From Truepera radiovictrix DSM 17093 (GTDB lineage Bacteria > Deinococcota > Deinococci > Deinococcales > Trueperaceae): DNA of 64,000 nt. The stretch spans positions 997,001 through 1,061,000 of the forward strand of contig NC_014221.1 of the NCBI RefSeq assembly GCF_000092425.1, in the 5' to 3' direction. A program made the position numbers and the translations under genes. Below are positions 1 to 64,000 of this stretch, one piece after another; the first letter of the stretch is position 1, and each line of letters starts with the position of its first letter. Under the pieces are notes generated by a model that ran no database searches, had not been told where the DNA came from, and worked only from the letters and a program-made list of their open reading frames with translations.

Positions 1-2
1 CC

Positions 3-626
3 GTCCTCTTGCGCGACGCCTACGTGACCTTTGTCAAGGAGGTCGCGCTGGGCTTCGCCCTGGGCCTGACGGCGGGCTTCGCCGCGGGGGTCGGGGTGGC
101 CGGGAGCCGCTTTTTGCAGCGGGGCTTTCTCCCCTTAGCGGCGGCTTTCGGCGCGGTGCCCATCGTCGGTCTGGCGCCGGTGCTAGGCCGCGCGTTCGGG
201 GTCGACTGGCAGTCGAAAGCGGCGGTGGTCGTCATCGTGACCTTTTTCCCGGTGCTCTTAAACACCGTGCAGGGGCTTACGGCGGTCGACCCCCTACAGC
301 TCGAGCTCCTGCGCGCCTACGCCGCCCGCCCCCGCGAGGTCTTTTTCAAGCTGCGGCTGCCGAACGCCCTGCCCTACCTCTTTAACGCGCTCAAGCTCGC
401 CGCCGTGGTGTCGGTCATCAGCGTGATCGTCGCGGAGTTTCTGATCCCGGGGCCGCCCGAAGGGTTGGGGCAGCGCATCTCCCTCTCCGCGCGGCGCGGC
501 GCGTATGACGTGGTGTTCGCGGCGATCGTCGTCTCGAGCCTCGTCTCGCTCGCCCTCTACGGGGCGCTGTCGTGGCTCGCGCGCCGCGTGACGGGTTGGC
601 ACCCCGCCTTTCGTGAGGGCGCGTGA
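3..626 (+). CDS. ABC transporter permease (5' truncated by window edge)
   Basis: Inner-membrane permease of an importer of the SsuC/ThiX type. The reading frame is open from the first bases of the window, so the true start lies outside; the first possible start (TTG at 9) is not convincing. Several hydrophobic segments are visible, and the region around residues 95-115 has the permease loop that docks on the ATPase (leucine-rich run, then ARPREVFFKLRLPNALPYLF, where the family has an EAA-like motif). The next gene, 125 bases downstream, is an NMT1/THI5-type binding protein, so the two are probably one importer; the ATPase would lie upstream. The substrate (a pyrimidine precursor, riboflavin-like compound or sulfonate) cannot be decided. 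Confidence 0.85.
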   Translation, partial: VLLRDAYVTFVKEVALGFALGLTAGFAAGVGVAGSRFLQRGFLPLAAAFGAVPIVGLAPVLGRAFGVDWQSKAAVVVIVTFFPVLLNTVQGLTAVDPLQLELLRAYAARPREVFFKLRLPNALPYLFNALKLAAVVSVISVIVAEFLIPGPPEGLGQRISLSARRGAYDVVFAAIVVSSLVSLALYGALSWLARRVTGWHPAFREGA

Positions 627-751
627 GGCCGGTGGCGTCAACCCGGACGCGCGCGGCTCGAGCCCTTCTGGCCGCGTCGCCCGCGCTCGGGCCGTAGTGC
701 GGGCTGCAAGCTGCCCGAGGCCTACGCCAACCCCACGCTCAGGAGGAAACC

Positions 752-1810
752 GTGAACCGTCCGCTCGCCAAAGCCCTATGTCTCACCCTGCTGGCCGCCT
801 CTCCCGCCGCGTTCGCCCAAGACCTCATCCCCGTGACCTTTCAGTCCAAGTGGTTTCCGCAGGCGCAGTTCGCCGGTTACTTCGTCGCCCAGGAAAAGGG
901 TTTTTACGCCGAGGAGGGGTTGAGCGTCACCGTTTTAGACGGCGGCAACGTCAACCCGACGGTGCAGGTCGCGAGCGGCAACGCCGACTTCGGCACCGAC
1001 TGGATCGCCAACATGCTGGTGCAGCGCGAGCAGGGCCTAGAGGTCGTGCAGATCGCGCAGATCTTTCAAGACGCGGGCTACCGGATGGTGGCGCTCTCGG
1101 ACTCGGGTATCGAGACGTTCGCCGACCTCGCGGGGCGCACGGTGGGCGTCTGGGGCTTTGGCAACGAGTTCGTCTCGCAGGCGATCTTCGCCGCCGAGGA
1201 CCTCACCTCGGACCTGGACCCGACCGTCACGAACCCCGACGTGCGCGCGGTCGTCTACGCCTTCGACCCCTCGTTGGTCTTCCCCAACGAGGTCGAGGTG
1301 GCTAGCGCCATGACCTACAACGAGCTCAACCAGATCGTCGGCCTGGGGTACCCGCTCGAGTCGCTTAACGTCCTCGACCCCGCCGAGATCGACGCGGCGC
1401 TTTTAGAGGACCTCATCTTCACCACCCCGGCGCTGCTCGAGGCGGAAGACTTCAAGGGCTCCGGCGTCTCGGGGCGCGAGGTGGCCGAGCGCTTTTTGCG
1501 CGCCACCATCCGCGGTTGGGAGTACGCCGTCGAGAACCAAGCGGAAGCCGTCGAGATCGTCTTGGGCTTCTGCGGCGACACCTGCGCGGGTTCGGGCGCC
1601 ACGCAGAGCCCGCAGATCCACCAAACCTGGCAGATGGCGCGCGTCGCCGAGCTGGTGATGCCGGACGAGAACACGGCGGTCGGAGCCATCGACCGGGAGG
1701 CGTTTGGGCGCTCCGTCGAACTGCTTGTGCAAGTCGGCCTCATCGCCGAGCCGGTGAGCTTTGAGGAGGTCGTCGACACGAGCGTATACGAGGCGGTAGC
1801 GGGGCCGTAG
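752..1810 (+). CDS. ABC transporter substrate-binding protein, NMT1/THI5-like
   Basis: Periplasmic binding protein of 352 residues. GTG at 752 is chosen because AGGAGG lies at 741-746. An N-terminal signal peptide ends near AFA|QD (about residue 23). The early stretch with KWFPQAQFAGYFVAQEKGFY and the later NADFGTDW are typical of the NMT1/THI5 family, whose members bind hydroxymethylpyrimidine precursors, riboflavin or taurine-like ligands. Two cysteines close together (FCGDTC, about residue 270) could form a disulfide. It follows an importer permease in the same direction. Family call is secure; the ligand is unknown. Confidence 0.85.
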   Translation: MNRPLAKALCLTLLAASPAAFAQDLIPVTFQSKWFPQAQFAGYFVAQEKGFYAEEGLSVTVLDGGNVNPTVQVASGNADFGTDWIANMLVQREQGLEVVQIAQIFQDAGYRMVALSDSGIETFADLAGRTVGVWGFGNEFVSQAIFAAEDLTSDLDPTVTNPDVRAVVYAFDPSLVFPNEVEVASAMTYNELNQIVGLGYPLESLNVLDPAEIDAALLEDLIFTTPALLEAEDFKGSGVSGREVAERFLRATIRGWEYAVENQAEAVEIVLGFCGDTCAGSGATQSPQIHQTWQMARVAELVMPDENTAVGAIDREAFGRSVELLVQVGLIAEPVSFEEVVDTSVYEAVAGP

Positions 1811-1832
1811 ATCCTGCCTAAACCGGACAAAG

Positions 1833-1867
1833 CAGAGGGGCCGGTACAGTGTCTACCGGCCCCTCTG
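1833..1867. terminator. Perfect 14-bp hairpin between convergent genes
   Basis: A perfect inverted repeat with 14-base arms (1833-1846 and 1854-1867) and a 7-base loop lies just after the binding-protein stop and before the end of the convergent SDR gene. There is no T-run on the plus side, so it may act as a bidirectional transcription block rather than a classic intrinsic terminator. Confidence 0.6.
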
Positions 1868-1929
1868 CGCTGCTGCGCGGCGTCCCCGCTCGAGTCGTGA
1901 GAGCGACTACCTGCTCGGAGCGCTCGGCG

Positions 1930-2838
1930 CTACATCGTCGGTTTGCCGCCGGTGACGGGGATGACCGCGCCGGAGATGTACGAACCGTCTTGTGAGGCGA
2001 GGAACACAAAGGCGGGCGCGAGCTCGGCGGGCTGCGCGGGCCGCGCGAGCGGCGTGTCCTTGCCGAACGATTCGACCTTTTCGGGCGGCATCGTGGCGGG
2101 GATCAGGGGCGTCCAGACGGGGCCGGGGGCCACGCTATTCACGCGGATCCCTTTTTTCGCGACCATCCCCGCGAGCCCTTTGGTGAAGTTGACGATAGCG
2201 CCCTTTGTGGCGGCGTAGGCGAGCAGCTCCGGGCTCGGCTGGTACGCCTGGATCGACGAGACGTTGATGATCGACGCCCCCTCCTGCATGTGCTCGAGCG
2301 CCGCTTTGCAGAGGTAGAACATGGCGTAGACGTTGGTGCGGAAGGTGAAGTCGAACTCGTCATCGGGGATCTCGCTGATGTCCTCGCGGCTCATCTGAAA
2401 GGCCGCGTTGTTCACCAGGATGTCGAGGCGGCCAAAGGTGCTCACGGTCTTCTCGACGAGGGCCTGGCAGTGCGCCTTGTCGGAGATGTCGCCGGCCACG
2501 AGGAGCGCTTTGCGCCCCGCTTTCTCCACCCAAGCGGCGGTGTCGCGCGCGTCCTCCTCTTCGTTGAGGTACGACACGACGACGTCGGCGCCCTCGCGCG
2601 CGTAGGCGATGGCGACCGCTTTGCCGATGCCGCTGTCTGCGCCGGTGATCAGCGCGACTTTGCCCGCTAGCTTCCCGGTCCCCTTGTACGACTCCTGGCC
2701 GTGGTCGGCCTGGGTCGCCATCTCCCCCTCGGTGCCCGGAACCTGCTGCTCCGGCTCCGGCAGCGGTGGGGTCGGCCCTTGTTTCTGCGGGTTCTGCTCC
2801 GCCTCGTTACGCCCGGCGTGTTCATCGTTGTGGTTCAT
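1930..2838 (-). CDS. SDR family oxidoreductase, general-stress type with N-terminal extension
   Basis: NAD(P)-dependent short-chain dehydrogenase of 302 residues. About 50 hydrophilic, Pro/Gln/Glu-rich residues precede the Rossmann fold. Visible motifs are TGADSGIG (cofactor loop), NNAA, the catalytic serine in INVSSIQAY, the YxxxK pair in YAATKGA, and the PGPVWTPL loop. This layout (polar tail, then SDR) is that of bacterial general stress proteins such as YdaD/GSP39 and YhdF. ATG at 2838 is followed by MNHNDEH. It is monocistronic, with a 320-base gap to the divergent sulfatase. The substrate is unknown. Confidence 0.85.
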   Translation of the reverse strand: MNHNDEHAGRNEAEQNPQKQGPTPPLPEPEQQVPGTEGEMATQADHGQESYKGTGKLAGKVALITGADSGIGKAVAIAYAREGADVVVSYLNEEEDARDTAAWVEKAGRKALLVAGDISDKAHCQALVEKTVSTFGRLDILVNNAAFQMSREDISEIPDDEFDFTFRTNVYAMFYLCKAALEHMQEGASIINVSSIQAYQPSPELLAYAATKGAIVNFTKGLAGMVAKKGIRVNSVAPGPVWTPLIPATMPPEKVESFGKDTPLARPAQPAELAPAFVFLASQDGSYISGAVIPVTGGKPTM

Positions 2839-3160
2839 GTCTTGCCCCCTCGGTGACCTAGTGGACTTCCGCGGACGTCGCGGTCCGTTGGTCGGTGTTA
2901 AGCGCGCCGCTCGTGATGGCGACGCACCAGAAGCCTAGCGCTCCCCATGCGGGCGCATCTTGGGTAAAAGGCACAGTTTCTGGGGCGGTGAGAGAGGGCG
3001 CGGTGGGCTCGCCGCGGCCTCAAGCAGCCCAGCGCAACGCCGTGCCAGGATCTACGCGCGGCGGGTTTTCGTCCAAACGACCCTCTTCTTTAAGCCGTGC
3101 TAACTTTAAGCGGTTCGACGCGTAGCCTTGCGCCGAAAAGGTTTTGAGAGGAGCTTTTCC
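2839..3160. other. Divergent intergenic region, no gene seen
   Basis: A 322-base gap between the SDR and sulfatase starts. No convincing ORF or strong promoter is seen. The only local structure is a direct repeat CTTTAAGC at 3088-3095 and 3104-3111, 16 bases apart, upstream of the sulfatase; it could be a regulatory half-site pair. Confidence 0.3.
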
Positions 3161-4651
3161 GTGCGCCTTCTGTATATCGACATCGATTCCCTGCGCCCCG
3201 AGCACCTCGGGTGCTACGGCTACCTGCGGCCGACCTCCCCGGTGATCGACCAGCTCGCCGCGCAGGGGGTGCGTTTTAGCAACTTTTTCGCCTCCGACAC
3301 CCCTTGCGTGCCGAGCCGCGCGGCCCTTTTAAGCGCCCGCCCGGGGATCCACAACGGAGTCGTCGCACACGAGACGACCCCCGTCGGGAGCACGCTGCGC
3401 TACGGGCTCGCGGAACGCTACGGTGGGGCGCCCCTGTTAACCCACCACCTGGCCGCGGCGGGGTTTTATACGGCGAGCGTGTCGAGCTTCGCCGACCGGC
3501 ACTTCGCCGGCTGGTTTCACCTCGGCTTCCGCGAGTTTCGTCTCCCCAGCCTCAAGGGGGGCAACGAGGACGCCCCCGAGGTGAACGCGACGGCGCTCCC
3601 TTGGCTCGAGCGCCACGCCCGCAGCGACCGCTGGTTTTTGCACCTCAACTACTGGGACCCGCACACCCTCTACACCGAACCCTTGAGCTACTTTCGGGAG
3701 ATGGCGCGCTACCCCGCCCCCGCTTGGCCGGACGCCGAGACGCTGCGGGCGCAGGGGGCGCTTACGGGGATCCGCACGCCGCGGACGCTGTGGGGGAGTA
3801 GCCGCCACGAAGGCTTCGGCCGTTCGCGCGTACCGACCATGCCCGACCGCATCGCCCACAGGCGCGACTTCGAGCACCTCATCTCGGGCTACGACGGCGC
3901 CATCCGCTACCTCGACGAACAGCTGGGGGCGGTTCTGGCGGTTTTGGAGCGCCAGGGCGTGCTCGACGAGACGGCGATCCTCATCTCCGCCGATCACGGC
4001 GAGGCGTTTGGCGAGCTCGGGCAGTACATGGAGCACGGCGCGGCCATTCCGGCGGTGCACCGCGTGCCGCTCATCGTCCGCTGGCCCGGCCTCACCGACC
4101 GCGCTGCGGGGAGCGTGCGCCGCGAGCTGCTGCTCAACACCGACCTCGCGCCGACGCTCTGCGAAGCGCTCGGCCTTCAGGTGCCCCAGGGGTGGCTCGG
4201 GAGGAGTTTTTTGCCCCTGCTCAAGGGCGGCGAGCTCGAACACCCGCGCCAGGAGGTCGTCCTGACCCACGGGCTGCACACGCGGCAGCGCGCCCTTTTC
4301 GATGGGCGCTTTCTCTACCTGCGGACCTACCACCCGAGCTACTACCGCTACGAACCGCGGATGCTCTTCGACGTCGCGTGCGACCCGCACTTGACGCGCG
4401 ACCTAAGCCGCGCCGAGCCGGAGCGCCTAGCGGCGATGGACGCGCGGCTAAGCGTTTGGGAGCGCGAGCAGGTCGCCGCGAGCGGGCGCAGCGACCCGCT
4501 GCGCGACCTGCAACCCTACCCCCCCGCGGGGGACATGGCGGCTTACCTCGAGCGGCTGCGGCGCGAGGGGCGGCACGAGGACGCCCGGCGCCTCGAGGCC
4601 CAGAGCGCGCGCCTTAGGACCGACTACGCCCCCGACGACCTGAGCGTGTAG
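3161..4651 (+). CDS. Sulfatase family protein (type I, formylglycine)
   Basis: Sulfate-ester hydrolase of the alkaline-phosphatase superfamily, 496 residues. GTG at 3161 is preferred over the TTG at 3128 because a GAGAGGAG ribosome site lies before it and the protein then starts right at the first beta strand. DIDSLRPEH carries the metal-binding Asp. C49 lies in CVPSRAALLSAR, the CxPSR signature in which Cys becomes formylglycine. SADHGE and the later histidines complete the site. No signal peptide is visible, so it is probably cytoplasmic. No sulfatase-modifying enzyme is in the window. Substrate unknown. Confidence 0.9.
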   Translation: MRLLYIDIDSLRPEHLGCYGYLRPTSPVIDQLAAQGVRFSNFFASDTPCVPSRAALLSARPGIHNGVVAHETTPVGSTLRYGLAERYGGAPLLTHHLAAAGFYTASVSSFADRHFAGWFHLGFREFRLPSLKGGNEDAPEVNATALPWLERHARSDRWFLHLNYWDPHTLYTEPLSYFREMARYPAPAWPDAETLRAQGALTGIRTPRTLWGSSRHEGFGRSRVPTMPDRIAHRRDFEHLISGYDGAIRYLDEQLGAVLAVLERQGVLDETAILISADHGEAFGELGQYMEHGAAIPAVHRVPLIVRWPGLTDRAAGSVRRELLLNTDLAPTLCEALGLQVPQGWLGRSFLPLLKGGELEHPRQEVVLTHGLHTRQRALFDGRFLYLRTYHPSYYRYEPRMLFDVACDPHLTRDLSRAEPERLAAMDARLSVWEREQVAASGRSDPLRDLQPYPPAGDMAAYLERLRREGRHEDARRLEAQSARLRTDYAPDDLSV

Positions 4652-4699
4652 CTCCGCGCGTCGTGGGGGCTCGCGAGGCAGCGCAGCGTCGCCCGTGAG

Positions 4700-4728
4700 T
4701 TGACGCCCTTCGGGCGACGTGATAGCCT
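4700..4728 (+). promoter_or_regulatory. Possible promoter of tRNA-Pro
   Basis: TTGACG (4700-4705), a 17-base spacer, then TAGCCT (4723-4728), about 44 bases before the mature tRNA. The -10 is weak. Confidence 0.35.
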
Positions 4729-4771
4729 CTTTAAGTATCGCGGGCGTCGCCTGAACGGCCGTCGCGCCCGA

Positions 4772-4848
4772 CGGGGTGTAGCGCAGCCTGGTAGCGCACT
4801 TGACTGGGGGTCAAGTGGTCGCTGGTTCAAATCCAGTCACCCCGACCA
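4772..4848 (+). tRNA. tRNA-Pro (anticodon GGG)
   Basis: A complete 77-base cloverleaf with encoded CCA. The acceptor stem CGGGGTG pairs with CACCCCG; the D stem is GCGC/GCGC; the anticodon stem CTTGA/TCAAG holds loop CTGGGGG, giving anticodon GGG; the T arm carries GGTTCAAATCC. Its 3' half is repeated, with changes, at 5918-5969, which marks it as a likely integration site. Confidence 0.95.
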
Positions 4849-5039
4849 TAGGAATAAGGTGCAGGACGCGGCGTCTTTAGAGCCCGCGTCCTCTCCTTTT
4901 ACACCTTCGCCCCCGCAGGGTACCCGCACGGCTTCAAACGTCACTTTCGAGGGCGGTTGGGGTGAGCTCGAGCGTTACCCCTGTGCATCGCCTATCACCA
5001 AGTGCGCTATGCGAGAGGGCCTCGAAAGGTTGCTCGTTC

Positions 5040-5456
5040 TTAGATGAATAGCTCGACCTTGACCCCGAAGCGCTCAGCCAACTTTTTGGCGAGTGCCTTG
5101 CTGATGCCACGCTCACCCTTGAGAATCCGGCTCAAGGTGCCCTGATTGACCACGCCCTCCTTGTCGAGCTGGTATTGAGTAACACCGTGCTCGCGCATGA
5201 GGATAGCCAGCATTTCCTGAGGGGTCGCCACAAGGTTCTTCAGCTCCGGCTCATGCGCCAGCTCCCAATCGTGCATGTACGTGGCGATGAGATCAAAAAG
5301 CGAGCCGTAGGGTTCAACATTGCAGTTGTAGCGGTTGGTGAGATCGTTGAGCAGCTCGCGCAGCGTTTCGTAATCGGCCTCAGTCTCGGGGCGCTTGATC
5401 CCCCCCGTGGCGGCCTGAAAAGCTTCCCAGGCGCTCACGACGGTTGCAGTGGTCAT
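5040..5456 (-). CDS. higA: HigA-type antitoxin, XRE-family HTH
   Basis: Antitoxin of a HigBA toxin-antitoxin pair, 138 residues, which in the family binds the toxin and represses its own promoter. The C-terminal half is an XRE helix-turn-helix (EHGVTQYQLDKEGVVNQGTLSRILKGERGIS); the N-terminal half is the alpha-helical part usual in MqsA/HigA-like antitoxins. ATG at 5456 is chosen because a GGGAGG site precedes it on the minus strand and it overlaps the toxin stop as ATGA, which implies translational coupling. It lies in the tRNA-Pro island. The gene itself looks intact. Confidence 0.85.
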   Translation of the reverse strand: MTTATVVSAWEAFQAATGGIKRPETEADYETLRELLNDLTNRYNCNVEPYGSLFDLIATYMHDWELAHEPELKNLVATPQEMLAILMREHGVTQYQLDKEGVVNQGTLSRILKGERGISKALAKKLAERFGVKVELFI

Positions 5457-5753
5457 ACGGGCCTCCCTTGGGCATTCCACCGGTCGTATTCGGCGTGCGT
5501 CATCACGCGCTTGATGAAGATGGTTTGGGCGCTGTAGCGCACGAAGGTGATGAGACGGTACTTGTTGCCGCTAATGTTGAAGATGGTGAGCTCGTCACTA
5601 GCAATGTAGTCAGCGGCACGCCATACGGCGCGTAGCTCGGAAAAGTTCGCGTAGCTGGCACTCTGAACGGCCTTCAACCACTCCCGCAGCGGCGCCTCGG
5701 CGTGTGGATGACGCTCCCAGAAGGTGCGCAGGGTGCGGGGGCAATGACGTTCA
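5453..5753 (-). pseudogene. higB: HigB-type toxin, frameshifted near the start
   Basis: mRNA-interferase of the HigB family. From 5743 downwards one frame reads ...RTLRTFWERHPHAEAPLREW... to ...FNISGNKYRLITFVRY... and ends THAEYDRW, matching the family layout closely. The ATG at 5753 begins MNVIA, the expected family start, but is one base out of frame: the run of five C (minus strand, 5737-5741) would need six. In the toxin frame there is no ATG, GTG or TTG between the upstream stop (5786-5788) and 5680; the first usable codon is the TTG at 5677, which would drop about 25 residues. Either the toxin is dead, the run slips during expression, or the base is a sequence error. Confidence 0.65.
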
Positions 5754-5760
5754 TAAAGCT

Positions 5761-5800
5761 GTTGTATGACGTAACGCAGTATATGTCAAAAAGCAGTATA
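5761..5800 (-). promoter_or_regulatory. higBA promoter with direct repeat, probably leaderless
   Basis: On the minus strand TTGACA (5789-5784), a 17-base spacer and TACAAC (5766-5761) place transcription start at or next to the ATG at 5753. The octamer GCAGTATA occurs at 5776-5783 and 5793-5800 (plus strand), 17 bases apart and covering the -35 region, as expected for an antitoxin operator. Confidence 0.5.
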
Positions 5801-5917
5801 AAGCGCTTCTGTACCCACAAAGAGTCGAAAATAAAAAGGCGGGTACTCGGATGCAGTTCTCTGCAAGCCAGAACGCGCCTGAGACGTTATTTTTGCTGGC
5901 GATACAAGTTCTTCGTT

Positions 5918-5969
5918 TAACTGGAGACCAAGTGGTCGCTCGTTCAAATCCAGTCATCCCAACCATAGG
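5918..5969 (+). repeat. Decayed copy of tRNA-Pro 3' half (att-like repeat)
   Basis: 52 bases aligned to 4801-4852 with 7 differences. The anticodon region and acceptor 3' strand are altered and there is no 5' half, so it cannot be a working tRNA. Confidence 0.8.
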
Positions 5970-6040
5970 TAAGGCGGAGCCTACGCGCCACGGCGGCAGG
6001 TCGCGTGGCGAAACCACGGCTTTGCAGATTAAATTAACCA

Positions 6041-6217
6041 TTAACTTGGTGTGACGGGTTGTTCGCCGTCAGGCAGCTCTTCAAACACCTCCTCGTCCCA
6101 CGTCCCCGGCAGCGGCGCGGGTTTGCGGGGGTCTTCAACCGGCGTGATGCTGTCATCGTCGGGTTCGTGCGGTGGGACGATTCCGGGGGTGGGCTCGAGG
6201 TGATCCGGGTGATGCAT
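6041..6217 (-). CDS. Small acidic protein, 58 aa, unknown
   Basis: Not recognised. ATG at 6217 follows an AAGGGAG site on the minus strand. The product (MHHPDHLEPTPG...) is rich in Pro, Asp and Glu, with no signal or membrane segment, and is probably disordered. The longer frame running up to 6559 is Arg/Pro-rich out-of-frame noise and is not used. It is one of three small biased proteins in a row. Confidence 0.6.
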   Translation of the reverse strand: MHHPDHLEPTPGIVPPHEPDDDSITPVEDPRKPAPLPGTWDEEVFEELPDGEQPVTPS

Positions 6218-6354
6218 AGCGCTCCCTTTGCAAGCGAGGGCGGTAGCTGAGCGGCGCGCGGGGCGGTGCGCCGAGCGCGCGTGAGGCTCCAATCTCACCC
6301 CTCTACACACATCGCTCCCCCAAAAAGGCGCATAGTAACGACGGGAGGCCCAAC

Positions 6355-6552
6355 ATGAGCGATGAGCTAGGCGACGTGCGTAACCCGATCGGTTTGCCCA
6401 TGGAAGACGGCGCAGCCGATGAGGGAGAGGCGACGGAAGAGGACTACGAGGAGCTCGAGAGGATGGACGAGGCGCTCTCCGACGCGCCTTACGAAGAGGA
6501 GGGGGTGGCGTACGACCCCGCCAAACAGGCCCCCAAAGAGGCCGAGCGCTAG
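6355..6552 (+). CDS. Small highly acidic protein, 65 aa, unknown
   Basis: Not recognised. GGGAGG lies 6 bases before the ATG. The protein starts MSDELGDVRNPIGL, is dominated by Glu and Asp, and ends in a Lys/Arg patch. No signal or membrane segment. A strong intrinsic terminator follows 18 bases after the stop, so this is a stand-alone transcript and probably a genuine gene. Confidence 0.7.
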   Translation: MSDELGDVRNPIGLPMEDGAADEGEATEEDYEELERMDEALSDAPYEEEGVAYDPAKQAPKEAER

Positions 6553-6570
6553 AGAACACGCCTAGAGGCC

Positions 6571-6597
6571 GAGCCGCCCTTTGGGGCGGCTCTTTTT
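6571..6597 (+). terminator. Rho-independent terminator
   Basis: A 9-bp stem (6571-6579 with 6584-6592), a 4-base loop and a T5 run at 6593-6597. Confidence 0.9.
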
Positions 6598-6601
6598 CCC
6601 T

Positions 6602-7015
6602 CTAGCCGAGAGCTGGCGGGTCGATGACGGGGGGCGTGCGCGGGTCGGGGTCCTCTAGGGGCGGTTCATCCGGCGTCTTTGGCGGCAGCTCCGGGTCAGG
6701 TGTGGGGGTGGGGGGCTCCGGATCGCCGATGGGCGGCGGATCGTCCGGGGTGGGTATGGGGGGCACGTCGGGGTCGGGTACGGGCGGGTCACGGGGGATG
6801 AGCTGCTGCGGCGCTGGGGCGTCCCTGTCACGCTCGGGGAGCCCCGGTTCAGGTTCGCGCGTTGGCGGCAGGTCGGGTTGCGGGTCCGGGGTGGGCGATA
6901 GCGGTAGGTCCCGGTTCGGATCGGGGTTCGCGGGCGCTCCTGGCAAGTCGGGCGCCGGTACGAGCGGCGTCGGTAAAAAGGGCGGGTCGGTGAGGCGGTA
7001 GGAAAGGGGGAACAC
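6602..7015 (-). CDS. Proline/aspartate-rich low-complexity protein, 137 aa
   Basis: GTG at 7015 has an AAAGGAGA site 6 bases upstream, which supports translation of this strand. After about 20 ordinary residues the chain is nearly all Pro with Asp, Glu and Thr, in irregular DPxPP/PxPDP repeats, so it should be an extended polyproline-type chain. No signal peptide is seen. The opposite strand also has an open frame (Gly/Ser-rich), which is expected from such a composition and lacks a ribosome site. Function unknown. Confidence 0.6.
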   Translation of the reverse strand: MFPLSYRLTDPPFLPTPLVPAPDLPGAPANPDPNRDLPLSPTPDPQPDLPPTREPEPGLPERDRDAPAPQQLIPRDPPVPDPDVPPIPTPDDPPPIGDPEPPTPTPDPELPPKTPDEPPLEDPDPRTPPVIDPPALG

Positions 7016-7111
7016 GGGTGTCTCCTTTCGTCAGCGCTCTGGTAGCTCGGAAGACGCAACTCTACCGCCAACCCCACGGGGCGACTGCCCGATACGCTAC
7101 GGTTCTCTAGC

Positions 7112-8551
7112 TCACGAACAGTACTGACTGAGAGCGTCTTCCAAAGGCACGTTGAGCTTCGGGAGCGGCGTGCTGACCGGCGGGTCGGTGTCGAAGAAGG
7201 CTAGCGGCGAGGTGAGCGCGCCGGGTGGGCGGGCGCAGCGTGGCGGGGCGTGCGCGTAGTCGAGCGCCGCGAAGACGCTGAGGGCGGGCGCGGCGAACGA
7301 GGTTCCCGCGACGCTGATCTGCGGGTAGGGGCGCCAGGTGTTGCTGGCCGGGTCGAAGGCGCTCAGCGCGTAGAACCCCCCCGGTAAGAGCACCTCGCCG
7401 GTGTTCGAGTATGACGCATCTTTGACGGCGGTAGGCGCTGAGACCGCCTGCGCGCTCACGCTGACGAACTCGGGCCAGTAGCCGGGGTAGAGCGCGTAGT
7501 CGAGCCGGTAATTGCCCGCCGCCGTGAGGTAGGTGACCTCACCCCCGCCCACAAGCTGCTCCCCGCTCCGCTTGACCAGCGTCACAAAGGGGTCGCTGCC
7601 GACCGGGGTGGTGAGGAGGCTGGTGAGGGCGTCCCTGAACGTGTTGGCGTCGAGACCGTTGGCGCTCAAGACCTCCTCCTGGTACGCCTCGAGCGTCGGC
7701 AGACGGTCACGGCTGGCGTTAAAGTCCTCTAGCACACTGCACGGCACCAGCCCGAAACTCAAGTTCACCGCGAAGTGCCGCGCACCTCGCACCAGTCGCA
7801 GGTGCTGCAAGGTGGCGGCGACCCGACCCACAATGACCTGCGTATCGAAGTCCTCGGTGTCGACCGCTGCCACGGTGAGGCCCAGGTCCCGAAAGTCGGC
7901 CAAGATGAGGTCGAAGGGCTCGAGCCCAAAGGGCGCTACCGGCACGTCGAGGCGCACCCGGTCGAACGCCATGTCGAAACCGAGCGGGCGGAGCAGGGCC
8001 AGGGTGTGGTTGAAGACCAGGGCGCCGTGCGAGAGCTGACCGCCGGCCTCGAGGGCGGCTAGCTCGAGCGTCTGTTGCTTGGCCCTAGTCGTCAGGTCGG
8101 GGGAGAGACGCGCCGGGAGGTTGGCGAGCGTGTCGCCCGGTCTTTGGTCTAAAAAGTAGACGCCGGGTTCCCGCACGCCCACGCCGTTGAAATCGTCCAC
8201 GACGAGTATGGCGACGGGTCCGGTGAAGGGTGCCGAGGCAAGCTTAGCGAGCTGGTTGCCAGTCGTGAGGGGGTCGCCGGGGGTGGTGCCGAGGGGGTAG
8301 GGGGAGACGGCGAGGCCGCCGATAGTTCCTTGAACATAAGCGCCTTCACCAGGAATCTTCAGTTCGTTGATAGGACAGTTACCCGCGCGTTCGTCAATCA
8401 GTCTGACGCGTTCAATTTTATTTAGCGGTTGCAGGTTTGGCTCATCTAAACTTTGGGTAGGGCGCAGACCGCTTCCGCCAGTTGGAGGTGGAGGATCCCA
8501 GCGACAAGAGACCAACGCGACGAGTAACGCGAGCCATAGCAACCGCTTCAT
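7112..8551 (-). CDS. Divergent subtilase (S8) lipoprotein
   Basis: Probable extracytoplasmic serine protease, 479 residues. The lipobox LVSC puts the lipidated Cys at 16. Subtilase motifs appear in order: Asp in VAILVVDD (D119), His in SHGALVF (H175), the oxyanion Asn in LTAAGN (N347) and the nucleophile Ser in AGTSFAAP (S418). Spacing is larger than in subtilisin and the first two motifs are poor matches, so this is a distant member; activity is inferred. No propeptide is obvious. ATG at 8551 follows AGGAGGAAGG. It is divergent from the 47-aa exported peptide gene. Confidence 0.8.
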   Translation of the reverse strand: MKRLLWLALLVALVSCRWDPPPPTGGSGLRPTQSLDEPNLQPLNKIERVRLIDERAGNCPINELKIPGEGAYVQGTIGGLAVSPYPLGTTPGDPLTTGNQLAKLASAPFTGPVAILVVDDFNGVGVREPGVYFLDQRPGDTLANLPARLSPDLTTRAKQQTLELAALEAGGQLSHGALVFNHTLALLRPLGFDMAFDRVRLDVPVAPFGLEPFDLILADFRDLGLTVAAVDTEDFDTQVIVGRVAATLQHLRLVRGARHFAVNLSFGLVPCSVLEDFNASRDRLPTLEAYQEEVLSANGLDANTFRDALTSLLTTPVGSDPFVTLVKRSGEQLVGGGEVTYLTAAGNYRLDYALYPGYWPEFVSVSAQAVSAPTAVKDASYSNTGEVLLPGGFYALSAFDPASNTWRPYPQISVAGTSFAAPALSVFAALDYAHAPPRCARPPGALTSPLAFFDTDPPVSTPLPKLNVPLEDALSQYCS

Positions 8552-8787
8552 ACGCCTTCCTCCTGCGCTGTCCCCGTTAAAGCTTCACTCTACTCCTTAT
8601 GCGTCAACTCGGCGTGAACTCCATTGTTCCAAGGTTTGAAAAATACGAAGTTGGAGCTAGAGGGTAGTCATTGTGCTATAGTCTGCGGCGGTAAACAACT
8701 CGTCTTGTGCCAAATCACGCCCCGCTCTGTTTGCCGAGAGGTAAAAGCTTTGCAGCTTTGTGTAGTACCAAAAAGGAGGCTGGCACG

Positions 8788-8931
8788 ATGAAATCAACCG
8801 CTAAAGCATTGGTGTTCGTCACGTTACTGGGACTCTTGGGAACCGCTTTCGCCGGGTCGCGTGTTCAAGGTACTTCTGTTCAACCAAGCTCAGGCGTAAC
8901 GGTGAACGGCTTGCGCGTGCAAGGTGGCTGA
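8788..8931 (+). CDS. Small exported peptide, 47 aa, with RVQG repeat
   Basis: AAGGAGG lies 8 bases before the ATG. Residues 1-22 form a clear signal peptide ending TAFA, leaving a mature peptide of about 25 residues. RVQG occurs at residues 25-28 and 43-46, with SVQPSSG and TVNG between. There is no cysteine. The -10-like TATAGT at 8677-8682 lies about 100 bases upstream. Its stop is 19 bases from the stop of the convergent regulator gene and it is divergent from the subtilase. The short V/L-Q-G and V-N-G spacing recalls small beta-helix-type repeats, but I do not recognise a family. A signalling peptide is possible. Confidence 0.7.
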   Translation: MKSTAKALVFVTLLGLLGTAFAGSRVQGTSVQPSSGVTVNGLRVQGG

Positions 8932-8950
8932 GGACGGCACCTCTCAGCAC

Positions 8951-11533
8951 CTAGCTTGACGTAAGCTCCATTAGCTCGAGGCTTCCTAGCATCTTTTGAA
9001 CTTGCTGAATTCTTGCTTGTACATCGTTGGCTTCGTAGAGTGCTAGAGCCTCGAGTAGGTAACTTCGCGCTTCTACAGAGCGCTGTTCGTCGCTATACAT
9101 CTCGCCTAGCTCTTGGAGGGCGTGAGCTTGCCAGAGTTGGTTTTGACGTGTGTTGGCAATTTGCAATGCTTCAAGTCTGAGTGCGACTGCCTCCTCAAAA
9201 CTACCAAGCTTTCGCTTAGCTTCACCGAGGTTGAGAAGTGCAGAGAAAAGGTTGTAGTCCACACGTGATTGGTCAATGTGACGCACTTGGTGTAAGGAGC
9301 GTGCTACTTGAAGCGCTTCCTGATTGAAGCGTTCCATCGCTTTCCAATCCTGACTGGTCCAAGCGACATACCCACGATGTTGTAAAACTTGACCTAATGC
9401 AAGTCCATCGTTCGCTTGCTCAGCAAGTTGATAGGCGCGTTCAAATGCCACATCTGAAGGTTGTCCTAAATAGTGATGTGCTATGCCGCAGATGCTGGTA
9501 AGAATTGCTTCTCTAGAAGGATTTCGGATAAGCCGCGCTAGCCTCGCGCCCTCCTGATATGCCTCCAGCGCCTTCTCAAACTGGTGGTACTGCTCGCGGT
9601 GCGCGTCTCCTAAACGGCCCGCTAGGTGGTGGGCGCGCTCGAGCTGCCCCAACTCCTTCGCCCAACTCACGGCCACCTCCAAGAGCTTGAGCGAGCGCGG
9701 CGAGTGGCCGCGGGCGGAGAAGTAGGCGTCGCCCACGACGAGGTTGGCGGTCAGGTCGACCAAAGCGGCGCGGTAGCCCAGCGCGTAGGCGACCTCGAGC
9801 GCGCCGATGAGGTTGCCGATCTCGGCGTCTAAGAGCTCAAAGGCGCGCGCGTGCTCGGCGACGAAGCGGCTGCACGCGCGCACCACGGTTTGCGGGCGCA
9901 GCGCCCGGTTCTGCCGTGCGAAGCTATAGGAGAGGTCGTGCAGCGCGTAGCGCACGGTGTCGCTGCCGGGGCGGGCGACGCGTTCGGCGAGGGCTTGGGC
10001 GTGCAGCTCGGCGAGCGCCGCCTCGGCGGTCTCGGTGTCCCGGCGCAGGAGGTGGGCGAGCAGTTCGGGGGTGACGGAGCCGGAGGCGAGGGCGCCGACG
10101 GCCAAGAATGCCTCGTAGGCGTCGTCGGTGAGGCCCTCCAGGCTCGAGCTTAAGAGGGCGCTGATGCTCTCACTCTCGTCCCAGCTCCTCGGTGCGTGGA
10201 GCGTGTGGGGTGCGTTGGCGAGACGCGCTAGAAGCTGCGACACGCTGAGCTTTTGGAGCTGCGTCCCGGCGAGGCGGAGCGCGAAGGGGTGGTCGCCCAG
10301 GACGTGACAGATTTGGTCCGCTTCGGCCTCGGGCAGCGGCACACCGGCAACTTCTGTGAGGAGGGCGCGCGCGTCGGGGCGCGCCAGCACGCCGACCTCG
10401 AGCCGCTTGAAGCCCGCCACCCGGCCCCTCGAGGTCGAGAGGAGCGGCAGCGTCTCCGGCAGGAGCCCGCGCAGCGCGCGCACCGCGTCGCCGTTCCAGA
10501 CGTCGTCTACGACTAACAGCGAGACTCGTTCGCGCGCCAGCGCTGCACCTAGGGCGGACGCGCTGGGGTTCCCCTGGAGACCGAGCGCGCGCTGCAACGC
10601 GTCCACGAGTTCGGGGGCGTCGCTGCGGCCCGCCTGCAGCCAGAGCACCGGGCCGCTCTCCAACTGCACCGCAGCGAACTCGGCGGCCAGCGCCGTCTTG
10701 CCGACGCCGCCGAAGCCGTGCAGCAGCGTCGGCCCGGTGCGAACGGCGTCGCTGAGGCGTTCTAGCAGCTCGGCGCGTCCGACGAGCCCCGCCGCGCGCC
10801 CCGGTACGCGGTCGCCGGGGCGCAGCAGGGTGCCCTGCGCTCCGGCCCCGTCGGCGCCGAGGAGCTGCCCGCGCAGCTTGAGCGTCTCGGGCGCCGGTTC
10901 GCCGCCCACTTCGGCGAGCGCCGTCCGGAGGCGCTCGAAGGTGCTCCGCACCGCCTCGGGGTCGCCGCTCTCGTGCTCTAGACGCATGAGCAGGCGATAG
11001 CTGGCCTCGTCCAGGGGGTCGCGTGCTAGCAGGCGCTCGGCATAGGCTTTGGCCTGCGCGTACGCGCCCCGCTCGCGGTTCTCCTGGGCGGCGCCGCGCA
11101 GGGTCTCGCGCACGAGCTCGGAGGTCTCGCGGCGGCGCTCCTCGAGCCACTCCTCGAACGCCGCCGACGGGGCCAGGAGCCCGAGCGCAAAGGTCTCGCC
11201 GCGCGCGAGGTGGCTCAGCGCGTCGGCGAAGCGCCCCTCACGGCAGGCCCGCTCGAGCGCCGCCACGTCGGTCGCCACCGCCACCCCCACGAGGTCGCCG
11301 TCGCGCAGCCACCCCTCGGCCCCCGGCAGCCCCCGCAGCTTGTAGAGCGCGGTGCGCAAGTTCGCGCCCCGGCCCGGCCCCCAGAGGAGTTCGGTGAGGT
11401 CGGCGCGGGGGCAGGGACCCTCGAGCGCCACGTAGATGAGTAGCGCCAGCTGTTTGGGCTGCAGCACCACCTCTTGCCCCTGCCACCATAGCGCAGGAGC
11501 CCCCAGCAGCGTGAGCAGCGGCCCCGGTTGCAC
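8951..11533 (-). CDS. BTAD/SARP-type regulator with NB-ARC ATPase and TPR repeats
   Basis: AfsR/SARP-like transcription regulator of 860 residues. Order: DNA-binding winged helix and BTAD helices (1-230), NB-ARC-type ATPase with Walker A GFGGVGKT (273-280) and Walker B LLVVDDVW (339-346), then a long C-terminal TPR array. Such STAND proteins switch on ligand or partner binding. The start is set at GTG 11533 because a TAGACA-16-CATAAT promoter ends six bases before it, giving a leaderless mRNA, and the conserved domain begins at once. The AT-richer C-terminal third (8951-9600) differs in base use from the rest. It lies between an exported peptide and a lipoprotein gene. Confidence 0.85.
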   Translation of the reverse strand: MQPGPLLTLLGAPALWWQGQEVVLQPKQLALLIYVALEGPCPRADLTELLWGPGRGANLRTALYKLRGLPGAEGWLRDGDLVGVAVATDVAALERACREGRFADALSHLARGETFALGLLAPSAAFEEWLEERRRETSELVRETLRGAAQENRERGAYAQAKAYAERLLARDPLDEASYRLLMRLEHESGDPEAVRSTFERLRTALAEVGGEPAPETLKLRGQLLGADGAGAQGTLLRPGDRVPGRAAGLVGRAELLERLSDAVRTGPTLLHGFGGVGKTALAAEFAAVQLESGPVLWLQAGRSDAPELVDALQRALGLQGNPSASALGAALARERVSLLVVDDVWNGDAVRALRGLLPETLPLLSTSRGRVAGFKRLEVGVLARPDARALLTEVAGVPLPEAEADQICHVLGDHPFALRLAGTQLQKLSVSQLLARLANAPHTLHAPRSWDESESISALLSSSLEGLTDDAYEAFLAVGALASGSVTPELLAHLLRRDTETAEAALAELHAQALAERVARPGSDTVRYALHDLSYSFARQNRALRPQTVVRACSRFVAEHARAFELLDAEIGNLIGALEVAYALGYRAALVDLTANLVVGDAYFSARGHSPRSLKLLEVAVSWAKELGQLERAHHLAGRLGDAHREQYHQFEKALEAYQEGARLARLIRNPSREAILTSICGIAHHYLGQPSDVAFERAYQLAEQANDGLALGQVLQHRGYVAWTSQDWKAMERFNQEALQVARSLHQVRHIDQSRVDYNLFSALLNLGEAKRKLGSFEEAVALRLEALQIANTRQNQLWQAHALQELGEMYSDEQRSVEARSYLLEALALYEANDVQARIQQVQKMLGSLELMELTSS

Positions 11534-11539
11534 CCTTCC

Positions 11540-11567
11540 ATTATGAGCAAAACTTCCTCGATGTCTA
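11540..11567 (-). promoter_or_regulatory. Leaderless promoter of the BTAD regulator
   Basis: Minus strand: TAGACA (11567-11562), a 16-base spacer, CATAAT (11545-11540), then six bases to the GTG. Both boxes match consensus at five of six positions. Confidence 0.65.
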
Positions 11568-11750
11568 GCGAAGCGCTTAAAAACGCCTTTCGGCAAGGGG
11601 TTTTTAGGTCGTCTGAGGTGCGTTGATGCCGCGTTGACGCCCCCCGCGCACACTCAGCCTGCACGTGACAGCAGACGAAAGGAGGTCGTCAAACAGGTTT
11701 TGGGGGCTCAACCCTTAAGCGGCGCCCAGAGCGCCAGAAGGAGAAGGCAG

Positions 11751-13448
11751 ATGAACGCTCGAATAGGCTACAGGCAAAGAACGCTCGTCCCCCTCACGCT
11801 GCTGGCACTTGCTGCCTGCACGAACACCCCACCGACCGAGTTGGCGGCGCAGAACACCCGCGAACTGCCCGTCTTCGTCCTGCAAGACAGCGGCGTCGGC
11901 GCCGAGCAGGTGCAGCGGCTTTTGGAGGGCGTGGGCGTCACCGCGAAGATTAGCCAGGCCGACCCGTCGGCCCCCATCTCGTACCTCGACAAGGCGCGCT
12001 TTATGGCAGTGCCGAGCCGGACCGTCGCGCGGGGGACCTCGAAGGAGGGTGAGGGGCCCGTGATCCGGCAGGTGCTCGACTTGGAGGCGCTCAAGAGGCG
12101 GCGCCCGCTGCCCGCGCAGGACGCGCTCGGGCGGGCGTTGGAGGCGCTACGGGGTGCGGGGATGTTGCCGGACACCGTCTCCAAATACGTGCGCGCCGAA
12201 CCGCGCGCCGAGTACAGCACCTTCGAGGCCACCGACCGCAAGGGCAACGTGCTGGCGCGGGTGAACCTGGACACGCACGTGCTGTTCGACCTGCGCCTGT
12301 CGGTCGCCGACGGCGTGCGCCTCACGGGGCCGGGCGCCAAGGTCAAGCTGGTCTTCGGCCCCTCGGGTCGCGCCACGCAGCTCTACTACGGGCTCTACGG
12401 TCTGGAGGAGGCGGGCAGCGTCGCCGTGTTGGGGGCCCAAGACGCGCAGGAGGCGTGCGCGAAGGCGCTCTCGAGGGGCGCTCAGGTGAACCCCGAACGG
12501 GTCACGACCGAACTGCTCTACTACGTCCCCAACGCGCAGGGCAAGTTAGGCAGCGTCAAGGTGACGCCCTCGTACCTGTGCGAGAGCCGCGTGACGCTCG
12601 GGGACCGGACGCTGGACTCGAGGAGCGTGTTGATCGACGCGGCGACCGGCAAGCCGCGCTTTAACGCCCGCCCGGCGCCCGGACGGCCTGCGCCACAGAT
12701 CGCCCAGAACACCCCCTCGCAGAACACCCTCGAGCCGCAGCGCTTGGGCCGCGTGGACGCGGGCACCGAATACGTGGGCGTCTCGCAGGGGCTCGGCGGG
12801 TCGCAGGCGAACGCGGGCGGCTTTACGAACACCATGAACGCCCGGGGCGTGCCCGTGCAGTTTCACTGGGGCGACTTCAGCGCGTGGGAAAGCGACTTCA
12901 AGGACCCGAGCCGGGGTGGCAATGACCGCGCTTACGTGGACGACGTGGACATCACCTTTTACACCGGGCACGCCGACGGCAACGGCTTCACCTTCCCCGG
13001 CGCCAACGACGACGGCTTTTTGGAATACACCGACGCGGTGTGGGGCGAGCGCGACCTCGAGTGGCTGGTGATCGCGGCGTGCGGCCCCTTGCAAGAGACC
13101 GAGGGTGGGCTTTCCCACGTGCAGCGTTGGGGACCCGCCTTTAGAGGGCTGCACCAGATGCTCGCCTACGCCACCGTGAGCTTCGACAACACCTCCGAAG
13201 GGCGCATCCTGGCCGAAAACCTGCTCGGTATCCGCATCCTCTGGTTCGACCTAGGCGCCAAGATGGTCCGCCAAGCCTGGGTGGAGGCCGCCACGCAGAC
13301 CCAGCCCAGCAGCGTGACCTGGGCCATCATGGGTCCCTTCGGCCCCGGCTACACCCACAACTACAACGACTTCTTCTGGGGCAAGGGCAGCACGAGCGGC
13401 GACATCGGCAGCCCCATCGGGTTCTGGCGTGTGTCCGGTCCCTCGTAA
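11751..13448 (+). CDS. Lipoprotein with C-terminal His/Cys peptidase-like domain
   Basis: Exported lipoprotein of 565 residues; lipobox LALAAC near residue 23. AGAAGGAGAAGG precedes ATG 11751. The middle part has no clear homology. The last ~200 residues look like a DUF6345-type domain: FYTGHADG (H407) and LVIAACGP (C444) sit after hydrophobic strands as in caspase/gingipain-like (clan CD) cysteine peptidases, followed by a Trp-rich end. The peptidase idea rests on this pattern only. It is divergent from the BTAD regulator and 114 bases before an SBBP-repeat lipoprotein, so it may be regulated by the former and work with the latter. Confidence 0.65.
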   Translation: MNARIGYRQRTLVPLTLLALAACTNTPPTELAAQNTRELPVFVLQDSGVGAEQVQRLLEGVGVTAKISQADPSAPISYLDKARFMAVPSRTVARGTSKEGEGPVIRQVLDLEALKRRRPLPAQDALGRALEALRGAGMLPDTVSKYVRAEPRAEYSTFEATDRKGNVLARVNLDTHVLFDLRLSVADGVRLTGPGAKVKLVFGPSGRATQLYYGLYGLEEAGSVAVLGAQDAQEACAKALSRGAQVNPERVTTELLYYVPNAQGKLGSVKVTPSYLCESRVTLGDRTLDSRSVLIDAATGKPRFNARPAPGRPAPQIAQNTPSQNTLEPQRLGRVDAGTEYVGVSQGLGGSQANAGGFTNTMNARGVPVQFHWGDFSAWESDFKDPSRGGNDRAYVDDVDITFYTGHADGNGFTFPGANDDGFLEYTDAVWGERDLEWLVIAACGPLQETEGGLSHVQRWGPAFRGLHQMLAYATVSFDNTSEGRILAENLLGIRILWFDLGAKMVRQAWVEAATQTQPSSVTWAIMGPFGPGYTHNYNDFFWGKGSTSGDIGSPIGFWRVSGPS

Positions 13449-13562
13449 GCGGCATGTTTGGTAAGTGGGCGGGGCTGGGGGCACCCGCTCCCAACCTCGT
13501 CCGCCTCGAGCCCCATCTGCTCCCTCCAAAACCCCTTCCAGACCCCTCTTAAGGAGACCCCT

Positions 13563-14828
13563 ATGCTCCGCAAATCCCTCTTACGCTTCTCCCTCCTCAC
13601 CCTCCTCGCCGCCTGCAGCCAGGCCCCGACCCTGGAGGCCGACGCGCCCCTCGAGCCCCTCACCCTCGGCACCACCGGCTTCGACGCCCTTAGGGGTCTG
13701 GCCCCCTACAGCTCCGGCGTCTACGCGGTCGGCGACACCGGCGGCGATCTGCACGGCGCGCCCAAGGGCAACGGCGACGTCTTTATCCGTAAAGTGGACC
13801 GCGAAGGGGCGGTGGTCTGGGGGCGGCAGTTCGGCACCCCCGAGTACGACACCGCCGAGGGCGTCGCCTCGGACGCTCTCGGCAACGCCTACGTCGCCGG
13901 GATGACCTACGGCAGCCTCGCCGGGTCGCGCGGCGCGAGCGACCTCTTCGTGCGCAAGTACAGCCCTTCCGGCGCGGTGGTCTGGACCCGTCAGTTCGGC
14001 ACGGGCGACTACGACTACGTCGGCGACATCGCCGTGTACGGCTCTAGCGTCTACGTGGTCGGCTTTACGCAAGGCAACCTCGCGGGCAGCCAGGGAGGCT
14101 GGGACGCGTTCATCCGCAAGTACACCGACTCGGGTTCGGTCGTCTGGACGAAGCAGTTCGGCACCGGCGCCGAGGACTTTGCCAAGGATGTCGCCGTGGA
14201 CGGCCTCGGCAACGTCTACGTGGTCGGCTACACCTACGGCACGCTCGCGGGCACGCACGGCGGCGACGCGGACATGTTCATCCGCAAATATAGCGCCTCC
14301 GGCGCCGTGCAGTGGACCCGCCAGCGCCACTACAACGACGAGGACACAGGCGTCGCGGTGGCGACGAGCGGAAGTCACGTCTACCTCGTCGGCGGCTACA
14401 ACAAGAGCAGCGACCCCTTCAACCCCGACCCCAACGTACGGGTGGTCAAGTTCAGCGCCTCGGGTAGTACCGTGTGGGACAAGGGCTACGGCCCGCCCGG
14501 TGTTGACTACGTCTACGACGTCTCGGCCGATCCCAAAGGCAACTTCTACCTGGCAGGGGAGACCTACACCTCGTTTAGCGGCGTCAACAAAGGTGGGGCC
14601 GACGGCTACGTGCGGCAGTACACCCCAGCGGGTAGCGTCGTCTGGTCGCGGCAGCTCGGCACCCCCGAATACGACGCGACCTACGCCGTGCTCGCGCGTA
14701 CAAGTTCAGAGCTCTACCTCGCTGGTACGACCTACGGTACATTGGGCAGCTCGTACAGCGGTAACGGCGACGCCTACTTGCGGCGCACGAACGCCGGAAC
14801 GGGTAGCACGGTTTGGACCGACCAGTAG
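13563..14828 (+). CDS. SBBP-repeat lipoprotein (beta-propeller type)
   Basis: Exported lipoprotein of 421 residues, lipobox LLAAC near residue 18. AAGGAGA precedes ATG 13563. From about residue 40 on it is a run of at least six repeats of about 55 residues with the pattern FIRKxxxxGxVVWxRQFGTxxYDxAxxVAxDxxGNxYVxGxT, the SBBP/beta-propeller repeat. These are usually surface or periplasmic with binding rather than catalytic roles. Same direction as the preceding lipoprotein; probably co-transcribed. Confidence 0.85.
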   Translation: MLRKSLLRFSLLTLLAACSQAPTLEADAPLEPLTLGTTGFDALRGLAPYSSGVYAVGDTGGDLHGAPKGNGDVFIRKVDREGAVVWGRQFGTPEYDTAEGVASDALGNAYVAGMTYGSLAGSRGASDLFVRKYSPSGAVVWTRQFGTGDYDYVGDIAVYGSSVYVVGFTQGNLAGSQGGWDAFIRKYTDSGSVVWTKQFGTGAEDFAKDVAVDGLGNVYVVGYTYGTLAGTHGGDADMFIRKYSASGAVQWTRQRHYNDEDTGVAVATSGSHVYLVGGYNKSSDPFNPDPNVRVVKFSASGSTVWDKGYGPPGVDYVYDVSADPKGNFYLAGETYTSFSGVNKGGADGYVRQYTPAGSVVWSRQLGTPEYDATYAVLARTSSELYLAGTTYGTLGSSYSGNGDAYLRRTNAGTGSTVWTDQ

Positions 14829-14847
14829 CGGTTTGAGCCAAAGAGCA

Positions 14848-14873
14848 AGCGGGCAGGTGCAACCTTGCCCGCT
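14848..14873 (+). terminator. Imperfect hairpin after SBBP lipoprotein
   Basis: Arms 14848-14857 and 14863-14873 with one bulged base and a 5-base loop, then TTTTT at 14884-14888 after a short spacer. Acts on the plus strand if at all. Confidence 0.55.
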
Positions 14874-14895
14874 CGCGGCTGCGTTTTTGAGGCTT

Positions 14896-15097
14896 CAGAA
14901 GGTCATCTCGTAGACGCTGAGCCCCGCGCTGCTCGGTTCCACGAAGGTGATGGGGTGCCCTCTGGGAGGGAGCCTTGGGTGGCCGCCGCGCTCTCGAAGG
15001 TGGCGGTGACCTCCACCGGGCCGGTTAGTGAAGATCCAGTTGCAGTTGGCGCTCGCCCTTACCGTGCCCATCTTGTGCCCGTGGATGTCAGTGATGC
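14896..15097 (-). pseudogene. Decayed gene fragment, unknown
   Basis: The minus strand ends ITFVEPSSAGLSVYEMTF-stop and, upstream, reads DIHGHKMGTVRASANCNWIF. The segment between (EVTATFES in another frame) makes sense only with frame changes. No start is found. I read it as the 3' end of a lost exported protein gene next to an IS element. Family not recognised. Confidence 0.4.
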
Positions 15098-15275
15098 CTA
15101 AAACCCTCGACGAGGCCTATTGTGCGGAAGCGAGCGGCAACGCCAGCATAGAGAAGGCATTCATCCCTCCGCCACCTTGGCCTGCTTTGGTTAGGAGGCA
15201 GTGATGGGTTCGGGGGGCACCATTGACGCTTAAATTTCCAACCTCGGTCTCCCTGGTTCCGCTTTGTCCGGCATT
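15098..15275. other. Intergenic, nothing recognised
   Basis: No ORF with coding character between two gene remnants. Base composition is lower in GC than the genome norm. Confidence 0.3.
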
Positions 15276-15580
15276 TTAGAGGTTCGTCGCTTGGGCGATG
15301 ACATCACAGGAGGCGACCTCGGTACGTGGTCCTATGATCGTTGTGCTGAATGTTCCCGTTTGCCCTGCGCCTAGGTCAGTAGGGTCAGTATAGGTTGAGC
15401 CCGCGTCTGCAAGACGACCACTATCGTCGTAACACACGTAGACAGCTTGAGCAAATCGGCGTGTAACAGCGTCGTCGTTTACGACCCGTCCAATGAGCCT
15501 TTGCGCATAAGAGTCGTCTTGAAGCGTTGCTTGGATTACTTTCAAGCGCACGGCCTCTTCATTATTCCAAGCGTAAGGTT
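15276..15580 (-). pseudogene. FxLYD-domain protein gene, 5' end cut by IS insertion
   Basis: The open frame ends at 15276. The product reads VIQATLQDDSYAQRLIGRVVND... VYVCYDDSGRLADAGSTYTDPTDLGAGQTGTF, the layout of FxLYD domains (extracytoplasmic Ig-like modules). The frame continues upstream of the first possible start (GTG 15551) as YAWNNEEAV and runs into the IS left end at about 15580; no signal peptide or start remains. The missing 5' part is not evident beyond the right end of the IS either. Confidence 0.6.
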
Positions 15581-15587
15581 GAAACCA

Positions 15588-15601
15588 CCGCCTTTAGGCG
15601 G
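15588..15601 (+). repeat. Left-end hairpin of the IS element
   Basis: CCGCC-TTTA-GGCGG, subterminal to the left end, upstream of tnpA. Confidence 0.75.
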
Positions 15602-15628
15602 TCAGATTTCATCTGCTAGCCTTGGCGG

Positions 15629-16057
15629 ATGGAGTATCGCTATGGCAGCCATACCGTCTTCAACATCGAGTACCACTTTGTGTGGGTCACGAAGTACCGC
15701 TACAAGGTGCTGAAAGGGGACATAGCCGAGCGTGTTAGGGAGTTGGTGCGGCAAACCTGCGAGGCGTTCGAGATACGGATTCTGAGCGGAGTGGTGAGTA
15801 GCGACCACGTGCATATTCTGGTGAGTGCGCCGCCGACAATGGCGCCGAGTGAGATCATGCGGCGGATCAAAGGGCGAAGTGCGAGCAAGCTATTCGAGGA
15901 GTATCCGAAGCTAAAAGCACGTTATTGGGGGCGGCACTTTTGGGCTAGAGGGTACTTCTGTGCGACGGTGGGGCAAGTCACGGAAGAGATGATCAAGAGC
16001 TACCTGGAGCATCACTTCGAGCCGACCCGAGAGGACAACTTCAGGACAGAGGACTGA
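15629..16057 (+). CDS. tnpA: IS200/IS605 family transposase TnpA
   Basis: Y1 HUH single-strand transposase of 142 residues, the family's usual length. The HUH motif is HVHILVSAPP (about residues 61-70); the catalytic Tyr is in EEMIKSYLEHH near residue 125-130. The start YGSHTVFNIEYHFVWVTKYRYKVL is typical. The frame is intact, so it may be active. No strong ribosome site; ATG 15629 fits the family start. Confidence 0.95.
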   Translation: MEYRYGSHTVFNIEYHFVWVTKYRYKVLKGDIAERVRELVRQTCEAFEIRILSGVVSSDHVHILVSAPPTMAPSEIMRRIKGRSASKLFEEYPKLKARYWGRHFWARGYFCATVGQVTEEMIKSYLEHHFEPTREDNFRTED

Positions 16058-16104
16058 CGGGTCTATGACCCGTATCCCGACTTTCAGTCGCTCTTTCAAA
16101 CCCT

Positions 16105-16118
16105 CCGACTTTAGTCGG
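16105..16118 (+). repeat. Right-end hairpin of the IS element
   Basis: CCGAC-TTTA-GTCGG, with the same loop as the left-end hairpin. A similar but less perfect CGAC/GTCG pair lies just before it at 16078-16090. Confidence 0.75.
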
Positions 16119-16266
16119 TGGTTGTTTAGTTGCTGCCCCCTCCGTGCGCAAACCGTAAGTCGTCGCTTTAATAAGGCAAGTTTGCTTGTTCAAGCGTATA
16201 AGAGGGATAAACACTTACGCAATCAAAAATCTAACGTTATAGACACAATTGACGGCTTGCCGGATC

Positions 16267-16689
16267 TCACACAAAAGGCGACCGCACCACCGTATCACCG
16301 TAGTATTGTCCGGCGTTTAGGTCCTCTGACCACAGCGTGCTGGCGCCTAGCTCGAGCGCGCTATTTAGAACCATCGCGTCCCAAAAGGAAAGTTGGTGTG
16401 CTGCCTGCAAATCGATAGCGGCGAGCACCGACGCGCTTGTTGGGGCGTGGACCACCCAGAGGCTGTAATCTTCGACCGCCTGCCGCGCTGTTGGGACGTC
16501 TAGAGGTTTGGAGAGCTTACGCGTCGCGTTGACGTAAAACTCTTGCAGCACCTGCACGCTTAAGCAACCGCTACGCGCCTCCCAGAGTCGGGAAAGCAGC
16601 GCCGCGGCGCGCGCCTGCTTCTCCGGCTCGCTGTGATCTACCGCGTAGAGCAGAATGTTAGTGTCTACGAACTCGGGGCTAACGCTCAT
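16267..16689 (-). CDS. VapC-type PIN-domain toxin
   Basis: Probable tRNA- or rRNA-cleaving ribonuclease toxin, 140 residues. PIN acidic residues: D in FVDTNILLY, E in LQEFYVNATRK, D in SFWDAMVLNSAL and D in LWSEDLNAGQ. ATG 16689 lies inside the 3' end of the antitoxin gene (11-base overlap), typical of vapBC. The gene is intact. It sits next to an IS element and decayed genes in an AT-richer patch. Confidence 0.9.
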   Translation of the reverse strand: MSVSPEFVDTNILLYAVDHSEPEKQARAAALLSRLWEARSGCLSVQVLQEFYVNATRKLSKPLDVPTARQAVEDYSLWVVHAPTSASVLAAIDLQAAHQLSFWDAMVLNSALELGASTLWSEDLNAGQYYGDTVVRSPFV

Positions 16690-16921
16690 GCAGCGTTTCG
16701 CGTGAGGCGAACGCTTCGCCCTCATGGCGCAGCTTTCTCCCGGAGCGCATCAAGGCTTGCTGCCGCTCCCAAGCGGCGTTATAGGCTTCGTTTCCGCTGG
16801 TGATGCGGGTTAGGCTCTCGATGACCAAAGCCGTCATGCTGGTGCCGCGCTCCGCCGCAACCTGCTTAGCCTTCTTCAGCAGCGCTTTGGGGATGCGAAG
16901 AGTTACGTTCTGGGTTTCCAT
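16679..16921 (-). CDS. VapB-type antitoxin, ribbon-helix-helix
   Basis: Antitoxin of 80 residues for the overlapping PIN toxin. The start METQNVTLRIPKALLKKAKQVAAERGTSMTALV is a ribbon-helix-helix DNA-binding region; the tail (HEGEAFASRETLHER) would bind the toxin. ATG 16921 is chosen because a TACAAT box ends five bases upstream, so the mRNA is probably leaderless. Autoregulation is likely at the palindrome 16940-16959. Confidence 0.85.
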   Translation of the reverse strand: METQNVTLRIPKALLKKAKQVAAERGTSMTALVIESLTRITSGNEAYNAAWERQQALMRSGRKLRHEGEAFASRETLHER

Positions 16922-16926
16922 GCTTG

Positions 16927-16959
16927 ATTGTAGCACGTATTGCACGTCACTATGTGCAA
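16927..16959 (-). promoter_or_regulatory. vapBC promoter and palindromic operator
   Basis: TACAAT as -10 on the minus strand (16932-16927), five bases before the ATG. Upstream is TTGCAC-8 bases-GTGCAA (16940-16945 and 16954-16959), a fitting operator for a dimeric RHH antitoxin; a further GCACGT copy lies at 16933-16938. Confidence 0.55.
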
Positions 16960-17127
16960 AGATTGCGATAAGAGAGGGCTGACTGGTTGAATTTAAGGTT
17001 AGAGGGTGCTTGAGGGTAGTGCATGCGCCGTGGGGTCGGGTTGTCGGAGGACGGTGCAGGAAGAGCGATCTTTTCACGGTTAGCCAATAGCACGTATCAT
17101 GACTACAGGCCAGATAAGCTGATTCAC

Positions 17128-18228
17128 ATGAGCGACTTCCTCACCGAGTCAGGCACCTCTACCCAGGCGTTTGAGCTCGGCCTCTACTCGTTCGCCGACT
17201 GGACCCCGGACCCCGCCACGGGCGACCGCGTCCCGCCCGAGAGGCGTCTGCGCGACCTGCTCGAGGAGATTGAGCTTGCCGACCAGGTGGGCCTAGACGT
17301 CTTCGGCCTCGGCGAACACCACCGCCCCGAGTACCTCTCGTCGGCGCCGGCGGTGATCTTGGCGGCGGCGGCGGCCCGCACGAAGCGCATCCGGCTCTCG
17401 AGCGCCGTGACGGTGTTAAGCTCCGACGACCCGGTGCGGGTGTTTCAAGACTTCGCCACCCTCGATCTGCTCTCGGGGGGCCGCGCGGAGATCATCGCGG
17501 GGCGTGGGTCGTTTATCGAGTCGTTTCCGCTCTTCGGCTACGACCTCAAGGACTACGACGCGCTCTTCGCCGAGAAGTTGGCGCTGCTGCTCGAGCTCCG
17601 CCGCAGCGAGCGCGTCACCTGGTCGGGGCAGCACCGCCCGCCGATACCCAACCTCGGCGTCTACCCGCGCCCCCTGCAGGAGCCCCTGCCGGTATGGCTC
17701 GCGGTCGGCGGCACCCCCGCCTCGGCGGTGCGCGCCGGGACGCTCGCGTTGCCGCTCGCTCTAGCCATCATCGGCGGGCTGCCCGAGCGCTTCGTGAGCG
17801 TCGTGGAGCTCTACCGCCGCGCCGCGCAGGGGGCGGGGCACGACCCCGCGCGGCTGCCGGTCAGCCTCAACATGCACGGCTTCGTCGCCGACGACGCGCG
17901 GCGGGCCGCCGACCTCTTCTTCCCGCCCTACGCCGCTGTGATGGACCGCATCGGCCGTGAGCGCGGTTGGTCGGGGATGACGCGCGCGCAGTTCGACGCC
18001 TCGTGTACGCTGCGCGGCGCCAACGTGGTTGGCGACCCCGAAGCGGTGACTGAAAAGATCCTCTTTCACCACCGCCTCTTCGGCCACCAACGGCTCTTGC
18101 TGCAGCTGACCGTCGGGACGCTGCCGCACCGCGAGGTGCTGCGCGCCATCGAGCTCCTAGGAACCAAGGTCGCCCCGGTCGTGCGCGAGGAGATCGCGCG
18201 GCGCACGCCCGCGGCGCTGCGGGGCTAG
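17128..18228 (+). CDS. LLM class flavin-dependent oxidoreductase
   Basis: Luciferase-like monooxygenase of 366 residues (TIM barrel using FMN or F420). Motifs include [56 protein letters not shown], split by the usual strand order, then [10 protein letters not shown] and [22 protein letters not shown] 17128 starts [10 protein letters not shown]; the longer frame upstream lacks coding character. TATCAT at 17095-17100 could be a -10. Substrate unknown. Convergent with the peptide ABC genes, with only six bases between. Confidence 0.85.
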
Positions 18229-18234
18229 CGGGGG

Positions 18235-19122
18235 TCAGTGCGTTCGGGGGTCGAGGACGTCGCGGAGCCAGTCGCCCAGGAAGATCAGCGACAGGCAGAG
18301 CAGGGTGATAAAGAGCCCCGGAAAGGTCGCCACCCACCAGGCGGTCGCGAGGTAGTCGCGCCCGTCGGCGAGCATCCGGCCCCAGGTGACGGTCGGCGGT
18401 TGCACACCCAACCCGAGGTAGGACAGGGCGGCCTCGAGGATGATCACCGCCGCGACGTCGAGGGTGGCGATCACGATGATGGGCGCCAGGATGTTGGTCA
18501 GCACGTGTTTGAGGAGCGTCTTTAGGGCGCGCTGCCCGGAGGCCCTCGAGGCCTCGACGAACTCGCGCTCCTTGATCGCCAGCACCTCCCCGCGCACGAC
18601 GCGCGCGAAGGTCGTCCAGTTGATGAGCCCGATGACCAAAATCAGCAGCGTCAAACTGGGGCCGAAGACGCCCAGCACGGTTAAGTACAAGAGCACGTTG
18701 GGGATAGCGATGAGCGTGTCCACCAGGCGCATGCTCAGGGTGTCCCACCACCCGCCGAAGTAGCCCGAGACGAGCCCCACGCTGACGCCGAGGGTGGCCG
18801 AGAGCGCCACCCCGCCGAGCCCGACGATCAGGGCGACGCGGCTGCCGTAGACGAGGCGGCTCAGCAGGTCGCGCCCCAGATGGTCGGTGCCGAGGAGGAA
18901 GCGGGTCCCCGCAGCGCTCTCGGTAAGGGGCGGCTCGAGGCGGTGCAAGAGCTGCGCCTCGGCGGGGTTGAAGGGCGCCAAGTAGGGGGCAAAGAGCGCC
19001 ATCAGCACGAAAGCGAGCAGGACGAGCGCGCCTAAAACCGCCAGCGGGCTTCGCCAGAACTGCCGCCACGCGCGGCGGCCGCGCACGCTCGCGGCGCGAG
19101 GTTCGGTCGCCGCGCCCGTCAC
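18235..19122 (-). CDS. ABC transporter permease, DppC/OppC type
   Basis: Second permease of a dipeptide/oligopeptide or nickel-type importer, 295 residues. The N-terminal helix region is followed by the family's HLLGTDHLGRD-like stretch (RFLLGTDHLGRDLLSRLVYGSR) and the ATPase-docking loop EFVEASRASGQRALKTLLKHVLTN. GTG 19122 overlaps the upstream permease stop (GTGA), showing coupling. The third gene of a binding-protein, B, C operon. No ATPase genes follow, so they must be elsewhere. Confidence 0.9.
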   Translation of the reverse strand: MTGAATEPRAASVRGRRAWRQFWRSPLAVLGALVLLAFVLMALFAPYLAPFNPAEAQLLHRLEPPLTESAAGTRFLLGTDHLGRDLLSRLVYGSRVALIVGLGGVALSATLGVSVGLVSGYFGGWWDTLSMRLVDTLIAIPNVLLYLTVLGVFGPSLTLLILVIGLINWTTFARVVRGEVLAIKEREFVEASRASGQRALKTLLKHVLTNILAPIIVIATLDVAAVIILEAALSYLGLGVQPPTVTWGRMLADGRDYLATAWWVATFPGLFITLLCLSLIFLGDWLRDVLDPRTH

Positions 19123-20039
19123 GCGTACTGGATCCGGGGGTCGATGAGGGCGTAGAGCAGGTCGACGAGCAAGTTGGCGACCATGACGATGAGCGCGACC
19201 ACGATGACGACTGTCTGCACGACCGCCATGTCGCGGATGTTGATCGCCTGGATTGCCAGGAGGCCGATCCCCGGCCAAGCGAAGACCTGCTCGGTCACCA
19301 CCGCGCCCGCCATGAGCGTCGCGACCTGCAGGCCGAGCACCGTGACGTAGGCGATGAGCGCGTTGCGAATCGCGTGCTTAAAGAGCACCACCCGTTCGCG
19401 CAGCCCCTTGGCGCGGGCCGTGCGGACAAAGTCCTGGCTCAAAACCTCGAGCATGGTCGAGCGCAGAAGCCGCATGAGTAGCGCCGCGAGCGCGGTGCCG
19501 AGGGTGAGTGCGGGGAGCACGAGGTGCGCGGTCGTGCCCCGCCCCGAGACCGGAAACCACCGCAGGTGCACCCCGAAGACCAAAATCAGCATGATGCCGA
19601 GCCAGAAGTTGGGCATGGCTTGGCCCAGCACGGCGAAGCTCGTGGCGCCGTAGTCCGGCAGCCGGCCCCGCCGGGTCGCCGCCAGGATGCCCAGGGGTAG
19701 CGAGATGAGCACGGCGACGAGGATAGAGGCGGCGGCGAGCTCGAGCGTCGCGGGCAGGCGCTCTAACACCACGGGGAGCGCGGCTTGGCCGCGGTAGCGG
19801 ATGGAGGTGCCGAAGTCGCCGCGCAAAAGGTCGCGCAAAAAGCGCGCGTACTGCTCCGGCAGGGGGCGGTCGAGCCCCAGACTTTCGCGGAGCTGCGCGA
19901 CCTGCTCGGGCGGGGCGTCTTCGGGCAAGAGCAGGGTCACCGGGTCGCCGGAGACGCGGACCAAAAAGAAGATAATCAGGGTGACGCCAAAGAGCACCGG
20001 GATCATCTGCAAAATGCGGCGAACGATAAAGACGCCCAT
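19119..20039 (-). CDS. ABC transporter permease, DppB/OppB type
   Basis: First permease of the peptide-type importer, 306 residues. Starts MGVFIVRRILQMIPVLFGVTLIIFFLVR, the classic DppB start; later ARAKGLRERVVLFKHAIRNAL is the ATPase-docking loop. Stop overlaps the start of the DppC-type gene. It is separated from the upstream binding-protein gene by 313 bases holding large hairpins, which may lower permease expression relative to the binding protein. Confidence 0.9.
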   Translation of the reverse strand: MGVFIVRRILQMIPVLFGVTLIIFFLVRVSGDPVTLLLPEDAPPEQVAQLRESLGLDRPLPEQYARFLRDLLRGDFGTSIRYRGQAALPVVLERLPATLELAAASILVAVLISLPLGILAATRRGRLPDYGATSFAVLGQAMPNFWLGIMLILVFGVHLRWFPVSGRGTTAHLVLPALTLGTALAALLMRLLRSTMLEVLSQDFVRTARAKGLRERVVLFKHAIRNALIAYVTVLGLQVATLMAGAVVTEQVFAWPGIGLLAIQAINIRDMAVVQTVVIVVALIVMVANLLVDLLYALIDPRIQYA

Positions 20040-20176
20040 AGCACCTCGTTTACGTTTTCGTGCTGATACGCCTTCGGAGCGGACGGTTCAGCCTTCGGTC
20101 CGAGCCGGAATGGGGTGGTGAAGTGCAAGGTAGCGAGCGCTCTGGCTACCTCACTGTTGGATGGTCGTGGCGACGA

Positions 20177-20268
20177 GCGAAGCCGGTAGCGCGGGGCACG
20201 CTGAGGCGACGTTGCGCGCCGCAACGAAGCCATCTCGTTTCAGCGTGCTGCTGTGGAGACGGCTTCGC
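20177..20268 (-). repeat. Three-tier nested inverted repeat (92 bases)
   Basis: Outer arms 20177-20184/20261-20268 (8 bp), middle arms 20196-20204/20240-20248 (9 bp), inner arms 20211-20216/20220-20225 (6 bp, 3-base loop), all perfectly complementary. A structured RNA or REP-like element. Confidence 0.75.
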
Positions 20269-20326
20269 AGGGCTGGTTTGAACGGCTCTGTTAAAGGCAG
20301 CGTAAGGGTGCAACAAGATAACGTCA

Positions 20327-20344
20327 GGCCGGTGTGACCCGGCC
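20327..20344 (-). terminator. Hairpin after peptide-binding protein gene
   Basis: GGCCGG/CCGGCC arms with a 6-base loop, 8 bases after the stop. No T-run, so probably partial termination or 3'-end protection. Confidence 0.45.
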
Positions 20345-20352
20345 CGACAGGC

Positions 20353-21870
20353 TTAGCTCGCCGGTTCGGCCTCATACATCCACAGGAGTTCGTCGAGGCG
20401 CGGCTCCCAGATGATCTCGGTGCTCACGCCCGCTTGGTTTTCGAGCTGGAAGAGGGTGATCATGGGGCGCTCTTCGACCAGGATGTCGAAGGCTTGGGCG
20501 AAGAGTTCGGCGCGCCGTTCGGGGTCGAGTTCGACCAAGCCCTCGTTGACGAGCGCGTCGAAGTCCTCGTTGCACCACCCCGTGCGCCCGAAGTAGGTGC
20601 CGCCGCAGAGCATCGGCGTGAGCGCCAAAGAGGCGTCGAACATCGAGTTGGACAGCCCGATAAAACCCAGGTTCTCGATGTTCTCGGCGTCCCAGACCCG
20701 CTCTAGGTAGGCGCTCCACTCGAGCACCTCGACGCGGGCGTTGATGCCGACCTCTTGCAGCAGCGCGCCGGTGATCTCCAAAAGCTCCGAGTCGAGCGGG
20801 TAGCGGCCCAAGGGGCCCTGCAGCGTGATCTCGAGCTCCCCGGGGCCGTAGCCCGCCTCCTCCAAGAGCGCGGCGGCGCGCTCGGGGTCGTAGTTGTACG
20901 CGCCGTAGAGCTCCATCGGGGCGGCGTCGATACCCGGCGTGACGCGGCTCAGCGTGGGGGCGCCCAAGCCACCCATGACCGCGTCGACCAAGAGTTGGTC
21001 GTTGATGGCGTAGTCGATGGCCTCGCGCACGCGCGGGTCGCTCGTGGCGCGGCCCTCTTCGGTGTTGACCAGAAACATCATCACGCGCGGGGTCGGCCAC
21101 GGCAGCAAGGTCGCCTGACCGCTCGCTTCGACCCGTGCGGAGTCCTGTACGGGGATGTTGGTCGCGATATGCACGCCGCCCGTGAGAAGTTCGCCGACCC
21201 GCGTCGAGTCCTCGGGGATGGTGCGGTGCACGAGCCGGTCCCAGACGGGGCGGCCGCGCCAGTGGTCGTCGAACGCCTCTAGGATGACGCGGTCGTCGCG
21301 GATCCACTGCACGAAGCGAAACGGGCCGGTGCCGATGGGATCAGTTGCGAAGCCGTCCCAGCCGACCGCTTCGATGTGGTGCTTGGGCAGGATGCTCGAG
21401 CCGATGCGGCTTAGGCGGTTGAGCAAGATGGGGTCGGGTTCGTGGGTGTGGATGACGACCTCGTAGTCGCTTACGACCTCGACCTCGCGGATGGTGTTGT
21501 AGTTGTTGTGCTCTTGCAACGAGGTGTCGGTGGCGACGCGCTCCAAGGTGAACTTGACGTCCTCGGCGGTGAAGGTCTCGCCGTCGTGCCACAAGACCCC
21601 CTCGCGCAGGGTAAAGCGCCAGGCGGTCTCGCCGTCTTGCTCCCACGCGGTCGCTAAGGCCGGTTGCAGCTCCCCGTCGCGGTCACGCATCACCAGGTAG
21701 TCAAACAGGTTGACGTGCACCGCCTCGACCGCCGTGGTGTTGTGGTCGTGCACGTCGAAGCCGGGGATGTCGATCCCCTGGGCGATGACGATCTCGCGCT
21801 CCTGGGCGCTCGCTACCCCGACCAAGGCGAATAAAAAACCGACAAATAGCATCTTTATGCTTCGGCGCAT
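20353..21870 (-). CDS. ABC transporter substrate-binding protein, peptide/nickel family 5
   Basis: Periplasmic binding protein of 505 residues, the usual length. Signal peptide to about residue 22 (FALVGVASAQ). Family 5 features: PALATAWEQDGETAWRFTLREGVLWHDGETFTAEDVKFTLERV and, later, DPIGTGPFRFVQW. It heads an operon with DppB- and DppC-type permeases. The ligand may be a peptide or another small solute; two M20 peptidases lie divergently just upstream, which favours peptides or acyl-amino acids. Confidence 0.9.
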   Translation of the reverse strand: MRRSIKMLFVGFLFALVGVASAQEREIVIAQGIDIPGFDVHDHNTTAVEAVHVNLFDYLVMRDRDGELQPALATAWEQDGETAWRFTLREGVLWHDGETFTAEDVKFTLERVATDTSLQEHNNYNTIREVEVVSDYEVVIHTHEPDPILLNRLSRIGSSILPKHHIEAVGWDGFATDPIGTGPFRFVQWIRDDRVILEAFDDHWRGRPVWDRLVHRTIPEDSTRVGELLTGGVHIATNIPVQDSARVEASGQATLLPWPTPRVMMFLVNTEEGRATSDPRVREAIDYAINDQLLVDAVMGGLGAPTLSRVTPGIDAAPMELYGAYNYDPERAAALLEEAGYGPGELEITLQGPLGRYPLDSELLEITGALLQEVGINARVEVLEWSAYLERVWDAENIENLGFIGLSNSMFDASLALTPMLCGGTYFGRTGWCNEDFDALVNEGLVELDPERRAELFAQAFDILVEERPMITLFQLENQAGVSTEIIWEPRLDELLWMYEAEPAS

Positions 21871-22046
21871 CGATCCTCCCGAGCTGTGGCGTGTTTGCGA
21901 AGTGACGAGGGCTTACCCCCCGAGTCTATAACCAACGGCGCTCCGGATGCAACCGCGCTGCCGCACGGGCTTCCGGCGCACCCCGAAGGGGCCGGATTTG
22001 GGTGAGCGCGCGCGGGGGGTGTATAAACGCAAGCGAGGTGGATAAC

Positions 22047-23399
22047 GTGCTCGAGGCCGTCTTCGACAAGATAGACCAGAACGCGCAACTGTATACGACG
22101 TGGCTGCAGGAGCTGTGCCGCCAGCCGAGCGTGGCGGCGCAAAACCGCGGCATGGCGGAGACCGCGGCGCTCGTCGCGCGCCTTTTGGAGGCGGTGGGGG
22201 CGCGCGCCGAGCGCGTCCCCACCGCGGGCTTTCCGGTGGTTTACGGCGAGCTGCAACAGGGCGCGCCGGGGGCGAGGACGCTCGCCTTTTACAACCACTA
22301 CGACGTGCAGCCCGAGGACCCGCTCGAGGCGTGGGACAGCCCGCCGTTTGCCGCCGAGATCCGCGGCGGGCACCTCTACGCGCGCGGCGCCGCCGACAAC
22401 AAGGGCAACCTCGCCGCGCGCCTCGCGGCGGTGCACGCCTATCGGCAGGTGGGCGCGCTCCCCGTGAACCTCAAGTTCATCGTCGAGGGGGAGGAGGAGA
22501 TCGGCTCCCCGAACATCGCCGCCTTCGCCGCGGCCCACCCCGACAAGGTGCGCGCGGACGGTTGCGTGTGGGAGTTTGGTTACAAAAACCCCGACGGGCA
22601 GCTGCAGGTGAGCTTGGGCGTCAAAGGCATGTGCTACGTCGAACTGCGGGTGCGGGGCGCCAACACCGACCTGCACTCGGCGAACGCGGCGGTGGTCGAA
22701 AACCCGGCGTGGCGGCTCGTGTGGGCGCTCGCGACGCTTAAAGGCACCGACGAGCGGGTGTTGATCGAGGGCTTTTACGACCGCGTGTTGCCGCCCTCGG
22801 CGGAAGAGGTGGCGCTCCTCGACGAGATGGCCTACAACGAGGCCGAGACCCTAGAGCAGCTGGGGTTGGGGTCGTTTTTGGGCGGTCGGACGGGGCGCGA
22901 CCTCAAAGAGGCGCTGGTGTTCGGACCGACCTGCACCATCTGCGGGCTCAGCGCGGGGTACAGCGGGCCGGGCACCAAGACGGTCTTGCCCGCGACCGCG
23001 AGCGCCAAACTCGACTTCCGGCTCGTCCCCGACCAGGACCCGCACGAGGTCTTGGCGGCGCTGCGCCGTCACCTGGACGCGCGCGGCTTCGGGGACATCG
23101 AGGTGACGCCCTACTCGCTCGAGCACCCCGCCAAGACCGACCTAGGCGCGCCGCTGATTGAGACCGTGTTGGCCCAAGCGCGCCGGGTCTACGGCCGCGA
23201 GGCGACCGTGAACCGCCTCTCGCCGGGCACCGGGCCGATGTATCCGCTCTGCCAGGCGCAGGGGGTGCCCGCCGTGTCGTTCGGCGTCGGGCATGCGGGC
23301 TCGAACAACCACGCGCCGAACGAGAACATCGCGCTCCAGGACTTTATCGACGGCATCAAGATGGTCGCCGCCGTGATCCACGGCTTCGGGGCAGCGTGA
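22047..23399 (+). CDS. M20 family dipeptidase
   Basis: Zinc-dependent metallopeptidase of 450 residues. GTG 22047 follows GAGGTGG at 22035-22041 (a TATAAA lies at 22022). Metal ligands: H and D in NHYDVQPED, D in GAADNKGN, E in VEGEEEIGS, and a C-terminal His in NNHAPNEN. The dimerisation domain follows VSLGVKGMCYVELRV. Family members cleave dipeptides or acyl-amino acids. Overlaps the next M20 gene by four bases (GTGA). Divergent from the peptide-binding protein. Confidence 0.9.
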   Translation: MLEAVFDKIDQNAQLYTTWLQELCRQPSVAAQNRGMAETAALVARLLEAVGARAERVPTAGFPVVYGELQQGAPGARTLAFYNHYDVQPEDPLEAWDSPPFAAEIRGGHLYARGAADNKGNLAARLAAVHAYRQVGALPVNLKFIVEGEEEIGSPNIAAFAAAHPDKVRADGCVWEFGYKNPDGQLQVSLGVKGMCYVELRVRGANTDLHSANAAVVENPAWRLVWALATLKGTDERVLIEGFYDRVLPPSAEEVALLDEMAYNEAETLEQLGLGSFLGGRTGRDLKEALVFGPTCTICGLSAGYSGPGTKTVLPATASAKLDFRLVPDQDPHEVLAALRRHLDARGFGDIEVTPYSLEHPAKTDLGAPLIETVLAQARRVYGREATVNRLSPGTGPMYPLCQAQGVPAVSFGVGHAGSNNHAPNENIALQDFIDGIKMVAAVIHGFGAA

Positions 23400-24577
23400 G
23401 CGGGTCCGGGGCGGCCGAAGCGTTGGGGGCGCGCCTCAGCGCGTGGCGCCGCCGCCTGCACCGATACCCCGAACTCGCCTTCGAGGAGACCCGTACGGCG
23501 GCTTTCGTCGCCGAGACGCTGCGCGGCGTGGGCCTGGGCGTGCAGACCGGCGTCGGCAAGACGGGGGTGGTCGCGCTCGTCGAGGGGCGCGCGCCGGGGC
23601 CGACGGTCGCGCTGCGCGCCGACATGGACGCGCTGCCCGTTCAGGACGAGAAGAGCGCCCCTTACGCCTCCGCGCACCCCGGCAAGATGCACGGCTGCGG
23701 CCACGACGCCCACACCGCCATGCTCTTGGGGGCGGCGCACCTGCTCGCCGCGCGGCCACCAGGGCGCGGGAACGTCAAGCTCATCTTTCAACCCGCCGAG
23801 GAGGGGCTCGCGGGGGCGGCGGCGATCATCGCGGACGGGGTGCTTAGCGGCCCCGAGGTGGCCGCTATCTTTGCCATCCACGTCCACCCCACCGTCGAGG
23901 TCGGTTACGCGAGCGTCTGTCCCGGGCAGAGCAGCGCCGCGAGCGACACCTTCGACCTCACCATCGTGGGGGAGGGGGGGCACGCGGCGCACCCGCACCT
24001 CTCGGTCGACGCCATCACCGTGGCGGCGGCGGTCGTCACGGCGCTGCAGCAGCTCGTCAGCCGCCAGACGAACCCGCTGCACCCGCTGGTCATCACGGTC
24101 GGCAAGATCGCCGGCGGCGCCGCGCGCAACGTGATCGCGCCGAGCGTGCGCCTCGAGGGAACCGTCCGCTCGCTGCACCCGGAGCTCCGGGAGCGGGTGC
24201 CGGTGCTCTTGGAGCGGCTCGTGCGCGGCGTCTGCGAGGCGTTCGGCGCCGATTACCGGCTCGAGTACCGCCACGGCTACCCGTCTGTGTATAACGACCC
24301 CGCGCTCCTGCCCTTTTTGGAGGCGGCCACCCTCGAGGTGCTGGGGCCGGGCCGCCTCAGCGTCCGCGAGCCCTCGCTGGGAGGTGAGGACTTCGCCTAC
24401 TACACGCAGCGCGTGCCGGGGCTTATCTTCCGCTTAGGCACTCGTGGTGACGATGAAAGCACCCGCTACCCGCTACATCACCCCAAGTTCGACCTCGACG
24501 AGGCGGCGCTGCCTTTGGGGAGCGCGCTACACGCCGAACTCGCCTACCGCTACCTCGAGGGTGCAAGCTCGCTCTGA
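23396..24577 (+). CDS. M20 family amidohydrolase (aminoacylase / IAA-amino-acid hydrolase type)
   Basis: Metal-dependent amidohydrolase of 393 residues. ALRADMDALPVQD and MHGCGHDAHTAMLLGAAHLL carry the metal ligands (Cys, His, Asp), FQPAEEGLAGA the catalytic Glu, and LGGEDFAYY a further ligand near the end. Family members deacylate N-acyl amino acids. Coupled to the preceding dipeptidase gene; the pair may process peptides brought in by the neighbouring importer. A perfect hairpin follows. Confidence 0.9.
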   Translation: MSGSGAAEALGARLSAWRRRLHRYPELAFEETRTAAFVAETLRGVGLGVQTGVGKTGVVALVEGRAPGPTVALRADMDALPVQDEKSAPYASAHPGKMHGCGHDAHTAMLLGAAHLLAARPPGRGNVKLIFQPAEEGLAGAAAIIADGVLSGPEVAAIFAIHVHPTVEVGYASVCPGQSSAASDTFDLTIVGEGGHAAHPHLSVDAITVAAAVVTALQQLVSRQTNPLHPLVITVGKIAGGAARNVIAPSVRLEGTVRSLHPELRERVPVLLERLVRGVCEAFGADYRLEYRHGYPSVYNDPALLPFLEAATLEVLGPGRLSVREPSLGGEDFAYYTQRVPGLIFRLGTRGDDESTRYPLHHPKFDLDEAALPLGSALHAELAYRYLEGASSL

Positions 24578-24599
24578 GGCTCGGATACGCGAGACGTAC

Positions 24600-24626
24600 C
24601 GTCCGCTCCCCTGGGGAGCGGACGGT
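24600..24626 (+). terminator. Perfect palindromic hairpin after M20 pair
   Basis: A 27-base palindrome with 13-base arms around a single T, starting CCGTCCGC and ending GCGGACGG, then TTGTTGG. A strong stem but a poor T-run. Confidence 0.65.
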
Positions 24627-24924
24627 TGTTGGACCATGCTGCCGTTCGAAGCTGTAGGCTGCCAGGCTAAGCAGTTGAAGCGGCGTCGCTAACGCTATAG
24701 CGCGTCCAGATACCGGCTTTCCCGCGCAGGGGTGAGGGTGCTGCTCCCAGGCCTACCCGACCCGCGACACTCCGACGACCTCAACGCTGTAACCAACGGG
24801 CTCGCGTTCTGGAACGCAGTTCGGCGTGGCGCACCCCCACAGGGCGGTGCGTGGCTGGAGGCTGCGTGTAACTGGTGGTGGGGCGGTTGTATAGCGGTTG
24901 TGTACCCGGGTCGCGCTCCGCGAA
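24627..24924. other. Intergenic region before the LacI operon
   Basis: About 300 bases with no convincing gene or motif; an open plus-strand frame here lacks a ribosome site and coding character. Confidence 0.3.
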
Positions 24925-24953
24925 TTGACAGCGCCCACCTGGGGCGTCATACT
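24925..24953 (+). promoter_or_regulatory. Promoter of the LacI-family operon
   Basis: TTGACA (24925-24930), a 17-base spacer, CATACT (24948-24953). Transcription would start near 24960, just before the operator. Confidence 0.75.
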
Positions 24954-24965
24954 AGAGGAACAATA

Positions 24966-24985
24966 AAGTGTAAACGTTTACACTT
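24966..24985 (+). promoter_or_regulatory. LacI-family operator, perfect 20-bp palindrome
   Basis: AAGTGTAAAC-GTTTACACTT, with the central CG and the TAAACGTTTA core typical of LacI/GalR-family sites. It sits immediately after the promoter, so binding by the product of the downstream gene should block transcription. Confidence 0.85.
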
Positions 24986-25037
24986 CCTCGCTAGAGGGTG
25001 TTTCGGTGGTGCAGCTGATGGAGGACGTAAGGCACGC

Positions 25038-26048
25038 ATGACGAAACGGAACCTGACCATCTTGGACGTCGCTCGCGAGGCGCAGGTCTCGACGGCGACC
25101 GTGTCGCGCGCGCTGAATGGCGGCAAGGTCTCGGCGCGGGCGCGGCGCCGTGTGGAGCGGGCGATCGAGGTGCTCGGCTACCGGCGCAACACGCTCGCGC
25201 GCGGGCTCGTCACGGGCAAGACGGGGGTGGTGGGGGTGCTCGTACCGGACGTCTTGGGCCCCCTCTACGCGCAGATGGCGCGCGGCATCGAGGACGTGCT
25301 GACGCCCCTGGGGATGCAGTACACGCTCGTCACGAGCAGCCGCGACGTGGCGCGCGAGGGGGTAGCGACGCGCTTTTTGCTCGAGCACCAGATGGACGGT
25401 CTGATCCTGATCGGCGTGCAGATGCCCGCCGAGGGGCTTCGCAGCCTTCTCGGGGAGCGCGCGCCGGTCGTGCTGGTGCAGCGCGAGGCGCCCGCGGAGG
25501 CCGAGCCTTCGGGTTTCCCGACGGTCGGGCTCGACAACGCTCACGGCGCCGCGGCGGCGATGCGCCTGCTCCTCGAGGCGGGCCACCGCCACATCGCCCA
25601 CGTCGCGGGCGCGCGCGTCGACGGGGTGGCGCGGCTGCGCGCCTACCACCGCGCTCTCGATGAGGCCGGGATCGCGGCGCGCTACGTCTTCGAGGGGGAC
25701 TCGACCGAAGCGAGCGGCGTCCGGGCTGGAGGCGCTCTCGCGGAGTACCCGGAGGTCAGCGCGGTCTTCTGCGCGAACGACCGCGTGGCCCTTGGGCTCT
25801 ACCACGCCCTCCATGAGCGCGGGGTGCGGGTGCCGGAGGGGCTGTCGGTGGTCGGTTTCGACGACCTGCCGTGGAGCGCCTTTTTGGGGCCGCCGCTCAC
25901 GACCGTACGCCAGCCCGGACGCGAGATGGGGGCGCTCGCCGCGCGCCGCCTTCTAGAGCTGCTGCAAGGGGAGTCGCCCCCGCCCTCGACGCTCGTAGAG
26001 CCCGAGCTCGTCGTCCGCGCCTCTGTAGCGCGCGTTGAAAGGGGGTGA
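25038..26048 (+). CDS. LacI family transcriptional regulator
   Basis: Repressor of 336 residues. Residues 5-50 form the LacI HTH and hinge (TILDVAREAQVSTATVSRALNGG ... GYRRNTLARGL); the rest is the sugar-binding periplasmic-like fold (GVVGVLVPDVLGPLYAQMARGIED, FCANDRVALGLYHALHERGVRVPEGLSVVGFDDLPW). GGAGG at 25019-25023 sits before ATG 25038. It is the first gene of a sugar-uptake operon with its own operator upstream; the effector is probably the transported sugar compound. Confidence 0.92.
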   Translation: MTKRNLTILDVAREAQVSTATVSRALNGGKVSARARRRVERAIEVLGYRRNTLARGLVTGKTGVVGVLVPDVLGPLYAQMARGIEDVLTPLGMQYTLVTSSRDVAREGVATRFLLEHQMDGLILIGVQMPAEGLRSLLGERAPVVLVQREAPAEAEPSGFPTVGLDNAHGAAAAMRLLLEAGHRHIAHVAGARVDGVARLRAYHRALDEAGIAARYVFEGDSTEASGVRAGGALAEYPEVSAVFCANDRVALGLYHALHERGVRVPEGLSVVGFDDLPWSAFLGPPLTTVRQPGREMGALAARRLLELLQGESPPPSTLVEPELVVRASVARVERG

Positions 26049-26110
26049 CCTCGAGCCGCTGTTTACCCGAACCGCTTGACGCGTTCTCAAGACATCTTTG
26101 GAGGTTATTG

Positions 26111-27457
26111 ATGTTGTCCCGACCTGCTCACAGGCTGACCCTTAGTTTGCTCACGCTCGCGCTCTGCGGCGCCGCCTCGGCGCAGCTCACCCTCTGGACG
26201 ACGGAAGAGCAGCCCGATCGCATCGCCGTGCAGGAGCGCATCGCCGCCGACTTCGAGGCGCAGACGGGTATCTCGGTCACCGTGGTGCCCGTCAACGAAG
26301 CGCAGATGGGCGAGCGCGTCACCGCCGCGTTCGCTGCCGGTGAGCTGCCCGATGTGATCTACCACCCGCTCAACTACACGCTCGGCTGGACCGAAGCGGG
26401 CATCCTCGACACCTTCGCCGCTACCGAAGTTGTCGAGCTGCTTGGCGAGGAGACCTTTAGCGCGGGGGCGCTCTCGCTGGTCGAGGTCGCGGGCGAGTAC
26501 GCCGCCGTCCCCGTCGATGGCTGGACGCAGCTGCTGCTCTACCGCGCCGACCTCTTCGAGGAGGCGGGGCTCGAGGCCCCTAGCTCCTACGAGGCGATCC
26601 TGGCGGCTATCGACGCCCTGCACAACCCCCCCGAGCGCTACGGCTTCGTGGCGGCGACTGACGTGAGCCAACCCTACATGCTCCAGGTCTTCGAGCACTT
26701 CGCCCTCGCCAACGGGGTGCAGCTCGTCGACGATGAGGGCAACGTCACCTTGGATACCCCCGAGATGGTCGAGACGCTCGAGTTCTACAAACGCCTGGTC
26801 GAGGCGAGCCCCGCGGGCAACCTCTACTGGGAGCAGTCGCGCGAGCTCTACCACGCGGGCCGCGCGGCCATGATCGTCTGGTCGCCCTTTATCTTGGATG
26901 AGCTCGCGGGGTTGCGCGACGACGTGCCGGTGACCGCCTTCGACGACCCCACGACGAGCGAGCTAGCCGAAAGGACGGGCTTTTTAACCCGGCTTTCGGG
27001 TCCGAGCTTCGCCGAGGGTGCGGGGTGGTCGGACATCCGCTACTTCGGCATCACCGTCGACGCGGACGTCGACGCCGCGATGCAGTTCGTCGAGTACTCG
27101 ATGAGCGAAGGCTACGTCGATACCCTCTCGGTGGCGGCCGAAGGGAAGATCCCCGTGCGGCGAGGCCCCGCCGACGACCCCGAGGCGTTCGTCGAGGCGT
27201 GGTCGAACCTCGAGGTCGGGGTCGACCGGCGCGCGCCCCTCAGCGACTTCTATAGTGCCGAACTGTTGGGGGAGCTCGTGGCTGGGCTCGAGACCGCCAA
27301 CCGCTGGGCCTTTGCGCAGGGGCAAGGGCTGCTCTATAGCCGCATGGCGGATACCCGCGTGCTGGTCGAGACGCTGCGCGAGTTTCTGGACGGCGACAGG
27401 AGCGCCGAGGAGACCGCTAGCCTCATGCAGGAACGGGTGGCCGCGCTGCAGCAGTAG
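26111..27457 (+). CDS. Sugar ABC transporter substrate-binding protein
   Basis: Family 1 extracellular solute-binding protein of 448 residues. GGAGG at 26099-26103 precedes ATG 26111; signal peptide to about residue 22 (LCGAASAQ). The start QLTLWTTEEQPDR, AAFAAGELPDVIYHP and LSGPSFAEGAGWSD are typical. Followed by two permeases and two sugar-active enzymes, which suggests an oligosaccharide or glycosylated solute as ligand. Confidence 0.9.
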   Translation: MLSRPAHRLTLSLLTLALCGAASAQLTLWTTEEQPDRIAVQERIAADFEAQTGISVTVVPVNEAQMGERVTAAFAAGELPDVIYHPLNYTLGWTEAGILDTFAATEVVELLGEETFSAGALSLVEVAGEYAAVPVDGWTQLLLYRADLFEEAGLEAPSSYEAILAAIDALHNPPERYGFVAATDVSQPYMLQVFEHFALANGVQLVDDEGNVTLDTPEMVETLEFYKRLVEASPAGNLYWEQSRELYHAGRAAMIVWSPFILDELAGLRDDVPVTAFDDPTTSELAERTGFLTRLSGPSFAEGAGWSDIRYFGITVDADVDAAMQFVEYSMSEGYVDTLSVAAEGKIPVRRGPADDPEAFVEAWSNLEVGVDRRAPLSDFYSAELLGELVAGLETANRWAFAQGQGLLYSRMADTRVLVETLREFLDGDRSAEETASLMQERVAALQQ

Positions 27458-27516
27458 CGGCGCGTGGCGCGCAGCCCGTGTTCACCGCGGGCTGCGCGCC
27501 CCTAAGGAGGTCGACG

Positions 27517-28782
27517 ATGGCGGCTCTTACCCCCGCCCCCCGCAGGACGCTGGCCGCGCGCGAGGCGCGCCTCGCCTACTGGATGCTCGCCCCGACGGTG
27601 CTCATCGTGCTGGCGATCGTTATCTTCCCCGTGGTGATGGCCTTCTGGCTGAGCGTGAAGCCCGTGACCCTGGGGGACCTGCGCGCGCCGACCCCGGCGG
27701 TCAACGAGCGCCTCACGCTCCCCGAGGGGCCGGGCGAACCCTTTGAACTCACCCTCATCGCCCGCAACCGCTCGCAGACGACGCCCCTCGAGGCGGTCAC
27801 GGTGACCCGCGAGCTGCCCGCCGGTTTGGAGCTCGCGGCGCAAGCGCCCTGCACCTTTACCGGGACGCTCCTCCGCTGCGAGCTGGGCCGTTTGGAGAGG
27901 GGGGAGCGGCGCGACCTCGAGCTGCGTTTCACCGCCGGCCCCGCCTTTTTCGAGGTGCCCGAGCCGCGCGGCGAGGGCGCGGAGATCACCGCGCAAGCCC
28001 CCAACATCCTCTTTACCCCCGACTTCACTCTGGACAACTTCCGCGCCATCTTGCGCAGCCCCGAGTTCTGGCCCGTCATGCGCGTGACGCTCTCGTACAC
28101 CCTCTTTAGCGCGGTCTTCTCGATCCTGCTGGGGCTCTTCGCCGCCCAACTGGTCGACGCCCGCTTCTGGGGGCAGGGCTTTATCCGTGGCCTCTTCCTC
28201 TTCCCCTACGTCGCACCGGTGATCGCTGTGGCCTTCGTCTGGGCGTTTTTTTTAGATCCCTCCTCGGGGACGGCGAACGCCCTCGGGGTGCACTATGGGC
28301 TCCTGGAGACGCCGCTCAACTTCCTGGGTAGCCGCAGCCTCGAGGTATCGCTCCTCGGCGCGCGCTTTACCGTGCCGCTGGCGCTCGCCACCGTCATCGC
28401 CTTTAGCGCCTGGAACTACTTCCCCTTTGCCTTCCTCTTTATCCTGGCGCGCTTTCAGGCGATCCCCAAAGACATGTACGAGGCCGCTGACGTCGACGGC
28501 GCGAGCCCGCTGCAGAAGTTTTGGTTCGTCACCCTGCCCCAGCTCACCGGCGTGCTGGCGGTGCTTTTCCTGCTGCGCTTCATGTTTTTGATCAACAAGT
28601 TCGAGGACATCTTTTTGCTGACCGGGGGCGCGGCCGGTACCAAAACGCTCCCCATCCAGATCTACGACCAAGCCTTTGGGCTCGCCAACTTGGGTACCGG
28701 CACCGCCGTCGCGGTGATTCTCTTCGGCGTCTTGCTGCTCTTTATGGTGATCTACTTTCGCGTCGTACCGGAGGAAGCGTGA
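27517..28782 (+). CDS. Sugar ABC permease (MalF/UgpA type) with DUF11-like insert
   Basis: Inner-membrane permease of 421 residues, longer than the usual ~300. AAGGAGG precedes ATG 27517. TM1 is at about residues 23-45. Between TM1 and TM2 (about residues 70-140) lies an extracytoplasmic beta domain (FELTLIARNRSQTTPLEAVT ... ELPAGLELA ... LLRCELGRLERGERRDLEL) that matches the DUF11/Ig-like pattern. The core then has the ATPase-docking EAADVDGASPLQKFWFVTLPQL loop. MalF of enteric bacteria also has a large loop here but of a different fold. It could dock the binding protein. Confidence 0.85.
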   Translation: MAALTPAPRRTLAAREARLAYWMLAPTVLIVLAIVIFPVVMAFWLSVKPVTLGDLRAPTPAVNERLTLPEGPGEPFELTLIARNRSQTTPLEAVTVTRELPAGLELAAQAPCTFTGTLLRCELGRLERGERRDLELRFTAGPAFFEVPEPRGEGAEITAQAPNILFTPDFTLDNFRAILRSPEFWPVMRVTLSYTLFSAVFSILLGLFAAQLVDARFWGQGFIRGLFLFPYVAPVIAVAFVWAFFLDPSSGTANALGVHYGLLETPLNFLGSRSLEVSLLGARFTVPLALATVIAFSAWNYFPFAFLFILARFQAIPKDMYEAADVDGASPLQKFWFVTLPQLTGVLAVLFLLRFMFLINKFEDIFLLTGGAAGTKTLPIQIYDQAFGLANLGTGTAVAVILFGVLLLFMVIYFRVVPEEA

Positions 28783-29999
28783 GGCGGGCGGTCGGGCTGT
28801 TGGCGGCCGGCGTCGTCGGCGCGCTCGCGACCGCGCTGGCGGTGGCGAGCTGGTCGCTGCTCGCCACCCTCGTAGGTGGCCTGAGCGCCACCTTGCCGCT
28901 CGGCGCAGCGCTCGCTGCGGGCTTCGCTCTGGGCGTGCTCGTCGGCCTCTGGCGGCGCGGCAAAGACACGCCGACGCTGGCCGCCGTGGGGCTCGGGGTG
29001 GGCCTCGGGGTGCTCTGGCTGGCGGTGAGCGGGCTGCGGCCGCTCGGGCTGCCGGGGGGCGCGTGGGCGCTCGCTGGGCTTTTGGCCTTCGCCGCCGCCG
29101 GGCAGCTCACCCGCTACGCCCTGCGCGCGCTCCCCTTGGAGGCGTTTCGGCGCGACACCGCCGAGGTGCTGGGTATTCGGCTGCTGCGCGGCGCCGGCTT
29201 CGCCTTTTTCCTGCTGATCATCCTTTTTCCCTTCTACTTCATGGTGGCCTCGAGCTTTAAAACCCGCGCCGAGATGCTGAGCGACCCGACCGACCTCTCC
29301 ATCTCACTGGCGCGGCCCGCGTCGGCGCTCTTTGCAAGCTACCGCGCGGTGCTCTTTGACTTCGGCTTTTTGCGCTATATCGGTAACAGCGCCCTCGTCG
29401 CCGCCATCACCGTGGTGATCACCCTTGCCCTGGCGGTGCTCGGCGCCTACGCGGTGACCCGCCTCGCGTTTCGTGGGCGCGCCTTTTTATCGCGTGCGAT
29501 TCTCCTCATCTATATGTTTCCCGCCATCGTGTTGGTCATCCCGCTCTACGCCGTCTTTACCCAGCTTGGGCTGCGCAACACCCTACCGGGTCTTTTGATC
29601 GTCTACCCGGCGACGACCATTCCGGTAGCCCTGTATATGCTGCGGAGCTACTTTCAGACGCTCCCCAAAGACCTTGAGGAGGCCGCCATGATCGATGGCT
29701 GCACCCGCGCCGAGGTGATCTGGCGCATTACCCTGCCGCTCGCCGCCCCCGCGCTGGCATCCGTTGGGCTCTACGTCTTTATGATCGCCTGGAACGAGTT
29801 TTTGTTCGCCTTTATGTTTTTGGACAACCCCGCGCTCTTTACCCTGCCGCGTGGGATGGTGGCGCTCGACAACCAGGAGGTGCCGCGCCAATACCTGATG
29901 GCGGGGGCGGTCATCATCACGGTGCCCATCATGCTGCTCTTTTTCGTCTTCGAGCGCTACTTGGTCGGCGGCCTCACCGCCGGCGGGGTCAAAGGATGA
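28779..29999 (+). CDS. Sugar ABC permease (MalG type) with extra N-terminal membrane segments
   Basis: Inner-membrane permease of 406 residues. GTG 28779 overlaps the preceding stop (GTGA), with GGAGG just before. Residues 1-125 hold about four extra hydrophobic segments rich in Leu, Ala and Gly; the canonical MalG-type core begins near residue 140 (FAFFLLIILFPFYFMVASSFK) and has the docking loop LEEAAMIDGCTRAEVIWRITLPLAAPAL. Partner of the permease before it. No ATPase is encoded in the operon; a shared MsmX-like ATPase would be needed. Confidence 0.9.
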   Translation: MRRAVGLLAAGVVGALATALAVASWSLLATLVGGLSATLPLGAALAAGFALGVLVGLWRRGKDTPTLAAVGLGVGLGVLWLAVSGLRPLGLPGGAWALAGLLAFAAAGQLTRYALRALPLEAFRRDTAEVLGIRLLRGAGFAFFLLIILFPFYFMVASSFKTRAEMLSDPTDLSISLARPASALFASYRAVLFDFGFLRYIGNSALVAAITVVITLALAVLGAYAVTRLAFRGRAFLSRAILLIYMFPAIVLVIPLYAVFTQLGLRNTLPGLLIVYPATTIPVALYMLRSYFQTLPKDLEEAAMIDGCTRAEVIWRITLPLAAPALASVGLYVFMIAWNEFLFAFMFLDNPALFTLPRGMVALDNQEVPRQYLMAGAVIITVPIMLLFFVFERYLVGGLTAGGVKG

Positions 30000-31285
30000 G
30001 CGTATCGGCGCACCTAGCGGGGGAGGCGCAGCGCATCCTGCGCGACAACGACACCGGCCGCTTCATCAAACCGAGCCCGAAGCAGTACCCCCACCAGTGG
30101 AACTGGGACGCGGCGCTCATCGCGCTGGGGCTGGCGACTTTTGACCTCGAGAGAGCCCGAGCGGAGGTGCGCACCCTCTTAGAGGGGCAGTGGAAGGACG
30201 GCATGGTGCCGCACATCGTGTACCACGACGGCCCCTCCGACTACTTCCCGACTCCCGACTTCTGGCGGAGCGAAAGGAGCGCGGCCGCCCCAAGCGTGCC
30301 GACCTCCGGTTTGACGCAGCCGCCGGTGCTGGCGACCGCCGTGCGGGCCATCGTCGAGCGCGACCCCGACCAGGGGGCGGCGCTCACGTTTCTCCGCGAG
30401 GTCTACGGCAAGCTGCTGGCCTGGCACCGCTGGTTCTACGCCGCGCGCGACCCCGAAGGGAGCGGGGTGGTAGCCCTCATCCACCCCTGGGAGTCGGGGA
30501 TGGACAACTCGACGCGCTTTACCGGGGCGCTAGCGCGCCTTACGCCCACGGACGTCCCAACCTTTCGGCGCCGCGATCAGCAGCACGTTGCGGCCGACGA
30601 GCGCCCGGTCGCGGGGGACTACGAGCGCTTCATGTACCTGATCGGTCTCTATCGGGACTGGCGTTGGGACCCGGAGGCGCTCTTCGAGCGGGCCCCTTTC
30701 CTGATTCGAGACGCCTTCACCACGGCCATCTTGCACCGCGCGAACGAGGACCTGCTCGAGCTCGCCACCTCACTAGGTGAACCCACGGAGGAGATCGCGG
30801 GCTGGCTCGCACGGACGCGTGCGGGTTACAGCGCGCTCTGGGACGAGGCGGCGGGTTTGTACTTCGATCTCGACCTGCGCGCCGGCGCGCCGGTGCGCGA
30901 GGACACCTGCGCGACCTTTTTGGCGCTCTACGCGGGGCTCGCCAGCGAGGCGCAGGCGGCGCGGCTCGCTGAGCACCTCCGCGACCCGGACGCCTACGCC
31001 CCCGACGCGCGCACCCGCTTCTACCTGCCGTCGGCGGCCAAGAGCAGCCCCTACTTCGAGCCGCGGCGCTACTGGCGCGGGCCAGTGTGGCTCAACATCA
31101 ACTGGTTTTTGGTGCAGGGGCTCCGGCGCTACGGCTACGCGGCGCTGGCCGAGCGGGTCGTAAACGACACGCTGAGCTTGGTTGCGCGGAGCGGGTTTGC
31201 CGAGTACTACGACCCCCGCGACGGTTCACCCTGCGGCGCGCGCGACTTTTCGTGGAGCGCGGCCTTGGTGCTGGAGCTTCTCTAG
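29996..31285 (+). CDS. GH63-type glycoside hydrolase (mannosyl-/glucosylglycerate hydrolase-like)
   Basis: Alpha-glycosidase of 429 residues with an (alpha/alpha)6 barrel, probably cytoplasmic since no signal is present. Motifs: YPHQWNWDAALIALGL near residue 35, HPWESGMDNSTRF, RRYWRGPVWLNINWF and, at the end, EYYDPRDGSPCGARDFSWSAAL. These match the mannosylglycerate/glucosylglycerate hydrolases of Thermus and Rubrobacter as I know them. ATG overlaps the permease stop (ATGA). Context suggests hydrolysis of a compatible solute taken up by the operon. Confidence 0.8.
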   Translation: MSVSAHLAGEAQRILRDNDTGRFIKPSPKQYPHQWNWDAALIALGLATFDLERARAEVRTLLEGQWKDGMVPHIVYHDGPSDYFPTPDFWRSERSAAAPSVPTSGLTQPPVLATAVRAIVERDPDQGAALTFLREVYGKLLAWHRWFYAARDPEGSGVVALIHPWESGMDNSTRFTGALARLTPTDVPTFRRRDQQHVAADERPVAGDYERFMYLIGLYRDWRWDPEALFERAPFLIRDAFTTAILHRANEDLLELATSLGEPTEEIAGWLARTRAGYSALWDEAAGLYFDLDLRAGAPVREDTCATFLALYAGLASEAQAARLAEHLRDPDAYAPDARTRFYLPSAAKSSPYFEPRRYWRGPVWLNINWFLVQGLRRYGYAALAERVVNDTLSLVARSGFAEYYDPRDGSPCGARDFSWSAALVLELL

Positions 31286-32613
31286 TGCGCGCTCTGCACC
31301 TGGGCACGCGGTTTGCCGGTACGGACGGGGTGAGCCTCGAGGCCGAAAAGGTCGCCTGGGCGCTCGGTACGTTGGGGCTCGAGCCCTTTTTCTGTGCAGG
31401 TGAGGTTTCCAAAGAACGTACAGCGGCGGCGAACACCTTCTGCCTCCCCGCGATGCACTTCGAGGATCCCGCGGCGGCGGCGCTCGGCGCGCGCATGTTC
31501 GGTGGGGGGGAGGATGAGGGCTTGCGCCGCGACCTCCGCGCCGCCGCCGTAGCGCTTGCGGACGACCTGATGGAGGTGGTGACGACCGTCCGCCCCGACC
31601 TGTTGGTGATCCAGAACGCTTGGGCCATCCCCATGCAGCTGCCGCTCGCCGAGGCGCTCGCGCTGGTGGCGACGCGCACGGGGTTGCCCTGTCTGTCGCA
31701 CGAGCATGACTACTTTTGGGAGCGGGAGCGCTTCGCGGCCTACGCCGACCCGGCCTTCCTGGACACCTTCTTCCCTTTCCACGCCCCCAACGTGCGGCAC
31801 CTCTGCATCAATACGCCCGCGAGGCGCGCGCTTCACGAGCGGCGCGGGTTAGAGGCGAGGGTGCTCCCGAACGTCATGGACTTCGCGCACCCCGCTCCCG
31901 GTGTGGACGCCTACAACGCCGACTTCCGGGAGGCTATCGGTCTCAGCGAGGCGCACACCCTCTTTTTGCAGCCGACGCGGGTGGTGCCGCGAAAAGGTAT
32001 CGAGCTCGCCATCGACCTCCTGGCCGAACTCGCCGACCCCGCGCACGTCCTGGTCGTCACGCACCGCGCGGGCGACGAGGGGCTCGCCTACCTGCGGCAC
32101 CTAGAGGCGTATGCGGCGGTGAAGAGGGTGGAGCTGCGCTACGTCGCCGAACGCGTCGACGAAAGTCGCCGCGTGGAGGGAGACACAAAAATCTACGCCC
32201 TCTCGGACATTTATCCGCACGCCGACTTCGTCACCTACCCGAGCCTCTACGAGGGCTTTGGCAACGCGCTTTTGGAGACGGTCTACTTCCGCAAACCGGC
32301 CTTCGTCAACCGCTACCGCGTTTTTGAAACCGACATCGCCCCCAAGGGGTTTCGCTTCGTCGAGATTAGCGGGGCCGTGACGCCCGAGGCGGTGCGCGCC
32401 GTCGCGCAGCTTCTAGAGGACCCCGAGGCGCACCGAGAGATGGTCGAACACAACTACGCGCTCGCCCTGGAGCACTTTTCCTACGACGCGCTCAAGGATG
32501 TGCTGGCAGCAGAGGTGGCGGCGTTGGGCTTGAGTCCTGTGTTAGGCGACCCCTTTGGCCCCCCTATACCAACCGCGCAAGGTGTACACCCCCACTTTAG
32601 AAAACGCGTTTAG
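31285..32613 (+). CDS. GT4-family glycosyltransferase
   Basis: Retaining GT-B glycosyltransferase of 442 residues. GTG 31285 shares one base with the preceding stop. The N-terminal Rossmann domain has a DLLVIQNAWAIPMQLPLA stretch; the C-terminal domain has FLQPTRVVPRKGIELAI and the nucleotide-sugar motif EGFGNALLE. Last gene of the operon. It could build or salvage (by phosphorolysis) the same sugar compound that the hydrolase cleaves. Acceptor unknown. Confidence 0.8.
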   Translation: MRALHLGTRFAGTDGVSLEAEKVAWALGTLGLEPFFCAGEVSKERTAAANTFCLPAMHFEDPAAAALGARMFGGGEDEGLRRDLRAAAVALADDLMEVVTTVRPDLLVIQNAWAIPMQLPLAEALALVATRTGLPCLSHEHDYFWERERFAAYADPAFLDTFFPFHAPNVRHLCINTPARRALHERRGLEARVLPNVMDFAHPAPGVDAYNADFREAIGLSEAHTLFLQPTRVVPRKGIELAIDLLAELADPAHVLVVTHRAGDEGLAYLRHLEAYAAVKRVELRYVAERVDESRRVEGDTKIYALSDIYPHADFVTYPSLYEGFGNALLETVYFRKPAFVNRYRVFETDIAPKGFRFVEISGAVTPEAVRAVAQLLEDPEAHREMVEHNYALALEHFSYDALKDVLAAEVAALGLSPVLGDPFGPPIPTAQGVHPHFRKRV

Positions 32614-32627
32614 GGCACAATGGGGAC

Positions 32628-34574
32628 ATGACGGCAGCGACCACCTCTACCCTGACCCTCATCCCCCGCCGCGCCCTCTTCGGCAACCCCGAGCGCACCG
32701 AGCTGCGCCTCAGCCCGGACGGGCGGTTTTTGAGCTTTTTGGCCCCCAAAGGCGGCGTGCTCAACGTCTGGGTCGCCCCCGCCAACGACCTCACGGCGGC
32801 CCAGCCCATCACGGACGACACCGGCCGCGGCATCCGCCTCTACACCTGGGCCTGGACGGACGAGCACGTGCTCTACCTCCAAGATGAGGGGGGCGACGAG
32901 AACTGGCGCCTCTTTAGCGTCCACGTCGCGACCCGGGAGGTCCGCGACCTCACCCCACTGGCGGGGGTGCAGGCGCGCGTCGTCAAGCTGAGCCCCAAGC
33001 ACCCTTGTGAACTCATCGTCGGGCTCAACGACCGCGTGCCCGAGTACCACGACCTCTACCGCCTGGACCTGCGGTCGGGGGAGCGGACGCTGCTGCTCCA
33101 AAACGACGGCTTCGAGAGCTTTTTGCTCGACGACGACTTTCGGGTGCGCTTCGGCAAAAAGCCGACCTCGGACGGTGGCTATCTCCTGCTCAAACGCGAG
33201 GGCGACGCTTGGCGCGACGAACCGTTCGTGACGGTGACGCACGAGGACGCCCTCTCGACCGCCGCGGTAGGGCTTGATGCCGACGGAGACCTGCTCTACC
33301 TCTTCGACAGCCGCGAGCGGGACACGGCCGCTTTGGTCGCGTTGGACACGCGCACGGGGGCGCGGACGGTGCTCTTCGAGGACCCGCGCGCCGACGTAGG
33401 GCACGTGCTCAGCCACCCCCTGACCCGGCGCGTCCAGGCGGCGGCGGCGACCTACACCCGTACGCGCTGGGGGGTGCTGGATGAGGCCGTGCGGCGCGAC
33501 CTGGAGATCTTGCAGGCGGCCACCCCCGGGGAGGTGTGGGTGCACGACCGCACCCGCGACGACGGGCTCTGGGCCGTCTCGCTCGAGCGCGACGACGCCC
33601 CTACCGCGTACGCCCTCTTTGACCGCCGGGCGGGGGAGGTGCGGCCGCTCTTTAGCACCCGCCCGGCGCTCGAGGGGGCGCCGCTTAGCCGGATGCGCCC
33701 GGTCGTCATCCCCGCGCGCGACGGTCTAGAACTCGTCAGCTACCTCACCCTGCCCGCGTCGGTCGCGGGTGAGCGTCCCGCCGCGCCGCTGCCTACCGTG
33801 CTGCTGGTGCACGGCGGCCCTTGGGGGCGTGACACATGGGGGTTTAACACCTGGCACCAGTGGCTCGCGAACCGCGGTTACGCCGTTTTGAGCCCCAACT
33901 TCCGCGGGTCGACGGGTTTCGGCAAGGCATTTGTGAATGCCGGCGACCTCGAGTGGGGCGCCAAGATGCACGAGGATCTCCTCGACGCCGTGGCGTGGGC
34001 CGTTTCAGAAGGTATCGCCGACCCCGCGCGCGTCGCCATCATGGGCGGCTCCTACGGCGGCTACGCGACGCTCGCCGGGCTCGCTTTTACCCCGGAGGTG
34101 TTCGCCGCCGGCGTCGACATCGTGGGGCCGTCGAACCTGCAGACGCTGTTGGAGACCGTGCCGCCCTACTGGGCCGCTATGGTCGAGGAGATGGCGCGCC
34201 GCGTCGGCGACCACCGCACCGAGGCGGGGCGCGCGTTTTTGTGGTCGCGCTCGCCCCTAAGCCGCGCCGCTGAGATCCGCCGCCCGCTGCTCATCGGCCA
34301 GGGGGCGAACGACCCGCGCGTCAAACAGGCGGAGTCCGACCAGATCGTCGCGGCCCTGCAGGAGCGGGGGATCCCCGTCATCTACGCGCTCTACCCGGAC
34401 GAGGGGCACGGCTTCGCGCGCCCCGAGAACGCGCTCTCGTTCTACGCGCTGACCGAGGCGTTTTTGGCGGAGCACCTGGGCGGCCGCGCCGAGGACTTGG
34501 GGGAGGACCTCGTGGGCTCGAGCTTGGAGATCAAAGCGGGCGCGGCGTGGGTGGCGGGGCTGAGGGGCGCCTAA
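32628..34574 (+). CDS. S9 family serine peptidase (acylaminoacyl-peptidase type)
   Basis: Prolyl-oligopeptidase-family enzyme of 648 residues, no signal peptide. An N-terminal beta-propeller (about 1-370) precedes an alpha/beta hydrolase domain: HGGPWGRD (oxyanion), nucleophile Ser in MGGSYGGYATLAG, Asp in GQGANDPRVKQAESD and His in DEGHGFARPEN. A CACAAT box (32616-32621) ends six bases before the ATG, suggesting a leaderless transcript separate from the operon before it. Convergent with thpR, overlapping by four bases. Confidence 0.92.
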   Translation: MTAATTSTLTLIPRRALFGNPERTELRLSPDGRFLSFLAPKGGVLNVWVAPANDLTAAQPITDDTGRGIRLYTWAWTDEHVLYLQDEGGDENWRLFSVHVATREVRDLTPLAGVQARVVKLSPKHPCELIVGLNDRVPEYHDLYRLDLRSGERTLLLQNDGFESFLLDDDFRVRFGKKPTSDGGYLLLKREGDAWRDEPFVTVTHEDALSTAAVGLDADGDLLYLFDSRERDTAALVALDTRTGARTVLFEDPRADVGHVLSHPLTRRVQAAAATYTRTRWGVLDEAVRRDLEILQAATPGEVWVHDRTRDDGLWAVSLERDDAPTAYALFDRRAGEVRPLFSTRPALEGAPLSRMRPVVIPARDGLELVSYLTLPASVAGERPAAPLPTVLLVHGGPWGRDTWGFNTWHQWLANRGYAVLSPNFRGSTGFGKAFVNAGDLEWGAKMHEDLLDAVAWAVSEGIADPARVAIMGGSYGGYATLAGLAFTPEVFAAGVDIVGPSNLQTLLETVPPYWAAMVEEMARRVGDHRTEAGRAFLWSRSPLSRAAEIRRPLLIGQGANDPRVKQAESDQIVAALQERGIPVIYALYPDEGHGFARPENALSFYALTEAFLAEHLGGRAEDLGEDLVGSSLEIKAGAAWVAGLRGA

Positions 34575-35131
34575 ACCCCCTCCCCCCGGTTTAGGGGGGC
34601 GCTCAGCAGCACCTCGTAGCGCGCCCCCGTGGGCGCCAGCGTGCTCCGCATCAGCTCGAGGCTGTGGATGGGGGCGGAGAGCGCAACGGGGCGCTCGAGG
34701 AGGCCGGGCAGCGCGCGCCGCACGTCGGGCGCGGCCGGCGGCGGGACGCGGCCCAAGGTGAGGTGCGGGTGGTAGGCCGCCGCCCCCGCTGGCCGGAGCC
34801 CCTCACGCACGAGGGCGCGGTGGAGCGCCGCGACGCTCTCGGGGTCGGCGACGCCCGCCCAGATGACGCGCGGCCTCGAGCGGTTCGGGAAGACGCCCAG
34901 GTGCGTGAAGCGGAGCTCCAGGGGGGCGTGCGCGGCCGCGACGCGCCGCAGCGCGGCCTCCGCCGCGCGCCGCCCCGCGTCTTCGAGCTCGCCCAAGAAG
35001 ATGAGGGTGAGGTGCAGCGTTTCGGGGTGCACCCAGCGAACGCCCGGGAGGGTTCGGCGGAGCGCCGCGAGGTCGTCGGTGAGGCGCTCGCGCGCCGATG
35101 TCGGCAGGTTGAGGGCGATAAAGAGGCGCAC
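34571..35131 (-). CDS. thpR: RNA 2',3'-cyclic phosphodiesterase
   Basis: 2H phosphoesterase (LigT/ThpR) of 186 residues, normal length. Two catalytic HxT motifs: HLTLIFLGE near residue 41 and HPHLTLGRV near residue 123. Starts MRLFIALNLP, typical. It opens terminal cyclic phosphates on RNA. Start codon GTG at 35131. Stop overlaps that of the convergent S9 peptidase. Confidence 0.92.
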   Translation of the reverse strand: MRLFIALNLPTSARERLTDDLAALRRTLPGVRWVHPETLHLTLIFLGELEDAGRRAAEAALRRVAAAHAPLELRFTHLGVFPNRSRPRVIWAGVADPESVAALHRALVREGLRPAGAAAYHPHLTLGRVPPPAAPDVRRALPGLLERPVALSAPIHSLELMRSTLAPTGARYEVLLSAPLNRGEGV

Positions 35132-35227
35132 GTCAGCGCGTCTTCGCTGGCCTCAGCTGCCGCACCGCCCAAGCGAAGAACACATAAGCCATCTCAATCT
35201 GGATGAGCGCGCGTCTCGCCTTACAGG

Positions 35228-35734
35228 CTAGCCACCCCGCCACGGCCCCCACACCGCGTCCTCGTCGGGGAGCGGGTGCCCAGCGGTCTTGAGCGCTAGT
35301 AAAATCTGCCCCCGGTGGTGCGCGTCGTGAACCATCATGTGGATGAGGAAAGCGTCGGGGGAGTCGTGGCTCTCGCCGTACGCGGTCGCGCCCTTTTGGG
35401 TGGCGGCTTGGGCGGCCCCAAGCACCGCTTCGTACGTCTCCCGCATCACCTCCCGGATGCGCCCCAGGTCGGTCTCGGGGACGTACGCTTCGGGGTCGTC
35501 CTCAGGCAAACCCTCCCGAACGGTGAAGAGCCGGGGCAGCGCCTCCAGACCCGAATCAAACTGCGTCCCCCAGTACTTGACGCTCCCGACGATGTGCGCA
35601 AGGTGCTGCGCGACGCTCATCCCGCCGCCGGGGGTCCTCGAGGCCAGCATCTCGGGGCTGAGGTGGCTCAGCAAGACCTGATTGACGCGGAGGTTGTTCT
35701 CCCACGCTCGGCGGACGCTTTCCGAAACGCTCAT
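35228..35734 (-). CDS. DinB family protein
   Basis: Four-helix-bundle metal protein of the DinB/YfiT superfamily, 168 residues. The His triad is visible: H in SVAQHLAHIVGSV (about residues 44-47), and HDAHHRGQI near residue 137. Family members include thiol transferases but most are of unknown role. It overlaps the upstream DinB-like gene by four bases (ATGA), so the two form an operon. Confidence 0.85.
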   Translation of the reverse strand: MSVSESVRRAWENNLRVNQVLLSHLSPEMLASRTPGGGMSVAQHLAHIVGSVKYWGTQFDSGLEALPRLFTVREGLPEDDPEAYVPETDLGRIREVMRETYEAVLGAAQAATQKGATAYGESHDSPDAFLIHMMVHDAHHRGQILLALKTAGHPLPDEDAVWGPWRGG

Positions 35735-36150
35735 CGTTCCCCTTTCACGGCCTTGGCGAGTTGCCGGATGGCCCCTAAGTGATAGGCCGAGTGGATGGCG
35801 ATGGTCATCCCGAAGTCGAGCGCGGCCTCGTCCCAGTGCGTCACGGCGCGGGTCGTCCAGCTCCCCTGCCAGTCGGTTTTGCCCTCGAACCCCTCGAAGT
35901 AGCGCTCCATCGCCTGCACGTAAAAGGCCGTGTGGAAAGCGTGCGCGGCGATGGTCGTCCCCAGGACTTCCCGCGACGCCTCCTCGGCGGAGAGCGCGTC
36001 CAGGGTGCTGAACAAGTCCGCCCCCCTATCGAGGTAGATGCCGCTCGTCTGCGCGAAGGTCTCCGAAAGGACGGCGAAAAGGTTTTGGGTGAAGTGCGAG
36101 GCGGAGACGGTCGCGGATGGCGTCGGTTCGGGTGCGGCGGGGTCAGGCAT
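35731..36150 (-). CDS. DinB-like protein
   Basis: 139 residues of DinB-type fold. After a Pro/Ala-rich start: SREVLGTTIAAHAFHTAFYVQAMERYFEG and, at the end, IAIHSAYHLGAIRQLAKAV. The His positions fit a metal site but are less standard than in the next gene. Close in sequence to the broken DinB gene at 36932-37382 (both end in AIR/MRQ plus Leu/Ala), so they are probably local paralogs. Confidence 0.75.
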   Translation of the reverse strand: MPDPAAPEPTPSATVSASHFTQNLFAVLSETFAQTSGIYLDRGADLFSTLDALSAEEASREVLGTTIAAHAFHTAFYVQAMERYFEGFEGKTDWQGSWTTRAVTHWDEAALDFGMTIAIHSAYHLGAIRQLAKAVKGER

Positions 36151-36266
36151 AACCCTCCCAGGGCGTCAAGGCGTTTGGTTGTTGGAGGTGCTGACCAGTG
36201 GCGGCGCTCATGGTAACACGTCGGCCAACGCAGGCCTTGGGGCGCGCTGTGGCGTATCATCGGGGC

Positions 36267-36491
36267 ATGGAACGCACCACCGTTTTGCTCCCCCCCGAGT
36301 TGAAAGCGCGGGCGGAGCGGGCCGCCAAAGCTGCAGGCGTTTCGCTCGGCGAGCTGATCCGCAGCGCGCTCGAGGCCAGAGTCGCCCAGGCGCGCGACCC
36401 GCTCTTCGCCGACGAGGTCGCATTCCCAGAGGATACGGAACCCGATCTCGCCCTCGAGCACGACCGCTACCTCTACGACGACGGTCGTTGA
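36267..36491 (+). CDS. Antitoxin-like ribbon-helix-helix protein
   Basis: 74 residues. MERTTVLLPPELKARAERAAKAAGVSLGELIRSAL is a ribbon-helix-helix start; the tail is acidic (EDTEPDLALEHDRY), as in toxin-binding tails. ATG 36267 is preceded six bases earlier by TATCAT (36255-36260), so a leaderless mRNA is likely. A PIN toxin follows 28 bases downstream; together a VapBC-type module. Confidence 0.8.
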   Translation: MERTTVLLPPELKARAERAAKAAGVSLGELIRSALEARVAQARDPLFADEVAFPEDTEPDLALEHDRYLYDDGR

Positions 36492-36519
36492 CCGTGTTTT
36501 TCGTTGACTGTGGCTGTTG

Positions 36520-36924
36520 ATGGTGTTCGTTGACACGTCGGCCTTTCTGGCGCGCTACTTGAGAAACGACCAGTTTCACGGGGCCGCGCTGACCATCTGG
36601 CGTGGCCTCGAGCGCTCTGAAGCGCGCCTCTACACCAGCAACTTCGTGCTCGACGAGACCTTGACGCTGCTCGGGCGACGCGCGAACTACGCGTTTGCCG
36701 CCGAACGCGGAGCGGCCATCTATGCCTCGCAGGCGCTTCGCATCCTGCGTCCGGACGAGGCGGACGAGCGCGTCGCCCTTGAACTCTTCGCCAAGTATGC
36801 GGATCAACGCGTGAGTTTCACCGATGCGGTGTCCTTCGCGCTGATGCGCCGTCACCGGCTGGAACGCGCGTTCAGCTTCGACCGGCATTTTGCTCACGCC
36901 GGGTTTGCAGTGGTGGACAACTGA
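36520..36924 (+). CDS. VapC-type PIN-domain toxin
   Basis: Ribonuclease toxin of 134 residues. PIN acidic residues: D in MVFVDTSAF, E in VLDETLTLL, D in SFTDAVSFALM and D in SFDRHFAHAGF. ATG 36520 is used; a TTG lies one codon earlier. Paired with the RHH antitoxin. It is intact although its neighbours on the other strand are decayed. Confidence 0.88.
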   Translation: MVFVDTSAFLARYLRNDQFHGAALTIWRGLERSEARLYTSNFVLDETLTLLGRRANYAFAAERGAAIYASQALRILRPDEADERVALELFAKYADQRVSFTDAVSFALMRRHRLERAFSFDRHFAHAGFAVVDN

Positions 36925-36931
36925 CCCGCCC

Positions 36932-37382
36932 TCACAGCGCCAGCGCCATCTGCCGCATCGCCCCCAGGTGATAGGCCGCGTGCGGCGCGAGCGCCAGAAT
37001 GCCCGTCAGCGTCGGCAGGTCGAAGGTGCTCAAGTCGCTCTTTTCCAGCGCAGCAAGAAGCGTCTCGTATTCCCGCCGCAAGTCGGCCCGCAGCCGCTCC
37101 CACGCGGCAGCGTCCACGCGGTCTACGCTCCAGCTCTCTGACCACTTGGCCTGCGGCTCCTCGCCCCGCGCGAAGGCGTTCGCCATCGCTAAGCTCCAGC
37201 GCAAATGCTCGGTGTGCGCCGCAATTGAAGCCCCGCCCAGCTGCTTGGATGCGGCCTCGGCGCTGAGGCCGTCCAGGGTCTCGAGCAGCCCCACGTCTAA
37301 CGAACCAGGTGTAGGCTTTGGTCTTGCCCAAGTAGGCTTCGCGGAGTAGCTCGAGCACGCTCTCCTTAAACGCTTCTTGCAT
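36932..37382 (-). pseudogene. DinB-like gene, frameshifted
   Basis: Starts at ATG 37382 after GGAGG: MQEAFKESVLELLREAYLGKTKAYTWF. The frame then breaks at about 37296-37304, and the rest, GLLETLDGLSAEAASKQLGGASIAAHTEHLRW ... HAAYHLGAMRQMALAL, is in another frame that lacks its own ribosome site (GTG 37294). The joined product is a full DinB-like protein similar to the one at 35731-36150. Confidence 0.75.
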
Positions 37383-37478
37383 GTCGCCTCCGTTCATCCG
37401 GCTTTGTACATCCACATGCCCCACGTGCCCGGACCGACCGTCTCCAGTGGTGTGAGACGGGGGCTGTCCTCACTGCCT

Positions 37479-38334
37479 CTACAGTCGCCCATACGCGCGC
37501 AGGGTTTTGAGGGCGTTCAAGGTGACGATGCTCCGGCATTCCAGTTCCACCCCCGGGCTGATAGCCTCCCAGCCGATGGACTAGCCGCCGTCCTCCTGCT
37601 GCTTAGCGGCTAAGGCGTCCAGATGCCGCTCAAAAAGTGTCCTCTCGTAGAGGCGTGCGGCCTAAGCTGTCTGGCGTGGGCGCGAAGGCGTAGGGCGGAA
37701 AGACGTAGCCGGGCGCGTCCGTCGCCAGCTCGGTATTGCGCCGGATATCGTCGGCAAGACGGGTAAGAGCTTTCTCGGCTCTGTCCCGGTCGGGGACGTG
37801 CTCCAAAAACACCAGCACGCTCAGCAGCGTGTGCGGGTCGGACTCGGCGAGAACCTCGAGCCTTTCCCAAACGAACGCCGTCGCCGCCCCCAGCCACGGA
37901 TGCGTCACGCCCAGCGCGTAGAGCAGCCCCGCGACGCTCGCGGTCGGGTTGAGGCTGGCGGGTGGGCCTGGGTCGGTGTTCCACCAGGGCGCGCGGGGTG
38001 CGTCGGCCACCGTTTCCAGAACGAAGGGTAAGCCGCCCTCCGGGGTGGTGAGGGTCGGCAAGAAACCCAGGATGCGCTCCAGCGTTCTAGCGTCCGAGCC
38101 GATGTCGGCCAAGACCCGAAGCGCCTGCTCCTGGTCGATGGGCTGCGGATTGGAGCTGCGCTTGTCGGGCTCGAGACCGTAGGCGAACCCGCCCACCTCG
38201 GTCTGGTAGGCCAGCAGCGAGCGCAGCACGGCCTCGCGCGGGCCGTTTTCGAAGAGGTGGTGAAAGAGGTGGCGTTCCAAGAGCCGCCCGTCTTGCTGAA
38301 AAAACGTTTTGGCCCGCTCCAAGATGCCCGTCAT
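37479..38334 (-). pseudogene. Terpenoid-cyclase-fold-like protein gene, frameshift plus stop
   Basis: From ATG 38334 the frame gives 234 residues of an all-alpha protein (ERHLFHHLFENG, AYQTEVGGFAYGLEPD, TLTTPEGGLPFVL), similar in style to squalene-cyclase-like alpha barrels of unknown role. It then leaves frame near 37640-37665. The next frame continues YERTLFERHLDALAAKQQEDGG, meets an in-frame TAG at 37581-37583 where Trp is expected, and goes on to LNALKTLRAYGRL and a stop at 37479. So at least two inactivating changes are present. The ATG overlaps the upstream HhH gene stop. Confidence 0.7.
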
Positions 38335-38549
38335 GAAGCCCCCTCCGACGAGCTTGAGGCAAACGCCAACCCCCGCTCGGCGAGGGCTTCCCGGAGCACC
38401 GCCAGCGCCTTCGGCCCCACGCCGTGGAGCTTGAGCAGTTCGGTTTCGGAGACGCCCGCGAACTGCTCGAGCCGCGTGTACCCGGCGCGCTTCAGCTCCC
38501 GAATGGCGACCTTGCCCACCCCTCGCGGAAAGTCGTCTATGCGCGTCAC
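38331..38549 (-). CDS. Small helix-hairpin-helix protein
   Basis: 72 residues. FPRGVGKVAIRELKRAGYTRLEQFAGVSETELLKLHGVGPKALAVLREAL holds two helix-hairpin-helix turns, as in RNA polymerase alpha C-terminal-like or DUF4332-like DNA-binding modules. GTG 38549 overlaps the preceding stop; its own stop overlaps the next start. Intact inside an operon with broken neighbours. Confidence 0.75.
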   Translation of the reverse strand: MTRIDDFPRGVGKVAIRELKRAGYTRLEQFAGVSETELLKLHGVGPKALAVLREALAERGLAFASSSSEGAS

Positions 38550-39103
38550 GCCCTGCCGTAGCGGAGCAGCGCGACGCCGCAGGGAAACGCGCGGGCGGCC
38601 TCGAGCCTCAGCCTCGCTCTTTCAGGAAATATCGCCATCCCGCTCCCCAGCGCGACCGGGTTGACCAGCAGGTGAAACTCGTCAATGAGGCCGCGTTGGG
38701 TGAGGCTCGAGACGAACGTCCCGCCCCCGTAGGCGATGAGGTCGCCGCCCGTCTCCTTCTTGAGCCGGAGGATGGCTTCCGCCAGGTCGCCTGTCGCCAA
38801 GGCGGTGTTGGGCCAGGGGGAGGTCTCGAGGGTGTGGGTGAAGACCACCTTGGGCAGGTCGGTAAAGAGCCGTCCGGATTCTCTCTCCGGGTGCTCCGGG
38901 TCGGCGGCGACGGCAGCCCAATGCGGGATGAAGCCCTCGGCGAGCCGGCGGCCCAGCACGATGCAGTCCACCGACGCGGTGAGGCCCTCCACGTAGCTTT
39001 TGAGGTCGTCGTCCCAGTCGTGGGTCACCCAGTCCATCTCGCCGTTCGGCCCGGCGATAAAGCCATCTACGGAGGTCACGACTTGCAGTTTGAGCTTTCG
39101 CAC
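38546..39103 (-). CDS. Dihydrofolate reductase-like protein (RibD C-terminal domain)
   Basis: 185 residues of the RibD-C/DHFR-like fold common in small bacterial oxidoreductases. KLQVVTSVDGFIAGPNGEMDWVTHDWDD, IVLGRRLAEGF, LKKETGGDLIAYGGGTFVSSLTQRGLIDEFHLLVNPVALG are characteristic. GTG 39103 follows an AGGAGA site. True substrate unknown. Confidence 0.85.
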   Translation of the reverse strand: MRKLKLQVVTSVDGFIAGPNGEMDWVTHDWDDDLKSYVEGLTASVDCIVLGRRLAEGFIPHWAAVAADPEHPERESGRLFTDLPKVVFTHTLETSPWPNTALATGDLAEAILRLKKETGGDLIAYGGGTFVSSLTQRGLIDEFHLLVNPVALGSGMAIFPERARLRLEAARAFPCGVALLRYGRA

Positions 39104-39113
39104 GGCGGTCTCC

Positions 39114-39572
39114 TATCTGAGGACGCGAAACCGAAGGTGGGTCGCGCCGGGGGACTCGAGCGCGCGGGTCGGCTCGAGCCTGGCCGCGCTCACGCCACCA
39201 AACAGGCGGAGGCCCCGCCCGAGCAGCGCGGGGACGATGGAGGGTGCGGCCCGGTTGCCGTTTCAGCTCCTCGACTGCCGTCACCATGTCCCCTTGAAGG
39301 GCGGTGGCGTTCCACTCGAGCGCTTCCAGCGTGGTCGTGGCGACGTACTTGGGCAGGCGGTTCATCCGGTCGGCGAAGTCGCTCGTCCCCGCCACCGTCG
39401 GCCAGTACGCGGCGAAACCTTCAAAGGTCACGCGGCCCAGCAAGAGGGCGTCGCTCCCGAACAGCTCATCGCGCTTGAACTGACCGATGGCCGCGCTCGG
39501 GTAGCCCGGCGGCGGGGCGGGGTCTTCAAACACGCCGTCGAGCGACAAAAATTCGGTCACGACCAGCTTCAC
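39114..39572 (-). pseudogene. DHFR-like (RibD C) paralog with internal deletion
   Basis: Starts at 39572: MKLVVTEFLSLDGVFEDPAPPPGY, LLGRVTFEGFAAYWP, TAVEELKRQPG. At about 39248-39258 the frame shifts and some 30 residues of the fold (the YGSATLVR-type strand and turn) are missing; a second frame resumes with PSIVPALLGRGLRLFGGV and ends RFRVLR at 39114. Its start overlaps the upstream PhnB-type gene (GTGA). Confidence 0.7.
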
Positions 39573-40453
39573 GCGCGCTCGAGCACCCCGATATCGAGCT
39601 TCTTCATGGGCAGCATGGCCGCCATGACCCGCTCCGAGCGCTCACGGTCGGCGAGCCATTCCGGCAGGGCCGCCGGGACGACCTGCCACGACACCCCGAA
39701 CGCGTCCTTGAGCCAGCCGCACCCCTCCGCTTCGGGGTGCGCCGAGAGCCGCTCCCAGAGCGCGTCGATTTCAGCCTGCGTCTCGCAGTGGACGATAAAG
39801 GACACCGCCTCGGTGAAGGTGAAGCCGTGGTCAAGGCCGCTGTCCATCGCCGTGAAGGTGTGGCCTGCCAGCCTGAACTGCGCGTGCTTGACGGTGCCCG
39901 GCGCTTCTTCGCCGGGGCCGTAGTGGAGGACGCCCTCGAGCCTTGAGTCCCCGAACACCTCCTCGAAGACCTCCACGTAGCGCCGCAGCGCCGCCTCGGC
40001 CTTGCCGTGCTGCTCGCCGACGAAGAGGAGCGATGGGACGATGGTCTGCTCCGCTTCCCCGAGACTGAGTTGCCACGTGAGGCCGTAGCGGTCGTGGAGC
40101 CAGCCGTAGCGGTCGCTCCAGTCGTAGCGCTGCAGCGGCATGAGGACGCCGCCGCCCTCCGAGAGTCCCTTCCAGAGCGCGTCCACCTCCCGTTCGCTGC
40201 CTAGGGTGACGAAAAACGACGTCGCCGGGGTGAATTTGAACTGCGGGCCGCCGTTCAGCGCCAAGAAGTCCTGTCCGGCAAGCTGGAAGGGAACGGTCAG
40301 GACGCTGCCCTCGGGCATGCCGGAAGCCGCCGCCGAAGCTTCGTCGAAGCGCGCGACCGTCCCGACCGACGCGCCCGGAAAGAGCGACGCGTAAAAGCGC
40401 GCGGCTTCCTCGGCCTGGCCGTTAAACCACAGGTTGGGGGTGATTTTTTGCAT
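39569..40453 (-). CDS. VOC superfamily protein, two PhnB-type domains
   Basis: 294 residues made of two PhnB/glyoxalase-like domains: QKITPNLWFNGQAEEAARFYASLFPGA starts the first (1-135), and EQTIVPSLLFVGEQHGKAEAALRRYVEVF the second (140-280). Both have the WxxL..DRYG or LKDAFGVSWQ pattern of the 3-demethylubiquinone-9 methyltransferase-like (PhnB) family, which despite the name are mostly of unknown role. GAGGAGGC precedes the ATG. Confidence 0.85.
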   Translation of the reverse strand: MQKITPNLWFNGQAEEAARFYASLFPGASVGTVARFDEASAAASGMPEGSVLTVPFQLAGQDFLALNGGPQFKFTPATSFFVTLGSEREVDALWKGLSEGGGVLMPLQRYDWSDRYGWLHDRYGLTWQLSLGEAEQTIVPSLLFVGEQHGKAEAALRRYVEVFEEVFGDSRLEGVLHYGPGEEAPGTVKHAQFRLAGHTFTAMDSGLDHGFTFTEAVSFIVHCETQAEIDALWERLSAHPEAEGCGWLKDAFGVSWQVVPAALPEWLADRERSERVMAAMLPMKKLDIGVLERA

Positions 40454-40478
40454 GATACGCCTCCTCGCTGAACGTTGC

Positions 40479-40925
40479 TTACTGCGCGGCCGCTTGCCCC
40501 GCGTCGCCGGTGTAGCCGACCATCCACTGCACGCCGAACTTGTCGGTGCAGACGCCGTAGCGCTCGGCCCATTCGACCCTCTGCAAGGGCATCTCGGTGT
40601 GGCCGCCCTCGGCGAGCGCGCTAAAAAGCCCTTGCGCCTCCTCCGCGCTGTCGGCCTCGAGGTAGATGTAGGCGTTGTTGCCCATCCGCAACGTCTGGCC
40701 GAGGGACGAAAGCGCGTCCGTCCCCATCAGCACGGTGCCCTGGCCGAGCGGCAGCGCGATGTGGGCGATCTTGTCCAGGTCGCCCTCCGGCACGTTCATG
40801 GCGTTGTCCGGGAAGTCCCGGAAGCGCATCACGCCGAAAACCTCGCCGCCGAAGACGGACTGGTAGAAGGCAAAGGCCTCCTCGGTGTTGCCGCTGAAGT
40901 TGAGATAGGGGTGAACGGCTTTCAT
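40479..40925 (-). CDS. VOC superfamily PhnB-like protein
   Basis: 148 residues. MKAVHPYLNFSGNTEEAFAFYQSVFGGEVFGVMRF starts the fold and ERYGVCTDKFGVQWMVGYTG ends it. GAGGC precedes the ATG. Single-domain relative of the neighbouring two-domain protein. Function unknown. Confidence 0.85.
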   Translation of the reverse strand: MKAVHPYLNFSGNTEEAFAFYQSVFGGEVFGVMRFRDFPDNAMNVPEGDLDKIAHIALPLGQGTVLMGTDALSSLGQTLRMGNNAYIYLEADSAEEAQGLFSALAEGGHTEMPLQRVEWAERYGVCTDKFGVQWMVGYTGDAGQAAAQ

Positions 40926-40979
40926 ACTTGCCTCCTCATGGCTGGATGGTCTTCACGGCCTAAGCGCTTCACGGTCTCG

Positions 40980-41321
40980 TCAGGACTCCGGGTCGAACAG
41001 GATTTCGCGGACTTCTTGCGGGCACCGACATCCCTTGGCGATCCGGGCCGCCCACGCGAGCGCCTCCTCGCGCGAAGCTACCTCGATAATCGAAAAGCCA
41101 CCGATGACCGCCTTCGTCTCCGGTACGGGGCCTGCGGTGAGGTTGCCGTCCGTCGCCACGATGCTCGCCTGCTGGCGCTGAAGCCCGCCGCCGAAGATCC
41201 AGACCCCGGCGGCCTTGGCGTCCCGGACGACCGCGTGCGCTGAGGCGTCCACCGCGGGCAGGTCTTCCTCGGGGATGTGATCCATCGAACCGTCGTCGAA
41301 CGAGATCAGGTAGCGGGGCAT
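40980..41321 (-). CDS. YCII-related protein
   Basis: 113 residues with the YCII ferredoxin-like fold: PRYLISFDDG, AHAVVRDAKAAGVWIFGGGLQ, GGFSIIEVASREEALAWAARI. ATG 41321 is chosen because AGGAGG precedes it; the longer frame upstream would lack a site. Such proteins are often fused or linked to sigma factors or AraC regulators, as here. Function unknown. Confidence 0.85.
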   Translation of the reverse strand: MPRYLISFDDGSMDHIPEEDLPAVDASAHAVVRDAKAAGVWIFGGGLQRQQASIVATDGNLTAGPVPETKAVIGGFSIIEVASREEALAWAARIAKGCRCPQEVREILFDPES

Positions 41322-41447
41322 TGCTCCTCCTTGCGGTCGGCCGCGACGGGCCGCCTCCGAGTCCAGTTTGGTGACGCCCATGTGGTGCCTCCTTCAACGC
41401 TTAGCCTAAAGGGCGCGTTCCGGGATGGCTTCTCGAATCTTGCGCGT

Positions 41448-42359
41448 TTAGGCAGCTTGTGGCAGCGCGGCGCGGCGCTGGGCCGGGGAGAGGCCAAAAC
41501 GCGCCTTAAAGAGCGTGCTAAAGGATCCCAGGCTCTCGAAGCCGACGTCGAAGCAGATGTCGGTCACGCTCCGGTCGGTGCTCAAAAGGAGTTCTTCGGC
41601 GCGCTCCAAGCGCCGCCGGGTGGTGAGCTGGTGCGGCGTCTCGCCGAAGACCGCCTTGAAGAGCCGCAACAGGTGGTGCGGGGAAAGCTCAGCGGCGGCG
41701 GCGATGTCGGGAAGCGTGACGCGCTCCGTGAAAGAGGCCTCGAGAAACTCCCGAGCGCGCCAGAGGCGCCGGTAGAGTTCGGTGCGGGTGGTGGGGCGTG
41801 CGGCGGGGAGGCTCTGCGCCTCAGCCACCACCCCCTCGTGCAGCGCCAAAAGCCGCGCCAAAACCGGGTGGAAGCGTTCCTCTAGCTCGCTCTGCAAGAG
41901 GTTGCGCTTGCGCACCTCCCAAGATAGCCGCCTCAGCAGCCCCTTGAGCGCCGGGTCGTCCGGGTAGGTGCGCTCGAAGAACTCGGGGTCGCGCCCTTCG
42001 GGTGCGGGGTGCTCGAGCAGCCGCTCGTGCGGCAGCGTGAGGGCGGCCTGCACCTCGGCGGCGAGACCGGCGCGAAACATCAGGGTGAAGACCTCGGTGC
42101 CCGCGTCGGTCTCGTGGGCGTGCGCGCCAGCATTGAGGAGCAAGTAGCGCCCCGGCGTGACGGCGAAGCGCGCGCGGCCGACTTCGCTCACTTCGCGTCC
42201 GGCGCGCACGGTTTTAAGGGTGAGGGGGCTTTGGTGCGCGGGGTAGAAGGTCGCTTCGGCGCGCGCCTGCACCACCACGTTGGGCCAACCGAAAAGCTTG
42301 CAGGGCGCGTCCATAGTGACGCCGCGCCGCTGGGGCTGGCTGTAGTCGCGCAGAATCAT
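41448..42359 (-). CDS. AraC family transcriptional regulator
   Basis: 303 residues: an N-terminal cupin-like effector domain (HQSPLTLKTVRAGREVSEVGRARFAVTPGRYLLLNAGAHAHE), then two AraC HTHs (residues ~200-300) with SPHHLLRLFKAVFGETPHQLTTRRRLERAEELL and DICFDVGFESLGSFSTLFKARFG. GGAGGAACG precedes ATG 42359. It heads the minus-strand series of YCII, VOC and reductase-like genes, which it may control. An inverted repeat in its promoter suggests autoregulation. Confidence 0.9.
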   Translation of the reverse strand: MILRDYSQPQRRGVTMDAPCKLFGWPNVVVQARAEATFYPAHQSPLTLKTVRAGREVSEVGRARFAVTPGRYLLLNAGAHAHETDAGTEVFTLMFRAGLAAEVQAALTLPHERLLEHPAPEGRDPEFFERTYPDDPALKGLLRRLSWEVRKRNLLQSELEERFHPVLARLLALHEGVVAEAQSLPAARPTTRTELYRRLWRAREFLEASFTERVTLPDIAAAAELSPHHLLRLFKAVFGETPHQLTTRRRLERAEELLLSTDRSVTDICFDVGFESLGSFSTLFKARFGLSPAQRRAALPQAA

Positions 42360-42440
42360 CGTTCCTCCTTTGCGGAAACCTCCGCGGGGCCCCACCCCTA
42401 CAGCGGCTCGAGTGAACACGATCCATCGGCTGCTAAGGTA

Positions 42441-42469
42441 GAATACCTCAATATTTAAGGTATCTCAAG
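42441..42469 (-). promoter_or_regulatory. AraC-gene promoter with inverted repeat
   Basis: Minus strand: TTGAGA (42469-42464), a 17-base spacer, TATTCT (42446-42441). The pair ATACCT (42444-42449) and AGGTAT (42459-42464) flanks an AT-only core, an unusual AT patch here and a likely operator; a further AGGTA lies at 42437-42441. Confidence 0.5.
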
Positions 42470-42658
42470 CCGTCAGGGTAGGGGTTGGTGTGCCGACCGG
42501 TGCTCCTCGGTGCGACGAGGGGGGGCCAGCGACCTCTTGAGAAGGGCGTGCTAAGCTGCTCGAGAGACAAGGCACCCAGTTAGCCCCTTACAGGTGAGGC
42601 GCGTCGCGCAAGCGCCCGGTGGTGCCCCCAAAAACCCTAACGCCGGAGAGGAAGACTT

Positions 42659-42760
42659 ATGACACCCTGCAACGAGCTGCGTGCGCCTTCTGCTCGAGGC
42701 GCGAAGCCCTGCCTAGCGTCTTGGTTCCTAGCGAGCACCCCGCGCGGCGGATGGTCGTGA
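42659..42760 (+). CDS. Possible 33-codon leader ORF coupled to the GH13 gene
   Basis: ATG 42659 follows GGAGAGGAAG, the best ribosome site in the region. It encodes 33 residues (MTPCNELRAP...STPRGGWS) with no family resemblance, and its TGA overlaps the GTG at 42757 of the GH13 frame (GTGA), the same junction used by several coupled pairs here. Could be a coupling leader or a chance ORF. Confidence 0.4.
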   Translation: MTPCNELRAPSARGAKPCLASWFLASTPRGGWS

Positions 42761-45700
42761 GCTTTTTCTTCTCGCGCCAGCGCGCTCTTCTCCCCGAGCT
42801 GCCGCTCGCGCGCCGCGCGCAGGAACGTTACACCTTCGCCGACGACGCTCGGACCGAGTGGGGCGCTCTCAAGGTCATCGACCTGCGCACCGCGCGCCTC
42901 CTCGCCGAGCACATCAACAGGCGGCGCGACGCGCTGATGCTCGCGCCGCGCGTGCGCGCGGGTGAGCTCTACGCCGCGGCGCTCTTTCAGGAGACGCTGC
43001 GGCTCATCGTCACGAGCTACCTAGAGACGGTCGACCCGAGGGCGCTCGAGCGTGCTTACGCGCACCTCGAAAGGGAGCTCGGCCGCGGCGACCTCGAGGG
43101 GACCTTGAAGCGTTACCTCGCCGCGTTTCCGCCCAAAGCGATCGAGCAAGGGGAGGTCACGCCGGACGCCTACCTGGCGGGCACCACGGCCGGTATCCCC
43201 AACCGCACGCTCGCCTTCGAGGGGGCGCTGCTCCTCTACCTCGCTGCTGAGAACCCCGCGTTAGAACGCCTGAGCGACCTTTTTGAAACGGCGGACCTGC
43301 AGGGGACGCGCTACCGCGAGCTGATGGCCGGGCTCGAGGCGTTTTTTGCCGGTGAGCCAGACTTCGGCGATACGGGGCAGAAGCTCTTCGACCTCCTGCG
43401 GGCACCTATGCGCGCTGCGGCGACCTCGTTAGAGGGGCAGCTCGCCTTTATGCGCGAGCGTTGGGGGGCGCTGCCCATGGGGGAGTTGCCGGAGCTGCTC
43501 GGGGAGCTTCTCAAAGCCTCGGACACCCTCAAAGAGGAGACCAAGCCGACCTTCGTCGGCGGCCCCGGTCCCGTCGAGGCCCTCAACCCCGCCGCCTACC
43601 GCCCCCCGACGGGTGGCGTCACCCCCGACGAGTACGAGGCATTTTCACCGGATTCGTCGTGGATGCCGCGGGTGGTGATGCTCGCCAAGAGCACCTTCGT
43701 GTGGCTCGATCAGCTCTCCAAACGCTACGGCCGCGACATCACGCGCCTCGATGAGATCCCCGATGAGGAGCTCGACGAGCTCGCGCGGCGCGGTTTCACG
43801 GCGCTCTGGCTGATCGGGCTCTGGGAGCGGAGCAAAGCGTCAAAGACGATCAAGCACCTGCGCGGCAACCCCGACGCGGTGGCCTCGGCGTACGCCCTTT
43901 ACGACTACGTCATCGCCGAGGACCTAGGCGGGTTCGAAGCCTTTGAAAACCTCAAGGCGCGCGCTTGGGAGCGCGGTATCCGCCTCGCTTCGGACATGGT
44001 CCCCAACCACGTCGGTATCGACGGGCGCTGGGTGATCGAGCACCCCGACTGGTTTTTGCAGCTCCCCGAGTCGCCCTACCCGAGCTACACGTTTAACGGC
44101 CCCGATTTGTCGCAAGACGAGCGCGTCGGCATCTTTTTGGAGGATCACTACTTTGACTCGTCGGACGCGGCGGTGGTCTTTAAGCGCCTAGACCGCGCGA
44201 CCGGCGAGGTGCGCTACATCTACCACGGCAACGACGGCACCTCGATGCCGTGGAACGACACCGCGCAGATCAACTACTTAAACCCCGAGGCGCGCGAGGC
44301 GGTGATCCAGACCATCTTGCACGTCGCGCGCCTTTCGCCGATCATCCGCTTTGACGCCGCCATGACGCTCGCCAAGCAGCACATCCAGCGCCTCTGGTTC
44401 CCGGAGCCGGGGACTGGCGGGGCGATCGCCTCGCGCGCGCAGTACGGCGCGATGCGCACGGAGGACTTCGAAAAGGCCTTGCCCAACGAGTTTTGGCGCG
44501 AGGTCGTCGACCGCGTGGCGCAAGAGGTGCCCGACACGCTGCTTCTAGCCGAAGCGTTCTGGATGATGGAGGGCTACTTCGTCCGCACGTTGGGGATGCA
44601 TAGGGTCTACAACAGCGCCTTTATGCACATGTTCAAAAACGAGGACAACGCCAAGTACCGCCAGAGCATCCGCAACATCCTCGAGTTTGAACCCGAGATC
44701 CTCAAGCGCTTCGTCAACTTTATGAATAACCCCGACGAAGAGACCGCCGTGGCGCAGTTCGGCAAAGACGACAAGTACTTCGGCGTCTGCGTGATGATGG
44801 CGACCATGCCGGGGTTGCCGATGTTCGGGCACGGCCAAATCGAGGGGTTTACGGAAAAGTACGGCATGGAGTACCGCCGCGCGAAGCTCGACGAGACGCC
44901 CGACCGCTGGCTCCTGGAGCGCCACGAGCGCGAGATCTTCCCGCTGCTGCACCGCCGCTACCAGTTCGCCGAGGTGGAGAACTTCCGGCTCTACGACCTG
45001 CACACCGCAGGGGGCGGGGTCAACGAGGACGTCTTCGTCTACTCCAACTTAGTCGACGGCGAGGCGTCGCTCGTCACCTTTAACAACACCTTCGCGCCGG
45101 CGCACGGTTGGATTCGGGAGTCGACGCCGCTCGCGGGGCGGCCGCAGGCGACGCTGCTGCAGGGTCTCGGGTTGCGCGCGGGGGAGCGCGACTTCGTGAC
45201 CTTTCGCGACCAGATCTCGGGGCTCTCGTTCGTGCGCCGCAGCCGCGACCTTCAGGGGGGGCTCGCGCTCGCGCTCGAGGCCTATAAGTACCAGGTGTTC
45301 GTCGACTTTCGCGAAGTTGAAGACACCGACGGCCGCTTTGAACGCCTCGAGCGGGAGCTCGGCGGCCGCGGGGTGCGCGACCTCGAAGCGGCCCTCGAGG
45401 GGGTGACGTACGGCGAGCTGCGGCGGACCTTCGGGGAGCTCGTCAACGCCGAGGTGATCCGGGCGCTGCGCGGGGAGCGCGGGAGCGCTTTTCAGCGCAG
45501 CGTGCAGCTCGAGCTGCCAGAGCGCCTCGCGCGGACGCTCGCGGCCGCGGCCGACGTCGCGCGGCGCGAGGGGCTCGGTGCGGGGGCGGCGGCTGACGAC
45601 CCCGAGAGCGTAGCGGCCCTTCAGGCGCGCTTCGCGGCGCAGCTTGAACAGCTGATCGCCCTACCCGTTTTGGAGCCGCTCGCGCCAGGGGCGCCGGCGG

Positions 45701-46572
45701 CGCTGCGGGAGGCGCTCGAGCGCGACCTGCGCACGAAGCTCACCGACGAGGGGAGCGGGACGCTCTACGCCGCGCTCGTCCTGGGGGCGCTCGAGGAGGC
45801 GACGGGGGCGGGGCTAGAGGCGCTGCGGCTCGCTGCGCCCCTGCGCGAGGCGTTCGCTGGAGCGGGCCTTGGCGACCCCGAACGCACCCTGGCGCTAACC
45901 GACCTTCTCGTGCGCTTTGCTCCGCGCTACCTAGAGGGCGCGGCGGCGCTGTTGACCCAGCTCGAAGGCGATCCCGCCGCGCGCGCCTTTCTCGCGCTCG
46001 AGGCGACCTCTGGCGAGGGGCGGGCACCGTACGACCGCACTGCTTACGCCGAACTCACCGCGCGGCTCCTCGCCGCGTCGCTCCTAGCGGCCAGCGGCGA
46101 GCAAGGCGAGCGCACCCTCAGCGCTCACGCCGAGGTGCTGCGCGCGCTCAGCGAACGCGACGCGCACGCCGCGGGCGACGCGAGCGAGCTCTTCGCGGCC
46201 CCGGACGAGGTGGCGGCAGCGGGCGCCGACACGGCCCCGGAGGCGACCGACGCGGTAGCGGCCGTGCCGGAGGCCACGACGGCTGACACCGCTCCCGAGG
46301 CGGTGTCCGATGCGCCGCGCGAGGGCTCCGATGCGGCGTCGGCAGCCGCGAGCGAGGCGGCGCCAGGTGCAGCGCCCGACGAGGCGACGGAAGCGGCCGC
46401 TGAGACGGTGGGGTCGGGGCAAGACGACGCGGCACCAGCGCCGGCGCCAGCTGCGCCGACCGCGTCGGCTACCGATGAGCCGACCACCGCTGCGAAGCCG
46501 AGCGGGGCGGCGGGCACCAAGCGCAGGAAAAAGCCCTCCACCAAGCGCAAAGGGCGCAAGGGGAAAAAGTAA
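42757..46572 (+). CDS. Giant GH13 alpha-amylase family protein
   Basis: 1271 residues if started at GTG 42757 (open frame back to GTG 42619, without a good ribosome site). An N-terminal helical region (~1-240) precedes the GH13 barrel: region I SDMVPNH (D413-H418), nucleophile in IRFDAAM (D533), acid/base in LLAEAFW (E599) and region IV MNNPDEE (D660). The C-terminal ~430 residues are helical, ending in an Ala/Pro/Glu/Asp-rich stretch and a Lys/Arg tail (KRRKKPSTKRKGRKGKK). No signal peptide. Likely an intracellular glucan or oligosaccharide-active enzyme; substrate unknown. Confidence 0.85.
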   Translation: MSFFFSRQRALLPELPLARRAQERYTFADDARTEWGALKVIDLRTARLLAEHINRRRDALMLAPRVRAGELYAAALFQETLRLIVTSYLETVDPRALERAYAHLERELGRGDLEGTLKRYLAAFPPKAIEQGEVTPDAYLAGTTAGIPNRTLAFEGALLLYLAAENPALERLSDLFETADLQGTRYRELMAGLEAFFAGEPDFGDTGQKLFDLLRAPMRAAATSLEGQLAFMRERWGALPMGELPELLGELLKASDTLKEETKPTFVGGPGPVEALNPAAYRPPTGGVTPDEYEAFSPDSSWMPRVVMLAKSTFVWLDQLSKRYGRDITRLDEIPDEELDELARRGFTALWLIGLWERSKASKTIKHLRGNPDAVASAYALYDYVIAEDLGGFEAFENLKARAWERGIRLASDMVPNHVGIDGRWVIEHPDWFLQLPESPYPSYTFNGPDLSQDERVGIFLEDHYFDSSDAAVVFKRLDRATGEVRYIYHGNDGTSMPWNDTAQINYLNPEAREAVIQTILHVARLSPIIRFDAAMTLAKQHIQRLWFPEPGTGGAIASRAQYGAMRTEDFEKALPNEFWREVVDRVAQEVPDTLLLAEAFWMMEGYFVRTLGMHRVYNSAFMHMFKNEDNAKYRQSIRNILEFEPEILKRFVNFMNNPDEETAVAQFGKDDKYFGVCVMMATMPGLPMFGHGQIEGFTEKYGMEYRRAKLDETPDRWLLERHEREIFPLLHRRYQFAEVENFRLYDLHTAGGGVNEDVFVYSNLVDGEASLVTFNNTFAPAHGWIRESTPLAGRPQATLLQGLGLRAGERDFVTFRDQISGLSFVRRSRDLQGGLALALEAYKYQVFVDFREVEDTDGRFERLERELGGRGVRDLEAALEGVTYGELRRTFGELVNAEVIRALRGERGSAFQRSVQLELPERLARTLAAAADVARREGLGAGAAADDPESVAALQARFAAQLEQLIALPVLEPLAPGAPAALREALERDLRTKLTDEGSGTLYAALVLGALEEATGAGLEALRLAAPLREAFAGAGLGDPERTLALTDLLVRFAPRYLEGAAALLTQLEGDPAARAFLALEATSGEGRAPYDRTAYAELTARLLAASLLAASGEQGERTLSAHAEVLRALSERDAHAAGDASELFAAPDEVAAAGADTAPEATDAVAAVPEATTADTAPEAVSDAPREGSDAASAAASEAAPGAAPDEATEAAAETVGSGQDDAAPAPAPAAPTASATDEPTTAAKPSGAAGTKRRKKPSTKRKGRKGKK

Positions 46573-46830
46573 GCGATAAGCAGACGGCAACGACGCGCAA
46601 CGAGGTGACGCGTGGGGAACGCCCCACGCGTCGTTAGCGCCCTGTAGCACCTCTAAGCGCGGGGGGTGCTGCGCGGCGCGGCCCCTGGCACAAAACATCG
46701 TGCTGAATAAGGAGGACGCCGGTGTGCCGGCGATCGCCGGGAGTGCGGGCGCCGTCCGGTGGCGGCGGTCGGGCCACCGGCGCTCGTTTGCCGCGCCTTG
46801 CTGAGCGGGCAGTGCGTAAGCGCAGGGGCC
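46573..46830. other. Intergenic with hairpins, no gene
   Basis: Contains the hairpin 46607-46632 and a 14-bp palindrome CCGGCGATCGCCGG (46727-46740). No coding frame of merit. Confidence 0.4.
46607..46632 (+). terminator. Perfect 11-bp hairpin after GH13 gene
   Basis: Arms 46607-46617 and 46622-46632 around AACG, 34 bases after the stop. No T-run. Confidence 0.6.
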
Positions 46831-47337
46831 TCAGCGCAGCAGCTGGAACTGCCGAGCGCTGAGGTGGGTGAGGGCGAGCGCGAGCGCGTCGGCGACGTGG
46901 TGGCTCTCGGGCGTCTCCTTGAGCCCTAGCGTCGCCCGCACCATATAGCCCACCTGCGCTTTGCTCGCCCGCCCGGTGCCGACGAGCGCCTGTTTGACCT
47001 GCATGGGGCCGTACTCGACGACCTCGAGCCCGTGTTCTTGGGCCGCTAACAGGCACACCCCGCACGCTTGGCCGACCTTGAAGGCGACCTCGCGCTGCCG
47101 GTGGAAGTACTGCCCTTCAAGGGCCAGGACGTCGGGTTCGTAGAGCGCGAAAAACCTCGAGACCTCGCGGTAGAGGGTCTCGAGACGTGCGCTCTGCTCG
47201 GCGCTCGGCGAGGTCCGCACGAGCTTGGCGCCCAAGAGCGTCACCGCGCGACCCACCTCGCGCACCGCCCCGAGCCCTAAGTTGGCGAGGCCGGGGTCGA
47301 GCCCGACGACCGTCAGGGGGGGGCGGGTGCGGTTCAC
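46831..47337 (-). CDS. ruvC: Crossover junction endodeoxyribonuclease RuvC
   Basis: Holliday-junction resolvase of 168 residues, normal length. Catalytic acids: D14 in VGLDPGLANLG, E74 in LALEGQYF, and D150 with the preceding His pair in HHVADALALAL. KQALVGTGRASKAQVGYMV is the typical DNA-facing region. GTG 37 codons after the longest ORF start is chosen: a TATGGT box ends six bases upstream (leaderless-type) with TTGTGT 17 bases before it. Confidence 0.95.
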   Translation of the reverse strand: MNRTRPPLTVVGLDPGLANLGLGAVREVGRAVTLLGAKLVRTSPSAEQSARLETLYREVSRFFALYEPDVLALEGQYFHRQREVAFKVGQACGVCLLAAQEHGLEVVEYGPMQVKQALVGTGRASKAQVGYMVRATLGLKETPESHHVADALALALTHLSARQFQLLR

Positions 47338-47342
47338 CCCTC

Positions 47343-47372
47343 TACCATACACACTTTGTGTACGGGACACAA
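47343..47372 (-). promoter_or_regulatory. Possible leaderless ruvC promoter
   Basis: Minus strand: TTGTGT, a 17-base spacer, TATGGT, then six bases to the GTG. The -35 matches at only three positions. Confidence 0.4.
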
Positions 47373-47436
47373 AATTGGGTGGCCTGTGGCTCGTGACAAC
47401 CCGCCCACCAGCCACAGGCCACGCGCTACGGGCCCT

Positions 47437-48777
47437 CTAGTACTCCGCCAAGTAGGTATCCAGCTCCCACTCGTGCACGGTGACGCGGTAGGCGTCGAAC
47501 TCCTGGCGTTTGGCCTCGACGAAGTGGCTGTAGGCGTGCTCGCCCAGAGCGCTCTTGATCACAGGGTCTTTTTCAAGGGCGTTGATCGCCTCGCGCAGCG
47601 TCCCCGGCAGCTCGCGGATCTTGTGCTTGCGGCGGTCGCGGACGCTCATGTGGTAGATGTTGCGCTGAATGGGGGGGGGCGGCATCAGGCGGTTGGCGAT
47701 GCCGTCCATGCCGGCAGCTAGCATCGCCGAGAGCGCCAAGTAGGGGTTACAAGCCGGGTCGGGCATCCGCAGCTCGCTCCGCGTCCCGACGCCGCGCCGC
47801 GCCGGGATGCGGATCATGGCGCTGCGGTTCGAGGCCGACCAGGCGATGTTGGTGGGCGCTTCGTAACCGGGCGTCAGGCGCTTGTACGAGTTGACGGTCG
47901 GGTTGGTGAGCGCCACCATCCCCTCGGCGTGCTCTAAAAGCCCCGCGATCCAGTGGAGCGCCGTGTCCGACAGCTGGTACTCGGCCCCCTCGTCGTAAAA
48001 GGCGTTCTGGCCGTCTTTAAAGAGCGAGAGGTGGGTGTGCATCCCCGAACCGTTAATCCCCGCGACGGGTTTGGGCATAAAGGTCGCGTGCAGGTTGTGG
48101 TTGATGGCGATGCGCTTGACGATAAGCTTAAAGGTCGAGATGTTGTCGGCGGTCGTCAGGGCGTCTTCGTACTTGAAGTCGATCTCGTGTTGTCCCGGAG
48201 CGACCTCGTGGTGGGCCGCCTCGATCTCAAAGCCCATCTCGACAAGAGCGTTGACCATGTCGCGGCGCGCCTCTTCGCCCTTGTCGACCGGGGCGAGGTC
48301 GAAGTAGCCGGCAGCGTCGTGCGTCACGGTGGTCGGGCGCCCTTCGTGGTCGCGCCAGAAGAGGAAAAACTCCGGTTCGGGGCCCGCGTACATGTTGTCG
48401 AAGCCCATCCCCTGCAGCTTTTCGATCTGGCGCTTGAGGACGTAGCGCGGGTCGCCGGGGAAGGGGGTGTCGTCGGGGTAGGCGATGTCGCAGATGAGCC
48501 GCGCGACCTTGCCGCGCGCGTCCCCTTCGACGAGCGTCGGGAAGATCAAAAAGGTATCAAAGTCGGGTTTGAGGAGCATGTCCGACTCTTCGATGCGGGT
48601 AAAGCCCTCGATCGAGGAGCCGTCAAACATGATCTCGCCGTCGAGCGCCTTGTCAAACTGCGACACCGGCAGCTCGACGTTTTTGTTCATCCCCATGATG
48701 TCGGTGAACTGAAGACGCAAAAATTTAACGTTTTCGGAGTCTAAAATCTGTCGGATCTCGCTCTGTGAGTACGCCAT
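47437..48777 (-). CDS. glnA: Type I glutamine synthetase
   Basis: Makes glutamine from glutamate, ammonia and ATP; 446 residues, the length of the GSI-alpha (Bacillus-type) subgroup. Motifs: FDGSSIEGF near residue 51, [21 protein letters not shown] split around residue 240, [34 protein letters not shown] and [15 protein letters not shown]. The adenylylation-site Tyr region of beta-type enzymes is absent as expected. AGGAGGC precedes the ATG and a good promoter lies 30 bases up. Confidence 0.97.
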
Positions 48778-48809
48778 CTCGCCTCCTACCGGATAAGCCG
48801 GTTGGGATG

Positions 48810-48838
48810 ACTATGACGTACGTTTGGTCAAATGTCAA
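48810..48838 (-). promoter_or_regulatory. glnA promoter
   Basis: Minus strand: TTGACA (48838-48833), a 17-base spacer, CATAGT (48815-48810). A small ACCGG/CCGGT hairpin lies in the leader before the ribosome site. Confidence 0.8.
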
Positions 48839-49243
48839 GCCCAAAATTGCGATTTTAGACTCCGAATTGATGCTTTTGGTGTCACCAAGAGGGCGCTTGT
48901 GCAAAAAAGCCGTTCGTGGCGTGCGCCGCGCGTGGTGCGCCCCGCCGGCGGTGGCCCGTCTCCCGGAAAAGTGCCGAGTGTGCTAAAATTCTGTGACGAA
49001 GGGCCGCCTTGACCCGTCGTCACTTCCTGGTTGGGGTGCTACAAGGGGGTTGTGAGCCAGATCGCGTGATGAGGACCTGAGTGGTGGCAGAACGTCCGGT
49101 GGTGCGTGGAGGTGGCCGCGCGGGTGTATAAAGTTGCAAAGCGTCCCTGTACCGCCGAGGTCGTCGGTGCGCTCCGCCCCACGCTGAACCGATGTTTGCT
49201 CCCTAGGGAGGTGGCGCGCTCTTCACCAAACTTTCAGGAAGCG
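48839..49243. other. 400-base intergenic region between divergent glnA and liv operon
   Basis: No coding frame of merit on either strand. It includes -10-like boxes on the plus strand (TAAAAT near 48985, TATAAA near 49122) and could hold a small RNA, but I recognise no RNA family. Confidence 0.35.
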
Positions 49244-49274
49244 TTGACACACCCGAAAGCCAGTAGAGTATGAT
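49244..49274 (+). promoter_or_regulatory. Promoter of the liv-type operon
   Basis: TTGACA (49244-49249) and TATGAT (49269-49274) with a 19-base spacer, 41 bases before the binding-protein ATG. Confidence 0.5.
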
Positions 49275-49315
49275 GCCCTCGTAAAACACCACAAAGGGCA
49301 TAAGAGGAGGAAGCG

Positions 49316-50488
49316 ATGAAGCAACCGTTGGTCTCTCTTTCCGTTCTCGCTGCGCTCGCTGGAGGGGTCGCGTTGGCGCAGGAGCCGATCCGCATCGGGG
49401 TGAACCTCGAGCTCTCCGGCCGCCTCGTCTCGCTCGGCACCCCCGAGCTCGAGGGGATGGAGGCGATGCAGCAGAGTCTCGGCGAGGTGTTGGGCCGCCC
49501 CATCGAGCTCTCGGTCTGCGACAACGCCTCGACGCCGGAGGGTTCGGTGTCGTGCGCCAACCGCTTCGTCGACGAAGGGGTCGTGGCGGTGCTCGGTTCG
49601 GGCGCCTCGAGCCAGGCGATCCCCGCCGCCGAGGTGCTCCAAGAGGCCGGTATCGTGATGATCACGCCCTCCTCGACGAACAACGCCACCACCCAGATCG
49701 GCGACTACATCTTCCGCGTCGCCTATAACGACGAATTCCAGGGTGCGGTCGCCGCCGAGTACATGTATAACGATCTCGAGGCGCGCCGCGTGGCCGTTTT
49801 CCGGCAGCAAGACGACGACTACTCGTTCGGGCTCGCGGGCTTTTTCAGCGACACCTTCCAGGAGCTCGGCGGCGAAACGGTCGTGGTGGACTACACCGCC
49901 GGCACCGTGGACTTCGCCGCGCAGATCAACGACATCCGCGCCTTTAACCCCGACGCCATCTACACCCCTGGGTTCTGCACGGAGCTCGCCGCGCTCTTGC
50001 CGCAGCTTCTGCAGCAGGGCTTTGACGTCCCCATGATGGGCGGCGACGGCACCGACGACGCGCAGTGCCCCGACGGTGGTGGGCAGGCGTTTGACGGCTT
50101 CCGCTTTACCGCTTTCGCCGAACCCGAGCAGCTCGGCAGCGACCCCGAAGCCGCCGCGCGCGCCGAGGAGTTCCGCGCGCAGTTCCAAGAAAGCCACCCC
50201 AACGGCACCTTTAACGGCTTTACCCTAGCGGGCGCCGACGCGCTCAACGTGCTGGTCGCCGCCATCGAGGCGGCTGGTTCGGACGACCCGGCGGCGGTGC
50301 GCGACGCCTTGGCCGAACTCGAGAACTTCCCCGGCGTCAGCGGCCCGATCACCTACGCGGGTACCGACGGCACCCCCACAAACCGCATCCTGGGCTTTTT
50401 CGAGTACCAGGTGCCGGGCGAAGGGGGTGAAGCCTGGACGAAGGTGGCGCTCGAGGGGCTCGTGCGCCAGTTTGAAGGGGCGCAGTAG
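49316..50488 (+). CDS. Branched-chain amino-acid-type ABC substrate-binding protein
   Basis: Periplasmic family 6 (LivJ/LivK-like) binding protein of 390 residues. AGAGGAGGAAGC precedes the ATG; signal peptide to about residue 21 (GGVALAQ). IRIGVNLELSGRLVSLGTPELEGM starts the fold; VIMITPSSTNNATTQ-like and YDAINVLVAAIEAAGS-like stretches follow. First gene of a complete importer operon. It has four Cys residues, unusual for the family. Ligand: probably branched-chain or other amino acids. Confidence 0.92.
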   Translation: MKQPLVSLSVLAALAGGVALAQEPIRIGVNLELSGRLVSLGTPELEGMEAMQQSLGEVLGRPIELSVCDNASTPEGSVSCANRFVDEGVVAVLGSGASSQAIPAAEVLQEAGIVMITPSSTNNATTQIGDYIFRVAYNDEFQGAVAAEYMYNDLEARRVAVFRQQDDDYSFGLAGFFSDTFQELGGETVVVDYTAGTVDFAAQINDIRAFNPDAIYTPGFCTELAALLPQLLQQGFDVPMMGGDGTDDAQCPDGGGQAFDGFRFTAFAEPEQLGSDPEAAARAEEFRAQFQESHPNGTFNGFTLAGADALNVLVAAIEAAGSDDPAAVRDALAELENFPGVSGPITYAGTDGTPTNRILGFFEYQVPGEGGEAWTKVALEGLVRQFEGAQ

Positions 50489-50512
50489 CCAGCGCCACGC
50501 GCTTTAACACGG

Positions 50513-50538
50513 GGGGCGGGTTTCGGCCCGCCCCTTTT
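50513..50538 (+). terminator. Hairpin after the binding-protein gene
   Basis: Stem 50513-50520 with 50527-50534 (8 bp), loop TTTCGG, then TTTT. Placed between binding protein and permeases, it should lower downstream expression. Confidence 0.85.
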
Positions 50539-50708
50539 AGGTGAGCTTCGGACGCTGCTATCTTACTACCCTGCAAACGTCTGAGGTGCCCCAGATGGTC
50601 CTCGCTGGGACCCGGTCGCTCCCTTTTCGGCTCGAGCAGGCCCTTGTCGTAAGCGGTGTAGGCGATGGGGGGCGCTCGCTATTTCACGCGCTTTACGAGG
50701 TGACACAC

Positions 50709-51896
50709 TTGGTTAGTACGCAGGTACAACGGCCCAGGCGGGTTCAGGTAACCCCTTGGCTGGTGATCGGGGGGCTGCTCGCGCTGATCATTGGGCGCGT
50801 CGCCTATCTTATCGTCGGGACGGGCAACTACACGCTCGCGTTCTTTGTGGGCGCGCTCCTAAGCGCGCTGCAGCTCGGCAGCCTCTACGCGCTGATCGCC
50901 CTCGGTTACACGATGGTCTACGGCATCATCCGCCTTATCAACTTCGCGCACGGCGAGGTGTTTATGGTGGGCGCATTCACCTCCTTTTTCCTCTTCGCCA
51001 ACACCCCCTACAGCTTGCCGTGGGCGCTCTTCGCCGCGGCTCTCGCCGCCGCCGGGCTGATGTACGCCGTCAACCTCTGGCGCGGCAAGCTGCAAGACCC
51101 CGTGGTACTGGGCGCTGGCGCGCTCGGCTTCGTCGGGTTTACGCTCGCGCTGAGCGCCGCGTCGCTCAACTGGATCGCCGCGATGCTGCTGGCGATGCTG
51201 ATTACCGGCGTCGTCGGGATCACCCTCGACCGGGTCGCTTACCGCCCGCTGCGCGGCGCCCCCCGCATCTCGCTCCTTATCACCGCGATCGCCATGTCGT
51301 TCTTTTTGCAGAACTTTGGGCTCCTCGCCTTTACCCGCAACCAGACGCCCTACCGGCCGGCGACCTCGTGGACGCAGTTTTTGCAGTTTCCGCTGGCTGG
51401 CAACACGGTCTTTACCTCGCGCATGGTGATCCTCATCCCCCTCGTTACGCTCGTCTTGGTCGTGGCGCTGACGCTATTTGTCAACCGCACGCGCCTCGGC
51501 AAAGCGATGCGGGCGAGCGCGCAAGACCCCGAAGTCGCGCAGATGATGGGGATCAACGTCAACCGCGTGATCGCCACGACCTTTTTCCTCGGTTCGACGC
51601 TCGCGGCGGCGGCCGGGGTGCTGTGGGGGCTCAACTTCGGCTCGCTCAACCAACCCGCCATCTTCGGCCTCCTGCCCGGCCTCAAGGCGTTTGCCGCGGC
51701 CGTCATCGGCGGGATCGGCTCGCTGCCGGGGGCGGTGATCGGCGGCCTTCTGCTCGGCTTTTTGGAGAATTTCGTCCCCGCGATGTTCGCCGGCACGACC
51801 GAGTTCAAAGACACCTTTGCGTTTTTTCTTCTGATCGTGATCCTGCTGATTCGCCCAAGTGGTATTATCGGTGAAGACCTCTCGGAGAAGGTATGA
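50709..51896 (+). CDS. livH: Branched-chain amino-acid ABC permease, LivH type
   Basis: Inner-membrane permease of 395 residues, longer than enteric LivH (~308). TTG 50709 is proposed because GAGGTG lies six bases upstream; the frame is open back to 50541. LGYTMVYGIIRLINFAHGEVFMVGAF is the LivH signature and FRALSAAAQDPEVAQMMGINVNRVIATTF-like loop follows. Extra hydrophobic segments lie before the signature and in the 150-190 region. Overlaps livM by four bases. Confidence 0.9.
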   Translation: MVSTQVQRPRRVQVTPWLVIGGLLALIIGRVAYLIVGTGNYTLAFFVGALLSALQLGSLYALIALGYTMVYGIIRLINFAHGEVFMVGAFTSFFLFANTPYSLPWALFAAALAAAGLMYAVNLWRGKLQDPVVLGAGALGFVGFTLALSAASLNWIAAMLLAMLITGVVGITLDRVAYRPLRGAPRISLLITAIAMSFFLQNFGLLAFTRNQTPYRPATSWTQFLQFPLAGNTVFTSRMVILIPLVTLVLVVALTLFVNRTRLGKAMRASAQDPEVAQMMGINVNRVIATTFFLGSTLAAAAGVLWGLNFGSLNQPAIFGLLPGLKAFAAAVIGGIGSLPGAVIGGLLLGFLENFVPAMFAGTTEFKDTFAFFLLIVILLIRPSGIIGEDLSEKV

Positions 51897-53368
51897 GCCG
51901 CGCCCCTAGCCCTGCCGTTCGCGCCGACGTGCTCGCGACGTCGGCCCTTTCCGGTCGCAAACGCCTGCGCGACGCCCTCCTGACGCTCGTCGGGCTCGCG
52001 CTCTTAGCGCTCCTGATCGCTTTTATCGACGCCGAAGGGACGACCCGGTTCAAGCAGGCGTGCGCCCTGTTCGCCATCTGGGGCGTCGCCGCGATCAGCC
52101 TCAACTTGATCAACGGCACCACGGGGATCTTGTCGCTGGGGCATCACGGCTTTATGCTGGTTGGCGGTTACACCACGGCGCTCCTGACGCTCCCCGAGAT
52201 CCGGCGCCAGCAGATCGCCGAGAGCGCGCGGAGCCAGATGAACGACTTTACCTTGGGCCTGAGCCTCAATAACGGCCTAAGGGCGCTCGGGCTCGAGGCC
52301 CTCACCACCCCCGAGACGCTCTGGATCCGCTTTCTCATCGCGCTCTTTATCGGCGGTCTGGTCGCCGCGCTCTTCGGGCTCTTGGTTGGCATCCCGAGCT
52401 TGCGGCTGCGCGGCGACTACTTGGCCATCGTCACCTTCGGCTTCGGGGAGATTATCCGGCTGCTCGCCTCGACGAGCTTGCTGGGCCCCTTTACCAACGG
52501 CTCGCTGGGGTACACGGGGGTGCCCGCGCAGATCGGGCGGAGCCTCTGGTGGACGTTCGGCTTTCTCGCGCTGACCGTTTTCGTCATGACGAAATTCAAG
52601 ACCTCGTCGTACGGGCGCGCGCTGCAGGGCATCCGCGAGGACGAGATCGCCGCCGAGGCGATGGGGGTCAACCTGGCGTATCACAAGGTGTTGGCCTTTG
52701 CGCTCTCGGCCTTTTTCGCCGGCGTCGCGGGGGGGCTCTACACCTCGTGGCTCTCGGGGGCGCGCCTCGACTACTTCCTCTTTACGCTGACCTTTTTCTT
52801 CCTGGTGGCGATCTCGGTCGGGGGGACGGGGTCGTACACCGGCGTGCTCTTGGGCACGGCCCTCGTCGTCTTCGTGCGGCAGTACGGCGACCCCCTGGAG
52901 CAGGTGTACCCGCTGACGACCTGGTTCGCGGCGGCGGGGGTGCTGGTCCTGCTCGCCGCGGCGGGCGCGCTCGTGCTGCGCTCGAGGCGGCGGCTGCGCC
53001 CGCGGGTGCCGCCGCTTGTGCTCGTCGTCGGAGCCGTGGGGCTCGCGGCGCTGCTGTTTGCGCTCGTCGCGCCCAGCTTCGGCTTGCTGCAGGGGAGCTT
53101 TCAAGCGTTCGGGATGCGCGCCATTTTGCTCGCGCTGCTGCTGCTAACTATCATGATCTTCCGGCCAGAAGGGATCATGGGGCGCGCCGAGTTCTCCTGG
53201 GCGTGGCTGCTGCGCGAGCATCGCGACCGGCCCTCGGATGAGGAACGGGCGCAGGACGCGTGGCTCACCAACCCCGAGCTTAACCCTGACCGCACTGCCG
53301 CGCTGCGCAACCTGCGCGAACCGGATCCGCAGGCCGAGCGCCGCGACGACCAGAAAGGGGCGCGCTGA
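51893..53368 (+). CDS. livM: Branched-chain amino-acid ABC permease, LivM type
   Basis: Inner-membrane permease of 491 residues. LINGTTGILSLGHHGFMLVGGYTTALL is the LivM signature and GIREDEIAAEAMGVNLAYHKVLAFALSAFFAGVAGGLY the conserved loop. An Ala/Leu/Arg-rich helical region (about 350-400) is inserted before the last membrane segment, and a hydrophilic tail of ~50 residues follows. ATG overlaps the livH stop. Confidence 0.92.
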   Translation: MSRAPSPAVRADVLATSALSGRKRLRDALLTLVGLALLALLIAFIDAEGTTRFKQACALFAIWGVAAISLNLINGTTGILSLGHHGFMLVGGYTTALLTLPEIRRQQIAESARSQMNDFTLGLSLNNGLRALGLEALTTPETLWIRFLIALFIGGLVAALFGLLVGIPSLRLRGDYLAIVTFGFGEIIRLLASTSLLGPFTNGSLGYTGVPAQIGRSLWWTFGFLALTVFVMTKFKTSSYGRALQGIREDEIAAEAMGVNLAYHKVLAFALSAFFAGVAGGLYTSWLSGARLDYFLFTLTFFFLVAISVGGTGSYTGVLLGTALVVFVRQYGDPLEQVYPLTTWFAAAGVLVLLAAAGALVLRSRRRLRPRVPPLVLVVGAVGLAALLFALVAPSFGLLQGSFQAFGMRAILLALLLLTIMIFRPEGIMGRAEFSWAWLLREHRDRPSDEERAQDAWLTNPELNPDRTAALRNLREPDPQAERRDDQKGAR

Positions 53369-54240
53369 TGGCGATGCTCGAGCTTAGGGGGGTGAACAAA
53401 GCTTTCGGCGGGCTGCAGGCGACCACCAACGTCGACTTGACCCTCAACGAGGGGGAGATCGTCTCGATCATCGGCCCCAACGGCGCGGGCAAGTCGACGC
53501 TCTTCAACCTCATCACGGGGGTCTACCGGCCCGACTCCGGCGACATCCGCTTCGAGGGGCGTTCGATCGTCGGGTTAAAGCCCAACCAGATCGTCGACTT
53601 AGGGATCGCCCGCACCTTTCAGAACCTGCGGCTATTCACCAACCTCTCGGTGCTCGAGAACGTCCTGATCTCGCAGCACCACAAGCTGCGTTCGACCTGG
53701 CTCTCGGCGGTCCTGCGCACCCCCGGCTACCGCCGCCAGGAGCGGGAGATGCACGAACGGGCGCTGCAAAAGCTCGCTTTCTTCGGCCCGCGCCTTATGA
53801 GTTTTCGCCTCCACCAACCCGTGTACGTGCTCTCTTACGCCAACCGCCGCCGCACCGAGATGGCGCGCGCGATGGCGACCGGCGCCAAGCTGCTGCTTTT
53901 GGACGAACCGAGCGCCGGGATGAACCCTAAAGAGACGAACGAGATCACCGGCATCATCCGCCGCATGCGCGACGAGGGGGGGTACACCATCTTGCTCGTG
54001 GAGCACAAGATGAATTTGGTCGGTGAGATCAGCGACCGCGTGGTGGTGCTCGACTACGGCCAGAAGATCGCCGAGGGGTCGTACAAAGAGGTCGTCAACG
54101 ACCCGCGGGTGATCGAAGCGTACCTCGGTAAAAAGGCAGCCGAAGAGGGCAAGACGGCCGACCTCACCGACGAGCTCCACACCGGGTTTGACGAGCCCAG
54201 CGGCGCGCGGGGTGCGCCGGAGGGTCGGGTGACCCGGTGA
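53368..54240 (+). CDS. livG: Branched-chain amino-acid ABC ATPase, LivG type
   Basis: ATPase of 290 residues. Walker A GPNGAGKSTLF near residue 38, Q-loop in RTFQNLRLF, a signature region YVLSYANRRRTEMARAMATG in place of the usual LSGGQ-like LPYGQQR (the Gly-rich part is weak), Walker B LLLLDEPSAGMN and the H-loop in VEHKMNL. Stop/start shared with livM (TGATG); overlaps livF. The altered signature is worth noting. Confidence 0.92.
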   Translation: MAMLELRGVNKAFGGLQATTNVDLTLNEGEIVSIIGPNGAGKSTLFNLITGVYRPDSGDIRFEGRSIVGLKPNQIVDLGIARTFQNLRLFTNLSVLENVLISQHHKLRSTWLSAVLRTPGYRRQEREMHERALQKLAFFGPRLMSFRLHQPVYVLSYANRRRTEMARAMATGAKLLLLDEPSAGMNPKETNEITGIIRRMRDEGGYTILLVEHKMNLVGEISDRVVVLDYGQKIAEGSYKEVVNDPRVIEAYLGKKAAEEGKTADLTDELHTGFDEPSGARGAPEGRVTR

Positions 54241-55022
54241 GCGTCGCTCCGAGCCGCGTCGTGGTGCGGCCCGCCCCCGAACCGCGCGCCGCTGGGCACA
54301 AGGAGCGGCCCAAGCTGCTCGAGCTGCGCGACGTCACCACGCACTACGGGCCGATCCGGGTGCTTCACAAGGTGAACATGACCATCTACCCCGGCGAGAT
54401 GGTCTGCCTCTTGGGGGGTAACGCGTCGGGCAAGTCGACGACCCTCAAGACCATCCTCGGTATCGTGCGGGTCTCCGAGGGGGAGCTCTACCTCAACGGC
54501 GAACGCGTCGACGGCATGTCGACCGCTGAGCGCATCGAGCGCGGGCTCGCGGTGGTCCCCGAAAACCGGCGCATCTTCCCCAAGATGACCGTCAGGGAGA
54601 ACCTCGAGCTAGGGGCCTACTTGCGCCACGACCGCGCCGCCATCCGCGAGGACATGGACTACGTGTTCTCGCTCTTCCCCCGCCTCGGCGAGCGCCTGGG
54701 GCAGCTGGGCGGCACCATGTCGGGTGGCGAGCAGCAGATGCTGGCGATGGGCCGCGCGCTCATGAGCCGCCCCAAGCTGATCCTGATGGACGAGCCGTCG
54801 ATGGGGCTCGCGCCCCTTTTCGTCGAGAAGATCTTCGAGATCATCAAGCAGGTCAACGAGCGCGGCATCAGCGTCTTTGTCGTCGAGCAAAACGCCAACA
54901 TCGCGCTCTCGATCGCCGACCGCGGCTACGTGCTGCAGACCGGCGAGGTGGTGTTGTCGGGTCCGGCGCGCGAGCTGCTTCACAACGAGGCGATGAAGCG
55001 GGCGTACCTGGGTGACGTTTAA
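54237..55022 (+). CDS. livF: Branched-chain amino-acid ABC ATPase, LivF type
   Basis: ATPase of 261 residues. Walker A LGGNASGKSTTLK near residue 57, Q-loop in VPENRRIFPKMTVRENLELG, signature MSGGEQQMLAMGRALM, Walker B LILMDEPSMGLAP and H-loop in VEQNANIAL. About 25 extra residues precede the usual start. GTG 54237 overlaps the livG stop. Last gene of the operon; a strong terminator follows. Confidence 0.95.
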   Translation: MSVAPSRVVVRPAPEPRAAGHKERPKLLELRDVTTHYGPIRVLHKVNMTIYPGEMVCLLGGNASGKSTTLKTILGIVRVSEGELYLNGERVDGMSTAERIERGLAVVPENRRIFPKMTVRENLELGAYLRHDRAAIREDMDYVFSLFPRLGERLGQLGGTMSGGEQQMLAMGRALMSRPKLILMDEPSMGLAPLFVEKIFEIIKQVNERGISVFVVEQNANIALSIADRGYVLQTGEVVLSGPARELLHNEAMKRAYLGDV

Positions 55023-55084
55023 AAGCGGCGTCTAAGGGCGATGTCTGAGGGGTCGTGCGCGCGGGTCTTTAGGCCAACGCATCG

Positions 55085-55110
55085 GGGGCGGTGACGTCAC
55101 CGCCCCTTTT
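55085..55110 (+). terminator. Terminator of the liv operon
   Basis: A perfect 22-base palindrome (55085-55106) followed by TTTT. Confidence 0.85.
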
Positions 55111-55393
55111 GGTGTGCGCACCTGGGCGTGCGGCCCCTGCGACCGCGCGCAACCCGCCGAAGAGGGACGCCTCGGTGCAGACCTGTCAGGGACGCTGCAC
55201 CGCGTGCGGCCTCTCTGGCGGGTTTGCGACGTCCCCCGGCGGACAGGGAGAGTCTCCCTAGAGCTGAGCGTAGCATGAGAGCGGGCGCTTAGTACGCGCG
55301 TACCGTGACCGCGCGGAGTACCCGCGCTCGAGCGTCAGGGTTCGGCGGCGCAGCGCACGTTTTTCGGGGCCGCGGCGTGCCAGAGTCTGTTGT
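55111..55393. other. Intergenic before SDR gene, no gene
   Basis: About 280 bases without a coding frame; includes the short palindrome GTACGCGCGTAC near 55295. Nothing else recognised. Confidence 0.3.
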
Positions 55394-56266
55394 ATGAAAA
55401 CCTCCAAAGTCGTGCTGGTGACGGGGGCGTCGTCGGGGATCGGGCAGGCGACGGCGACGCTTTTGGCGCGCAAAGGGTACCGCGTGTTCGGGACGAGCCG
55501 CGACGGCAAGGGGCCGCCGGGCGCCCCGTACGCCATGCGGCAGCTCGAGCTGTCGTCGGCCACGTCCGTCGAGTACTGCGTCAGGAGCGTTTTGGAGGCG
55601 GCGGGGCGGATCGACGTGCTCTTTAACAACGCCGGTTTCGGCGTCGTCGGGGCGGTCGAGGAGACGAGCCTTGAGGAGGCGCAGGCGCAGCTCGAGGTCT
55701 TTCTCTTCGGGGTGCACCGGACCACGAGGGCGGTGCTGCCCGCTATGCGCGCGCAGCGCTCGGGGCGGATCATCAACATGAGTTCGGCGGCGTCGACGTT
55801 GGCCATCCCCTTTGCGGGGCTCTACTCGGCGGGCAAGTACGCCATGGCGGGTTTTAGCGAGGCGCTGCGGCGCGAGGTGCAGGGCTTTGGCGTCTGGGTC
55901 TCCTACCTCGAGGCGACCACCATCCGCACCCAAGCCGCCGACGAGGTGCGGATCGCCGCGCAGCGGATCGCGGACTACGCCCCGCTGCGCGACCGGGTGA
56001 TCGAAGACTTCCGGAGCGCGATTCGCCACGGCAAAGACCCCGAGCGCGTCGCGCGCACCGTGTTGAGGGTCATCGAGGCTAAACGGCCAAAGCTCGTCTA
56101 CCGCGTCGATACCGCCTCGAAACTGCTGCCTATCGCCAAAGCGCTCGCCCCCCAACGCACGTGGGACGCGCTCTTCGGGCTTTACGGGCGGGCGCGGGGT
56201 GGGGTGGGTGGCCCTCGCGGGGCGTCCGCGCCCGCGCCGCGAGGGTGGGAGGTGGAGCCGTCGTGA
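55394..56266 (+). CDS. SDR family oxidoreductase
   Basis: NAD(P)-dependent short-chain dehydrogenase of 290 residues. VLVTGASSGIGQATA at the start, DVLFNNAGFGVVG, catalytic Ser in INMSSAAS and YSAGKYAM (YxxxK). The C-terminal ~40 residues are Pro/Gly/Arg-rich and may not be folded. No ribosome site is clear. Function unknown; the style is that of short-chain dehydrogenases acting on retinol-like or steroid-like substrates. Confidence 0.88.
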   Translation: MKTSKVVLVTGASSGIGQATATLLARKGYRVFGTSRDGKGPPGAPYAMRQLELSSATSVEYCVRSVLEAAGRIDVLFNNAGFGVVGAVEETSLEEAQAQLEVFLFGVHRTTRAVLPAMRAQRSGRIINMSSAASTLAIPFAGLYSAGKYAMAGFSEALRREVQGFGVWVSYLEATTIRTQAADEVRIAAQRIADYAPLRDRVIEDFRSAIRHGKDPERVARTVLRVIEAKRPKLVYRVDTASKLLPIAKALAPQRTWDALFGLYGRARGGVGGPRGASAPAPRGWEVEPS

Positions 56267-56639
56267 CGGGCCGTCGGCCGTAGCGGCTGTGACCCGGCGG
56301 ACGCGGGGGCTGGCCCCCTCAGCCTTGAAGCTGGTGTGGGGCGGCGAGCCCTCTCGGGAGCTCCCGGCTAGCGGGCGAGTCCGGGCGCCAAGGGTGGCCG
56401 CAGCTGCTACGCGCTGCCCAGCTCCCAGGTTGCGCCCGGATTCGCAAACCGCTCGGGCGCTCAGAGCGAGAAGGGCCAACGCGCACCGTAGGACGCCTGT
56501 CGCAAAAACCCAGACCTTTTGACCGGGACCGTTTTGCCATAGAATCGAAGCTTGTCCGGGGGCGCTGCCTGCAGGCGACGCGCTAGGGCGTGGGCGCTGC
56601 CGGACGGGTGGCGCAGCGGAGCCCGCACAGAGGAGTTCT
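56267..56639. other. Structured intergenic region upstream of lysC
   Basis: 373 bases without a gene. A 12-bp stem (one G-T pair) joins 56377-56388 and 56432-56443; a 12-base palindrome CGGGAGCTCCCG lies at 56355-56366. TAGAAT at 56540-56545 with TTGACC 15 bases before could be the lysC promoter, in which case the structures are upstream of the mRNA. Confidence 0.4.
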
Positions 56640-57884
56640 ATGTCTAAAATCGTCGTGCAAAAGTATGGGGGCACCAGCGTAGGCGACCTCGACCGCATCC
56701 GCAAGGTCGCCTCGCGCGTCGCTCGCGCCGTCGAGGCGGGGGACAAGGTCGCGGTGACGGTCTCGGCGATGGGGCGCACCACCGACGCGCTCGTCTCGCT
56801 CGCCAAGGAGATCACCGCGCGCCCCGACCGGCGCGAACTCGATATGCTGATGGCGACCGGCGAGCAGCAGTCGATCGCGCTCCTTACGATGGCGCTCCAC
56901 ACGCTCGGGGTGCGCGCGCGCTCCTTTACGGGGCAGCAGGCGGGGTTTTTGACCGACAGCGCGAGCGGCGGCGCCCGCATCCTCGAGGTCAACCCGGAGC
57001 GGCTTCTTGCCGCGTTGGAGCACGACGACGTCGTCGTCATCGCCGGTTTTCAGGGGGTCGATGCGACGGGGATGATCACCACCTTGGGCCGCGGCGGCTC
57101 CGACACGACCGCCGTCGCCGTCGCCGCCGCTCTGGGCGCGCGCGAGTGCGAGATCTACACCGACACCGAAGGGGTCTACACCACCGACCCCCACCTCGTG
57201 CCGCGCGCCAGCAAGCTCGAGCGCATCGACTACGACGAGATGCTCGAGCTCGCCTCGCTGGGCGCCAAGGTGCTCCATCCGCGCAGCGTCTGGTACGCGC
57301 GGCGCTACGGCGTGACGATCCACGTGCGTTCGTCGTTTTCGTACAACCCGGGCACCTTGGTCGCTCGGTTTGACAAGGAGGCAGGTGTGAAGACAGACAG
57401 ACCGGTGACCGGCGTCGCCCTCGACCGCAACCACGCGCGCATCGATCTCTTGGGGGTGCCCGACACGCCGGGGGTGGCCGCCAAGGTGTTTGGCGCTCTG
57501 GGGGCGGCGGGCATCAGCGCCGACACGATCATTCAGGGGGTACCCGGGGACGGGTCGCGGCAGCAGATGGCCTTTACGGTCAACCAAGACGTCGTCGAGG
57601 ACGCCCTGGAGGCGGTGCGACCGGTGCTCGCCGAGATCGGTGGCGAGGTGCGAGCGGACCGCGACATCGCCAAGCTCTCGGTCGTCGGCATCGCCGTCGG
57701 GTCGACCCCGGGGGTCGCCGCCACGATGTTTCGCGCCGTCGCCGAGGTCGGTGCCAACATCGAGATGATCGCTACAAGTGAGGTGCGCATCTCGGTGGTG
57801 ATCGAGGCCGCTAAGGCCGTCGAGGCGCTCCACGCGGTGCACCGCGCGTTCGGGCTCGAGCGCGACCCCGACGTGCTCGCCTGA
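56640..57884 (+). CDS. lysC: Aspartate kinase
   Basis: Phosphorylates aspartate in the first step of lysine, threonine and methionine synthesis; 414 residues. KYGGTSVGDLDRIRKVA at the start, the central GRGGSDTTAVAVAAALGARECEIYTDTEGVYTTDP, and two C-terminal ACT domains from about residue 255 for amino-acid feedback. AGAGGAG precedes the ATG. An internal start with a perfect Shine-Dalgarno sequence lies at codon 250, as in organisms that make a separate beta subunit. Confidence 0.95.
   Translation: MSKIVVQKYGGTSVGDLDRIRKVASRVARAVEAGDKVAVTVSAMGRTTDALVSLAKEITARPDRRELDMLMATGEQQSIALLTMALHTLGVRARSFTGQQAGFLTDSASGGARILEVNPERLLAALEHDDVVVIAGFQGVDATGMITTLGRGGSDTTAVAVAAALGARECEIYTDTEGVYTTDPHLVPRASKLERIDYDEMLELASLGAKVLHPRSVWYARRYGVTIHVRSSFSYNPGTLVARFDKEAGVKTDRPVTGVALDRNHARIDLLGVPDTPGVAAKVFGALGAAGISADTIIQGVPGDGSRQQMAFTVNQDVVEDALEAVRPVLAEIGGEVRADRDIAKLSVVGIAVGSTPGVAATMFRAVAEVGANIEMIATSEVRISVVIEAAKAVEALHAVHRAFGLERDPDVLA
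57387..57884 (+). CDS. Aspartate kinase beta subunit by internal start (predicted)
   Basis: GTG 57387, in frame within lysC, has AAGGAGG at 57375-57381, five bases upstream. It would give 165 residues (MKTDRPVTG...) made of the two ACT domains. In Bacillus and Thermus, aspartokinase is an alpha2beta2 complex whose beta subunit arises just this way and has about this length. Confidence 0.7.
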   Translation: MKTDRPVTGVALDRNHARIDLLGVPDTPGVAAKVFGALGAAGISADTIIQGVPGDGSRQQMAFTVNQDVVEDALEAVRPVLAEIGGEVRADRDIAKLSVVGIAVGSTPGVAATMFRAVAEVGANIEMIATSEVRISVVIEAAKAVEALHAVHRAFGLERDPDVLA

Positions 57885-58121
57885 CGTCCCCGGCACGCCA
57901 AGAGGCCCTGGGGGGCGCCCAAGATGAGAAGCGTAAGCGCCCTATTGTATGGGGGGTTATGGTTACCTCGCGCCTCGCGTCGCAGGCTACGGAGCGACAC
58001 CTATGCCCTCTTTGCTGTGCCCGTTTTGCCGCCCGGCTGGTCTACAGCCGCGCCAAGCGCTCGGGGCGAGCCACGAGCCACCAGGGGCCGCCGCGTAAGA
58101 GGGCGACGGAGAGGAGTGCGC

Positions 58122-59489
58122 ATGAACACACGATGGTTGGCGCTCGCCGCGCTCGGCGCGGTGCTCGCAGCTTGTGGCCGCGAACCGGTCACGCCCGAGC
58201 CGACCCCCACGACGGTCGCTGACGTGCTCGAGGCGGAGGGCTTCTCGACCCTGCTCGAGGCCGTCAGCGCCGCTGGGCTCGGCGACACCCTCGCCGGTGA
58301 GGGGCCCTTTACGGTTTTCGCCCCTACCGACGCGGCTTTTGCCGCGCTGCCCGAGGGGGTGCTGGCGGGACTGCTCGCCGACCCCGACGCGCTTGGCGAG
58401 GTGCTGAGCTACCACGTGCTGGGGGCTGAAGTTCGCGCCGAAGCCCTTGCGGGGGCTGGCGACAGCTTTCAGACCACGGTGCAGGGTGCGCCCATCGGGG
58501 TGACGATCGGCGATGACGGGGGCGTCGCGCTGAACGCGGTCGCCACCGTGACGCAGACCGACCTGGAGGCGGACAACGGCGTCGTTCACGCCATCGACGC
58601 GGTGCTCTTGCCACCGGCGAGCGACTTTTCCGCAGAGCTAAGTAGCGACAACGTCGTGGTCCCCCCCGATGTCGGCTACGAGGCCGTCGACAGCGACGCG
58701 ACCGGTTCGGTGACCGCCACGCTCGACGTGAGCGCCGAGACCCCCACGCTCTCACTGACGGGCGAGTTCTCGGGGCTGAGCAGCCCGCTCTTGGCGACCG
58801 GGGAGAGCCCGGCGCACCTGAGTGGCCCCGCTACCGCGGCGGAAAACGCCCCCGTCCTCTTCCCCTTGAGCGTGAGCGGCGACGCGCAGGAGGAGCCCGC
58901 GACGCTCAGCGGGGAGTTCGAGCTCACCCCCGAGACCTTCGGGTACGTCGTCAGCGGTTTAACCTACGTCAACGTGTTGAGTGAGACCTACACCGCCGGG
59001 GAGCTCCGCGGCCAACTGCTCCCCGTAGCGGCGCGGCCCATCGGGCAGACGACGTTCGCCGCCGAACTCAGCAGCGACAACGTGGTGCTCACCGACGACC
59101 TGCCTTATGACAGCGTCGACAGCGACGGTACGGGTACGGTCACCTTGACGCTCGACCCGCAGACGCTCACCCTCACGGCCGAGGGGACTTTCGAGGGCCT
59201 AAGCAGTGCGCCGCTCCCCATCGGTGAGGGCCCCGAGGCGACGCCCGTACACATCCACGAGGCGCCCGCCGGTGAAAACGGCCCCATCGCCTTCCCCCTC
59301 ACCCTCGAGTCCGGCGACGAACCGACGAGCGGCACCATCTCCGGCGAAGCGACCCTGACCGAGGAGCAGGTCGCGACGCTTTTGAGCGAAGGCTTTTACG
59401 TCAACCTCCACACCGAGACCTATCCCGGCGGCGAGCTGCGCGGCCAGATCGTGCCTCTAGAGGTGAATTTGCCGGACGAAGGGTTGTAA
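58122..59489 (+). CDS. Lipoprotein with fasciclin domain and two CHRD domains
   Basis: Exported lipoprotein of 455 residues; lipobox LAAC near residue 18. GAGGAG precedes ATG 58122. A fasciclin (FAS1) domain spans ~28-160 (FSTLLEAVSAAGL, FTVFAPTDAAFAALP, LSYHVLGAEV, VHAIDAVLLPP). Two CHRD-type beta domains follow (~165-300 and ~310-450), each with SAELSSDNVV...VDSDxTGxVTxTLD, HxxGPA/HIHEAPAGENGP and ETYxxGELRGQ. Both domain types occur in extracellular adhesive proteins; the combination is uncommon as far as I know. Confidence 0.9.
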   Translation: MNTRWLALAALGAVLAACGREPVTPEPTPTTVADVLEAEGFSTLLEAVSAAGLGDTLAGEGPFTVFAPTDAAFAALPEGVLAGLLADPDALGEVLSYHVLGAEVRAEALAGAGDSFQTTVQGAPIGVTIGDDGGVALNAVATVTQTDLEADNGVVHAIDAVLLPPASDFSAELSSDNVVVPPDVGYEAVDSDATGSVTATLDVSAETPTLSLTGEFSGLSSPLLATGESPAHLSGPATAAENAPVLFPLSVSGDAQEEPATLSGEFELTPETFGYVVSGLTYVNVLSETYTAGELRGQLLPVAARPIGQTTFAAELSSDNVVLTDDLPYDSVDSDGTGTVTLTLDPQTLTLTAEGTFEGLSSAPLPIGEGPEATPVHIHEAPAGENGPIAFPLTLESGDEPTSGTISGEATLTEEQVATLLSEGFYVNLHTETYPGGELRGQIVPLEVNLPDEGL

Positions 59490-59519
59490 CGCGCGGCGTG
59501 AGGCTACGTAGACACGTAG

Positions 59520-59544
59520 AGCAGCGCTTCGGCGCTGCTTTTTT
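59520..59544 (+). terminator. Rho-independent terminator
   Basis: An 8-bp stem with a TTCG loop and T6, 30 bases after the fasciclin/CHRD stop. Confidence 0.95.
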
Positions 59545-59765
59545 GGGATTTGCCTTCTGACCCGGACGTCTTGATACGAGGGGTGGTGCTTGACGTCGGT
59601 GCTGCGGGGGTGCCGAGCGCTCTTTGCGCCGAAGAGGGTGCTCTGGAGCTGCATGTACGTGTGTAAGCGCTGTAAGATTGGGCTCGGGAGACGCCGCGTG
59701 ACGAAGCGAGACCTTACACCTCCAACCCCTGAGGACGCGACGAGCACCACGGGTGGTGTCGGCGG

Positions 59766-61298
59766 ATGACCCACGGCGAGCGGCCCCGAGAGCGCCTCGA
59801 GCCGTGGCGACGTGCAGCAGCCCCCCCGACCGCCCCGCCTGCGCCGCGGGTGCGGCGAGAGCCTAAGCGGGGCGCCTATCTCGCCTTTTGGGTCCTTCTC
59901 TTCGTCCTCTTTCCGCTCGTCACGATGCCCAAGGCCCTGCTCGAAGCGGTGCCGCCGACGCTCATCACGTTTCCTGAAAACGGCTTTGCCGAGGTGCTCC
60001 TCCCCAAACTCGCGGTGTTCGTCGTCCTCTGGGGGCTGGGGGCTTGGTTATGCCTTAAGCGCTGGCGCTCGGGGCAATTTCGGCCGCTGCGTTCGGGTTC
60101 GCCCCTACGGGCCCCTTACTTGTGGCTCGCCCTGTTTCTCTTCGGTTCGACGGTCGTCAGCTTTTTAAACCCCTCCTCGTTGGGGTTGTCGCTGCCGCTC
60201 GTCAGCAGCCGCTACGAGAGCATCCTCTTCGGGTTGCTCGAGAGCGCCTGGTACGCGCTCGCCGTGTTGGCGGCCGGGGTCTTTTCGAGCCGGGCGCTAA
60301 AGCCCGCGCTGCCGCTGCACCTGCTGGCCGCCGGGGCGCTCGCGGCGGGGCTCTGGGCGCTCGCGGAAGCCTACGGCGTTCACCCCATGCGCCTCTTTGA
60401 CGACACCGCACGGGTCGGTATCAACGTGCAGGCGACTCTGGGGCATCAGGGTTACGTCGCGGCCTTTCTCGCGGTGGTGCTCGTGTTCTGGGTCACTTGG
60501 CGGCTGCTGCAAAACCGTCTGCGCCCCTTTGATGTGCTGCTCGTCGCCCTCCTGACCGCCGCGCTCGTCGCGACCGGCGGGCGCGCGGGGGTGCTCGCGG
60601 CCGTCCTGACGCTCTCGGCGCTCGGCGTCTACTGGGTGCGCGCGCGGGGGCGTTCGCGCTACCTGCTGCTGCTGGGCGCGGTGATGCTCATCGCCGGCGC
60701 CTTGCCGCTACTCACCTCCTCTCACGCCCAGGCGCGCCTCGACCGCCTCGGCAGCGCGGTGCAGGGACGAGACCCGGCGACGAGCCACCGCCTGATCTTC
60801 TGGCAGGTCGGGCTGCGGGGGATCGCGCAGCGCCCGCTTAGCGGCTACGGCATCGATAGCTTCGGCAACGCCGCCTGGTTTTTCGCCTCCCCCGAGGAGG
60901 CGCGTGAGATGGTCACCGAGTTTTTACCGCGCGAGACCGCCGAGACCTCGTTGCGGATCGGGCGCCTGGTCCTCTACCGCGGTGAGGACGCGGGGCTCGT
61001 GCTGCAGTCGCTCGACCCCTACCGGGTGCACAACTACCTGCTCGACATCGCCTTTGCGAGCGGCGTCCCCGTCGCGCTGCTGTTTTTGGGGTTTGTTGCC
61101 GCGTCGCTGCGCGCGCTGTGGCGCGAGCGCACCCCGCTCGCGCTCGCTACGGCGCTCGCGCTCCTGACCTATCTGCTCTACGGTATGGCGTGGTTTGCCA
61201 CCCCCAACGTCGACCCGCTCGTGTGGGGGCTTTTGGGGTTGGGGTTGGGGAGCCTCGAGCCGCGCCCGGCTGCGCCCGAGCACACCGGCGGTTCATAA
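59766..61298 (+). CDS. O-antigen ligase-like membrane protein (Wzy_C family)
   Basis: Polytopic membrane protein of 510 residues with about 11 segments. The family's large extracytoplasmic loop (about residues 320-440) has GRDPATSHRLIFWQVGLRGIAQRPLSGYGIDSFGNA and VHNYLLDIAFASGVPVALLF, the Wzy_C pattern including RxxxW and the H near it. It joins or polymerises glycans on the outer face of the inner membrane. The first ~35 residues are hydrophilic and the start is not backed by a ribosome site. No other glycan genes are near. Confidence 0.85.
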   Translation: MTHGERPRERLEPWRRAAAPPTAPPAPRVRREPKRGAYLAFWVLLFVLFPLVTMPKALLEAVPPTLITFPENGFAEVLLPKLAVFVVLWGLGAWLCLKRWRSGQFRPLRSGSPLRAPYLWLALFLFGSTVVSFLNPSSLGLSLPLVSSRYESILFGLLESAWYALAVLAAGVFSSRALKPALPLHLLAAGALAAGLWALAEAYGVHPMRLFDDTARVGINVQATLGHQGYVAAFLAVVLVFWVTWRLLQNRLRPFDVLLVALLTAALVATGGRAGVLAAVLTLSALGVYWVRARGRSRYLLLLGAVMLIAGALPLLTSSHAQARLDRLGSAVQGRDPATSHRLIFWQVGLRGIAQRPLSGYGIDSFGNAAWFFASPEEAREMVTEFLPRETAETSLRIGRLVLYRGEDAGLVLQSLDPYRVHNYLLDIAFASGVPVALLFLGFVAASLRALWRERTPLALATALALLTYLLYGMAWFATPNVDPLVWGLLGLGLGSLEPRPAAPEHTGGS

Positions 61299-61596
61299 GC
61301 CTCGTTGCCATAGTTCTTAAGCGCCTCTTAACTTGGGCTGGCATGCTTGGGTTGGCATGTCCAGGTCCGGCATGCTCGGGTAACCCCACGAGGCGTGGGG
61401 TTGCAGAGCCCCGTGATAGACTCCGCGGGGTCGACCCCGCCGGCGACCGGTGGGGGCTTGGGTGCACGCAGGTCGTCTGTCTGGCCGCAGTGCCCATAAG
61501 CCTTTGGTGGCTCGAGGTGACTTGTACCGGGCTCGTCGCTTCTCCCGTAGGTCGCTGTGGTCGATGCTCACCCCCCACGACGTTTTGAGGTGCACT
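61299..61596. other. Structured intergenic region before kelch lipoprotein
   Basis: About 300 bases with three GGCATG repeats (61340, 61354, 61369) and a perfect 9-bp hairpin at 61382-61402. No gene seen. Confidence 0.45.
61382..61402 (+). terminator. Hairpin downstream of the O-antigen ligase-like gene
   Basis: AACCCCACG-AGG-CGTGGGGTT. No T-run, so a leader structure for the next gene is equally possible. Confidence 0.4.
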
Positions 61597-62661
61597 ATGT
61601 CTAGGTCCTATGTTCAGTCCGCCGCCCCGATCCGTGCGCGCGCACTTGCCGTGGGTTTTGCGCTTTTGCTCACCGCGTGCAGCCAGCAAGCGGCCCACAC
61701 CCCCCCCGAGGTGCCCGCTTCACCCGCCGCGACGATCACCTGGTCGCCAGCTGCCCCCGCGCCGATCGGGCGCTTCGAGGCGCAGAGCGCCGTCGTCGGC
61801 GACAGGCTCTACGTCGTAGGTGGGTACACCGACGCCTCGATCATTCCTCGCGACTATAGCCTCCACGCCTACGACCCGCAGACGGACACCTGGACGGCGC
61901 TGCCGGACGCGCCCCGCCCGCTCACGCACGCGGGCGTCACGAGCGACGAGCGCTACATCTACTTCGCTGGGGGGGTGGTCGGCGCTACGGATCCGCGCGT
62001 GCTCGCCAAGTTCGACGCCATTGCCGAGGTGTGGCGCTTTGACACCGTGACCGAGACCTGGTCGGCGCTGCCGGATCTGCCGCAGCCGCGCGGTGCGGGG
62101 GCGCTCGAGCTCGTCGGGCGCACGCTGCACTTTTTCGGCGGCACCGGCACCGACCGCTACAGCTCGGTCGGTGACCACTGGACGCTGTCGTTAGATGACG
62201 TCGAGCGGGGGGGCGGCGTGTGGCAGGTCGCGGCGCCCTTGCCGAACCCTCGCAACCACTTGGCAGCCGTTGTATTAGACGGCAAAATCTACGCCATCGG
62301 CGGTCAACACGGCCACAACGAAACGCTCGTGACCCAGCGCGACGTGCACGTGTGGGACCCCGCGCAGCCGGACCGCTGGCAGCAGGTCGCGAGCCTCCCT
62401 CATGGGGTAAGCCACGCCGGCAATACGGCGCTCGTGTACGGGGGTAAGATCTACCTCGTCGGGGGGGAGGTCGTGCGCTTTAGGTCGTCCGATGCGGTTC
62501 TCGTCTACGACCCTGCGGCCGACCGCTGGAGCGCGACGACGCCCTTTCCGAGCGCCGAGCACTCGCTTTTGGGGGGCGTGATCGGGGACGCGTTGATCGT
62601 CACGGGCGGCTCGGACTTAAGCACGCGCACCCTGCGCGGCGAGCTGAGCGCGACACCTTGA
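61597..62661 (+). CDS. Kelch-repeat lipoprotein
   Basis: Exported lipoprotein of 354 residues; lipobox LLTAC near residue 28. TGAGGTG precedes ATG 61597. At least five kelch motifs of about 50 residues, each with a GG pair and spaced Tyr/Trp (LYVVGGYTD...YDPQTDTWTALPDAP; IYFAGGVVG; LHFFGGTG; IYAIGGQHGHNE; IYLVGGEV), make a six-bladed propeller likely. Members bind ligands or are sialidase-like; no enzyme motif is seen. Confidence 0.9.
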   Translation: MSRSYVQSAAPIRARALAVGFALLLTACSQQAAHTPPEVPASPAATITWSPAAPAPIGRFEAQSAVVGDRLYVVGGYTDASIIPRDYSLHAYDPQTDTWTALPDAPRPLTHAGVTSDERYIYFAGGVVGATDPRVLAKFDAIAEVWRFDTVTETWSALPDLPQPRGAGALELVGRTLHFFGGTGTDRYSSVGDHWTLSLDDVERGGGVWQVAAPLPNPRNHLAAVVLDGKIYAIGGQHGHNETLVTQRDVHVWDPAQPDRWQQVASLPHGVSHAGNTALVYGGKIYLVGGEVVRFRSSDAVLVYDPAADRWSATTPFPSAEHSLLGGVIGDALIVTGGSDLSTRTLRGELSATP

Positions 62662-62740
62662 GCACGACACCTCGGGGCAGAGCTTGGCCCCGCACCACCG
62701 CTTGGTGTAGCTGCGTCCCCTACGCCCTACCGGAGGATAG

Positions 62741-63316
62741 ATGACCCTGACTCGCCCCCTCGCTCTCCGCGCCCTTTGTTTCACCCTCGCGCTGCTTCTG
62801 GCCGCTGCGTGGGGCGGGGGCGCCCGCGCTCAGGACCTCGGTGCCTCGCCGCTACTGGGCGCGGTCTCCCGCGTGCCACTCAGCCTGCAGCTCGGCGACG
62901 AAAACCTGTTCGGGCCGCGCGTGGGTTTTCGGGTCGGCGGCTCGCTCTACCCCGTACCGCTCCTTGTGCAGCGCGAACTCAATGTAGACGCCTTTGCCGA
63001 CCTCACCTACACGCTGCGCGCGTCGGCAGGGGGGGCGCTGGCGCGCGCGACCGCCGCCCTCTACGCCGGTGCGGGGCCGCGTTACCGCCTGGTTAACTCC
63101 GCGCTGCTATTCGAGGAGGCGCCCGGCGCGTTCTGGGGGGTCGGTGGGGTGGCTGGCGCCGAGTTCCGCCTAGGCGCGCTCGGCTTTCCGCTCGCGAGCG
63201 CCTTTGCCGAAGCGGGGAGCGACTACGTTTGGCGGCAGGGCGAGGAGATCGCTTCGGGTCGCTTTAGCCCGCGGGTGCGCGTCGGGTTGGGGCTCCCCTT
63301 CGTCGGCGCTTTTTGA
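62741..63316 (+). CDS. Exported protein, probable beta-barrel, 191 aa
   Basis: GGAGGATAG directly precedes the ATG. Signal peptide to about residue 30 (WGGGARAQ). The rest alternates hydrophobic and polar residues with many Gly and aromatic positions (VGFRVGGSLYPVPLLVQREL, LYAGAGPRYRL, GVGGVAGAEFRLG) and ends in F, as outer-membrane beta-barrels do. Not assigned to a family. Same direction as the kelch gene, 79 bases after it. Confidence 0.7.
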   Translation: MTLTRPLALRALCFTLALLLAAAWGGGARAQDLGASPLLGAVSRVPLSLQLGDENLFGPRVGFRVGGSLYPVPLLVQRELNVDAFADLTYTLRASAGGALARATAALYAGAGPRYRLVNSALLFEEAPGAFWGVGGVAGAEFRLGALGFPLASAFAEAGSDYVWRQGEEIASGRFSPRVRVGLGLPFVGAF

Positions 63317-63383
63317 CGAGCGGCACGGAACGCTTGCGGTAAGCTCGCCGCGCGAAGCGCCCCCGGGGAGCGGCGACTGCGGT

Positions 63384-64000
63384 ATGGTAAGCGGCGTGCC
63401 CGAGACAGCTGCGCCGCCACAAAAACGCACGCGCACCCGCAAACGCATCGTCGTAGGCGTGTCGGGTGGCAGCGGGATGCTCTACGCGCTCGACCTCCTC
63501 CGGACGCTGCGGCCCTTGCCGGTCGAGACGCACCTCATCGTCACGGGTGGGGCCAAGCAGGTGATCCCCACCGAACTCTCGGAGACGCTCCACGACCTCG
63601 AGGGGCTCGCGGACGTCGTGCACAAAGACCGCGACCTCGGCGCGCCGGTCGCCTCGGGCTCCTTTCGCGCCGCGGGGATGGTGATCGTGCCGTGCAGCGC
63701 GGGGACGCTCGCCAAGGTCGCCCAGGGCCTGACCGACAACCTGGTCTCGAGGGCTGCGCACGTGACGCTCAAGGAGCGTAGGCCGCTGGTCCTGGTGGTG
63801 CGCGAAGCGCCCTTTTCGCGCCCCATGCTCCAGAACATGCTCCTGGCGCACGACGCGGGCGCCGCCGTCTTGCCCGCGTCGCCCGGGTTCTACCACCGGC
63901 CGCAGACCATTGGCGAGCTCGTCGCCACGGTCACGGCGCGCGCGCTCGACCTCCTCGGGGTCGACAACGACCACGCGCCGCGCTGGAAGGAGGGGGCGTG
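63384..64000 (+). CDS. ubiX: UbiX-family flavin prenyltransferase (stop codon at window edge)
   Basis: Makes prenylated FMN for UbiD-type decarboxylases. KRIVVGVSGGSGMLYALDLLRTL at the start is the FMN-binding signature; VIVPCSAGTLAKVAQGLTDNLVSRAAHVTLKERRPLVLVVREAPFS and the late PASPGFYHRP are family motifs. It is complete but for the last base of a presumed TGA. A GTG at 63396, seven bases after TATGGT, is an alternative start. The first ~18 residues are hydrophilic. Confidence 0.93.
   Translation, partial: MVSGVPETAAPPQKRTRTRKRIVVGVSGGSGMLYALDLLRTLRPLPVETHLIVTGGAKQVIPTELSETLHDLEGLADVVHKDRDLGAPVASGSFRAAGMVIVPCSAGTLAKVAQGLTDNLVSRAAHVTLKERRPLVLVVREAPFSRPMLQNMLLAHDAGAAVLPASPGFYHRPQTIGELVATVTARALDLLGVDNDHAPRWKEGA

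Follow-up and report, generated by a model that had tools for sequence, protein, structure and literature searches.

In the radiation-resistant bacterium Truepera radiovictrix DSM 17093, a BTAD-NB-ARC-TPR regulator and an exported subtilase lipoprotein form a conserved unit of two genes. We propose that they are a peptide-signalling pair in which the protease carries the ligand of the STAND-TPR receptor, a reading to which we give roughly even chances. We advance more tentatively, as possible though short of probable, the broader idea of a new peptide-signalling class outside Bacillota, in which a protease bears a multicopy pheromone, the STAND-TPR receptor can be rewired, and the sensor end and ligand spread as a cassette. 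The pair lies in the window, a stretch of 64,000 nucleotides (NC_014221.1, positions 997,001 to 1,061,000), and the features of the locus are collected in Table 1.

Table 1. Features of the regulator–subtilase locus (window positions)
Feature	Position	Strand	Details
Exported subtilase lipoprotein (predicted S8 fold)	7112..8551	-	479 aa; family profile, AF2/Foldseek model
Low-GC block, proposed receptor-ligand specificity cassette	8321..9540	.	GC 0.51 vs 0.69
Subtilase heptad GAYVQGT	8324..8344	-	Residues 70-76; 2-5 tandem heptads here in homologues
Exported peptide, two or three heptad motifs	8788..8931	+	47 aa; ORF, AAAGGAGG Shine-Dalgarno, AFA/G signal peptide
BTAD-NB-ARC-TPR regulator (large SARP/AfsR-like, STAND), candidate receptor	8951..11533	-	860 aa; Pfam, full-length homologues
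Regulator C-terminal TPR part, foreign-looking composition	8951..9541	-	Residues ~664-860; GC3 drop
SARP-type operator, direct repeat GCGTTGATGCC GCGTTGACGCC (predicted)	11620..11641	+	11-bp period
DUF6345 lipoprotein, divergent from regulator	11751..13448	+	Pfam DUF6345, 259 bits

A conserved regulator–subtilase pair

The first-pass annotation described four genes on alternating strands as one module, possibly a peptide pheromone or envelope-sensing circuit. The four open reading frames are present as described, with short gaps of 236, 19 and 217 bp; homologues set the regulator start near 11533, and the listed start at 11653 is disfavoured. When the 111 genomes of the order were queried with each of the proteins, full-length regulator homologues turned up directly upstream of a same-strand subtilase homologue in many contigs. 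The proposed module held up for these two genes, the only ones of the four that stay together in relatives; the 47-aa peptide is without homologues in the 111 genomes, and neither regulator nor subtilase was found near DUF6345 in the seven other DUF6345 genomes of the order, which rules out a conserved four-gene module. Several observations nevertheless strongly suggest a peptide circuit with these two genes, rather than all four, as its core: pairing that persists in two phyla, exchange of the output domain, heptads repeated within the subtilase, recurrence of their motif in the 47-aa peptide, and a composition block confined to TPR, peptide and heptad.

Because the first set of loci was partly chosen by the regulator, the fair count comes from those picked by subtilase alone, among which a STAND/AAA-TPR gene lay within 400 bp of the subtilase in 30 of 35. 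When all usable loci were taken together, including the window, 46 of 51 were paired within 400 bp and 38 had the partner upstream on the same strand (both numbers tallied by hand, several of the Chloroflexota loci being close relatives); five loci had no STAND/AAA-TPR partner inside this distance. No such neighbour was found for any of 16 control S8 subtilases lacking the motif, about half of which had only ~1.3 kb of flank. The pair is present in Trueperaceae, in one genome of the Thermus/Meiothermus group and in Chloroflexota, but it occurs sporadically (in Anaerolineae, 9 of 396 genomes). In several cases a neighbouring kinase partner is encoded in convergent or divergent orientation relative to the subtilase, not in one operon with it, a point against the signalling reading. 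Searches of open-access papers turned up no account of such a pair.

Architecture, output domains and probable local control

The subtilase, as read from its lipobox signal (LLVALVSC), is built for export. It has the catalytic motifs D (VVDDF), H (SHG), N (AAGN) and S (GTSFAAP), and D62, H118, N290 and S361 are invariant in A1 together with four cysteines. Its match to Pfam Peptidase_S8 is sub-threshold (19.6 versus 21.8 bits). The AF2 model, from runs that used shallow alignments of 10-14 sequences, had a pTM of 0.83, and the best Foldseek/profile matches were Tk-subtilisin, BPN' and PatA/PatG. Because the family profile and the model agree on subtilisins, we regard the predicted subtilisin fold (S8) as settled.

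The regulator combines a C-terminal TPR superhelix with an AAA/NB-ARC switch (NB-ARC Walker A, GFGGVGKT) and matches Pfam BTAD (3.5e-8), NB-ARC (5e-4), TPR_12 (1.3e-8) and other TPR families; both these matches and its BTAD homologues give it the BTAD, NB-ARC and TPR combination of large SARPs. Across loci, the switch-plus-TPR core and the subtilase are constant and the output domain varies. BTAD-NB-ARC-TPR proteins lie beside the subtilase in Trueperaceae, the one Thermus/Meiothermus-group genome and two Chloroflexota loci, DUF4062-NB-ARC-TPR proteins in Anaerolineae, Pkinase-AAA-TPR proteins in others, and Guanylate_cyc-AAA-TPR proteins in another Trueperaceae group. Kinase or cyclase outputs next to the same protease are predicted by a sensor–ligand relation, not by a regulator–target relation.

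SARP operators are known to take the form of direct repeats spaced 11 bp (PMC4393881), and we found NCGTT(N6) direct repeats 11 bp apart upstream of BTAD regulators at loci L080, L081, L082, L088, L089, L219 and L224. The operator in the window sits in the regulator/DUF6345 intergenic region and is the sole mismatch-free site in the whole genome (a single contig of 3,260,398 bp), so the direct regulon of the regulator looks local; no second operator above control level was found elsewhere in the 3.26-Mb genome. A search around the peptide gene for sigma-70 promoters and terminators found none. The DUF6345 gene is not a conserved partner; its sole tie to the pair is the operator region they have in common, and it may be a local target of the regulator. 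The DUF6345 lipoprotein had been called His/Cys peptidase-like, and this is fair as a putative label because a His (FYTGH) and a Cys (AACGPL) are invariant in seven homologues.

AP-ATPase-TPR proteins with swapped N-terminal domains, together with peptidases, typify the conflict systems described in PMC7159879. Along with the patchy distribution in Anaerolineae, this raises the alternative of a conflict or defence module in which a STAND sensor works with interchangeable effector domains and the exported protease is itself an effector. We consider this improbable. PADLOC returned only generic matches (TPR, kinase, cyclase), and for the window pair a generic TPR match and no specific family; BTAD outputs with self-operators point to transcription control instead; and a protease that is exported and has four invariant cysteines is unlike cytosolic effectors.

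Heptad repeats and a low-GC block

In the subtilases, a seven-residue stretch lies between an N-terminal Cys motif with a terminal GQ and the catalytic domain. Homologues carry it as tandem heptads (AMRINGSx2, PYRVVGAx3, LYLSGSTx2, GLNAVGAx2-3, GLQAVGAx2-3, GVRAMGSx2, GFSVTGLx5 and GFSVSGLx5), the copies within a locus being identical in protein and the sequence differing from locus to locus. Comparison of the copies gave a pS of 0.69 and a pN of 0.01, the choice of exact repeats biasing pN low and leaving pS unaffected. Identical protein sequence with this many synonymous changes indicates that the copies are old and each under strong selection, and near-saturated synonymous sites rule out recent slippage as the origin of the repeats. 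Paralogous subtilases with GFSVTGLx5 and GFSVSGLx5 in four Chloroflexota genomes (G121, G123, G232 and G365) have T or S at a single position, the same one in each of the five copies. Repetition is not required, because many members have one heptad (the window, L079, L081 and L089) or, in the DUF4062 class, a non-heptad motif. The heptad segment of the window protein is predicted to be disordered (AF2 pLDDT below 50). A beta-solenoid formed by the heptads was unsupported, as a five-copy segment had a pLDDT of ~20 and no secondary structure (AF2, shallow alignment).

Heptads of this kind also occur in the 47-aa peptide, which consists of a signal part, MKSTAKALVFVTLLGLLGTAFA, and a mature form, GSRVQGTSVQPSSGVTVNGLRVQGG. 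Its ATG is preceded at 8 nt by a perfect Shine-Dalgarno sequence, AAAGGAGG, and it has a clean type I signal peptide with predicted cleavage between AFA and G. The peptide contains GSRVQGT and GVTVNGL plus an overlapping GLRVQGG, and the VQGT of GSRVQGT is common to the subtilase heptad GAYVQGT. Shuffled sequences equalled this heptad count in 0.1% of cases under a strict motif and in 0.005% under a loose one, which is moderate evidence because the peptide had partly guided how the motif was drawn up. The peptide had no homologues at a meaningful E value in 111 related genomes, and a search at other loci for small ORFs with the motif of the subtilase gave only chance-like 4-mers. These sequences suggest that a candidate ligand is carried by the subtilase itself, besides the small peptide.

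The strongest rival to this reading is that the heptads serve the protease alone, as an autoprocessing or autoinhibitory segment containing cleavage or substrate-mimic sites, and that the STAND-TPR protein senses another cue, such as envelope stress, and sets the level or activity of the protease. The heptad lies immediately ahead of the catalytic domain and behind a conserved Cys, processing of disordered N-terminal segments is common among subtilases, and a match to the enzyme's own specificity would likewise hold the copies identical. We nonetheless regard this explanation as unlikely, although deserving of serious weight, because it accounts neither for the pairing of TPR protein and subtilase across unrelated output domains nor for the presence of the motif in the 47-aa peptide.

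A ligand carried by the subtilase is also consistent with the base composition of the locus. A foreign-looking block of 51% GC, in surroundings of 69%, spans the TPR C terminus of the regulator, the peptide gene and the subtilase N terminus through the heptad. GC3 of the regulator drops at codon 664, inside the TPR domain, from 0.90 to 0.42 (support 655-669; 0 of 200 permutations), and GC3 of the subtilase climbs from 0.46 to 0.86 where the heptad ends, at codon 76 (support 75-79). The BTAD, NB-ARC and catalytic domains lie outside the block and have native composition. This is the arrangement that would be expected of a receptor-ligand specificity cassette, and specificity blocks of a similar kind are known from agr and comQXP. 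That the block includes the TPR end and the heptad and excludes the catalytic domain is left unexplained by autoprocessing. The dip in GC is missing from ten other pairs, which rules it out as a general trait of these genes. Further low-GC tracts exist in the window.

A simpler account is that the regulator merely activates the adjoining subtilase, the heptads and the 47-aa ORF being incidental and the low-GC block a product of chance or general gene transfer. Adjacent regulators and targets are common, and the orphan status of the peptide and the additional low-GC tracts would fit. We give this account a very low probability, because kinase, cyclase and DUF4062 domains are not known as DNA-binding outputs, identical repeats with saturated synonymous sites require selection, and each breakpoint interrupts an ORF, one at the TPR domain and the other at the codon that closes the heptad.

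Proposed mechanism and related systems

For the signalling pair, we infer a sequence of cleavage, uptake, binding and activation. The subtilase, cleaving itself or acting in trans, would release heptad peptides, which in T. radiovictrix would also be released from the 47-aa exported peptide. The peptides would be taken back into the cytosol and bind the TPR domain, and binding would switch the NB-ARC domain, after which the BTAD domain would activate the operon of the regulator itself and perhaps DUF6345 on the divergent side. In homologues, the same sensor would drive a Ser/Thr kinase, cyclase or DUF4062 domain. In the window, the sensor end and ligand would have been exchanged together as one block.

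Under the broader idea of a new class, the protease would be membrane-anchored or secreted, and the outputs would be transcription, phosphorylation and cyclic-nucleotide or DUF4062 activities. A genuine signalling pair would bring peptide communication through cytosolic TPR receptors to Deinococcota and Chloroflexota. Many bacteria have STAND-TPR regulators (AfsR-like, DUF4062-NB-ARC, kinase-TPR and cyclase-TPR), few of which have an assigned ligand; an exported partner that is conserved and bears near-perfect repeats would provide candidate ligands for synthesis. The mosaic in the window may represent a natural swap experiment on receptor-ligand specificity.

The RRNPPA systems of Bacillota (Rap-Phr, PlcR-PapR, NprR and AimR) have a cytosolic receptor, and C-terminal TPRs are common to both. 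RRNPPA pheromones, exported by Sec/SPI or SPII, are encoded immediately after their TPR receptors (PMC9765709), and some Phr precursors carry 1-4 identical or similar pheromone copies (PMC11343458, PMC5199041). In most of our loci it is the exported subtilase lipoprotein, a putative precursor, that lies immediately downstream of the receptor-like gene. RRNPPA receptors have an HTH directly joined to the TPRs, whereas the proteins described here are STAND/AAA-TPR with swappable outputs, the candidate ligand is in the N terminus of a dedicated subtilase, and the hosts are Deinococcota and Chloroflexota. No RRNPPA Pfam family matched the window regulator at E 0.1; BTAD and NB-ARC domains stand in their place. 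By analogy, the window system would work like RRNPPA, yet it is no member by sequence, architecture or lineage.

In FxSxx-COOH systems (PMC7159879), as here, an AP-ATPase/NB-ARC protein with C-terminal TPRs is linked to a peptide and a peptidase. The NB-ARC of the regulator matches NF040586 (FxSxx_TPR) at 81.8 bits, below the NCBIfam equivalog cut-off of 300. In contrast to those systems, this locus lacks an FxSxx motif as well as genes for a zincin peptidase or a radical SAM protein, and the motif it does have is on the exported subtilase; the peptide ends in RVQGG, and the adjacent genes scanned were the subtilase, DUF6345 and an SBBP propeller. Large SARP/AfsR-type regulators have in common with the present regulator BTAD, NB-ARC and TPR domains and direct-repeat operators with 11-bp spacing (PMC4393881; binding in the window is predicted), but here the regulator is coupled to a heptad subtilase, and kinase, cyclase and DUF4062 outputs are joined to the same sensor core elsewhere. 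The paired proteases likewise have their fold and catalytic residues in common with the subtilisin family (Tk-subtilisin, PatA/PatG) and are set apart by an N-terminal Cys-heptad segment that bears tandem repeats in many members, by four conserved cysteines and by pairing with a STAND-TPR protein.

Variation around the candidate receptor–subtilase pair

Behind one candidate receptor in L087, a locus from another genome, lie two tandem subtilases carrying the N-terminal seven-residue motif, one as GLNAVGAx2 and the other as GLNAVGAx3. A further tandem subtilase pair (RFTLSGLG x2), at L226, has no STAND neighbour. The GVRAMGSx2 subtilase of L235 likewise has no receptor beside it; because a transposase ORF lies immediately upstream, its partner may have been displaced. 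In a Trueperaceae sub-group (L090, L091, L096-L098, L236-L238), the pair has a third gene close by, whose product is BTAD-like and short (about 290 aa), and the subtilases carry nine-residue glycine-rich repeats (GGNPRMDGG, GGAGRLVGD).

Regulator leader and DUF6345 lipoprotein

Between the SARP-type operator and the regulator start lies a near-perfect hairpin (TAAAAACGCCTT/AAGGGGTTTTTA) that could be a terminator or attenuator in the regulator leader. In the DUF6345 proteins of the window and L036-L042, two hydrophobic strands are each followed by an invariant residue, His in one case (FYTGH) and Cys in the other (IAACGPL), with a spacing reminiscent of clan CD (caspase/gingipain) peptidases.

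Other low-GC tracts

The transposase-like ORF (MEYRYGSHTVFNIEYHFVWVTKYRYKVL...) sits in a low-GC tract at about 15000-17000, separate from the main block. The pair of small ORFs that by eye resembles HigB/HigA occupies a third tract.

Features of the window and compared loci
Feature	Location	Strand	Remark
HigB/HigA-like toxin-antitoxin pair	5040-5677	-	two small ORFs
Hairpin	11578-11606		
DUF6345 lipoprotein	11751-13448		
SBBP beta-propeller lipoprotein	13563-14828	+	exported; Pfam 1e-25; next gene after DUF6345
Y1 transposase-like ORF	15629-16057	+	IS200/IS605-type
Tandem subtilases	L087 1391-6011		
Lone subtilase	L235 7607-9679
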